From Nymphaea colorata (Eukaryota > Streptophyta > Magnoliopsida > Nymphaeales > Nymphaeaceae), in the NCBI RefSeq assembly GCF_008831285.2, contig NC_045148.1, positions 930,001 through 994,000 of the forward strand: a stretch of 64,000 bases of DNA, read 5' to 3'. Positions 1 to 64,000 of the stretch are shown here, piece by piece (the first letter of the stretch is position 1; each line of letters begins with the position of its first letter). The notes under the pieces are model-generated. The model was not told where the DNA came from, made no database searches, and worked only from the letters and a program-made list of their open reading frames with translations. Position numbers and translations under genes: made by a program.

Positions 1-1
1 T

Positions 2-447
<446 letters not shown>

Positions 448-1552
448 TATATATATATATATACTCACACACACACACACACAATTCTCTCTGGTCTCTC
501 TACACGTCCCAACTTTTTTACTATTTCACTTGTGTTATTTTTGGTTTTCTTTTGTTTTTTTTTTATTTTCACAACCAATTGTTGAAGCTTAAAACTAACA
601 TACTTATGTTTCTTTTGGAAGTCTCACAATTAAATATTTAAAAATAAACATTTACATGGTGTATTACTTAATGTAGCAAACATATTTTATCGGGATTGTC
701 TAGAGAGTTAGGATGATAAAAAACACAAGGTCATTTAAAAAATAAACAAAAATAAATAATATAAAGTTAAGCTACATAGATATAACATAGTGTTTTTAAT
801 AATTCATTTCTTTTTCATTCATTTCTATCCAAAACAACTTTTATATTAATCAGTTTCTTTCCCTCTCCTGTTTTTCCCCTTTCTCTTTCATTTTTTCTTT
901 CTTTTTCTTTCCACCAATTCCTTTCCCTCCATCAAAACAAAACTTTCAGGACTTCAACCACTAATCTCTAGCGGGCAATATTTTTTTTGGTTTCTCTGTT
1001 CTGAACAGCAAGATGATGCTGTTTCGTTTTCTTGTTTTGTCTCCTTTCTGTTTTGATGCTGCCCATCCCCCCAACATCCGTCTGCCCCGCGGTCTCGCAG
1101 ATCCTCGTTGGAAATAAGAAGATATAAAAAGCATGTCAGGTTTGTTCTGTTAATCATGCTTATTTATTTTGTCCAGAAAATGCATAAAGTATGTTTTTCT
1201 AAACAATAATATAAACTATGTTTTTCTAAACAATAATATAAACTTATAAAACTATTCTTTTAATAAATAAAATAAATTGTCTTTTAAAGTTTCTTTACCT
1301 TGTGTAGCCCTTCCATATAAATGGACCGTTTTCTAATATAAAGGACAAAAAATAAGTATACCATATTATCTGGATGCATAAATATATGAAATTTCTCTCA
1401 CATTCTTTTATCAATTTATAAATTATAAGTTTACTAGTATTAAGCTCTAAAAAACTTGATTTGATTATTTTATATTAATAGTAACTTCATTTATTCTGAC
1501 TCGCATACTACCGTTAGTTTTGTTAAAATAAGAGGAGAGAATTGATTGCATA
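448..1552. other. AT-rich spacer, no gene seen
   Basis: AT-rich sequence with poly-T and poly-A tracts. A short tandem duplication (period 27, two copies of 'atgtttttctaaacaataat') lies at 1191-1244. The 67-codon minus-strand frame at 954-1157 has no recognisable domain. I see no exon structure. Confidence 0.5.
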
Positions 1553-2364
1553 TTAGGAAGAGAAACACTGTTTGCAGTGGAATGGTGGTGAGCTATATGA
1601 ATCAACCTCGATCGACCCGCTATTGTCAAGCATTTTCCCTCTCCATCCGAGCAATCTACTATTGATTTTGTCCACCATTGGTTGCCAATCTGACCATGTG
1701 AGCTTTTTTACTATCAATGGGAGGCCCAAGTACGTTGCCGGCAGTGATTGCTCAAGACAGTTGAAGATGGTTGATGCCGCACATTGCAAGTGTAAGTCTG
1801 CATTAAAGAGGACTAAATTGCACTAGCTTTCATTAATAGTGAGCCTCGATAGTATGGAAAGTGCCTTCAGAATCAACAAGTGATCATGGCCCATTTGGTG
1901 GATGGTAGCATGTTAAGAAATAATATATGCTGCACATTATGGTAAACCACACGCGGAACCAATACAAGGAACGTGAAGAGGACCGGACTCTGAGGCTCTG
2001 TGAAACAGCACCGTAAATGCTTTTGAGACAAAAGTGGAAAAGCGGTGGGGAGAGAGAGAGCAGCTTGCCTCAAGCCACGGTCCATCCACGCGTAAAGAAT
2101 CACCTTGATGACCATTACGAGGAAAAACAACCCTTGCTTGACAGACCAAATCCTCAATCCAATGGATCTAACAAGGCGGAAAGCGATGAGAGATACCACC
2201 TCAAATAAGAAGGGTGACGGAACGGAGTTAAACTTCTTATTGAGATCTTGCTTGATCATAAAATAAGGACAACTATTATTAGAAAGTGTGTGGACCGTTT
2301 CAGAGGGAATCATATAATCATCCTCCGAATAGGGTGATCTCTTATTACTACTAAATAAAAGCAT
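1553..2364 (-). mobile_element. Degenerate LINE reverse transcriptase fragment
   Basis: Read on the minus strand, conserved blocks of a plant LINE reverse transcriptase appear in the expected order but in different frames. KQDLNKKFNSV (near 2240) matches the K-x-D-x-x-K-A-F-D-x-V block. RGLRQ follows, and VPRVVYHNVQHILF (near 1930) corresponds to the catalytic YADD block with the DD pair lost. Then comes PATYLGLPLIVKKLTW with DWQPMVDKINSRLLGWRGK (1620-1740), the conserved post-catalytic stretch. Frameshifts, stops and the missing aspartates make it inactive. It ends about 150 bases past the stop codon of the V-ATPase gene, on the same strand, so it may lie in or beside that gene's 3' UTR. Confidence 0.8.
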
Positions 2365-2514
2365 AGTAGTGGCAGGACTAAGGAGCTGAGAATACTAATT
2401 TCACAGGGTTTCGAACAAAACTTGAAAAGGAAAAAAAAATCAGGATTTAAAGATACAAACTCATCAAAAGATCCAACTCTCTCAAGTGACATGCACGCCA
2501 GCGGAAAACAAAAA

Positions 2515-11542
<9,028 letters not shown>

Positions 11543-11730
11543 CTTCTCTCACCAACCAAAATGAACGGATCGACGGTCCGAAAGAAGAAGATGATGATTC
11601 CAGTACCAGAACCGAGAGGAGGAAGGCCAATCCTTCCTCAATAGATTAAAACCCTAGGGTTCCAAGATCGTGATCGGTGAGACGAAAATGCAAAATAACG
11701 GAGAAAAAAATCAATCCAGAATATTTATAG
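11543..11730 (-). promoter_or_regulatory. VHA-A core promoter and 5' leader
   Basis: On the minus strand a TATA box (TATAAATA) lies at 11729-11722, about 180 bases upstream of the ATG at 11542-11540. That predicts a transcription start near 11690 and a leader of roughly 150 bases. The leader contains an AACCCTAGGGTT stretch at about 11650-11661, a telo-box type motif common near the start of housekeeping plant genes. The start codon was chosen because the protein N-terminus MPSAYGDRLTTFE matches the family. Confidence 0.6.
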
Positions 11731-13089
11731 CAGAGATGGAGAAGACCCACAGAGAGAGGGGGAGAGATCTGACAGACACCGTTCTCTCTGGCCGAAGTGA
11801 GCGGTGGGGAGCCGATGAAAAAATTTTAAGAAAAAAAAAGGGAAACATTATGCAAAGCATAAATTCCTAGTGACCGCGATGATGTTCCAAATGTCCAGTG
11901 CGTACAGAATTCTTCCACGTAAGAGATGATGTTCATAGGAAAGAGAGATATTATTTTTCTAAAACATTTTTACGACTTAAGAAATAATCGAAATTCCTAC
12001 CCATGTCACGAGATTACGTGCAGAAACCAACTTGATGCGACAAATATTTTAATATTTTCCAACAATAACAAAATAGTTTATTAAAAAAATTTGCATAAAA
12101 GGCAATTGAAAGTATTTAAAAATTATATTAAAATAATAGTTGCACAAGGGGTGGAAAAGAAAAACAAAATCACACAGTGGCAAAATATTTAAATTCAAAA
12201 CGTAAATGAAGAAAAACCATATTCGAATATGGTTATTTAATTCAAAACAATGTTCAATTAGAGATATCGTTTACCATATATGACATTTCAGATGTTCATA
12301 TATTTAGATTCAAAAGGTATTCGAATATGATTACTTAAGAGAACGAATGATTTTGATCCGAATCACCTTTTGGTGCACACCCAGTTCCAAATTTTAAATG
12401 GATAAACGAATTTCTATCATATTATGACATGTTAGCAACCGAGTTTCAAAATTTATGGATATTGAAGGTAAGATATTTATTTTAACTTAAAATCTAAGCG
12501 GTTATTTATTCAACATCAAATTAAAATATGAATCCAAATTAAATGTCATTTTAATTTGGCAAAAAATTAAATTATAATAAACGCGCATTTTATATGGCAA
12601 AAAAAATTCCAATACCACTTTTGCGCTCATAGACGGAGCCGTGGAGGGTCTGCGAAGTGCATTTTAATCGTTTTCAATTAACGGCCGCATTTAACGCTAC
12701 AATCTGTAATTCAAAAAAAAATTAAAAATGATTTTTTTTTTGCAGAAGCGGCTTGTTTTAAAGATCACCCCAAGAGTCACGAGCTCACTTTTTTTGAGAA
12801 AAAGTCCAAAAAAAAAAAAAAAAAAAGTAACAGGGCAAGAGAAGGGTGAGCGAGTGCTGCCCACCGGATCGGTGCTCCCCCCCATCACTTTCGATGGTCG
12901 CTGAGTCACGGGCCAAGCCGCGCCGCGCCGCGCCCACCCTTCCCTTTCTTTCCTCGCCGCCAAATGACCCTTCGTTAAGAAAGAAAGGGTTCAGATGGTT
13001 GGTTGGGTTAAGGGAGATAGAGCTACGGGTGGTGCGTCAAAAACATCTGAACATTTCATAATTTTTTTCCATGCACAACTATAATAAAC
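11731..13089. other. Upstream flank of VHA-A, no gene seen
   Basis: Mostly AT-rich sequence with a poly-A run at 12808-12827. A GC-richer patch at 12840-12960 ('gccgcgccgcgccgcgccca') holds short overlapping frames on both strands but no recognisable domain. Confidence 0.4.
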
Positions 13090-13440
13090 TTGCATCAACA
13101 TGGTCTTTAGGGGGTCTTCAGGGGCGCTTTCTCTTAATCAGAGTAGCTCGTTTTGTGTAGAGGGATGCTTTCTCTTAATCAGAATCAGTAGCTCGTTTTG
13201 TGTAGAGGGATGTTCATTTTGTCATTCAGCTATGACGTCGTTCTTCGTCTGTGACTAAGTCATTGTGCCGCCCCATCTCCCCACTCTCTATCCACCCTTT
13301 TTATTTTGCTTTTCTTACATTGTATTATATATTTTGTCATTTTGGTTATGTTTTGCGATTGTTATTATATTAGGGGACTTCTTGTTTTTAAATTTTGATT
13401 TTCATTTTTTTTTTCTCTTTCTCTCTCTTTATATATATAT
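13090..13440 (+). mobile_element. LINE 3' end, second copy
   Basis: Similar over most of its length to the segment at 20-300: 'gggtcttcaggggc', 'gatgttcattttg', 'ttaggggacttcttgt'. Here the ORF2 tail carries an internal tandem duplication: 'gctttctcttaatcag' plus 'agctcgttttgtgtagaggg' occurs twice, at 13120-13158 and 13168-13210. It ends in a CT/TA microsatellite, as the first copy does. Confidence 0.65.
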
Positions 13441-13686
13441 TGGGATCATTTATTGCTTGGCAAACTCGAAACATTTCAGAGCAATGAGCGGATTCTTAAT
13501 GGGCGTGAGGCCAAAGCAGAAGGGCCTTGTCCACATAACATTAATAACGAGACAATCCTCCAATAAATAAACTTAAACTTGCTGCTGCCAACTGCACTGC
13601 AGCCTATCTTATTATTGATCAAGGCTCTCTTCTCTCATGCTGAATAAAATAAACAGTCTCCTACTCTCCCAAATAAGCTGACTTAC

Positions 13687-13813
13687 TTAATCCAGGTCAA
13701 GGGCAAAGTGGGCCAAGTTGCAGTCAGCCCTAGTGCATGTGAAGCTGTCGGCCGCATCATCGTAGGTCTGAAGCTCGCTATATGCACCACTGTCCTGCTT
13801 AATGTTTGGTACA
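13687..13813 (-). pseudogene. Isolated terminal exon, family not recognised
   Basis: On the minus strand an acceptor-like AG is followed by an open frame reading VPNIKQDSGAYSELQTYDDA then ADSFTCTRADCNLAHFALD, ending LD and a TAA at 13689-13687. No upstream exon could be found. A diverged copy of the last part plus its 3' flank ('ccttgtccacataacatt') lies at 18087-18160. That suggests duplicated or retroposed gene 3' ends rather than a working gene. I do not recognise the protein family. Confidence 0.35.
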
Positions 13814-14003
13814 CTGAGGTGAAAATGACCAGAATGTCCCTCATCAACTAAAAGAATGACTACCTTTATTTACAAGGGGACAAGGACAAAAAAAAAAAAT
13901 GAAAAGGTAAAATCTGTAAAAATGCTCATTTTTTCCCTTCCAAAAATGGCTAGAATGCTCCAAAATCTTTAGAGTTGAAGCAGGTTCATAAAACACTAGA
14001 ATT

Positions 14004-14190
14004 ACATATTTATCTTTAGGACAGATTCATAAAACGCTCTCAAAGTATTTTAGATTCATAAAACGCTTTCAAAGTATTTTATATGCTAACTCGTTAAAGA
14101 GCTGCAAGCTACATATTTGTCTTTAGGGCAGATTCATAAAACGCTCTCAAAGTATTTTATATGCTAACTCGTTAGAGAGCTGCAAGCTGC
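14004..14190. repeat. Tandem duplication, period about 107 bp
   Basis: Two copies begin 'acatatttatctttagg' (14004) and 'acatatttgtctttagg' (14111), and both run to 'agagctgcaagct'. The first copy has an extra internal duplication of 'attcataaaacgctctcaaa'. Non-coding. Confidence 0.8.
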
Positions 14191-15396
14191 AGGGGATGCC
14201 ATTAAGGCACAGCTCGTACTATCCATAGCTGGTGCCACTGCATGGTTGGATGGAGACAGGCAAGTTCAAGTCCTTGTCTATGGTTACATTATATAAGTCT
14301 TGAAAACCACTTTTGCTTATATTTATATAGGTGGTGTGGACTAATGAGCCATTTGACAACAATAACAAAATGTTACTGTTTTGTTTTATATATCTGTATC
14401 AAAGATTGTGACATAGATTCATGGAATGTTGTAATATAGTGTTTCACAAATCCTGAGGCGACTTTTGGGGGACGCGACATGTCGCGCAATATGCTAAATA
14501 TATACGTAAATCTTCTCATTATCAGGTTTAAATCCATGATACCTAGCTATTTAATCATTAATATTTGGGGTAAATGTTGGGATCTTACTGTAGGAGCATG
14601 AGGGTTAGTCTGGAAGCTAGCTTGAACTTGAACCCAGTTGAGGACAAAGGGCGTGGACCCATGTCCAGCTAGTGTGCCAGGCCATGTATCAGATTCGAAT
14701 GTCAAATCTGCCTCAGCATCCAAATAATACATCTGGATTTCAGGAGGCAAGGGCTTGTCGCCAATATGAAAGGGCTTCAACTTCCCTTTTTTTCCGAATT
14801 GGATTAGAATCAAATGTAGTTAATCTTTTTTTCCTAATGTTCACGTATTCGGATTTGGATTTGTGGATTCACATGTGAAATGAAATAAGTCATATCTGAA
14901 TCTAAAATCTGATTTCACGATTCCAATATGATCTTAATCCAATTTTTAAATTTAGATCCAGCCCAAATTTTAAACTCAGTCAGATTGACTTTAAACATGT
15001 AAAGGCATTGAATGTAAGATATCTGTTTAAAATTAATCTGATTTGAATCCGAATTGGAATGAGATCATATATTTATGTATATGTGAATCCAAACGGATGT
15101 CATTTTCTAAATCCAAATCCAATCCAATTTGTTAATCAGACATTAAAATTTTTCTATGTCCAATTTTTTCAAAACAGTTCAGTTAGATATTGGATCCTCA
15201 TTGAATATATTGACATCTCTAAAATGACAAAGTTTAGCTCACCACTAATCCGAGATGGATGGCTTTCAAGCATGGTCTTTGCATAATCATCATTTCTATA
15301 TGGCTCTTCACCCAGGTTACCACTTTTTTAATTTAATTTCCAATTAATTGCCTTTTAGCTCTCTCTCTCTCTCTCACTCACACACACACACCAAAT

Positions 15397-16072
15397 GATG
15401 GGTAGCGTAACTTGTCGAGTTACGTGGCAAGTTATAACCACATCCTCAATTTGATTCCTGAAAGGTGTTATCTTGATGGTATTGAGAAGTAATGTTGATA
15501 TTGAGATTACAGGTGCCAATATGAGACCAAGTGATGGGTAGCGTAACTTGTCGAGTTACGTGGCAAGTTATAGCCACGTCCTCAGTTTGATTCATGAACG
15601 GTGCTATCTTGATGGTATTGAGAAGTAATGTTGATATTGAGATTACAGGTGCCAATATGAGACCAAGTGATGGGTAGCGTAACTTGTCGAGTTACGTGGC
15701 AAGTTATAGCCACGTCCTCAGTTTGATTCATGAACGGTGCTATCTTGATGGTATTGAGAAGTAATGTTGATATTGAGATTACAGGTGCCAATATGAGACC
15801 AAGTGATGGGTAGCGTAACTTGTCGAGTTACGTGGCAAGTTATAGCCACGTCCTCAGTTTGATTCATGAACGGTGCTATCTTGATGGTATTGAGAAGTAA
15901 TGTTGATATTGAGATTACATGTGCTGAGACCAAGTGATGGGTAGCGTAACTTGTCGAATTACTTGGCAAGTTATAGCCACGTCCTCAGTTCGATTCCTGA
16001 AAGGTGCTATTTTGATGGTATTGAGAAGTAATGTTGATATTTAGATTACATGTGCCAATATGAGACCAAGTG
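15397..16072. repeat. Five-copy 136-bp tandem repeat
   Basis: Units start at 15397, 15533, 15669, 15805 and 15936, each with 'gatgggtagcgtaacttgtc'. Units 2 to 4 are nearly identical while units 1 and 5 are diverged, the pattern left by unequal exchange. Each inner unit carries two adjacent perfect hairpins: GTAACT-tgtcg-AGTTAC, then CGTGGC-aagttata-GCCACG. A CT/CA microsatellite precedes the array. Minus-strand frames of 69-83 codons across the array are artefacts, since 136 is not a multiple of three. Confidence 0.95.
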
Positions 16073-18086
16073 AACGGATTCTTGTCCTTCCCCCCTCTTG
16101 GCCTCTTTTTCTCTCTCCGCAAATGATTTGATTTGATTTGAAGTATGTCAAGTTTGCTTCCACATTATTCGGCTTGACCGAGTTTGTGCACAGAAATCCA
16201 AAATCGAACGCACAATTATGCAAATTTTCTATGCATATCTCACGTTAACAAACAACATAAAAAAGTGCCAACTTATTTTTATTTAGAAATATATTATTTT
16301 TCACATTCTGTTACAGTTAATTACATTTATATACTAAATTATATATTTATATATATCAAAGGCACAGGTTAGCAGTTGCCTTCACAATCCAACAAAATCA
16401 ATTTGTTTGCGCACTGATTAGCCCTAACATTTGCTTATTTACATATTACTGTCCTTGATCAATCACTTAATTATATATAGTGATCATATTAAGATTATGT
16501 ATTTGTTTGAGAGATCTAAAATTTTTGAATTAGTGTCCTTCAGCTCTTAGATATGAATCCAACTATCATTGGGCATCTTTGAATGATCATTAGTATTAAA
16601 TTTTAAACTTTTATGGGGTAAAACATGTAAATAAAAAAAAGACTGTTGTAAGGCGTCAATATGAAAATAAGTACATTTTTAATTCCATGTGGTCAATTGC
16701 CCACACGTTGCGTACACCTACCTCCACCCCTGCCAGGAGGACCGGCATCATGCAAGGGGTTCAAAGTTCAAACCCTCGATCATTAATCAATCCACCAGTC
16801 GCTCTTTCAATGGTTTAGCCAACAGAGAGAATCCAAATCCAAGAAGCTGGTTCTTAGTAATCCCTTTTGATCAGTCTATGCCATTCGTTCTTGTCTATTT
16901 GGTTCAACACTTGCGTGAGATTACTTAGGGATGCAAGATCGATGTAGAAGTTAGATTTATTGTATATCATGTTAGAATCAGATCCAGATCCAGTAGGGCT
17001 GAATTTCTCATACTAGGATTGAAAATTGGTCGATTTGCAAAACCACAGATATTGGATGCATGGAAGTTTTATCTTCATAAAGAAAATGTGTCATGGAAAT
17101 GCTCTTGTATCCAAATGTGGATTCAGATCGCCTCTCTTTGGCTTTCAACGGATTCAAAATGGTTGTGAAAGGAACAATTTCTTGGATTTGATCATCAGAT
17201 GTGGCAGCATCAAGTAATACAGATTAACTATTAGTATATAATATATGTGGCAGCATCAAGTAATACACATTAACTATTAGTATATAATATATATCAACCT
17301 TTCCCGGTGCCCGCGTGCTTCAAGTTGAAATAAACTGTTCACCGGCGCAGGTGATCAAGGGCTTACACAAGTTCCGTTCGGATTGCATGTACAAGGAACA
17401 TGTTATCGTGAACAGGTCCATTTACAAGCAACGAAATTCCCTGTGTGTTCAAATTGTTTTATTTAAATGTATGCCTTTAGACGTGAATTTGTTGATCTTT
17501 AATAGGAAATAAGTGTTAAATAGCTTAAACATAATTCTATCAATATGCATATGGCCCTTCTAAAGATGAATTTTGATTCATGATTTAAGGGAGGAGACCA
17601 TGTTTTGTATCAAACAAGATGAATATGGAGGGTTGATTTCTATGAACCAGCCTCCATATTGATGTTCTCTAATAGAGATTTCGAACAAATCTTGAGCATT
17701 ACTTAACACAAACAACTACGAGAAAAAAGTTTTATTGAGGATTAAGGGGTATTTAGTGATCCTTGTAGTAGGGCTATCTGATTATGTAAACAAGATTATA
17801 ATACACTACTTAAGCACATCCTGCAGATGAATTAAGATAACCTTAACAAAAGAAACTTTATTTCTGTTCAACCATTTTCTTATATAGATCTGATTTTAAA
17901 AGATGTAACACCAAAGCACAAGGCCCTTGTCCACATAACATTGATCATGAGATAATCTTAGTTTAATATAATTAAGCTTATTATCTGTTTCTGCTGACAA
18001 CAACGTTCTCTCTCATGGCCATTCTGATACAAGTTCCCTAACTATATACGTAATTGAACTCTCTCATTTGAGGGATTCGATCGCGC
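16073..18086. other. AT-rich spacer, no gene seen
   Basis: No exon structure or recognisable protein. The only clear structure is the tandem duplication at 17199-17292, listed separately. Sequence around 17905-17960 ('ccttgtccacataacattga') matches 13527-13550 and belongs to the duplicated terminal-exon segment. Confidence 0.45.
17199..17292. repeat. Tandem duplication, period 46 bp
   Basis: Two near-identical copies of 'atgtggcagcatcaagtaat' followed by 'taactattagtatataatat'. Non-coding. Confidence 0.85.
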
Positions 18087-18160
18087 TCAAGGGCGAAAGA
18101 CGAAGTAATTATAGTCCGCTTCAGTGCATGTGAAGGTGCTAGTTGCATGGAACACTAGTG
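18087..18160 (-). pseudogene. Second copy of the unrecognised terminal exon
   Basis: The minus-strand frame reads TFTCTEADYNYFVFRP then TGA at 18089-18087. It aligns with FTCTRADCNLAHFALDLD at 13687-13743, sharing FTCT-x-AD-x-N. The flank 'ccttgtccacataacattga' also recurs, so the duplicated unit includes non-coding sequence beyond the stop. Stops appear directly upstream, so this copy is broken. Confidence 0.3.
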
Positions 18161-18546
18161 CTCAACTTGGCTTCTCTCTGTGCTTTACTTGATTACTTCA
18201 AGAGTTGTCTCGTCATGCCAAGTTCCAAGATCTAATTGTGAATCATTACTAGAAATCTTGCAGTGAATGGCTTTATGATGTGATGAATCTAAGGGATCAA
18301 CAAATTCACCATTATTCTTCTACTGCAAAGTTGCAATTCCATTTTCATCGAGTCTTTAATGCGAACTCATCATGTTGGCTTTCCAATGCTCATCTCCACT
18401 TTTCTTCCGCCTTTGTACAACTCCCACATGCTTGAGTTGGAGGTGACCTGATTTATTTTTTGGGTACTTCTATTTCCCACATGTTATGTATACGGTCAAG
18501 GTTCATACAGCACTCATCTACAGAACTAGCTGGGCCTCAAGCAAGG

Positions 18547-18866
18547 GTTGACAATCTTCGACAATCTTTGACATGTGACTAAATTTTTAGGGTGTTACAA
18601 TCCACCTCCCTTAAGGCACACGCGTCCGCACGTGGAACCCTAGATCCGAGTGTTGAAACCGGCTCTGATACCACTATAACAACCCAACCCACTCCCAGAC
18701 TCGCGCCCCTGGTTCGACGGATCCCAACCCGCTCCCTAGCAGTTTCGACTTCAGTCCTTGAAAAGGCTAGGAATAAGGACAATCATCTCATTAATGACCT
18801 CCCTTTATAAGCCCTTGAAGATCCCTTACAATCTTCGATATAAGACTAAATTTCTAGGCTATTACA
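18547..18866 (-). mobile_element. TRIM (miniature LTR retrotransposon), 3' LTR partial
   Basis: On the minus strand a terminal repeat starts TGTAATAGCCTAGAAATTTA at 18866 and ends near 18676. It is followed by TGGTATCAGAGCC (18673-18661), a primer-binding site complementary to the 3' end of initiator methionine tRNA. About 60 bases later comes the purine tract 'aagggaggtgga'. The second repeat starts TGTAACACCCTAAAAATTTA at 18599. The two repeats match for about 50 bases and then diverge, so the 3' LTR looks truncated. There is no coding capacity, as expected for a TRIM. Confidence 0.75.
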
Positions 18867-19676
18867 ATAACGCTTTTCCTGGTAATTATACTTTACGTAT
18901 ATCTACACAATTTACATGATTACTTTCAATTATTTGATGCAAATCACACTTCTTCTCCCTTTAAATCATAAAAAATTGCATGATTTTTTTCTCCCATCCA
19001 CAAAAAAACTGAATCTTTGTCTAAAGACATGCATTGAGAAACGGCAGATGTATAGAGCCTTTCAACGAGATAGTGTTTTTTCAAATCTCTGAAAATGGAA
19101 TTTGTTCCAAATGTATATGCCATGGTTGGTTACTTCGGCAAGGTGCAATAACTACATACAGATAAAACAAAAATGGGATAAAGATCAGCTCTCAGAATCG
19201 TTTTGACAGATAAAGGCACTTGACAATTAAGGCCAGCTTCTTAGCTTCCCCGGCACCCCACAATCGAGCTAGCTTCTCCACCTTGATTATCATCCACAGG
19301 TATCAGAAACTGAACCAATTTTTTCTTGCTGTCCTTCCTAATAGATGGCAAGACATGACTGAGCAACTCCATTCGGAACTGTTGTGCTAATTTCAAACCA
19401 AGTTAGAAAGTGGTATTTACTAGATGTTCTGCTTTACAGGAAAGGCTACCTAGGTCGTCATAACGGTAGATCAACAGAGACAGACATATAGCAAGAAAAG
19501 GTTACAGCTAGCCTTGAGGATGCAAGCCTGAACAACTAGCCAATCTAGTAGCTCTTAGTTATGAAGTTCTGAGCCAGAAAATAAATTTGTCCGGCCGGAA
19601 ATTCTTTTCCGGCTAGCTATGTGGTCTATGAGAATTCTCAGACCAGGGCAGCCGGGTCTGGCCATTGCCATGTGGC

Positions 19677-22304
19677 TAGGGCTGTTCAACGAGTCGAGCT
19701 ACTCGAACTCGACTCGTTTAACTCGACTCGTATGTTTAAACGAGCTGCTTATTTAGTTAAACGAGTCGAGCTCGAGTTGACGAGCCGACTCGTTTAATTA
19801 ATCGAGTCGAGTTCGAGTTCATGTGAGGGAACTCGTTAAACTCGAATCGGCTCGATTATTTAGTAAACCAGTTTTTTTAAAACCGGTTCAAAATCAAGAT
19901 GAGAAAGCGCCAAGGCGGGAAGAATTTTAGGGTTTCTCATATCATTTCCTTTTTGCGTTTTCGCTCTCTCCTCTCCGAGTCCGACTCTCCCTCTCTCCGT
20001 CTCTCGCCTGACGCCTCTCTCCCCCTCGCGCAACTCTCCCGACGATTACCACGTCGTCTCCTCATCAGTCATCCCTTCACGTAAGTCTCCTTCTCTCTCT
20101 ATCCAAACCGACACCTAAACCCTAATTTTTCTTCTTATATTCCCCCCTCCCTCTGGGCCGTTTGTTTGATGGTTCTCTCGCTATCTCTGGTTTTATTTCC
20201 GTTCAGGAGAAAAATCGAGGTGCTCCGCAAGAATGGATGCACTCTGGTAGGTGAGTTCGCTTTTTCTGCTACTGGAGTTCCCTTTTATTTTTGAACCTCA
20301 TACTTGTGATCACGTGGGGATCATCTGGATTTCTTGTTTGAAAAGTTTAAAGGTCGGTAATGACGTTGAACGCGGTTGAATTTCTTGGTCAGTAACACTA
20401 GTAGGGTTATTTTTTGTTTGATTAGTGCACTTAGATTATTTGCACGTGCAAGTGTGTTGCTCTCTTTGCTGCCTAAGTTGATAAACAAAATTCTAGAACG
20501 TGGAAATCTGATTTCCTCGTTTGTGTTGGAAAGTGGGAGAAGCTGGAAGATGACATTCGACCGTAATGCTACTCCAAATTAACCAGTTGGTCCGTTAAAT
20601 CCCACTCCCCAAAATGCTGATTAGTTTTCCAGATTGGTTCACTCTTCATGTTTTATCTTGAATGTTTCCAGATCCTTCATGTTTGTTTTTCTGAAGAATG
20701 ATTTAATCTTATGCTGATAGTCTTTTAGGCGAGGAAAAAAGGGGAAAATCCTTATCGGCATCTGACAGGTAGGAATTGATTTAAAGAACTGGGTTTCTCT
20801 TAAAGCTGCATTGTGAGTTGTTGAACTGCTTAAAATTCATGAGAAAGATCATAAGCACACTTAAAGTTTGGTTCATCAGTTAGTAAGGAACATTCTTATG
20901 TATTAGAAGCATCACCAAGGTGTTTTCTGCAAGCATTTTTTTGTTCTTGTCCTGCTGCTGTTGACATTTATCTATCTTTTTTTTTGTTCTTGTCCTGCTG
21001 CTGTTGACATTTATCTGTCACCAAGGTGTTTTCTTGATTTTTTGGTGAGGTGTACTCACTCTGATGAGAATAGCAACAATCTTCTCGACAAGTTGCAAGA
21101 TGCATTTGGGAGAGGCCAGAACCCTTCCTCTGTTCTTCCCATGATTTCAGCTGAGCTTGCAACACTAACAATAGCTTGAAAAAGATTCAACTAAGGATTG
21201 GAACAGTAAGAGAAACCCAGTTCTCTGCTAGTTGAGTAGTTTCTGCTCATGGGTAAGTTTTTGCATTTCTAAGCATCTTTTCTTAATTTTTTTTTTGTTC
21301 TAAATGCAGATCTATTGGACTTTTTGCAGGTTCATTTTTACATTTCTTGCTATTGGGATCGTAGTATGCTTCTGCACACTCTGTGGGCATGTGGTAGCCA
21401 ACAACATCAACGTCCTCCTTCTTACTTTCGTATCCTTTATTGCTGATATAGAAAAGTTGGCAAACTTCTGTGCTTTTTCCTCTGTTCCCGCTTAGAGCAG
21501 ATCAAGCATCATAGGGAGTATCTGCATATAACATCTATTACAGTTGGCATGTGTTTCTCAAAGGCACTTATTTGGAACCATCTCGTGGTTTCACTTGATT
21601 GCTGCTCGTAATAGCTACCAAGGAGATTCCCCAAGTGTATTTCCCTTCTAGATGCTATTCATTATAAAACTTCTGTGGCAATCTGATTACAGGGACGCAT
21701 TTGAAAGGAGCCATATGTGCACAGGTGGGATTTGAAACTGTATTGGTCTTCGGGTTTGTTTCTACAACTATTTGAACAAAATATGTCAATGACAAATTGT
21801 TGATTTGTTGCCTTTTAGGACTCTAACCTGTATAGCATGGATAATGATAAAAAGTTCACTTCTAATGTTGTTTTTAGTTTACATTTGTGTTCAAAACTCC
21901 TAAAGATATGAGGTTATCCTCAACCTCCTTAAGTACATAGTATTCGTCTGATTATCGTTTATTCCCAAAGTCATTTCGTCCATTCGCCGTGGCTGCCTAT
22001 CATTAAAAAGAAACTATTCGTGAAAAACTACAGAAATGAGTAATATTAATCGAGCTCACGAGTTCGAGCCTTATCGAGCTTCACGTATTCGAGCTCGAGC
22101 TCAACAAGTTAGGATGCAACTAAACGAGCTTAATTGAGCTTAATCGAGCCGAGCTCGAGCTCGACCATTGACTATCGAGTCGAGTTCGAGCCAGGATAGT
22201 CGAGTTAGAATCGAGTTCGAGTCGAGTCGAGCTCGTGTCTTATTTAATCGAGCCGAGTTCGAGCTGGCCGAGCTCGGGCTCGACTCGGCTCGTGTTCAGC
22301 CCTA
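19677..22304. mobile_element. hAT-type DNA transposon, non-autonomous, with captured gene-like sequence
   Basis: The element is flanked by a perfect 8-bp duplication CATGTGGC at 19669-19676 and 22305-22312, the size made by hAT transposases. Its termini are inverted: TAGGGCTGttcaaCGAG on the left and TAGGGCTGaacaCGAG read inward from the right. Both subterminal zones (19680-19860 and 22050-22295) are dense in CGAG/CTCG words, typical transposase-binding sequence of such elements. No transposase domain is visible. The interior has a CT-rich 5'-UTR-like block (19940-20085) with a donor-like 'cacgtaagt', an exon-like piece ending 'tag|gtgagt' near 20250, a 42-bp tandem duplication near 20941-21020 and a tetraspanin-like piece at 21330. 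It therefore looks like a Pack-type hAT that captured host gene sequence. Confidence 0.85.
21330..21495 (+). pseudogene. Tetraspanin-like fragment inside the hAT element
   Basis: After an acceptor-like 'tttttgcag' the frame reads FIFTFLAIGIVVCFCTLCGH then VVANNINVLLLTF, ending at a TAG at 21493-21495. Plant tetraspanins of the TOM2A-related group carry W-F-I-Y-(S/T)-F-x-G-x-G-(x)4-C-x-x-T-x-x-G-H-I-A-A-E-x-I-N at the start of the third membrane helix, and this fragment follows that spacing closely. What follows does not match the conserved NGCC stretch, and no other tetraspanin exon is obvious. It is read as a captured, non-functional gene piece. The assignment rests on recalled family pattern only. 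Confidence 0.45.
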
Positions 22305-22312
22305 CATGTGGC

Positions 22313-22995
22313 CACTCCTAATTACATGTTGAATATGTTTGGAAGAAGGTTGTGCAAAAGTTTATGACACCTCTTTTTAGGTTTGGCTTGCTTCTGACAA
22401 ACCCAGCAATTAATACATAAATATTGTTGATGTTTGGGTCCTGCATCAGTTGCTGCAAGGCCTTCTCAGTTACTATATATAGTCTTAGACTAGAAGCCCT
22501 AACAGTGTTCTCTATTATAAACCTTTCAATAATTTAGTTGTCTCATTTGATTATAGAAGAGCCAGTCTTTTGTGCATTAAGTTTTCTTTGGGGATTATGA
22601 ATGTAAAGAGTTTTTAGGCTAGTTTAGAATTGAACCAAAAATCAAGACTCAAACGAGGATAGTGGAGGAACTTTATGAACAAATTACCAAATTAATGATG
22701 CTTTAATTCTGGATCTTTAGTTAGGCATGTGAATCATCTCAAAAGGTTCCCTAAGTTGATGATGAATCAAAGCTACACAAACACAAATTTTATGAAGTAA
22801 ATACGTCAAAGTTGCGAAGAATCTCAAGATTGATAACAGTGCATAATGCAATGAATGATGCCATATTTACATATGAAAATTGAAACAACATACTCCACTC
22901 TATCCTAAATCCTGAAGTGACATCTTTAATTTATTGTGTATATATGTCACTTGTGAATGCAGCATGATCAATTAGCCGGTATGCATTTTTTTAAA

Positions 22996-23040
<45 letters not shown>

Positions 23041-24780
23041 TGCTATCTTGCCACTTTTGGACCTAGTCTTCCTTGGCTTCCCTATAGGGCCCTTGAGTTC
23101 TTAGGGTTTCCCTGCATCCCATTGCCTTTGTCTGGCTTCTCCTCTTGGTTGTACACATAAATACCTTTGACCACCTTCATTATCTTGGTGTCTACCTTGC
23201 CAATGTCTGCCCTCTTTTGCCTCTCTGTTGTGTAAATACATCACCATTGTCTTGTCTTCTACCTCTCATGCCTCTTTCTTTATCAGCAACAGACATAATA
23301 TATAGTAAGTTAAATAACCAACACACTTCTTTCAACTAGACAAATTATACTAGCCACTGACATGTTAGCATCAAATTTGTTTGATTAGTTGATTAGGGTT
23401 CTTTAGTCTACGTCATTTACTTCGAGAGACAATGCCAAAAATTAACTTTGCTGACACCGACTCCACGTAGCAATGCCAACGAATCCAATAATCACTAGTA
23501 ATCCATGGACGAAAGACGTTTTGGACATCCCATGTGAATCCAGCCTTAAAAAACCATGAGAGTTACAAGGTCTACGACACACGTATATTTGCGACTTGTT
23601 CACGCAAAGGCATATGATTGGATAATTACCATATATTTCCTCCCTAGCTAGCAACATCTATCAACAATAATTTTCCATCTGCAAGTGTCTCTATAGGTGT
23701 GAACATGTTTGGTTTCAATTGCTTCCTTTACAATGAAGATAACGAAAAATAGCATGAAATATTACCAGGAGTCTTGAGCACAAATTTGTTTTATTTGGAT
23801 CTTGAATGCTAAGATTAGCAATGTTGCTGGACTCATAGCCATATGGAGTCATTTACAAGAAAAATAACAAAAACTAAATCATGTGTGATTGATTAGGCTA
23901 GTTGTTCTAGGCTATGAAGTCATTCAGTTGACAAAGTGTTGCTTGTGAAACTCTACCATATCTACAAAAAAAATAAATATTTTGAATGGAAAAGAGTGGT
24001 TGTAATATTTTCCACTGTCATGGACCATCAAGAATTCAGACATAAATTTTAAGTATCAAACACTTGCTCATGAAATACTGTTACATTGACATGATTGTAT
24101 AACTAAAAGGAAAAAAGTGAATATATTTATCTTGATAGTAAACTATAAGCCACATGTATGTAGCTCAATAAATAAATAAACAAACAAACTTTGTACATAC
24201 ATGATACACGCATGCACAAATGGCCGCGCATCATTAGCATTAAGTTGCTGAGTAAGGGAACAGTCAGATTTCGTACTCTTGCTTCCACGAATACCCTTTC
24301 AAGCTTTTTATATCTTAGTCTTTGTCATCAACCTGCTCTGATCAGCGACAACCGCCATTAGAGGAATCAAATCCCATCTTTTGCTCAATGAACTTCCTTC
24401 ATGTTACATGCTCATCGAATCATTTGATATATCCATCACATCTTTTCTTAATGGTTCGTATAACCAAAATTTTCTTCAACTACCTTGACCCGCAATCCTC
24501 AAGAAACCTGGTCAACAATAAATGACTACCAAGATCATACTCAAATCCGTTTAACATTCATTACTTGTTGAATGTCCAACAACCAGTTAACTGTACTCAA
24601 CTAAAGGACAAGAAATACTCCTAATTTATCTTCATTCTTTTCTCTAAAGGAACTAATATATCCTTCTGTCCTTTGGGCATGCAGTCGTTTATACTACACC
24701 ATTTTGGTCTTGAAGATCAAGTTTGTGATGCTCAGGGTTCATCCTCTTCGAAATCCCTTGCATAAGAAGTACCAACATTA
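22313..24780. other. AT-rich spacer, no gene seen
   Basis: No recognisable exon. A (CT)n(CA)n microsatellite lies at 22998-23040 and a (TA)n run at 24789-24818. Short frames on both strands show no domain. Confidence 0.45.
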
Positions 24781-24819
24781 TTGTTCAAGAAATATATATA
24801 TATATATATATATATATAA

Positions 24820-25764
24820 TGTATGTCGAACCACTAGCAAGTAGGTGATCCGTAACGCGTAACTGTGCCGCTCATATTGTCTCTCAAGTCTCTCTGCCAA
24901 GCAATCTAAGGCCGAATCTGAAGCTGTGTTCTTTATAAAATTATCAGCAACATCTGCGACGATAGTCTCTCTGATTACAATGATACGCAGTCTTGGCAAT
25001 GTTTCGATCAATTCCAAGCAACAGCGCGATAGTATTAATTTCACTAAAACATGTACTCTATGCATCAGGAAAACTCTCATAAAAGGATCGCGTTCCTTTT
25101 TGTCTACTTTTCATGACCATCTTGCTTTCAGTGTCAGCGAGCGTCACATCTGCATCATTGTGACAGATGCAGCCAAAAGCGGAAGAGACTTCCGGGTCAT
25201 CTCATATGTCCACAGACACAAACTCCCACGCTCGTGATTATTATTAAAGGGAATTGAAATCAAGGAGCAAGGAGGTAGAATGAGAAAGAAGCAGACCAAA
25301 TAAGGGGGGATCTGTTCGTCCTCCGTCCTCACCAAACAGAAGAAAATGTCCAAAAGAACGGTCAGCAGACAGCAGGGGGCCTCCCCAAAATATTCCAACC
25401 GTGTTTGTGTGCGGGGTCGCCGGGACCCGGGTTGGGTCCCTCGGCGGGGGAACCCTTCCCCTCCTCTTGCGACCGACCTGCCGGAGGGCTGCCCCCCGGT
25501 GACATCACCTGGGCCCCACTCCAGAGGAGTTGACATGGCGAGCAAGCATTGGCTGGTGCTTGGTGAGCCGAACGTTTTTGGGCCCCACAAAATGGGTCCT
25601 GTGGCGTGTTGGCTGGCGAGGGTTGTTTGGTCTGAATATCTTTCAAGGGAGAAGGGAATGGGATTACGTGCACGACTGGTGATACCGTGCTCCTGTTGCA
25701 AATGACCATATTGCCCTTCTGTTTTTCTAATAATTATTATTGCATGTCGTATTTTGGTGAGCAA
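24820..25764 (-). other. GC-rich promoter-like island with weak downstream frames
   Basis: 25380-25640 is strikingly GC-rich against AT-rich flanks. It contains two GGGCCCCAC words ('cctgggccccac', 'ttgggccccac'), resembling site II/TCP-type TGGGCC elements, plus 'tgacatcacc' and, on the minus strand, 'agccaatgc'. The 206-codon minus frame (25764-25144) and the 119-codon plus frame overlap and show no domain, so both are probably chance frames in GC-rich DNA. Leftward of the island a 100-codon minus frame (25080-24778) includes ETLPRLRIIVIRETIVADVA, which I do not recognise. The block could be the promoter and start of a decayed gene or a non-coding transcript. Confidence 0.25.
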
Positions 25765-26784
25765 GAGGTTAATCCCATCGCCCCCACTAAAGTTCGAGCT
25801 AGTTAGAACATAAAAAAGAAAAAAAAAAATTGTGTTGGCTCTGACTTAAAAAATTGGGTGTTGAAGGGCATTTTATTTCGAAGTTAGACATAATAAACAC
25901 AAGGGCAGAGCCAAGGGGAGGCTCGCATGAGCTCTGGCTCTACCTAAAAAAATTGACATGTAAATTTTAAAAATTTTTACTTGTTTTATATAAAATTTTA
26001 AAAAATAATATTTTGGCCCGTGTCAAAATTTAGAAACTTTAATTCAGCCTCCGTCATAAAAAATTTCTGGCTCCCTTCTTGAGTAAACATGACTAGTAAG
26101 TTCTCTAACTAAGCTCATGCTCATTTATGCGCCTTAAGATTTAAATGAACTGGATCAATTGCGCTCATTTACGGTGAGTTAGCTATTTTACATTGTTAGT
26201 TAATTACAAGCTCATATGATCAGTGAAGCACTTCAAGTTTAATTTTACCTTCTGACTGAGATAATCGCAAGAATAGCCAAGCGGAGCCCTAGCTGCAGGT
26301 CTCTCCTCAAGGTAGCCAAGCAGGCCGTGGTGAGTTCCGGCTGCATTGGGAACATTTCGTGAAAAAAGCACCTGAAAAAATCGCAACGATCAATTGAATT
26401 TCAGCATCACTCGATCCAAGGGGGAACAAGAAGAGGGCCTGCTCATAACGGAGACAAAGGAAAGGACAAAGGTGGATTTTGAACTGGCTACATGACACAC
26501 AGACAGCCGCCCCTCGCTGAATTTCTGCAAACTTCCGTCCACGAGAAAAGACTTGGAGCGTCCTCCCTGCTGTAGTTCAACTCAGCAATGGCCGCCAATC
26601 GTGTTCCTCTGATCCGCAAAATCTTCAATATATAATATTTGTAGATACATATGGGAGAAAGCATAATAAATTGTCAACTGTAATTAAAACTATAAAAAAC
26701 GTAAAAGAAAAATATAACACATTACTATTCGTTGATGATCACATATTCTTTTTTCATAGCTTGTTCACTATCTGTTACAGGACC

Positions 26785-26870
26785 GGATTGTGATCACTCC
26801 AAGATTTGAACCAGCGTCTCTTAAGGAAGTAGACTACCTTGCCGCCCATTACGCCGATCCAAATGACAAT
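26785..26870 (-). mobile_element. tRNA-like SINE candidate
   Basis: The minus strand reads 'cggcgtaatgggcggcaagg', close to the A-box pattern. About 35 bases later comes 'ctggttcaaatctt', a good B box (GGTTCRANNC). It does not close into a cloverleaf, so it is not an intact tRNA gene. It shares the 'gtaatggg' core with the candidate at 3488-3575. Confidence 0.4.
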
Positions 26871-27113
26871 CTTGTAATTATATGTATTATGAGGGGCCAA
26901 TGATTGATTGTTCACATATTTCCAATTATTCAAGGCGGGCCACCCTTGTTAATAACGATGGATGAGTTGTTAAGAGCTTCACGTACACACTCTTTCACCA
27001 ACAAAGGCTTAAATCAGAATACTCAGAGAGGCCCTCAGCTGACATCACTTCAGCTTGGAGTTCTTAATTTATTTGTCCATGGGAGGAAGAAGCTTCCTCG
27101 TGGTAGGCAAGGC

Positions 27114-27367
27114 TTTATATTTGGAGATTAGACCAACCTTTTCCTACCTTTCTTGGTTTTCCTTCTCGTTCAACATCCACCTTGTTCAAAAAGAGTTAGG
27201 GTTTCAGTCTCTGTGAAGTTCTTCTTCACCAGCGGATCTTCCCACCACCCATTCTTTATTACAAGACTGTGGTGGTGTGGACATCAAAAGGGCTGTCTCT
27301 GAGAAATTTGAGGCTGCCCATCTTAGCTTTCTCAAGGTAGGAGTAGGAAGGAAGGGGTTGAGGATAC
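27114..27367 (+). promoter_or_regulatory. Probable core promoter and leader of the NAC gene
   Basis: A TATA-like 'ctttatattt' lies at 27113-27122, about 250 bases upstream of the NAC start codon. That predicts a leader of roughly 220 bases with no intron visible. 'agggtttcag' (27199-27208) and pyrimidine-rich stretches fit a plant 5' leader. Placement is by motif and distance only. Confidence 0.4.
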
Positions 27368-30300
27368 ATGGATGGTGTTACTAAGGAAGAGAAGCTTCCT
27401 CCTGGATTCAGATTCCATCCAACTGATGAGGAGCTGATCACGTACTATCTCCACCGCAAGATCTCGGATTCGTCGTTCACCGGCCGAGCGATCGCAGATG
27501 TTGATCTCAATAAGTGCGAGCCATGGGATCTTCCAGGTGAGGAAGAAATCTTTGTAGCTCTTGCGCTACGTCCTGGTGATCATGGTTTTCACAAGTCGCT
27601 GCTTCTTATTCGTAATGCTTTTCGTCATTGGTATTGTCTTCCGAGATTGAGTAATAGTTTTTTGTCTTGGCTTTTGCGTTTCTCCCTTTTACAGTTTTTT
27701 GCTAATTAAGGCAACATACTGATCATGGCATGCAACAAAAACATTCTTCTTGTCTTCTTCTTCTTCTTTACCTCACAGATTCCGCTGCTTTTCTGCACTA
27801 CATACATAATTCGTTCAATAAAACCGCAATCTTCATCATGGTTCATGAGCATAATTAAGATAATCATCGATTGCTCTTCTTCTTCTAGCGTAATTTGGAC
27901 AGGGAAATCGAGGGAATGACCAAGAATTCTTCACAGTTCTATTCTATTTGACCGAATGATCACCATGTGTGCACTCAAACGACTACCATATAGAAGTAGA
28001 ATCTTGTACTCCACGCACCAACTTGGTTGAATTGCCTCTCAACATGACCAACTTTTTTGTAGATTTGATTTCCTTCCAGAACTAGACTTGTTCCTTTACT
28101 CAAGAACCAGATTACAAATCTTCTTCTTTTCTAAGTTTCTTTCTCCCTTTCTTTGTTTAACTTTTTGCAATATACTAAATCCTTCTATGGATGCTGTGAA
28201 TTGTTACAGCAACCTAAATAAATATTCCACCACCTTTCTGGCTTGTGCTTTGTACTCCCGACAGGCATCCAGTAAGGCCGGCCTGTGATCCACCCGTTCC
28301 TTGAGCATTAGTACATGTTATCTTTTGTCAAGATCTAAACTCAAAGCCCACCCATATAACTATCTTCTGCATCTAAAACAAATCAAATTGCACCAAGTTG
28401 CACCAATTACTGTTATTAATCTTCAGCTCAATTTGGTAAGTGGCCGGGTTTACAATCACCTTAATCCTTGTAGCAAAGCGAGAGAGAGCTATGACGAGTA
28501 TCGTGTGTCGCCTCTTTTATGGGGAAAAATCTGCGGATATATATAAGCCATGCAGATAATTGGTAGTAGTCTTGCTTGCTTTGCTAACATGACGAAAATT
28601 AATATTAGTAAAATGCAGTTTGTATGACCATGCACCAAATTTTTAGCTAGGTTCATTTCTTTTGCATTGCTTTCATCAATTAATTACTATGTTATTATTC
28701 TGTGGTCAGGAAAGGCTAAAATGGGAGAGAAAGAGTGGTACTTCTTCAGTCTCCGTGATCGGAAATACCCCACCGGACTGCGGACAAACCGGGCAACGGA
28801 TGCTGGATACTGGAAGACCACCGGGAAGGACAAAGAGATCTTCAATTCCACCACCTCAGAATTGGTAGGCATGAAGAAAACCCTCGTCTTCTATAAAGGG
28901 AGAGCTCCCAAGGGAGAGAAGACCAACTGGGTGATGCATGAATACCGGGTCCAACCTAAATCCACCTTCAAATCCGGCAAGGTAAAATATATCCTAGCAC
29001 TAACTGATTAATTAATCAATTGAATATTTAGTTAAAGTATCATTGACAAGGAAAACCACCAAGTTCTTTAGACACGTGAGAACTGCCTACACCAAGAAAT
29101 GTTTGTCTACTCTGCCCTACCTTTCATACATTCAGAAGCCGCACACGCTACGAAAGACTCCTTGTGTACACTTCTATTGAGTTTGGAACTTGTTCCAAAT
29201 AGCGAGCTTTAGTGCGGCCATAGCTGGAGGAAGACAATTTGTCTTTTAAATCACATAAAACATTGTGTTCTTTTGTGTTTGTTTTTTTCTTCTTCATGAT
29301 TTCAAGAGTGTGCGAGGAAACCCATCAGTCCGTGATGAAAGGTGGTTACATGCACCCGGGTGCATCGTGCATAGCCCCGGTTAGCACGACGTGTTTCCCA
29401 ACCCATTCCCAGGTATGTGTGATGCACATGAGCCTATGCACGGTATATCGCATGCAGAGGCCTATGCATATAACCAGATCGGCCTATGCATATAACCAGC
29501 TTTGATCGGTGATACCTCAGATGACCTACACATAGCCTTTGATTATCCAAGCAAGGAAACACATCAAATTTGAACCTATTTCACATCACACCTACATCTA
29601 CCCACTACCTCCTACCTCTTGTTCTTGATCACTCTTCTTTTTATTACCAGTAAATGACATGATAAATTGAACTTATTTTTCATTGACATCATGTGATCAC
29701 TACCTCCGTCAGACGTTGCTAGCAACTTGGACGAAACATTTGGTCCTGTCAAGTTGTCATCGTGTGCTAGCAAGTCATACACATTAAAGAGATCTTATTG
29801 TCAAGAGACAAAGGAAGATGAAACGGGGTGCCTACTTGATCTCTGTTCATGTTAAACTTGGTATTAATTTTTCCTTTGCGCCAATGCACCTATCTACTTA
29901 TCTGCATTATTCACCCTTTTCTGTCCACAGACCATATACTTTGGTGTCTCATATATTCGTGGATTTCATGCTTCATTATTTTTCAGTAATATCTGCTGCT
30001 TGGTCACCTTTATAAATTTAAAGTTTGGAAATGGCTTTTGCAGGAAGAATGGGTCGTTTGCCGCATTTTTCAAAAGAGCGCTACGGGGGTCAAGAAGTTC
30101 CCCCAGAACCCGGTCCGAGCAAACCCATTCAACATTGACATGGGCCAGGCTGCGCTTTCCAGTCTCCTACATCAGGACCCTATGAGCCAAGTCAACATGG
30201 CCAGGGCCTACGCAAACAACGCCGACCTAGTGGACCTGAGCAGGGTCTTCAGGGGCTCCGTCAACATGAACTTCCTCGGCCAACCACAGATGCCATTTAC

Positions 30301-30556
30301 CAACGGTTTACAGCATCCGGGACTCAACCTCAACCTCCCCACATTGCAACCAGGAACATTGCCGGCGGCTGCGCTGGCCGGCGGCCACCACCAGCCGCTG
30401 AAGATGGATGTCCCAACTTCGGCCATGCTGTCAAACGTCGGCCTTCACGGCGACACGTGCTTTGGAGCAGAGCTCGGCTCCGCCGGCAATGCCCGGTTCC
30501 AGGCCGTGGACCCATGCCCGGATCTAGGAGGCTACTGGCCACCAGCACCATACTAA
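27368..30556 (+). CDS. NAC-domain transcription factor, 3 exons, 317 aa
   Basis: Exons 27368-27536, 28710-28981 and 30044-30556 with GT-AG introns join in frame (954 nt including stop). The NAC DNA-binding domain fills residues 10-158 with all five subdomains: A ([19 protein letters not shown], 10-28), B ([11 protein letters not shown]), C ([15 protein letters not shown], then [13 protein letters not shown]), D ([20 protein letters not shown], then TNWVMHEYR) and E ([11 protein letters not shown], 148-158). The intron positions are the usual NAC ones. The C-terminal half is rich in Asn, Leu, Pro and Gly, lacks a membrane segment and ends GGYWPPAPY, as expected of an activation region. The domain resembles the NAM/CUC and NAC058/NAC100 groups, which act in organ boundaries, senescence or growth; I cannot place it to one orthologue. 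It has GDTCFG where miR164-regulated relatives have HVSCFS. Confidence 0.93.
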
Positions 30557-31763
30557 GTAGTTCCAATATTGATACCGTAAATGTGGCGATTAACTTAATT
30601 AAGTGATGCAGCTGTTCCTTAAGTTCGTGTCTCCGTTCGTCAATTTTGGGGAGTTGGAAGAACTCTAGACTGGGGTTTTGGTCTTATCAATTGGATAAAA
30701 TCGCATGAAGGCTTCTAAGTTCATATCCTCCTTGTAAGTGGCAAGGGAAAAATTTGTAATATTAATGATTGTAATAGGTGGTTGTTTTCTATAAATTATT
30801 TAGTTCACCATGAATTCTCAAGTTACGCGCCTGATTCTCAGCTGTGAACTTCTTCTGGAGTTTGAGTTGAGTTGCGTGCACCGCTTAAACTCATGCCAAA
30901 AGAAAAATGGAGACATTTTTGAAACTATTGAAAAAAATTGTTTTTTATTCTTTCCATTTTTTATTTATCTTTTTTGTCTTTACAAAAAAGATTCATTCTT
31001 CTATCAAACATGAGCATTTTCAACATTAACCATATTGGTGCACTAAATTTTTGTGCACGGTATGACATATGTAACCAGGTTTGCTTCTTCTGCCTTTCCC
31101 CTCCTACATCACCAAGATTCCGTTCTTAGGGTTCCATTATCTTGGTGATCGTTGCTTCCCATGATTCCCAAAGAGACAGCCCAATAACTCTGCAGCCGTG
31201 ATCATGATCCTAGCGTTACACTTGAATAACTCATAGTTGGTCTCTTGTTCAATGCCATTTTTCTATCGCATTGAGGGTGGTGCTGAAGAGGCTCATTCAG
31301 TAGTTTTGGTTTGAACCAGAAGCAAACCCATAAGCACAAATGGAAGAAACAAGTGAGAACCCAATATGAAGTCACCCACCCGCTATGAATTCTTTCTTAG
31401 AAATTCTGATGATGGAGGAGAAGTCGATACAGAAAAGAAAAACTCAGGTTCCTGTATTGGCTGCTAAATGACGACGAAGAGATTATAAATATGAACGCTC
31501 GTTATAAGCATGCCAATCAGTTTTGATTAAATGGGTTACAAGTCGCCACACCGAAACTAATTTCTCGAAAAGTCTGTGTTAGTTATAATTTATTTTGAGT
31601 TGCTTGTAACGGGAGACTCTTAACGAGATTGTCATTAGTTGAACAGAAAATTTCAACATTAATATGGTGTTTACTTTTGAACTGGCCAATTCGGGCTGGC
31701 TTGACTGGATTTGTTCAAAGTGAAACTCTTTCAACTCTCTTAGAATTCGTTGCACATGCAACC
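30557..31763. other. 3' flank of the NAC gene, no further gene seen
   Basis: The first 250 bases are probably the NAC 3' UTR ('gtaataggtggttgttttct' near 30770). The remainder is AT-rich without a recognisable exon. Confidence 0.45.
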
Positions 31764-32211
31764 TGTAATGCCCCACTTTAACAAGTTTAATTTTATATTG
31801 AAAATTGTGAGAAATTTTTAAGGACGAAGTTGTTAAGTGCTTTTTTGGGTTGAAATAAAAGGTACTAGAGGATGGATTGAGATCTGCCAAACCAAGAGCC
31901 CAAACTTAATATAAAAGTGGATCTAGTCATTATAATAGTATCAGAACATGGTTAAACACTCGGACTTGGAGTCCCACACATGTGGGTGTATGTGTCATAA
32001 GGGGAGTAGATTGTAACACCATATTTTGAGAAGCTTAGTCTCATATTGAAGATTATGAAAGATCTTCAAGGACTCATAAAAATAGTTGTTAAGTAGTTAG
32101 TTGTCATAGTTTCTAACATTTTCAAATCAGAATTAAAACTGTTAGGGAGTGAGTTAGGATTTGTTGAACCAAGGGCTCAAGCTTAACATAAGAGTGGGTC
32201 GAGTCATTACA
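31764..32211 (+). mobile_element. TRIM (miniature LTR retrotransposon), both LTRs present
   Basis: LTR 1 (about 31764-31935) begins TGTAATGCCCCACTTTAACA and ends 'gtcattata'. LTR 2 (about 32012-32211) begins TGTAACACCATATTTTGAGA and ends 'gtcattaca'. They share 'atattgaa.att.tga.aaa', 'gttgttaag', 'aaccaag.gc.caa.ctta' and the ends. The 76-base internal part starts with TAGTATCAGAACATGG, one or two changes from the initiator-Met-tRNA primer site TGGTATCAGAGCATGG, and closes with a purine tract 'aaggggagtagat'. It has no coding capacity. Flanks CAACC and CAATG are at best a degraded target duplication, so the insertion is old. Confidence 0.8.
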
Positions 32212-33911
32212 CAATGTCTCCAATCCCAAGCCAAGCCCCAATGATTGTGCCCTTCCCAACCAACGAGGGCCTAGATTCGGCATCGGTTACCCGCACCTTT
32301 CATAGCCCAACCTAAGCTCGCGAGTATATAAGATTTAAAAGCCAAACGCAGCCAGAATTCTACCATCAAACCCAAGCTGACAGCGGGTGGGCACGTTCTC
32401 GAATCCCAGCCAACTTAAATTTTTGGATCAATAAGCTCAATTAACACCAACTAAGTTAAAGTTATTAAATTTGAGAAAGACATAATACGATGCCAATAAT
32501 GTCTTTAGGTTACATGTAAATTACTGAACCAACATAAGCAACCCATCTACATTAATGAGTTAGGTCTGGTAGAATGCCCATAGGACCGGAATGAACTCAA
32601 GTTATGAAACTCACTCTGCTACTGGTCCGGGTTCAAAGCACGCCAGGCATGGCCCCAACCCGGCGTGTGTGCAGCGGTACCCAAAACTCACAGAAAATAA
32701 GTAACGACCATGGGAAGCAAACCATGTTCATGGCAACCAAACCCTGTCTCCTGAGGAGCTAGTGCTAGCAATAGCGGGGAAAAGCAGTGTGAACCTGTTG
32801 AGTAACCTTGCTTAATTTAGACTTTTGTGTTGGTCAAGTTTCCTGCTAAAAGTATGATAGAATCTCATCTCCTAACTGTGCATCATCCTTCTAAAACTAT
32901 CTTGCAGGGAAAAGGAAAGGCAATCTTACACCCATATTTTAAAGTTTTCCCTTAAAGTTGATAGTGAAAGAGTAAAAACTTATGAAAGCTTGGGACGTTC
33001 ACTAATTTCATTTCACTGCACATGCAATAAGCGGCAGATGAAGCAGAAGAGACTAATTGTTCGAATACAGTCATGTATATCATAGCTCATGCAGTTCAAG
33101 GAAACAACGTGAAGAAACAACAAGATAAAGAAGAAGCAGGGAAGCAAATTAGCCAGGTTTAATCTTCTGATAACTACTCAGCAAAATATTGCTGCCGAGA
33201 AAATCCAAATGCCACAGGATTAGCATTTGCATGGCTAATGGCCGGCCTTCATGAAAGCAATGCACAAAACTGAATCCCACTCCTTTCATCTTCAAGGACC
33301 CACTGTGATGGGTACTAAAAAAAATCAATGGAAAGAAACTGTAAGATAGACGACGAGGCCAAGTGGGCATTTCATCACCATCAATTGTGAAGATTTTTGA
33401 AACCATTTAGGATGCTTGAAAAGACTTTGTGTATATTTTTATAGTTGTTTCCCCCAAGTTGGTTGTGCAATTGTTTTCAACTGTGCAATTGTTTACCATT
33501 TTGAGAAACTCGATGTCCTAAATAAAATTCAGGGTTGGCAACCTGTCAATTTATTTCAATTTAGAAGTCTTCAATTCACTACAAACATACACACTGATAT
33601 ATATAAAATGAGAAAATCGAACTTATAATATAAGACCTGAATTGCTCATATTTGTTCTTCACCCACTTGTGAGATGCGGAGCAATTCAGTCATGCCAAAA
33701 TTATTCTCCCTGTTCCCTTTAAGCGTTGATCACTTTTTAAATCTCTGCCATCAAATCTTATGAGACGAAAAGTAGACACCGATCACCTTTGTAATGTTTC
33801 CCATCGTTGACTTGTGTGTTAAGGAGGTCGGCTGCAACAGTCCAATATATGGAATGGATCCCGTTATTTTTTGCCCCAAAGAACCAACTCAACTAAACAG
33901 TTGTGTTGTCA

Positions 33912-33951
<40 letters not shown>

Positions 33952-35839
33952 CGGCATGTTGGATATTGCTGGATGATAAAAATTTAACAACTATCAATCA
34001 CTAAAAGCACCATGCTACATGAGCACTATAAGGAACAATTTTTGGTATTTTTAATTATACTTTGCAGTGTTTTTTAGTGACAGTTGTTAAATATTTAGTC
34101 AACATTTGTTAGCTGGTTGATTATACACAAACATATATATATATATATGTATATGTATATATATCGTATACTAAAAGTTGCCAAAAATAATCAGACTATT
34201 TCATCGCTTCAAAAACCATAAATTGTTGTTATTAAAGCCATTGTAAATCATCGCTACATTATAAATTGTGGTTAATACCAATTTATTAACTGTTTTTTAG
34301 TGGTGAATTTTTAAATTTCAACTCTCCAACAACATCTAACACCCAACAACATTAAACTTTAAGAAAAAAAAGGTTATGGATATTGTTGTCATATAGTATT
34401 TTTTTTACATCTTTTTCTCTTTGTGTTTCTCTCAATCATCCATCTACTTCAAACAGATAGCCATAACTGGATGGACAGATACTAACACTGGATAGGTCGT
34501 CCAACATCTGCAACACCTCTTAATTTCACCTACTCAAATCATCTTCGCTACATCAGGAAAATCTACCCCAGATCTTCACCTTCACCTATGAGCATCATAT
34601 TGCTCATCACATCTGACCCGTCGTTGCCCTGAAATAAATCAATAAACAAACTGCAACTTCTTGCCGTCGCCCTGTAACGAAATTATTATATTACTCCATC
34701 GGTTGAATACTTTAGAACTTGAACCCATTTAAAAGTATTCGTACATGATGATCTGGCTAGCTATGTGAAAGGTGTCCTTCAACGAGGGGACCTAGCTAGC
34801 ATGTCTGTTGGCGCAACACCGTTTTTCAAAAGGGCAATCTTCAAATCTGGGGGTCGTGATGTCTCAGTGTAAACCAAACTGATTTTAAAATTATTGTGAT
34901 TAAAAAAGGTTGGATTTTGCCCATTGAAGTCAAAATTAACCTGAAAAGTTACTGATGCCCGACTTGATGATGTTTTCTCTGGTTCGTCAGGCTGTTTGGT
35001 TCCATGGTTTAATACCCACAAGTTATTACGACCTCTGAAGCTTAATTTAATCTGATAATATTGATGATCTGCTCGCATTTGAACAGGATCTCTGATCCCT
35101 ATGGCGAACTAAGAAGCTTGTTTATTTTAATGGAATGAATTCTCCGATGAAAAACAAAAGAAAACAAAACTGAGTTGCATGAAGGACAGAAGCTGATCGA
35201 TCGGAGCCAGGTTGGTTAAAGGGCACAGAATTCAACAGTGGCTCATCTATATGCCTTCCAGTGGCGGAGCTAATTTGCCACAACAGTTCACAAAATTTAT
35301 TTTATTTACATATGAAAATTTCATTAATTTTGATTTCTTTTTATATATGAGTGCGCCCCATAAAGTTTGAAATCTAAACTTAGAGTAGTCCACAACCAAA
35401 AATTTCTACCTCAGCCACTGTGTTACTCATTTTATTTATCTCATGTTCTTCTGCCAGGTTCCTTGAGTCCGATAATTCTGGTACTATACTGAAAATATTT
35501 TGGACCTTGTGTGGTATAATTAACTGAAGACGCATGGCCTTCGCCTTCGTGAGGACCTGTTGTCGGTCAAAAACAGTTCCATGGAATTACTCTGTTGGTC
35601 TCTTGAGGGCGTTAATGCGACGCTACTTTTTCAGCGGAAAATATGATCTTTTGGCTTTTCTTTGGCTTTTTTGCATAAATGGGTAGCTAAGCAGAAAAGT
35701 GTTCCGGTTTTTCCTGCTTGCAGAGCTGAGGCAGCCTGTGCAGGGACGAACAGCTGATGGATTCTCTTGAAAGTCGTCTTTTCTCTCAAATTAACATCGG
35801 TTTAAGCACGGCCACCTCCACACAATGCCTTTCTCTCTT

Positions 35840-36010
35840 AATTTGGAATTTATGATTCCTCTCTCTTTCTCTCTCTCAAATGATGAGTAGTGTTTCCTCA
35901 GATCGAGTATTAGAGGGTGTTATCAATATTGAAAAGTGATTACAGATGCCTCTGCCGTGGAGGCCAAGTAGACCGGTTCTTGTTCTCCTCCACATACATC
36001 CATTTTCTCC
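35840..36010. repeat. Diverged single relative of the 136-bp array unit
   Basis: Shares with the 15.4-16.1 kb array the CT-rich lead-in, 'caaatgatg.gtag', 'ggtgttatc', 'attga.aagt', 'gattacag.tgcc' and the right flank 'ag.ccaagt..accg.ttcttgt'. The two hairpins of the array unit are absent here. It shows that the array grew from a dispersed repeat. Confidence 0.6.
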
Positions 36011-38105
36011 GTCTCTCTCTACACGCACACTTTATATATATATATATATAACAAATGATAATATCACTGCATGTGTGAAGTCAGGACGTTGGTAGTTGAA
36101 TATCAAGTCCTGAACCTGTCATTGTCTTAGCCGAGTTTTCTCATGGTGTTGTCCTCAAGATTGGTGGTTAGGGTTCACTCTCAATTCACATTTGCAGACA
36201 AATGTATGTATAATAAGAATGATAATAATAATAATAATACGAACCGACAGAAATTTGTTATAAACAAAGATGGGCAGCGTTCACACATGGTTCGACTGCT
36301 GATTGAGCTCAATCTTAAATCTGTCTATCGTGTTGGTCATTTTTCAAGCCCAAGAAAAGTTGTTTTAAGAAAATAACCGTGTCAGGAAGTCAGATCATTA
36401 GCTAGGAGGTTGAACTTAGACTTTTTAGTTTAAAGAGTTGGCGAAGACAATACCTTGGCATAAATGCTCGGAGGCCCATTTTCAAGAGTCTGAACTTTTC
36501 ACTTTCATCTTAGTCCATCTTGGTGGGATTCTTTTGGACATAAGATTGCGGATTGATTTGCATTCCTAGGCATGATTTTACTCGTCCAAAAGCAAGTAAG
36601 ATCTTCCATCGCAATTGGTTCCTGTCACAGAAAAATTTCTGAATAAGCGGTTCTGCACCAGCAGTTTGTTCATTCATAACCATTTATTAGTGGACCCAGA
36701 ACTATTAAGATGCCATTAAGATTAATTAATCATAACTGTTATTGTAGACACTTGAATTTTGTGTACAAAATAAGTTGCACAAAAAGTAGATGTCAATCTT
36801 GCGGTTTAACTCGATGAACAATCACAGGTCGGTTTAAGTTTTAATTTTTCTACAATGGAACAAGTCTGACGCCATTTTTGAGGGAACTCTGATCACATCT
36901 GTGGTTATCAGATATCACCTTGATGTGTTCGTCGTTCTACAAAATGATAGACAAACCTATTTTTCTCAAAGATTTCAATCCTCTCTCTCCTACCTTATTG
37001 TGCTTGAATATAGCACTAGTGCTCCACATGTTGTATTTCCTATCATGCGACATATTGGTAGAAGATAATGAATGATACAAATGAGTTACAGAAAGTGCTA
37101 ACGAAAGCACTAATTAATGTCAGACAAACTTGGAAATCTATCTGATTTCTGTTAAAAATTTAGGAGATATGAGTACAAAGCATGTCCCCATTAACTTCTT
37201 CTTGTAAAAAATCTTTGTTGCCAATTGAGTTTTTAAGTACAAAGAGTTATGAAGAACTTGCAAAAAATTACCAGTTAATTAATTATCCTTTGCTTTTCTT
37301 TTGATAATCACATGCTTCAAATTTACGTCATGGACATTTGAAGGAAAAAATGCACTTGAAACTTTCGTAATCTAACTCGCTAGTTCCCATCATCAGAGGT
37401 CATCTTTGACGTGGTTTGAGATCTTTCTCCCATTAGTATAACGAGACCAGATTTAGGGCGTCTTTGAAGGACCAGAGAGTTTGTCCCTTGTGAAAAATAT
37501 GGATGGACCGTTCAACACTCAATCAAACAACCCAGCAGTTGTTTTTGATAAATGATCCTTACTTTTCTGAATTTTCAATCATACGCTTGACTTGCTGAAA
37601 ATCCTAACAAAGTTTTCCAACATTAGGCCACCTTACAAAGTTTTTCAAGTAGAAGCATTGTCAAAAACATCCTTCTTAGGTTTTAAACGGTGAGATTTTT
37701 CTTGGGTTTTTAACAGCAAAGTTGTTTTTTGCAATAAAATCTTGAAAAAAACTCGAAAATTTTTAAAAAATAAAAAAAAAGTTATAAATGAAATAAATGA
37801 GAAACTAGTAAGAAAACATAAACAAAACTATATAACAGTGATACGAGGAATGTTTTAGTAATAATAAAAATGATGAAAACAATTTGGTTTAACTTAATAT
37901 ATTTGAATCCATGATAATATCAATGCCAAAAATAAAAAAAAATATCATGAAAAAAAATGCAATAATAACGTGATAAATATTTTTTCTTGTTTTTTTCAAA
38001 ATATCACGATTTTTTTCCTTTTTTTTCGTTTTCTTTATTTTTGATGTTAATATCACATATTTTCGAAAATATCTCAATATATGTGACACTGAGTCAAAGA
38101 CTCCC

Positions 38106-38513
38106 ATGCTGAGGATCGTCTTCAATTACATCATCAAGACTCCACATGATCATCAGGCTGCCTGTGCCACCGGCGAGAGGAAAGGTTGGGGGGCTTTTGC
38201 TGGGAGAGCATCGGCTTCACAGCCTCCCCTGCCACTCTATCTCAGCAAAGGGGAGATCAACGCCGATGAGACAAGGGGCGGCAGACGTTTGCGGAGATGT
38301 CTCCTGGCTGAGAGTCTTCTCTTGGGACGGGGAGGCATCGGCCTCCCCGAGAAAAGAAGGAAGGAAAAATGCAACTGTCCGATCACTTGCAATGGATGGC
38401 CGCCATCAACTGGCCTCCCGATACTGTATGTCCAGCCCCTCGAGAGTGAAACAGAAGCTAAGAGGTGGGATTTCAAATTTATAGCAAGTGCAGGCCGCCC
38501 CTCAGCTAAATAA
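38106..38513 (+). other. GC-rich island with an open frame, no known domain
   Basis: A 135-codon plus frame starting MLRIVFNYIIKTPHDHQAAC overlaps a 112-codon plus frame and a 79-codon minus frame. Base composition differs sharply from the AT-rich flanks (below 35% GC by eye), which suggests inserted or formerly genic DNA. There are no splice partners and I recognise no family. Probably not a gene. Confidence 0.2.
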
Positions 38514-39202
38514 TGAGTTGCAAAAAGATAGATACGATGCTATCAATTTAAATGTCCATGCCGTTTTTCGTCTCCCATTCTTAAAATCTCATTTATTGAA
38601 TCTCAGTAGCGATTCAAAGCTGCATAAAAAAAGTGTGTTCTAAGAGATTATCAGTTTAAACAAATTGAGGATCTTATGGTTTTATATTTACGCTACATGT
38701 TAAAAACTATGCATGGATCGAATGGAGAGTTGTCTGATCTTAAATCCATATATCTGAGATCTTAAGATCTCATATTGAGATCCACGGTAAAACAAACAAA
38801 TAAAACCTCCTAGTGGACGACAGACATGTAAACCAACCTTCAGTCAATCCGTGTGTTACATTATATATGTGTCTGTACGCGCACGAGGCCAACAAATTTA
38901 CTTGATATTGCCTCTTATTCTCATAGAATAGTGGAATATCCATAGGTTAAATGTATTAAAAGAAATCAATCCATCACCCATACATTACAAGAAAAGCATG
39001 TCCCAAAAAGCAATAGAGGGGAAAAGGCTCGTATTGAAACTGAAAAAAATAATTTAAGTGACTTAAATAAACCAAATTCAATATCCTTGCCTGTTATTTT
39101 GAGAAACCTACCAAGAAAGTGATATTTGAAAAGGACATAAAAAATTTAAGACTTCAGTCTGCTGGTGAATAAAATTATGCGAGGAAACCTTGAACAGAAA
39201 AG

Positions 39203-39288
39203 AAAACCATGTGAGCATTGTGCTGTTAATCGTGTGAGAAAGGGAAAACCATGTCAACATTGTTCTGTTAGTTGTGCGAGAAATGTAA
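39203..39288. repeat. Tandem duplication, period 42 bp
   Basis: Two copies of 'aaaaccatgt.a.cattgt.ctgtta.t.gtg.gagaaa'. The in-frame Cys pairs (KPCEHC, KPCQHC) follow from the duplication and are not taken as a zinc motif. Confidence 0.75.
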
Positions 39289-40497
39289 TTCAATCTTACT
39301 TTCGTTCAAATAAAAAGGCAAACACAGCTCAGAGAACTGGTTTAGTTATAATCAATGATTGAAAATGAGCAAACATAAAAATCAAATGAAGACCTATGAT
39401 TAATAAATTTAAAATTGACAAGAAGAGCTATGTATGAGTTAATGATACAAGAAAAAAACAAATTAAGATTTAAATATGTGACAATGTAAGTTGACCTTGG
39501 ACTCATTAAGAAAAGACGCCCTCTACACAAAGGGCTCGTTCCACCAGCGATGTCTCATCGAAAAGAGATAAACGTAAGAGCCTGTCCACGAAAAATCGTA
39601 CATTCACGTTTAAAGAAGAAAACCTTCCACATTTTCACACGAAACTTCAGAAACCATGAAAAAAGTACTGCGACGAAACTTCCGAAGTTTTAAGGAATTT
39701 TCGGACGACGATGGTTGAAATTACAAAGGCAATCTTCATCCGTATAATTGCACAAGCATTCCACTTCTACGTCATCGTAAAGGAAACGGAGGTGTTAAGA
39801 TGGCTTCGAACAGCAAGCTACTAACTCCTCAATGGAACCTCTGTCCTAATGCATACACTCAACACGCAGATGCATACACGCACACACCACTCATGCACAC
39901 ACTTGATAAGATAAGAGAGTGTTTCGAGAAACCATTCATCTTCAAAAATAATTATCTCAAGGTTTTATTTATAACAAACAGAAGAACAGAGAGGAGAGAA
40001 GAACAGGAACTAAGTAAATTATTGCCCTACAAAAATTACAGAAGTGAATGACTGCCCTATGGAACAAACACACTACGCTAAATAAATGACCTTTTCTTTC
40101 CATTTCCTCTTGATTTGTTGAACTGTAGCAGCTCGGACAGTTTTCACACGATTTTCAAACCACATTCAACGCCTACCGTCAGGAACACAAAGCAGTGGAG
40201 ATCCACAACAACAGCGAGCAACACCCACATCCACCTGAACATCACAAAGAATAGCCCCACATGATACTAATTCAAGCACATGAAAGGAAGAAAGGGACAA
40301 AATGAATACAAAAGCCCCATCTACGAGGTTGAACAAACAAGAACCATAAAATATCACGGCCCTACATGTCACATAAGGAAACTAAGAAAAACCAAATTAG
40401 TCGATGTTTGATTCCAAACTATTTGAGTTTCTAATGGCAAATTAAATCATGAAGTTTAACAAAAAAAGAATGTATATATATATATACCTTTTAAATC

Positions 40498-43400
40498 CTA
40501 CTTGTCTGCATGCCTACGTTTAGGCCTCCGATGAGTATGGCTGGAATTGCCACTCCGTGCTGTTGCTTGGGCCTTTTTACTGCCAGTACAGAAGGAAACC
40601 AACGACCTCATGTGAGAACATGTCAATTATACAAACATAACATCCCAAAAACTAAGAAAATGAAGCTGATGCCTTTGAAGTGAGAAAGATCAACGACTTC
40701 CAATGGAGCATGTCAGCCAGATATAATATAATACTCTCCAAAGATATCAGAGACTAACCAGAACAGAAAACAGTAAAACCTATAGGCAAGAAGTATTGGC
40801 AAGGCCAATAGAGCAGATGCCTGCAAAACATGAAAAGAGGTCCAGAATTACTTTCTCCTTCCACATGGTAGCATGCAACAAATCCAACATGAGAAATACA
40901 ACATTAAAGCATACCATAAACCATACAAGCTCGTTTGTTGCTAAAGTCCTTGTCAGTTCATGTTGCTTCAAAGTTCTCCTAACAGAAGATTGAACCTAAA
41001 ACATGATCCAGACAAACATCAGCATTGATAAAATGTTAAACGGTAAGTAATTTTAACAATGACAAGGAGATTCAATCAAAACCAAGTCCTTTGCTCCACA
41101 TAGCAATGTAGACTATACAAGTCATTTGTAAAAGAAAGCATAAAAGTGACCGAAACAACCTAATAATCTTTCAGTATATGCCTCCCAGCAAAAATAGTTG
41201 CATTCACCCTTTCAGAACCTTAGATGAAAACAAAAGATTACGAAGTGCATTGCCGTAACTGTTGAATTAAGACTAAACCCAGGCTTGGAAGGCTGTTAAC
41301 CTATTGCTTGCTCAGATTCTGCTAGAAAAATGTCTCAGAAAAAGGAATGAAGCATCTGAAAATAGTGGGTATTTGTGTTGCATGTGGTCCTTACCGGCCC
41401 CTTTCTTTCTCTCTCTCTCTCTGAATAAGCAGCCATCTCAGGACAATAACTAAAACCCCACTTTATCCTAGTATACGTGCCACCTCCCCTAAATGAAGTC
41501 AATGAAGATCAGCATCTCTTCCCAAATAAAGTCCTATAAATCGCTTGCAAGTGAAATTTCGGTGACCTTTTTTCTCATAGTAGGTAGAAATCTCATAAGA
41601 TAATTATTTAGTCAACCACATGGAGCATATCAACCCACTGCGAGATCATATGTTACACAGACAAGAACCGATTCAACTGCGTGAAACGCAAATCCTTTTT
41701 CTTGTGATTATTTACAAATAAAATTTACATAAATCCCTAATTTCACCACCTCAGTGCCTTGAAGAACAAAGAATAATCGCAATCCACCAGTTCTTGCTAC
41801 ACAAGGCCACCCCTTGATTTCCTAGTTCTGTATTACAAAAGGAACACCAGAGAAATAAAGGTACATAAGGCCATTTTGAGGGAAATTGATTTGACAAAAA
41901 CCCTGTATCATTTGTCTGGAAATGGCCATGCATATAGTGGAAACACAAAACATACCCCTGCTGACAGAAGAAAGTTTAGCATCTTGTAGCATGGTTCAGT
42001 TGCCAAAGACATTGATGAGCCCCAACCTCTCGGCTATCACTCAGAAGTCTACACCTGAATTGTTGCTTAAGGTGGCCTCAGGTCGTAGAGAGCTATGAAC
42101 CTACTAAACTTGGGATTGCCCCCCTTCAATCCTTCATGCTTTTTCCATGAAGCCGGGACTAGAACTGTTTTAAGTGGTTAGTGTTTCAGTGGTTACTGTA
42201 TTTAATAGTATAAGGAGATACTAGGCCATAGTCCAATGCACAATTCCGATCATAGCACTTTTAGCTGTACAACTATCCTGCAACTGATAATCTTTTTTAG
42301 CTTTTGGACATTCAACAATATCCCATATTTTGTTGTAACACATCACTTTTTTCCTTGTTTATATCAGTAACCCATCTTCTGTCGCATTTTCCTGCAATGG
42401 CACATAGGTTGTTTTTTGAAGCTTCTGCAAGAAACGCCTTTTTTCCTTGCAGTGACCCACATGGGGTAGGGGAAGGAGGATGTCCTCTTGTTGATCAAGG
42501 TCATGGTTGAGCAGTTAATACTTAAAATGATGCTTTTATGTTGTTATATCTCTATCACTTGATATACAGTTGTTTACCTGTCAACAACAACTATTTCCAT
42601 CATTAGCAGCTGTGCCGACAATGTCTCATTGAGGGAGCATAACCGATATATTGTTTTTTTTTCCTCCTCGATGACTCGAAAGTTTTTCTCTATATTAACA
42701 TTTTGTTACAGAAATCGTTTCTCAATGAAGCCTTTACCTTATCGTTGCCACCATATCAAATAACTTGAAGGGGGAACAAGTTTTAATCTCATCAAAAGCA
42801 ATGTACCTGGAATCTGGAAGTTCCAAGGCTTCCCTTCATCTAAGTGAGTAGCATTTACAGTAGTCAGCATATACAGAAGCATTTTCTTTTCTCTTGGGAT
42901 GTAATTTGTTTCTTTCAGTAGAACCATCAAGCATAAATTCTGGTGCATCAGTCAGAAAAAAAAATCACAGAGGGATCTATGCCTAAGCATATTCTTAGGT
43001 GAGCAAGAGTTGCCCAGTCGAAACCTAGGAAGCTCCCTCTGGAGACAGCACACTGTCAACTTGGTGCTGCACGCCATCTCATATGCCCAAGAGAAACACA
43101 TCGTTCAGGCAACACGTCGTTCCAGAACCACCAGCCTGACCAGCTCCCCTATGCCCCCTTGAGGCTACAACTAAGCATATTTGCAGGCATTGCTAGCTAT
43201 CAAATGGCTTGCAGTATGAGATAGTTAGTTCAAAGATATGCTAAAACATATTTTATCAAATGACTTGCAGTATGAGACAGTTTGCCCAAAGATATCCTAG
43301 AACATACTTATAGAGACAGGACGAATAAGCATATTTGAAAGCATTTCTATCTATCAATAAGCTGCAGTATGAGACGGTTTGTTCACAGATATCCTATAAA

Positions 43401-46400
43401 CATATTTACAGAGAACACACACGATGAAATCTCGGTAGTATGCATGTGTTTGTGCTACTATCTTTTGTGGAGCTTTAGGTCAAGAAATCTGTTGATCCAC
43501 GCCATTACTGCTAAGGAAACAAACCAGACAAATAATTTCTGCCACCATCAAGTAGAGAAAATTGAACAGACTTGCTATGAGGCTTTTCAATTAAGCTCAC
43601 AAGGTTCTTAAAATTTAAAACCTCAGAAACATTAAAGTTCATTCATTAACATCACGTACATCTTAGACTAGATAAAGGAGGAGGATCACAGACATCCTTA
43701 TGAATTAAAGCACTTCAAGAATTTTATCTCCTCGGAAGCAAAAGACAATAAAGTAAGCTTTTATAAGTCAGTAAATAGGGCCAATTGCCATCAATAGCAC
43801 CATTCCCTTTATTCCATCAGAACTTTCAAGGGCTGGCTACTGCAATTCTTCGTCCTAGACGACAAAAGATTATCATTAGCTGTTAACAGGAGTAACAAGA
43901 ATCTTGGGCTTCTTAAAGGTAGTATTGAACACGAATAACCCATTACATTATTGATCCCTAGAGCATACTGCTCATGGATAATCATTCACGAAAACATAAT
44001 TTGGAGCTAAAACAAGGATGACTTTTATGTGAACAGCTGGGATTCTTAAATAACATTTTCCTTGTACCAAGGATACATCTGTGCTTGCTTGAAAATCAAG
44101 AACATTGTTCCCAGTGTGGATGATTCTATAGAATCACAAGTGCCAATGAACCACTGGTTTTATGAAGGTATAAAGATACAAATACCTTGAACTTCAAGAA
44201 ATACAACTTGCTCCCCTGCTATTAGCATAGCACTTATAGCAACAACAACAATGTCATGTAGACCTGATGCGCAAAACCTTACTTTCATCTTGAGTGTGCC
44301 CCAACACTGATGAACTACCTAGTCCGTGGATAATTTAACATTCATATCCCATATTGCTGAAAATTCAAGCTTCATGATCTGATCTGCAATTTGCAAGTCA
44401 TGAACAGTTTCTTTATTACTATAGACCCAAGGGGTAAAAATATTCTGATATCAGCATTACTATTGTGGCGTCCTCGTATAAGTCCTTTACAATATGATGT
44501 CCAATATTAATACACCTTTTCCACCAAAGACATTAACATATTCAGGTCAACTAATCTCTTTGCATTATCTATCTCTTGCAGAAGATAGTGAAATGTAATT
44601 CATAAAATTGTACTCTGCTGCAAACCTGTTGGGGGATGGCCCCATCAAGATTATTAGCAAAAGAATGGGATACAGACAAAAACGGAGGATGAGCATCCTA
44701 GCTGCTCGGTAGGGTGTTCCCAATAGGAGTTGTGATTACAAAATGAGGCTTTAGCAACAGTGCAGAAATCTCTGGCAGGATTCCCACAAGATAAGCTCAG
44801 CAACCTTTTACAGCAGAATAGGGTGGAGTTCCTAGACATGGCTTCAGTAGGGGAAGTCAGGATTCTGTGGACACAGTTCTGCCAGCTTTGTGGCCTGACC
44901 ATGAGGTAGTCCTGAGTCCTAACCTTTCTATAATTAGCCCTGACCATTCAAGAAAGTCCTGACCTTTCAAGAGAATCCTGACCTTTCCATAACTTTTCCA
45001 TAATTGCCTTTCCTTTCCGTTAATGAGACTGAAGGTCACTTAACTGATTCAGGTCAGACAAATCGTTCAAAGTGCTTACCACTATAATGGAAAGGATCAG
45101 TTGTCAATTTGTCATTGTATGCCATTAGTGCTGACCATACCAAAAATGCAAGTGTCTTTCTCTTCAATGAAACACTAATGGCATCTTGATTGGTATGGAA
45201 AAAGGCATCTTTTTGGCGTAGCAAGAATGATGTTCTCCACCAGCTGGATCCAATAGGCCTCTGGAGGGGCTAGGCAGTCACGAACTCCAAAGTCAATTAA
45301 AATACCATCAGGATTGTAGAGGCCGTAGCTGACAATAAGACGATGCTTTGCAACGAGGAAGGCCAGATGCAGGGAATATCGCTGTTCAGGGTCCCTCATG
45401 TAAGTACCCGGCTAAATTCCAGCTTTAAACCATACTACCTCTATCAAATGAGATGAGTGGAGCACCAGTCTTTCCACAACTGGTAAATGTCTGACCAGAT
45501 TGATGTCGCAAAACTGTTGGGGGGGAGGAAGACGTGCGCCATGGCTCACACGATGCGGAGCTTCTACATGCTACTAACAGTAATTGGAAGGGCAGCATGC
45601 CATACATCAGACAGCCATCCCCTTCAGAAGCTGGTGGCCTTCCATTTGATAAGTTTATGGATCATATCTTATTCCGCTCCAACATTTTTGCCAAATTTTC
45701 CACAAATCCACCTCCATACCTTGTTAGTCCAGCTACAATGCAAAAAGATGTGGGGGTTCGATTCTTCACTTACCTACAAAAGAGGCACTGGTCCGCAATA
45801 GCAATCCCAACTTTCTGGCATTTGTCAAGGGTGAAAAGCCAACCCTGCAGGCCAGCATGGGGGGGGGGGGGGGAAGGGGCTGGTTTGCCAGAGGTAGGGA
45901 TTCCACTCATTCTCAAGGCTAGATCTGATACGCTGGTAGATCTCCATGGATGTGAGGGAAGCAGCATTGGCGTCCCCCCAGTGCGAAGTATCTTTCCCTT
46001 TATTAAGCCTTGTGTTTCTTATCACAGTCCTAATCCAATGGGTAGTGACATTTCTGCAAATCAGCGACCCCATATGTGTGGTTTGGGCCATATTTTTATC
46101 AAGGGTGTGAGTCGATGACTGCAAAATCTCCACCGTCAAGGAACGTGTGCAGTAAAACCCAACCCCATGAATCAAACCAAAACTTTGCCCTGGTGTCGTC
46201 CCCAATCTGGCAGCACAATTCACGCTCACCTCTGTCCAAGCCCAAACAATAGCATGATGCTACCCTTCCACGTCCAAATATCGTCCCATTGAATGACCAG
46301 ATTGTCCTCCACCGTAGCTGGCCAGTGCTGCACAGCGCTTGTGGCGATGGGTAGAATTCAACCCTATCATCGGATCGGTGTGTGATTCCCGCATGCAAGC

Positions 46401-49400
46401 CATTGGTAGAGGTGGTGGCCCTAGGTCCATGTATGTCAACTTGGAGGACTCCCCCACCCCTGCCCCCACCAACCAAATCTGGGATCAAGAGCTTGGTTAT
46501 CACTGCCCAGAAACTCCAGTGAAATACCATCGACCTGCCTTTCCGTGCCCAGCAGCCCTTCATCTGACGCTGCCCTCTTCCTGGATTCAAGATCTAAAGG
46601 GGGATTTAAGACTCCAAATCTGTTCGCGATGGTTGGCTTGCCATTTTGGGTGATGGTTTGCCTTGCATTTTGAACTCCTCGCTTGTTCGGGCGCCAGAGG
46701 ATTTTAACTTCTGTCCAGCCAAAAGAAGATAGTGGCATGGGGGGATCCTCTTTCTCCCGTTTCAGGTCAGAACAGGCTTTGGTAGTTTTTGATAAATGTG
46801 AGGTGGCTTTGCATTTTGAACAAAGCTTCAGTCGTTCTTCACAAATCACCTCCTGGTGGAGCAGCTTGTCTCCAGTTGCAAAAACATACACAAGCGATTT
46901 GGGTAGGAATCCTAGAGGAACAAATATATGAATTCTTGCAAACTCCACACGCACCATGGTTTTGGTGAGGGCATCAGTTTCCAATAGGGACCCCCACAAA
47001 GATCGAGCAATGGCCTGGAACACCCAATAGTTCCATAGATAGAGGGGCCAACGCAGGCAATCTAATCCATAGCGGGATCTTGACAGTGTCCTCAACACTT
47101 AACGACATCCCCGGTCGGCACTAATTTGCGACTAGGGTTATTCCCCCCAACTTCCAAGGCTCCTACCCAGAGTACGATCGCCACTTCGCCAGGTCTTACT
47201 GGCTATGAGCCCGTACAAGGCAAGACCCTTGGCCCAAGAAGGAGAAGCGAGGTTGCTCACCTCCTTCCATTGACGCTTCAGATTATTCATGATGAAGGAG
47301 AAATCTATGCTTTGTTGTGCATTTCCACCCACAAAACAGCAGATCGCGCACCAACAAAAAGGTTTTTTCATGTGCTCCAAGTCCTTCTCGGGTATGAAGA
47401 TCCTGGGGCAAACTTCATCACACTCAACCTCCAACGACTCGCAGGGGTCATCCTCTTAAATCAACTCCTGGACTAAGCGCTCAGCTCACGTTAGGGACGA
47501 AGTTTTCCTTATACTCCTCCCCTCCTGCGGGAGACCATCAGGCCCCTTTTGCACTTCCACAGTCGGAGCGCCATTCATGGCATCCTCAACGCTTGCATTA
47601 TCCAGGCCTCCCATATGATCATCAGAGGGTGCGTGTAATGCCCTCTCCGAAGGACCCATGGTCGCTGGAGGGCTAGCAGCCAGTCCCATGGAAGCTCTCA
47701 GAACCCCGATGCCGGGAAACACTAGCCCATGTTCTCAGGAGCGAGAAACGCTCTTTTGATTTGGAGAGATTTAATTTCAATTCATAAATTGTATTAAGCA
47801 TAACTCCTTGAGTAACTCAAGAAAGTAGCTGGAGAAGGAACTCGCAATTATCCTAAATTTGTGGAGGAATCCAGAATGCGTGAAGTGCAAGAACTGCACG
47901 TGAGAAACTCTACGCCAATTCTTTAGTCCTTCGACTCCATTTGGAATAACAAAGTTTAGATCTATGGGAGTTCTTGTAAAAATAAAAAATAAAAATAAAA
48001 AACTCTGGGGCTCTTAATTTCGAACCCTTTTTGCCTCGCTCCAAACAATACCAGCTTTTACTTCCAAGAGGGAGGAAAAGCCAAAAAAGGCTGAAAGCAA
48101 GTTACCTGGTGGTGATATGTAGTTGCTGATTTTAGAAACTCCCCATAAAGATGGACTGCTTTCTCGGTATGGGGCTTCAATGCAAGCCTAGCTTTGTCAA
48201 CATGAGGTTTTGCCACGGTAGCAACCTGATCAACATAGGGCTTGGCAAACTTCTTTGCTTCCTGTTATGGCATATGACAAAATCAATTAACTGGACATTT
48301 TTGCATTTCAGTCAAGGACAATTTTCCAGTCATACCTTCAAGTAAGGATCTGCCATTTCTTTTGTTTTGACAATATGAGGCGTAATCACAGTCTTTGACT
48401 GTTCATAAACCTCAACTGTTTTGGTGGTAACAGTTTGTACATGTGGCTTAACTGTCGTACATAATGTCACCCATTTTTCTTGCAGAACAGGAACCCATTT
48501 CTGCACAGGACATGCAAAAACAATCGACCAAAGGAAACAATTATAAGCATGTCATCTAATTAAAAAATAATTTGTAAGACATACTGATATCCATTTGGTT
48601 ACATTGATATTAGGTTCACCAAATGATCTTGGCACGATGCTATCATAATGAAACCATGCATAATCACCACAATGTATTTGTACAGGACCTCTACCCCTAT
48701 AGCAGACTATGAAAACATGAACTAAAATCAATTTTATTATTAGCTAAGTGATTACAAGACCCCATTTCATGAATTAATAGACAGTTAAATGTTTTTTGGT
48801 CTTTATATGACATCTTAAGGTGCCCCATGACAGCGATAACTGTCTCACACATGATCAACATAGTCCTCTTCAAGTTATTAGGAGAAAGGAAAGACTAAAA
48901 GAATAAACAGAACAATTAGCTTTACAATACTAATACACATGACAGAAGAAGGTCCAACAGACAATGGACATTAAAAAGATTAAGAACAGTCAAAAGTAAG
49001 AACGTTCAACCCCCATTACAGATCTTATTGCATAAATCATCAAAAAAATGGTAAAGCTAGATTGACTTGAAACACAGCAGGTATGTAGAAGTTACTTACA
49101 GAGTTAATTTCTTCAATATAAGGCTTACTCCAGTCCTGAACCTTTGCAGTGGCTTCCAGTGCCTAAAAAACATTCATAAAGCAAAAACCTACATGTGACT
49201 GGAAAACAACCAAGATTTAACAGCTGAATTTGGTTCAGCTGTAAGATCGTCAATCCACAGAGACACGCAACTATTACATAAATTTTCATCTATAGCACAA
49301 TTAACTAACAAAATGAGTACCCTTTGAGTAGCAATATCCCAGGCAGGCTTTCCATGAGCATTCCAATGCTTTGCTGCAACAGACTGCACTCCACAAATAT

Positions 49401-52400
49401 TAGCAATATTTACCAAAATAATCATAGTTACCACAAGGCAACAACCATGATCTTGGCCAACTCACTTGAAACTGAGCAGAATGTACTGCAAGCCAGTGTG
49501 GCAGCCATGCGCTTTTAACCTAATTCAAAAGTACAATTTAAATTTGCCTAATCAGCAGCAAGCAACTGAAGTCTATAACATATATAAAAAACAATATCAT
49601 TATACAAATAAGGTAGTTTTTGTAAGATTAGAAACATGTGTGCCCCTGAGAAACAAGACAGATCTACAAAGTCATGAGATTGTCTTGCTTTGAATTTTAA
49701 TATTCTCAAATATGTTACTCAACAAAGACTAGATCCAAAATGCACTTCCTCAAATAAGCCAAAAACTGATTGACATCATGCTTACTTCTGACAGCTCCGT
49801 AGCCTTTGACTCAGCATGTCTCTGAGCCTTCAACATCTTCTCCTGGAAAATCAAGTCATTTACTGTGAGCAACAAACAGAATGGAGTAATGAGTAACAGA
49901 AGAGAGTTTAATTGGAGACCTACCTCACTCAACTTAAGTGCCTTCTCCAATCTACGGATCTCATTTTTCTGCTCTTCAATTGCTTTTTGCAGCTGCATGA
50001 TTATAAGAAACATAAGCACCAGTAAACCAGTAGTCTTGATTCTCTGGAACTTATCTAAACCACTTTCCAGAATAATTTACAAAATAACAATCCAACAGGT
50101 ATAATTGTAACAGACACAAAAATTTAAAATAAACGCCAATGTCTTTGTCACCTAAGGCAATGGAGCAAGCACTGAGTTAGTGGTTTCAATTTTTTGAACT
50201 CACATGTAATATACCATGATTATCACATCTTGTCGTTCTTTTGGTTCAAGTCAACACTACCTAAAGTTGGTATCAAGATAACCAAGCAATAACCAGAAAT
50301 ACACTCAACCCAAAATTGCCAGAAATAGGCAGTGGTTCTAGTATACAAAGGCTCTGAAGGTATCGGGCACTAACAATTTTCTGTGTTTGGTGTTCAACAA
50401 TTCAGAATTTGAAATGATTCTTTTCATATATAATTACATAAATACATTATTACCTTCACATATATGCACACACACATATGCCAGATCACAATATAACCCT
50501 TGTTTTTGTGGGTCTATACACTAAATATCATACATGTGCTTATCCCATGCATATCTACAAACAAATGACACATAATGAGAACAAACATATCATGACAACT
50601 GAATGGAAAAACTGAAGTTTCACAGCTGAGAATGCCTTTCAGTAAAATATCATAATCAACCCAATGTTCAATATAGTGAATAGAACTTGCTAAAAAATAT
50701 CAAAGATTGATTGATTTTGCTCAGCTTTTGGCAAATAAATATAACTAATTCAATTGCCTACCACTATGTTTATGGTGGTTTAGCAACAACAAATATGACA
50801 ACACTGCTAATTCACAAAAGTACATCTAACTGATTAAATTCTTACATTTCCCACTTTAGCACTCAATTCTTTTGTTCTCTTCTCAGCATCACTAGCCCGA
50901 AGTTCTGCAGCTTGTTGCTGCCGGTTCTGTAGATCAATTTTGCTTTTTAAAATTGTAATCTGTTCATCAGATAAATAACATCAGTTAGGATAAAAGCCAG
51001 AGGAAGCAAGTCTACCAAGCCAGGTTCGAAAACCTGAAAAATGCCTGATACCTGATTCTCAAGTTCAATCGCTCGTGCATGAGCCTTTCCAACCTGTTCT
51101 TCCGCATCTGTTGCCCCTTTCCTCTATAGCATGAGATGGAAAATAATTCATCAAAAATACACAACTAAGCAAGTTACTGTGCCCCAGTTTCTGTATAAAA
51201 TGGAAAAGAATGATGGATATCTGGAGGTAATAGTTTGTTAAGACACATATGCATCCAGCACAATCATAACTAATTTGCATACATCCACCCACTTCACACG
51301 AAACCAGAAAGTCCTTGTCCAATTGAACGATGAAGACAAAGTAAAACCCATAAGGTTATAAATTTTTAAAAGGTTTGAATATTTGTTGTCAAAGGCTCAC
51401 CTAGGTTAGCCGTTTTTAAGCAACCTGCCACTTGAAAATACCTAGGACCTAAGTCACATAGGTACAGGTATGGGTTCCAATACGGGTATAGAGATGTGGG
51501 TACAAACATGAATTTAGAAAATGTAGGTATGAGGATATGGCAAGATATGTGTGTGTGTGTGTGTCTGTGTGTGTGGAAAATACCACAAAAAATTTCAAAA
51601 TGAAAGCAACATTTAAATAAACAAGTGACATAAATAAAAATGCATATGTTAATGAACAACAAATCTCAAAAACAGAAAGAAAAACTTGATTAGATACAAA
51701 CTAAATCAAGTAAAAATAAGTAGTCTGGATCAGTTTCAATCCAAAAGGTACCCAAGTGACCAAGTACCTACTTTGACATGTCGGTGCGGCGACATGGATA
51801 CATAGTACCCATCTGATTTAGCCTAGGTGCTCACTAGCATAGGCTTTTCATTGATAATCCATTTTTTTCTTTCTTATTCTTCCTTTCTTTTGAGACAAAT
51901 TTTTTCTTCTTCTTCTTGCTTAGCTTTCCATCTTTTTGTTGTTGCATCTGGTTTTTCATAAAAGTATACAAGTGTGTGTGTGTGCGTGCGCCTGCATGCA
52001 TGCTTATAGATGCAGTTTAAATTATATATCACTATACTTTGATAAGTTTTACATGACATATACATGCATTTTTTATTATAATACAACAGTTTTATGGAAA
52101 GCAATGCTAACATGAAGTATGATTATATTGAAGATTTATGTTACTCTTTTCTCCTTTGATTGATTAAAAATTGTGGGTTTTGTTTTAGGATTTTAGTTTT
52201 ATAAATTAGAATTAAAGATTTAGTAGCAGAAATCAAGGAAATGGCAAGATTTGGCATGCTCTATAACATTGAAAATCATTGATATTTTGCTTCTGAGCCT
52301 TTTTTCTTTTCTACTATATAACTTGTAAACCTCAATTGTCCAACTTCACGATTTGTTCTTTCAAAAATGTACAGGGTTTTCACTGATAATGCATCAATGT

Positions 52401-52903
52401 TATTGTTAATTTTACCAACTAAAACTGCATTTTATTGGTTCCCCTTTTTGGGGGGCCCACTTAATGCACTTGGTTCTGTCTAGGCTCTAGGCTCTAGGCT
52501 CATCAAACCACCCACGCTGCACATCTGAATGCTTTGACAACATAGTTTATATATATTTACACACACACACACACAGTGTGACTGTTTTCTATCTTTTTTA
52601 AATACTTTGCATTGTCTTCACAATCTTTATGTGCCTGTCTACAACTGTATATGTGCTCATATATAATAAATTAATAGCATTTAGTGTTGTATTCAATGTT
52701 GTAAAAAGCATATCGTAACCCATATCAGTCAGGTCAACAGATATGTTGCATTGTAAACTATCCTATTGTATTGTAAATGTACCATAAAATGATTCTTTTA
52801 ATTCAGAATAAATAGTGAAAAAATTAGGAAATATCAAGAAAAAAGTTGTGGCTGATACCCGTATCATATGATACAGGCTTTGATATTGTAAAATTCATGT
52901 ATG

Positions 52904-52975
<72 letters not shown>

Positions 52976-53357
52976 CACCACCTATTTGCCATATATGTGG
53001 TATATTGTTTATAAAGCCAAAAAAGATATGATACTTATCATGCAATACAACTTTGTATCATACTATACGTACAACACTGGTTGCATTTTATCAATTTTAT
53101 GCTAAGACACATGGGTTCTTCAGTAAGGTCTACGTACCCATATGATCATACCAATACTCAAAGTGAGTATGTGGATACTTTTTAATTCGAAACTCATCCA
53201 AACTATTTAATTTTACTTTATTTAATTTTTTTTCAACACAATTTAAGTTTGTTTTTAAACTTATTGTTCATTAACATGCAATGCTCTTATTTATATCTTA
53301 TTTATTTAAATGTTGTTTTAATTTTAATTTTTTTGTGTTATTTTGCATATGTACATA

Positions 53358-53393
<36 letters not shown>

Positions 53394-55360
53394 CTGCCAT
53401 ACCCTCGTACATACATTTTCTAAAGTTGCCGTGTTTGTACCAATATATTTGTACCCATACCCGAACAGCACCTGGACCCATGTAACTTAGATTTTATGTG
53501 GTTCTCTGTTTTGCATTGATTAAATGCACCTAATCCAACCTGGGTGTGCCTACGCTCTGGGCTTTCTCATAACTTAGGCTCCAGCTAGCACCTTTAACAA
53601 CATAGTCAATGTGGTACTTGGTGGCAAGCACTTAAGGGATTTCTAAGCAACTCATGTTTAAATATTAATAGCTAAACAAGGTCATAGACCCAAACCACCC
53701 CCCACCCCACCCTCACCACCCCCCCCCCAAAGAGAAAAAAAAACCCACACCTTCCTTTTTCTCCTTTCCTTTCTTTTTCTTTATTGTGGGAAATAAAAAT
53801 CCCACAACAAAACCCTGTCTACCAGACATAGGAAAGATTTCCTTAACAAAGTACAACAGAAACCTAGTTGAAGCTCCCATTTATCAGAGTTAAACAGATA
53901 GCCAACCCATATTCCACATATTCCAAACAAGAATAAAATGGGGAAGAATAGCAGTAAATCAACATGGAGCGAGAAAGGGAAATTAAGCCACATTTTACAT
54001 ACAAAGTAAACAACGACGAACACCAGTTTGGCAAATGACAACACAAGTATGTCAATCTTGAAAGCAGAACCAACACTGACCTGAAGGGAATCAATTTCAT
54101 CCTGCAAAGATGCAAACTTGTTTGACTTCTCTTGAATGACCTTTTCAAGCTCTAAGATTTTGTCATTTTTGATTTTCAGCTCTCGAGCTCTCTCTCCAAC
54201 ATCAGATTCTTAAAGAAAAAATAAACAATTGGAAGTGTAAATTACATGTTTTGGTTTAATAATAAATAGGAATATTTTATATAGAATGAATATGCTAGTT
54301 GGCGGTGGTTATTTGTGACTAAAAATATAGATGCTTCTCGTCAGATAGCTGATGCATTAGTGCTACCCAAATTTTGCCAGGAATCAAACAGGTGTGGCCG
54401 GTGCCGCTAACAAGTAAAATGTCAAGTAACAAGCTTCCAACAGCCTTGCATGGACAAAAAATCCTTAATCAATGTCCACTGCTAATTTGTCCCACCAGAA
54501 AAAGAAAATGTCAAGTAACAAGCTTATGCAGTTGCTTGGGTCAACTTCAAAGCAACCGTAACCTATTAGAAGAAGAAAAATGCAGCAAATGGATGAAAAA
54601 AAAAACGTTCATTTACCAGATCTGTCAAATGTAGAAGAAGGCTGCCGATTGACTTCCTCGCATTAGATAACCGAGAACATCCCAAACAAATAAGCTAAGC
54701 GGACTAAAGCGAACCTCTGAACTACTAGAAAGAAAGACTCCTAATATAAGTAAAGTCATCGAAGAAATAGAATCAATTCAGACTAATGGCCTTGTAAGCT
54801 GAGAACACCGTATTATCATCAGCTAAAACCAAATCTAATACAATGATCCGAACTAAAAACGCTTCTCGCGCTAGAAGGATCGTCGACGAGCAATCAACTC
54901 GTGCAGCCGAAGAATATTAATCAACCAAAATCTCGGGAAATCCAACCTCCGAAATTAACTCAAAACTTCTCAATGACCAAACAGCTCAACCTAAATCGTC
55001 TCTACTTCAATCAGATCCAAAAGATAAAACACGATCCAAACCCACGAATCATAGAATGCCTGAAGCCCTATGGAAGCCAAACGATTCTGTCGGTGGAACA
55101 AGAATGATCATGAACAGAAAACCCAAAAAAAAAAAAAAACTCTCCTCGGAAATTGACTGACCTATGGCGGCGATCTTCAACCTGAGACTCTCCAACTCTT
55201 TCTCCACCTCCGGCGAAGGCTTGCAGTTGAAGGGAGAGGCGATCTCCGCCACCTCCTCCACCTCCACCTCATCCTGGGTGCCTGCGTCCGCCAAGGCCCG
55301 GACGGAGAAGACGAACAGGAGGAGGAGGAAGGCGAGGACGCGGGGTCTGCGGGACGCCAT
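40498..55360 (-). CDS. Coiled-coil protein with signal peptide and C-terminal membrane segment, 14 exons, 454 aa
   Basis: Exons in transcript order: 55360-55162, 54208-54081, 51123-51052, 50959-50846, 49992-49924, 49842-49786, 49519-49466, 49383-49321, 49162-49100, 48500-48336, 48261-48106, 40995-40915, 40820-40759, 40579-40498. They sum to 1365 nt in an unbroken frame with GT-AG introns. The N-terminus [20 protein letters not shown] is a signal peptide. About residues 45-225 are Glu/Lys/Leu-rich coiled coil. Then come [18 protein letters not shown], repeated KPH(V) blocks, and a membrane segment near 402-428 ([20 protein letters not shown]). The tail is basic and ends RRHADK. The layout and these motifs match Arabidopsis At4g31340/At2g24420, annotated only as myosin-heavy-chain-like; biochemical function is unknown to me. 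The signal peptide, lumenal coiled coil and short basic tail suggest a single-pass endomembrane protein. Intron 11 is 7.1 kb and contains a LINE. Confidence 0.92.
43172..43420. repeat. Degenerate tandem repeat in intron 11
   Basis: Three imperfect units contain 'gcagtatgaga.agtt..ttca.agatat.cta.aacatatt' near 43211, 43269 and 43364. Intronic and non-coding. Confidence 0.7.
45175..47750 (-). mobile_element. Decayed, internally deleted LINE in intron 11
   Basis: Same strand as the host gene. Read 5' to 3', ORF1 comes first. It includes a DUF4283-like region ([18 protein letters not shown], then [13 protein letters not shown]), then LPLYLWN-like [20 protein letters not shown], then a zinc knuckle in [20 protein letters not shown] (46436-47098). 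Endonuclease and most of the reverse transcriptase are missing. What follows is a zinc-finger/RT-tail region ([16 protein letters not shown], then [19 protein letters not shown]) at about 45600-46230. A possible RNase H-like stretch ([20 protein letters not shown]) lies at 45250-45330. Several stops and shifts make it inactive. Sequence outside 45175-47750 shows no clear LINE homology, so the ends are approximate. Confidence 0.85.
51382..52543. mobile_element. Repeat with terminal inverted repeats in intron 2
   Basis: The left end 'tttgttgtcaaagg' (51382-51395) and right end 'gctttgacaacat' (52531-52543) are inverted matches, and both neighbour a 'tagg.ct' rich zone (52480-52500 has 'ctaggctctaggctctaggc'). 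No transposase is visible. The left arm of a larger inverted repeat (51405-51830) lies inside it. Confidence 0.45.
51405..51830 (-). repeat. Left arm of a 0.4-kb inverted repeat in intron 2
   Basis: Read on the minus strand this segment aligns along its length with 53110-53600 on the plus strand. Shared blocks include 'cctaagt.acat.ggt.cagg', 'tttagaaaatgtaggta', a GT microsatellite, 'caacatttaaataaa.aag', 'atgttaatgaacaa' and 'tggat.agtttc'. The arms lie about 1.3 kb apart. Confidence 0.8.
52697..53085. repeat. GATAC-rich repeat, second copy, with (TA)n expansion
   Basis: Begins 'caatgttgtaaaaagcatat' and contains 'gtatcatatgatacaggctt' and 'gatatgatacttatcatgca'. It ends 'gtatcatactatacgtacaa'. 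An uninterrupted (TA)n of about 60 bases lies at 52910-52970. The start and the internal words match the repeat in VHA-A intron 1 (9330-10045, minus orientation). Confidence 0.6.
53110..53600 (+). repeat. Right arm of the inverted repeat in intron 2
   Basis: Inverted partner of 51405-51830, with the same order of blocks around a GT/TA microsatellite (53358-53392). A transcript of the host gene crosses both arms, so its pre-mRNA could form a long imperfect hairpin. Confidence 0.8.
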
Positions 55361-56006
55361 GGCTTCTCGTGCTTGTTTGCCGGTCAGGAAAGGGCTATTC
55401 GGCAACGGCAGAAGGGCGACCGCGTTTTAATGTTAGCCGGCAGGGTGGACGGAGGAGGGTGGGTGGTGACCGAGGCCCAGTCTTCCCCCATTTTACCGCT
55501 AATTTCAAAAACCGGCCTAATGTTTCTGATTTCTTGGATACACCCCTCCCCGCGCTTTCTTACAACATTACACTATTATTATTTTGCTGTTAATTATTAT
55601 ATAACAATTTCAATGCTTCAAGTCACACTCACACATAATCATGGTCATATACATTTTTTTTTAGACAAACATCTACCACTTTATGCTAACGTACGCGAGA
55701 TATTGAAATCTTGTTTTTAAATTTGAAGGTTTAAACGATACCGTTAATCTGATATATTCAGCTTTTATTTGCGTTTTTTTCCTTTTCAATTAAATTATAA
55801 CCATCATATCTCAAAGCATATTTGTGATCACCAACATCATATAAAATTCAAAATGCACGCTTTAAAAATTTTCAGTTCATAAATCTTTCGTCTCACATCC
55901 AATAAACTTGGAACGGAGCACAATTTCTCACTCTCTCTCTTTATATATGTAAAGTCATTCATCTCTTTGGAAATATCCAATAAACACATTCTTTCTCTCT
56001 CTCTCT

Positions 56007-56070
<64 letters not shown>

Positions 56071-57868
56071 CTCATTCGAGTAAATGCGAGCTTAATGAAA
56101 ATTAACCAAAAAAAATTCTTTGAGGAAAACGAACAACGTTGTTGTTTTCCGCATTCTGTTTACGCATCCACGGAAGAAGAAATTATTTTACCTGACTGAG
56201 TTGAGTTTAAAGGGAAGCAAAGGGAAAGGGGGTGGTATCAAATATTCGCATAAAATGTGAGGTTATTCTAAATAATGGTTACATTGTGGGGTGAAATGTA
56301 AATTGCATGTTTTTTTGATACACCCAGCAACGTGGCGTGGCTGCTGAAGAGCAAAACACGCTACGTGGTGTTTTCTCACTTCATTTATCCGGATATTTAG
56401 TTTCCATTTTTCTCCCACGTTTCCTTTGCAGGCGTTAAATATCCTCGATGTATCGCTTACATATTAAAAAAATAATAACTGGATAAAGTGAGCAAGTTCG
56501 AACAACATAATAATATTGATCTGATGATGAAATGCTTTCATTGAAGATAAAAAGCAAACCGTGGATGCGAACAGAGTATGAACCATTTACATATTCTTTG
56601 GATCATGGGCCTCCTTCAAATTTTTAGAAAATAAAGATTTGACTTTTAAAATTTTAAATTTCAATTGAACATATATGAAAATTTTGAAAAATTATATTCC
56701 AGTATCTATTAAAATTTTGAAACTATAATTGGACCGCTACAATAAAAAAAATAGTAACTCAGCTCCTCTAAACATTTTGTAAGCGTTTTAGACTACTCTT
56801 AAGACCGATCAGTGCGAGGGCAGTTTGGTTCAACTGGTTTCGGGAAACACTGGAAAAAGAGTTGGCTTGTAGTTGGTTGTTGGCTTGATGGATGCAACTA
56901 CCTTTCAACTATTTCTAAAGTTCATGTAAGTACCTTTATTTTATATATATATATATATATATAACCATGGGTTAAGAGACTTTATCATTTGCCCAGGACA
57001 TAAAAACCCCGAGGCCATATCCCTTAGTTCTTCGATAATGACTTGCATTAATGTTGAGCACAAAAAGAGAGTGCACCTTTACAATTCGAACCAGGAACCA
57101 GCCGCCTATTGGCCGTTGGCCCGGCCAGTTGCACTGCATTGTTTATGCTCATGGTTTACTTGTGTACTACTCACAGAATATAAAGCTTTCTTTAAGCATA
57201 AGCATACTTGGCCCCAAAGGACCTTTGTTAGAGCAATTAAAAAAAAAAAAAATGTGCCATGATCGGATTTTCTATGAAAATGCACACCGGCATTTGGAAT
57301 TTTGTTGCTCAACTTCATGAAGCTGGTTTTTGTAATATAGTTGTTTAACTGAACAGGTTAAATGAATAATTACAAATAATAGGTGTGTTTTTGCTATATG
57401 CTCATTTGTTGCCTTTGAGTGGCTCAAGACTACAAGCCAAAGATGCATAAAGGAGCCCGTGGACGACATTTATTTTCGAATCAAATTGCAGCCTTGGCAT
57501 TGACGACCCTCCATCCTTCCAATAAAGAGGAAAAGAATGTCATGAAATTTCTCAACTAACTTTATGACTTTTCTTTTTCTCACGATGTCTTTTGTCTTAA
57601 ATAATCAAATCAATGCCAACAACTACCTTTCTTGTTCATTACGCCCACGAAAGCGTGATTTTCTCATTTTTAATTTTGGAAAACAGTTCGCGTCGTGTCT
57701 TTCACATTTGATTAGCAAATCTAAAGAGCGGTTTTTCATTAGAATGACATAAACTAAGGACGTCGATAATATGATTATGGCAAACTCTTAAACAATGGTT
57801 AAAATAAATTAAAAAAGGATGAACATGTTTAATATGAAATTTGTTGTCATTTTTTGTTGTATGAACAG
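55361..57868. other. Upstream flank of the coiled-coil gene, no gene seen
   Basis: The first 150 bases are GC-richer and contain the probable promoter of the minus-strand gene, but I see no convincing TATA box. The rest is AT-rich with microsatellites. No exon series was found. Confidence 0.4.
55985..56075. repeat. Palindromic CT-TA-GA microsatellite
   Basis: 'cattctttctctct', (TA)n and 'agagagagagaaactcattc' form an inverted repeat of the same design as 297-447. Confidence 0.85.
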
Positions 57869-58575
57869 TGAAGAGGTGGCAAGAAGGATCCCTGAGGGGG
57901 ATGACGCAGCAAGAAACTGGTAGGTGGTCAGTTTTCATTTCAAATTCGTGTAGCGCCAACTATTTGTATTGCAAAAGAGAGATGCCAATATGCAACTTAA
58001 AGCATATGCATAACAAGAATGCAATGTGGTCGTGAAAATTAGCATGTTGTAAACCTGTTAAAAAATATATAAAAAGTTGTTTAAAAAATGAAAAAATCTT
58101 AAATGTTTTATTTTCAAATAAACTATTTGACTTTTGGTAAGAGTATCAATGCATTATTCTGATGTTTTTTTACCATGTTTCATGTTTCTATATGTTCATA
58201 TTTGAATTACTCTCAATTAAAGGAAGCATGTATCATATTTGAAACCAATATATCCTACTTTTAAATTCAAGTCTGAATCTAAATCTAACTGTTGAGCGCA
58301 CAACCAGATTGAGACTGCATTATGGAATGTTAACAATCAACTTCCAAAAACAGAATCCAAGTTCAAATCCCATGGAACGTTTACTTAAAACTAAATCTAC
58401 ATTGATCCGATGTCTACACTTATTCAAACTAGCCCGTTATTAATTGATATTTGATTATGTAATGAAAACCAGTGATGCTATTAGGATTCTTGTGACGGAC
58501 AATATCCTTTGATGTCTAATCAAATCCACATTTAATAATTGCAGGCAAGCGTTGCAAGGGCACATGCTGCGTTAA
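57869..58575 (+). pseudogene. Possible two-exon gene 3' end, family not recognised
   Basis: An exon-like piece at 57869-57919 (acceptor 'atgaacag', donor 'gtaggt') reads EEVARRIPEGDDAARN. It joins in phase to 58545-58575 (acceptor 'attgcag'), which reads WQALQGHMLR and then TAA, with AATAAA overlapping the stop. Splice sites, phase and stop fit a gene end. Upstream exons were not found and I do not recognise the protein. It may be a fragment or chance. Confidence 0.2.
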
Positions 58576-58894
58576 TAAAATCTTGGGTACTAACGTCCAA
58601 ACGCAGAAGAAGGAAGGTGCATGACCAAAAGGCAAATTTTTTGTCATTTAGCATTTGTGAGGATCTCTTGCTTTTGGAGGCCATCAATGTCATGCATTTA
58701 TTTTCTTCTTGCTTGATCTTTAATGAGAGAGGGAGAGAGAGGGATATTTTGATTTCGCAGTTTTAAAAACATGTCCAAGCAAAATGAAAATAAAAGTTAG
58801 ATTTTATTGTTTTAGTTCTTCAAGGCGTGTTTGGATAGTTTCAATTTGAATTTTTCAAAAAAACATCATTTTCTTCTTATCAAAGCTTGGTTTC

Positions 58895-59010
58895 TTCTTG
58901 TTTCAAGGAGTATAACATAACTAGTCGAGCTGATGCGAGAGTCGCCTAGTTCTCTTGTTTCAAGGAGTATAACATAATTGGTCGAGCTGATGAGAGAGTC
59001 GCCTAGTTCT
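58895..59010. repeat. Tandem duplication, period 57 bp
   Basis: Two near-identical copies of 'cttgtttcaaggagtataac', followed by 'gtcgagctgatg.gagagtcg' and 'cctagttct'. Confidence 0.9.
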
Positions 59011-62000
59011 CTTGGGTATCCTTCTCTTTCTCTCTCTCTCGTACAGTCAATCAAGTCTCTTATTTTTTGAATTATTTCCAAATATTTTTTATTATTAATT
59101 ATTCTTATATTTTTTATTCTTTAAAAAGGAATAATTAATATTTTTCTATCTATTTATAACTGATTTAGTTGCCTGACTGATTGAATTTGATTTCTGAGTT
59201 TTACGGCACAGAAGCAAATTGGACGAATCCACGACTGCTAAATGCATGAGCAGTCGGACTAGAAAAATACGCATCGATTCCATGCTATTGGCGTCGTTAA
59301 TTTCGTCATTGAGGAGAATTGAATAGCTTGGTAAACCACCACCTTGGTTTTAAGCCATGTTCAAGGCTACCTGCATCGCGCAGAACTGTAAGCTTTCTCA
59401 CGGCGTTGTTCTTATACGGCCCTCTAATCCAATTTAACATGGGTTTTCTTTGTTGAAGGTGGATTTGTCGTGCATCTAATGCATTCTCGTAGCTCTCTGT
59501 AATGACTTCTTAATTTGAAGAGTAAACTCAAGATCTCTGTCTGCTATGATTCCTTCTGACAGTTAGTATTTCATCTATCTTTTGAAAACACCATTTTTTG
59601 TCGAGCTTTGATTATCACATTGGAGGCAGAACGCCATTTTGCTTCAAAAATCCAGTTTTAATATCAAATGTCATCAAAATGCACTCTTAGTTTTATCCAA
59701 ATTAATTTTGGTGAGAAACGTAGATTTCTAAAGTGATGGTCTTGGGCTCCTGAATGGAAATCGGCATTAAGAAATCCATTCAATCAATTTATTGGAGTCG
59801 CTTTTATGGGCTTCAGATCGTCAGAAATGCCTGATACTTTGTCATTACTTGTAGTTGGTAGAACAGAGTTTAATGTCGACAACATACGGAGAAGGTGCAT
59901 CACATCTTATTCACAAAGGGGCGCTAGATCGCGTTTGATCTTGAATTCAAATTCATGAACATGAAGTAGTTTGCTTCTATTTCATCAAAGTAAACTCAAG
60001 CTATACAGTTGAAAGCGTCATTTTCCTGTCACTTTGCCTTCTAAATATTATTATAAGAACGAAAAGAGTCCCTTAGATTGATGTATCTCAGAAAAAAGAA
60101 AAACATACAAGATCAAACTAATGGCCTGTCTGGATGAAGGGAAAGAGGAGAAAATGAAAGAAGAGGAAAGGAATGGATGAGGAAAACAAAGGAAATGCCC
60201 AAACAAGCTTGCATGAGGAGGCCGCTGCCCGGGCGAAACTCCGTTCTGTGTCCCCATAAGCGCAAGCTCGAGGCTTCGCGTGCGTCGGCTTGTGCAGAGA
60301 GAGTCGATGCAGTCAGATCTCACGACCATCCTTCGACAGCGACGCCGGGCCACTTCTCCAAATACCAGTGAAGAAACGAACTTGAAGGCCCTTTTGTTTC
60401 ACATATAGAGAGAGATATAGAGAAGGTTACTCATCTTAAAATCATTCTAAGTCAACCCATGACAATGGCGGACTTGACCATTTCTGGGGGGTGCTGAGTG
60501 CATTCAAATACCAACTTCCCTTATGCTCCTGCACTTCTTCTTTTCCTTCGTCTTCTTTTCTGTTTGTCTAAAGAGTTCATTTTTTGTCTCTAATCTGTTG
60601 GATATTTTTCCGTTCATTTGGTGCAGCGGTTTCTCAGTACGTTCGTTTTGTTGATACGATTCCATGTTGAAGGGTTCGAAACCTGTCCTTCAATTTGTGC
60701 TCGATGGTCTTCGTCTCGATCCTACTGAGCATCAATCTTCTTTCTTCATCTTTCTTTCTCTTTCTAATTCTAGATATCTAATTCGATCGTCATTGCGAAC
60801 TCTAGTTGTGCCAACAAGTTAAGAAAATAGCTTGGCCGTCTTTGACGTGCAGGGAATTTGATTATTAAGATTTAGACATACTGGAATCGTTAATAGGAAA
60901 AATGGTAGATTGAGAAAGAGATTTGTTGGATGAGTTAATTAAACAATTGACTATTGGTTTTGCATAATCCTATAGCCTCACAGAAGTACTGAACAATACA
61001 AGGATATAGGAAGGTGGGAAGAAGGCAAGAGGAGTTATGGGAGGGGAATAATCTTGGTATGCTTCAGAAATTAAGAAGAAAAAGGAAAGAAGTAAAAGTA
61101 GAAGAGTGTTGACGTGCCCCGATTTCAAGAGGCAAGTTCTTTCTTTTTCATATTCTCCCATCCTTTCCTACTAGAAAAGCATGGTTCAATTGTCTTTAAC
61201 CGACTACGATCCAAAAACAACTTTAGACTACAACTGGTTTTCTATTGCCTAACAGAACTGCACATAGGTGGTTGAGCGTGAGAAATCAGATTTCTAGTAG
61301 TAAATGGTGGAGCTGTAATCGAGATTTCCTCTCCGGATACTGTTTTGAAGAAGCAATTGCCAAGTCGGATCTGGCAATTTAAGTAACTCGTAGACCAACT
61401 CGTACCACGATGTGACTAATTTAGCTTTGTTTTGTTGCCGCATCATCTTATTTAGCCGACTAATTCCTGAAGATCTCAAATTCACTGTTGAGCCCCTGTT
61501 CAGGCAACTATCGTTATGTCTTTCTGCTGTTGCCATCCACCTGCGCTAAATAACCTATGCACAAAAAATAGCTTTCCTTTCATTGTTGGCATGGTGAATT
61601 CACAATTTAAGAAGGTGAAAATGCATTCATCAAGTAAATAAACCATCGATTGGTTCAGTAGAGACAATCTGGTTACAATCTGGCTGCTTTAGATTTGATC
61701 TGTTCCCTTTTCCCTTCTGGACATCAAAGGGTGTTTGCTTTCTGAGTGGGGACTATCTTGCTCATGAGTAGACCTGCTGGAATATATCTTCAGGAGAGCA
61801 TCTATGCCCTCCGACATTTTTTTTCCTGGTTGCATCCTGTCTGGTCCTTCTTAGAATTCTTCGTCATTCATAGCTGAACCGGATGAAAGATTGAGTGCCA
61901 ACGAGACCCTCTCATCAATGATTGTGCCAGGGCATACGGGGTTGCTGCAGAAGAAATTTGGTCTCAATATCCATGTTGGATGGGGACACATGACTCGAGA

Positions 62001-62907
62001 ATCTAGACACTATACTGCTATGAATAAGCTAGCAAAATCCTTTTTTCTGTTAAGCTTTTAACATCTAGAAAATAACTGTTCTTATCACTTCTATTCTTAT
62101 GGCGTCTCCATATCCCAGTGTTGCAGAAGATACTCTACTGCAGTATGGGTTCATGAAGAAGCCATTCTGTGGTGATATTTTTCCTCTGTTGGTTGGCCGT
62201 TTCTTATTTTTTATCTAAATTTTTCATTGGTCGGGGACTGAAACCACAACATTGAATGCTAAAGTTTACAACCATGTGACAGCAGAGAAATATGTCTCTT
62301 TCTTTTTTTATAGAGAAAATGGGTTTAGGCAGATCCGGCCAGCTTATGCCATGAGGTGCTCTCCAGGTACTCAACCTCCTCCACCTTGAATTATTCTAAC
62401 TCAACCAAATGGATGAAGCTCTTCTTGGGAGCAGAGGTGTGTCTTTTGCAGATCGTCCATCCATCGAATTAAATTTCTAGGATGATGGCAAATGGTCGCA
62501 GACATTGATTATCTGCATCACAGTTTAGATACTTGCCATTATCAAAAAGGCTGAACAATTTGTAAAATGAAAACAAGTAGATCTTACCCTCTGGCACTTG
62601 TGCTCGTTTACATGGATGTTGGTCCCAGGTTACAGCAGGCACACAGTCATGCTCTTAATTGCAGTTCTTGCATACTATGCATAAGCTTCAGCAAATGATG
62701 TGCCATGAATGAGTGCTTCTAAAGTACCACAGAATCTTACGATGTATAAATGATAAACGTGTATGAAACTTTTGCAGTCTATGTTAATTCTCTATCTGAC
62801 CGATTTGATGGTGCAAGTCCATCAAATATTCTATCCAGCTTCTAGGAAAGTACTGTCAGTGAAGGGATTGGTACTCATGTTGGTTTGGATTGCTATTAAA
62901 GTTTACG

Positions 62908-63085
62908 GATGCTAAATTTTGCCTATTTGGCGGAAGACATGAAATAGGAAAAGTGTCGCTACTTGTATGACCGCACTTGAATGTACGAAAGTACATTCAT
63001 GCCAAACTTTGAATATTTGGCAGAAGGCATGAACAAGAAAAAGTCGTTTTATGTTTCAGTGATTGTGTGATGGCACTCAAAATGC
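62908..63085. repeat. Diverged tandem duplication, period 90 bp
   Basis: Copies start 'gatgctaaattttgcctatt' and 'catgccaaactttgaatatt'. Both continue 'tggc.gaag.catgaa' and 'aaaagt.gt'. A perfect palindrome 'gaatgtac..gtacattc' lies at the junction (62980-62999). Confidence 0.7.
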
Positions 63086-63237
63086 ACATAGCACGGTCAT
63101 TCATCTGAGTTAGTCTGATCTACTATCTATAGTTTATCCAACTATGCTCATCTACCCATACCTCTGCTTTAGTATTCATCCTTGTTTTCTTTCCACAGTT
63201 GGCTTCTACTTAGCTGGAGTGTTTCCTCATATAGTCT

Positions 63238-63367
63238 GAGCCTTGCATGAGAAGAAGAGAGCACAATGTAGCCAAGAACAACTTGCCAAATCTCTGCCTC
63301 AAACAGGAAAAATGTCGGCAAGTCATCCTTGGCTGCACAGCACTCTCCGCCTCGCCATGTAAGGCCC
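63238..63367 (-). ncRNA. MIR169: MIR169 precursor hairpin, distal copy
   Basis: On the minus strand the mature sequence CAGCCAAGGATGACTTGCCG plus a final A (21 nt, 63335-63315) is on the 5' arm. The star GGCAAGTTGTTCTTGGCTAC plus A (63287-63267) is on the 3' arm. Pairing continues outward: 'gagagtgctgtgcag' opposes 'ctacattgtgctctc', and the 'aaggc' type bases at both ends also pair, giving a stem of about 45 bp. The mature form equals the plant miR169a type, which guides cleavage of NF-YA transcripts. It would be last in the leftward transcript. Compared with its neighbours its star has one change (TT for TC), leaving a G:U pair. Confidence 0.92.
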
Positions 63368-63450
63368 TTGGATGGATGCTCTGCAAGCTTCTTTGACTCT
63401 TAACGTCTCCCCATCTTCTAATCGTACTGCCTATCATCTTGTATCATCCA

Positions 63451-63580
63451 AACCTTGCATGAGAAGAAGAGAGTACAATGTAGCCAAAGACAAACTTGCC
63501 AACCCTCTATCTTAATACAGAGTGAATGTCGGCAAGTCATCCTTGGCTGCATACCACTCTCTGCATCATCAGGCAAGGCC
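63451..63580 (-). ncRNA. MIR169: MIR169 precursor hairpin, middle copy
   Basis: Same mature 21-mer at 63549-63529 on the 5' arm; star GGCAAGTTTGTCTTTGGCTA plus CA at 63500-63479 on the 3' arm. The outer stem pairs 'gagagtggtatgcag' with 'ctacattgtactctc'. The loop ('cattcactctgtattaagat' region) differs from the other copies while both arms are conserved, the signature of a selected microRNA. It lies about 85 bases from the distal copy and 80 from the proximal copy. Confidence 0.92.
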
Positions 63581-63661
63581 CCTCAGATGAAGATTCTGCA
63601 GGCTTCTTAGTTGTTTGGCATCTCTTGAACTTCTAATCATGCTTCTGGTCTTCATTTCATC

Positions 63662-63800
63662 TAGGTCTTGCATGAGAAGAAGAGAGCACAATGTAGCCAA
63701 GGACATACTTGCCAACTCTCCCACTCGTGCTAGCACAGAGTGAAGGTCGGCAAGTCATCCTTGGCTGCACACCACTCTCTGCCTCTTCAGGCAAGGCCTC
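63662..63800 (-). ncRNA. MIR169: MIR169 precursor hairpin, promoter-proximal copy
   Basis: Same mature 21-mer at 63767-63747 on the 5' arm; star GGCAAGTATGTCCTTGGCTA plus CA at 63713-63692 on the 3' arm. The outer stem 'gagagtggtgtgcag' pairs with 'ctacattgtgctctc' and continues to 'aggccttgcctgaagaggca' against 'cttcttctcatgcaagacct'. It is the first hairpin after the TATA box at 63880, so the cluster probably starts here, although further copies beyond the window edge cannot be excluded. Confidence 0.92.
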
Positions 63801-63879
63801 TTAGATGAAGACTCTGTTTCTCTTCTCAAGCCAAGGAGGATTCTCATGTCCTGCTTTCCCTGGGATGGGGTGCCATTCC

Positions 63880-63886
63880 TTATATA
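63880..63886 (-). promoter_or_regulatory. TATA box of the pri-miR169 cluster
   Basis: On the minus strand CCTATATAAGG (63888-63878) contains TATATAA. It lies about 80 bases upstream of the first hairpin, predicting a start near 63850. Plant MIR genes are RNA polymerase II genes with TATA boxes close to the precursor, so the distance fits. Confidence 0.6.
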
Positions 63887-64000
63887 GGCAGACTAGTTAG
63901 CTGGTTAAATAAACAAATCGCTAATATTCTCTCTGACAATTCCTTTACTAGTGGGTCATGGAATGTCAAAATTTCTATCCCATATTTCAAATTCCAAAAG

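Follow-up and report, generated by a model that had tools for sequence, protein, structure and literature searches.

The stretch of DNA analysed here (the window) comprises 64,000 nucleotides of contig C11, positions 930001-994000, in a genome of 407.8 Mb, and it holds a 2628-bp element at 19677-22304 whose termini are TAGGGCTG and CAGCCCTA. The features of the element and its target site are given below in window coordinates; those marked el start from 19677, and those marked ref refer to a long relative, L012 (6866 bp), on the minus strand.

19669-19676, no strand: left target-site duplication (TSD), CATGTGGC, by direct reading
19677-19876, plus strand: 5' end of the hAT, with terminal inverted repeat (TIR) TAGGGCTG and a CGAG/CTCG-rich subterminal zone, common to other copies
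19877-20021, plus strand: CT-rich block that is the hAT's own leader and was not captured; found also in L026, L020 and L037
20022-20667 (el 346-991), plus strand: piece of a BRCT-domain gene, running from the end of exon 1 through intron 1 and exon 2 into the start of intron 2; donor on C1, 5.0076-5.0082 Mb, 95%
20664-20717 (el 988-1041), plus strand: 54-bp intron piece of a CNOT3 gene; donor on C1, 19.7476 Mb, 91%
20711-20760 (el 1035-1084), plus strand: 50-bp piece of a C10 locus beside a PPR gene; donor at 11.6741 Mb, 96%
20758-20787 (el 1082-1111), plus strand: second piece of the C10 locus, 30 bp; donor about 0.08 kb further on
20780-20982 (el 1104-1306), plus strand: intron piece of a DENN/WD40 gene; donor on C3, 17.7845 Mb, 93%
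20936-21021, plus strand: 43-bp tandem duplication inside the DENN-gene intron piece, single in L009
21021-21176 (el 1345-1500), plus strand: DENN-gene exon piece (containing NNLLDKLQDAFGRGQNPSSVLP); donor on C3, 17.7860 Mb, 96%
21175-21224 (el 1499-1548), minus strand: two short inverted copies of DENN-gene intron, 35 and 18 bp, from donor comparison
21237-21250 (el 1561-1574), plus strand: first 14 bases (13 matching) of a further C10 piece, truncated by a deletion and positioned by register with the long copies
21247-21250, no strand: deletion junction TCAT; relative to L012, 4223 bp are gone here
21247-21950 (el 1571-2274), plus strand: piece of a tetraspanin-like gene, spanning an intron, the second-helix exon (from 21330), a further intron and the opening bases of the exon after it; donor on C6, 5.5245-5.5252 Mb, 94%
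21951-22304, plus strand: 3' end of the hAT, with a CGAG-rich subterminal zone and TIR CAGCCCTA, from word counts and copy comparison
22305-22312, no strand: right TSD, CATGTGGC, by direct reading

The perfect 8-bp TSD, the inverted termini, the CGAG/CTCG-rich zones and the length of 2628 bp can all be read directly, as a prior sequence-only reading had described them, and relatives of the element confirm them. CGAG and CTCG together occur 20 times in the first 200 bp of the element, 30 times in the last 270 bp and 10 times in the intervening 2158 bp, and 180 times across the remaining 61,372 bp of the window. Among candidate structures whose TSD contains at least three different letters, the combination of an exact 8-bp TSD and an 8-bp TIR is the sole one in the window; without that letter filter there are 1071 such structures, arising from simple repeats. 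Markov-shuffled windows yielded 17 filtered structures in 60 (0.28 per window), so a TSD and TIR by themselves are weak evidence. The identity of the element as a hAT is proven by its relatives, because family insertions at other sites carry similar ends (defined for the family as TAGGGCTG/TAGGGGTG) together with their own TSDs. The TIR TAGGGCTG is presumably a hAT-type sequence, and a literature search on the terminal sequence matched unrelated papers alone. An empty site was sought within the window, where the joined flanks match nothing but themselves.

The interior shows donor-like splice sites, a frame including LLDKLQDAFGRGQNPSSVLP and a helix motif. The claim that no transposase lies inside held: five interior translations gave no hAT domain against Pfam (the single match, to ETRAMP, had an E-value of 0.054, below the cut-off), and the transposase section of the long relative is absent from the element in DNA comparison. 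Searches of Pfam and PDB with short interior peptides returned nothing useful, and the donors of the interior came to light only when its DNA was compared with the host genome.

Transposase-bearing relatives and a 4.2-kb deletion

Comparison of the interior (19877-22040) with the host genome gave at least 48 matches with 40 of the 79 candidates scored, and all copy counts are lower bounds. A query with the 816-bp 3' region, for which all 24 candidates were scored, gave 24 matches, namely ten element copies, the C6 host locus and 13 short hAT-end matches. Nine of the ten loci in which both ends could be read have a perfect 8-bp TSD, every one different: CATGTGGC for the window copy, ACCCTAGC for L015, ACAACAGG for L013, CTCACAAT for L014, AACAGAAT for L012, ATGCCTGC for L010, CCAATGAT for L011, TATCTCAC for L020 and TCTATGAT for L037. 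The tenth, L009, occupies a site common to L009 and L011, with part of one TSD gone; L026, which has a degenerate 5' end and in which no TSD was found, stands outside the ten.

At least four of these relatives are long copies (L009, 6837 bp; L010, 6812 bp; L011, 6501 bp; L012, 6866 bp) whose ends match those of the window element, with one base changed in the 3' TIR of L010. At 6.5-6.87 kb, they carry a transposase core, all five pieces and additional ones from an LRR-receptor gene, and the interior seen in the window is split in them at el 1571-1574 by about 4.2 kb. In Pfam searches, the transposase of L012 matched hAT-like_RNase-H (PF14372; 2.1e-30) and Dimer_Tnp_hAT (PF05699; 6.8e-27) and that of L009 matched Dimer_Tnp_hAT (PF05699; 6.9e-19), while zf-BED matches in the transposase region of the long copies were below the cut-off. 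In L010 and L011 the transposase stretch was matched at the DNA level. The transposase frame is broken in all four.

The window element lacks 4222-4229 bp relative to the four long copies, and 4 bp of microhomology, TCAT, lie at both break points. The long copies have more of both donors at this point: on the left the C10 piece extends beyond TCAT (ref 1572-1637), and on the right the C6 piece starts ahead of it (ref 5659-6506). A transposase inserted into a short element could not have brought back donor sequence on either side of the junction at once, so the short form is the derived one. The window copy did not itself capture the genes, and descends from an already loaded hAT of about 6.85 kb. 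The suggestion of host-gene capture thus stands for the cargo, each main piece of which has a donor locus, and falls for this particular copy, since the long hAT already held the pieces.

A copy at 22.13 Mb on C6, L015, has a deletion identical to that of the window copy and differs from it at four places in 2628 (three substitutions and one indel). Since L015 lies at another site with a different TSD, the 2.63-kb form has moved; it is present at no fewer than two sites, each with its own TSD, and the near-identity of the two copies supports the recent movement that had been suggested from the perfect duplication. Two further relatives, L013 and L014, represent other deletions of the long element. 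Internal deletions are common among the copies.

Donor loci of the captured pieces

Five donor loci in the same genome cover 1879 of the 2628 bp, and they lie on four contigs (C1 twice, C3, C6 and C10). Four are unrelated genes (BRCT, CNOT3, DENN and tetraspanin-like) and the fifth is a locus beside a PPR gene. The captured pieces include introns, which indicates capture from DNA. The interior is therefore neither transposon sequence throughout nor without a parental gene, the two outcomes that would have spoken against the sequence-only reading, as the parental loci are found in the genome.

In the piece from the BRCT-domain gene (BRCT domain at 4.3e-5 in a domain search), the exons were read by eye. 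A CT-rich block with a donor site had earlier been singled out as resembling a 5' untranslated region of host origin, and its two parts fared differently. The block itself, 19877-20021 (el 201-345), aligns at 74-85% in L026, L020 and L037, and because these related elements have it without the BRCT piece, it was not captured but is the leader of the hAT; the donor site is host-derived, belonging to exon 1/intron 1 of the BRCT gene. The CNOT3 donor gene matched NOT2_3_5_C (4.9e-32) and structures of CCR4-NOT subunit 3 (1.9e-35), and the reading frame adjoining the C10 donor piece matched PPR_2 (1.9e-30). The 50-bp and 30-bp C10 pieces meet with a 3-bp overlap, GCA, and the break between them is a later deletion, because another relative, L027, keeps 156 bp uninterrupted. 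The further C10 piece, of which the window copy holds only the beginning, aligns over 67 bp in the long copies.

The frame including LLDKLQDAFGRGQNPSSVLP, which had gone unrecognised, derives from the DENN-domain gene on C3. In this donor the dDENN match (1.3e-4) was below the cut-off, the DENN match (6.2e-5) was at the cut-off and a downstream WD40-like exon (E 0.048) was below it; we take the gene to be SCD1-like. The two short inverted copies of its intron account for an 18-bp inverted repeat whose other arm is 20785-20802. Beyond these donors, the long copies contain parts of an LRR-receptor gene with a donor on C10 at 15.268 Mb (LRR_1 at 7.5e-15 with the exon pieces strung together), which is assumed here to be ERECTA-like.

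The donor on C6 bears on the claim of a tetraspanin helix. Its exons, read and spliced by eye, suggest four helices, also judged by eye, and the exons of the captured piece were read in the same way. The spliced product matched PF00335 with an E-value of 0.0076 and 16.4 bits, below the curated cut-off of 32.1, with residues 10-111 in profile order, and a PDB search with the first 89 residues gave no match. Because the profile match is weak, the gene is called tetraspanin-like; the helix, previously numbered as the third, is the second by exon order.

Two other readings of the interior were set aside. Exons at 20207-20246, 20730-20768 and about 21071-21178 had been considered to form a single captured gene encoding 51 residues, but each has its own source: the first is from the BRCT gene, the second from the C10 locus and the third from the DENN gene. 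The notion that the interior is the hAT's own leader, and the doubt over a tetraspanin-like piece, were both refuted by the host donors.

The element combines an 8-bp TSD, a short TIR with subterminal repeats and a transposase-coding relative, as in the hAT superfamily; it has no transposase of its own, holds host pieces with identifiable parents and has transposed with its cargo, as in Pack-hATs; and it retains the ends and flanks of a transposase-bearing element with the middle absent, as in Ds-type deletion derivatives. We are highly confident that it is a non-autonomous Pack-hAT, with cargo patched together from five loci, and a deletion derivative of a transposase-bearing hAT. A plainer account would make the interior the hAT's own non-coding sequence around the transposase gene, and the element an ordinary Ds-type derivative with nothing captured. 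While the element is indeed a deletion derivative, and the cargo does flank the transposase in the long copies, the interior matches five other loci, four of which are genes with exons beyond the captured part, and the related hATs L034-L036, with transposase cores 95.7-97.1% identical, show no match to the cargo; this account is accordingly given almost no credence.

Assembly and age of the cargo

The cargo would have been gathered during repair of a double-strand break, in or at the element, by synthesis that copied pieces from other loci. A 4.2-kb deletion between the two TCAT repeats of the loaded long element then produced the 2.63-kb form, and this derivative could have been moved by the transposase of a related hAT binding its CGAG-rich ends; such mobilisation in trans is inferred by analogy with Ds and Ac. 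The donors remain in place in the genome.

Capture by break repair with template switching is the probable route, and it is favoured by the short inverted copies, by the scatter of five donor places over four contigs and by the C10 donor, which is interrupted by DENN pieces and then resumed. Exact overlaps at eight measured junctions were 0 (with one extra base), 0, 4, 2, 3, 1, 2 and 1, a sum of 13 against 5.76 expected (P 0.019), with two of the eight junctions lacking overlap. Inclusion of the two later deletion junctions (3 and 4 bp) brings the sum to 20 over ten junctions and P to 0.00055, a level reached only in this way, and the junctions thus suggest a modest microhomology signal. One junction in the diverged L026 (overlap -25) was left out of the eight, and at least four more, those of hAT to BRCT, DENN intron to exon, the 5' side of the transposase core and C6 gene to hAT end, also lie outside them. 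The smallness of the patches is a weaker argument for template switching than it appears, since the patches were larger at capture: the first C10 piece spans an uninterrupted 156 bp in L027, and in L026 the CNOT3 piece is 103 bp long. What the window shows as its smallest pieces are therefore remnants left by trimming. A literature search on template switching and captured fragments in hATs found nothing specific to plant hATs.

Alternatively, two neighbouring hATs could move jointly with the intervening DNA and then undergo internal deletions, a model of Catoni and co-workers published for Pack-TYPE elements, hATs included, in the portion of PMC8903248 drawn on here. The 0.65- and 1.5-kb blocks would fit such a model, internal deletions are frequent among these copies, and a related 466-bp hAT with a perfect TSD, ACTGTCAT, lies in the BRCT donor, 687 bp upstream of the segment that was captured, so the BRCT block at least could have arisen by neighbouring insertion. 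However, donors on four contigs, inverted patches of 18-35 bp and a donor that is left and resumed would require many insertions and deletions, and the fetched stretches of the other donors gave no match to hAT ends. As an account of the cargo as a whole, the neighbouring-hAT model is considered unlikely, at roughly one chance in a few.

The order of events can be followed in L026, on C9, where the CNOT3 piece spans 103 bp and is accompanied by DENN pieces and by 0.8 kb from the C10 locus. L026 lacks the transposase, the tetraspanin-like piece, the BRCT piece and the first of the C10 pieces; part of its remainder is 90% like a C2 locus. Since L026 has a longer CNOT3 piece and no BRCT piece, the BRCT piece probably arrived afterwards and truncated the CNOT3 piece. 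Between donor and copies, the substitution distances are 0.024-0.039 for BRCT, 0.026-0.035 for the DENN intron and exon and 0.032-0.062 for the C6 gene, with 0-0.063 for the C10 pieces and 0.10-0.12 for CNOT3 resting on short stretches. Set against these values, the three substitutions and one indel between the two short copies indicate a capture far older than the last move.

It is conceivable, if somewhat doubtful, that the hAT ends are a standing vehicle that builds mosaics, with host patches and the transposase core alike as cargo brought in by repeated template-switching repair, and with pieces exchanged between elements. The transposase core (ref 2502-4963) is 95.7-97.9% identical to L033-L036, and in the three of these that show ends, L034-L036, the 5' ends are 77-84% and the 3' ends 91-93% alike, with unlike sequence between. 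This wider reading is supported by the core identity exceeding that of the ends, and by LRR-receptor gene pieces common to the long copies and another Pack-hAT, L037.

No protein function is proposed for the cargo, the frames of which are interrupted. It could be imagined as a working chimeric gene that is transcribed, perhaps translated, and under selection; some splice sites are kept, and for all donor genes of known orientation, the LRR-receptor gene included, the main pieces lie in the transposase sense (five of five, a chance of 1 in 32). Such a gene is very improbable, as there is no long reading frame, the frame of the DENN exon hits a stop at its junction and the deletions differ among copies.

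Relation to known Pack-hAT elements

Capture of gene fragments by hATs is already known, and what is unusual here is the completeness of the record within the one genome sampled. The element, its transposase-bearing and partly filled relatives and the five donor loci occur together, which allows most breakpoints, and the sequence of events, to be read, and stepwise gene patching by such elements is visible because the donors are still present. The record also indicates that a Pack-hAT lacking transposase can arise in two steps, with cargo entering a transposase-bearing element that subsequently loses its transposase.

The comparisons that follow draw on parts of the papers cited. Maize Pack-TYPE elements often contain more than one locus (PMC8903248, 2022), and maize Pack-hATs are alike in their hAT ends, 8-bp TSD, host coding DNA and lack of transposase; in the present case, unlike the account in that part of the paper, the main patches are traced to donors, and both a transposase-bearing parent and relatives holding part of the cargo are at hand. 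Hatvine-6 of grapevine (PMC2528002, 2008), in which TIRs and transposase are shared and a variable remainder matches host exons and introns, is very like the long copies in this layout; a patch-level mosaic and deletion derivatives are absent from its description in the part cited. Intron-containing gene fragments have been reported in two Ds2 and nine Ds-l4 elements of maize (PMC3260210, 2011). These are likewise non-autonomous hATs with filler DNA, and Ds2 elements are deletion derivatives of an autonomous element, but they have Ac/Ds ends and AAACGG rather than CGAG repeats, and one gene is named per case in that portion of the paper. The same source called the means by which cut-and-paste transposons capture host genes unknown, and models have since been proposed (PMC8903248, PMC8277862). 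Among animal Pack-TIRs, 208 of 370 are hATs (PMC8277862, 2021). As described there, these are mostly single-copy, unlike the present family, with a multicopy frog case holding one gene piece; as here, the proposed origin involves template switching, there together with gap filling, and microhomology had a median of 2 bp.

Related copies and captured genes

Three of the four long, transposase-bearing copies (L009, L010 and L011) lie within ~106 kb on contig C16 (1.10-1.21 Mb), and this region looks partly segmentally duplicated, since flanking sequence is common to L009 and L011. In the fourth, the 6866-bp reference copy L012, the main pieces of the BRCT, CNOT3, DENN, tetraspanin-like and LRR-receptor genes are all in sense orientation with the transposase, a count that covers all five donor genes of known orientation and is too small (n = 5) for judgement. 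Two loci on C8 and one on C1 bear on the captured material:

C8:22158001-22167500 (L027), 3573-7880: captured region of the element, doubled, nested and partly inverted
C8:4594501-4600500 (L037), 530-4165: another Pack-hAT, target site duplication TCTATGAT
C1:5003001-5012500 (L025), 3411-3876: hAT-like element of 466 bp, similar ends, perfect target site duplication ACTGTCAT

The first retains 156 bp of the C10 donor locus beside a PPR gene, a piece that is shortened in other copies. The cargo of the second is ~2 kb of an LRR-receptor gene, with 90-96% identity to its donor (L038). The third sits upstream of the BRCT donor gene's captured stretch, at a distance of 687 bp.

A related transposase core

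C13:14880901-14888000 (L033), 2632-5107: hAT transposase core, 97.9% identical to reference 2502-4971

This core, which contains a 691-codon open frame, starts at reference position 2502, as do those of L034-L036. It directly follows a frame that appears copia-like, and the TAGGGNTG ends were absent from the 7.1 kb fetched around it.

Neighbours of the element in the window

27362-30556, + strand: candidate NAC transcription-factor gene, from reading frames
45500-47100, - strand: LINE-like reading frames, from resemblance

The NAC-like gene is separated from the element by ~5 kb; the minus-strand frames are reminiscent of a plant LINE.
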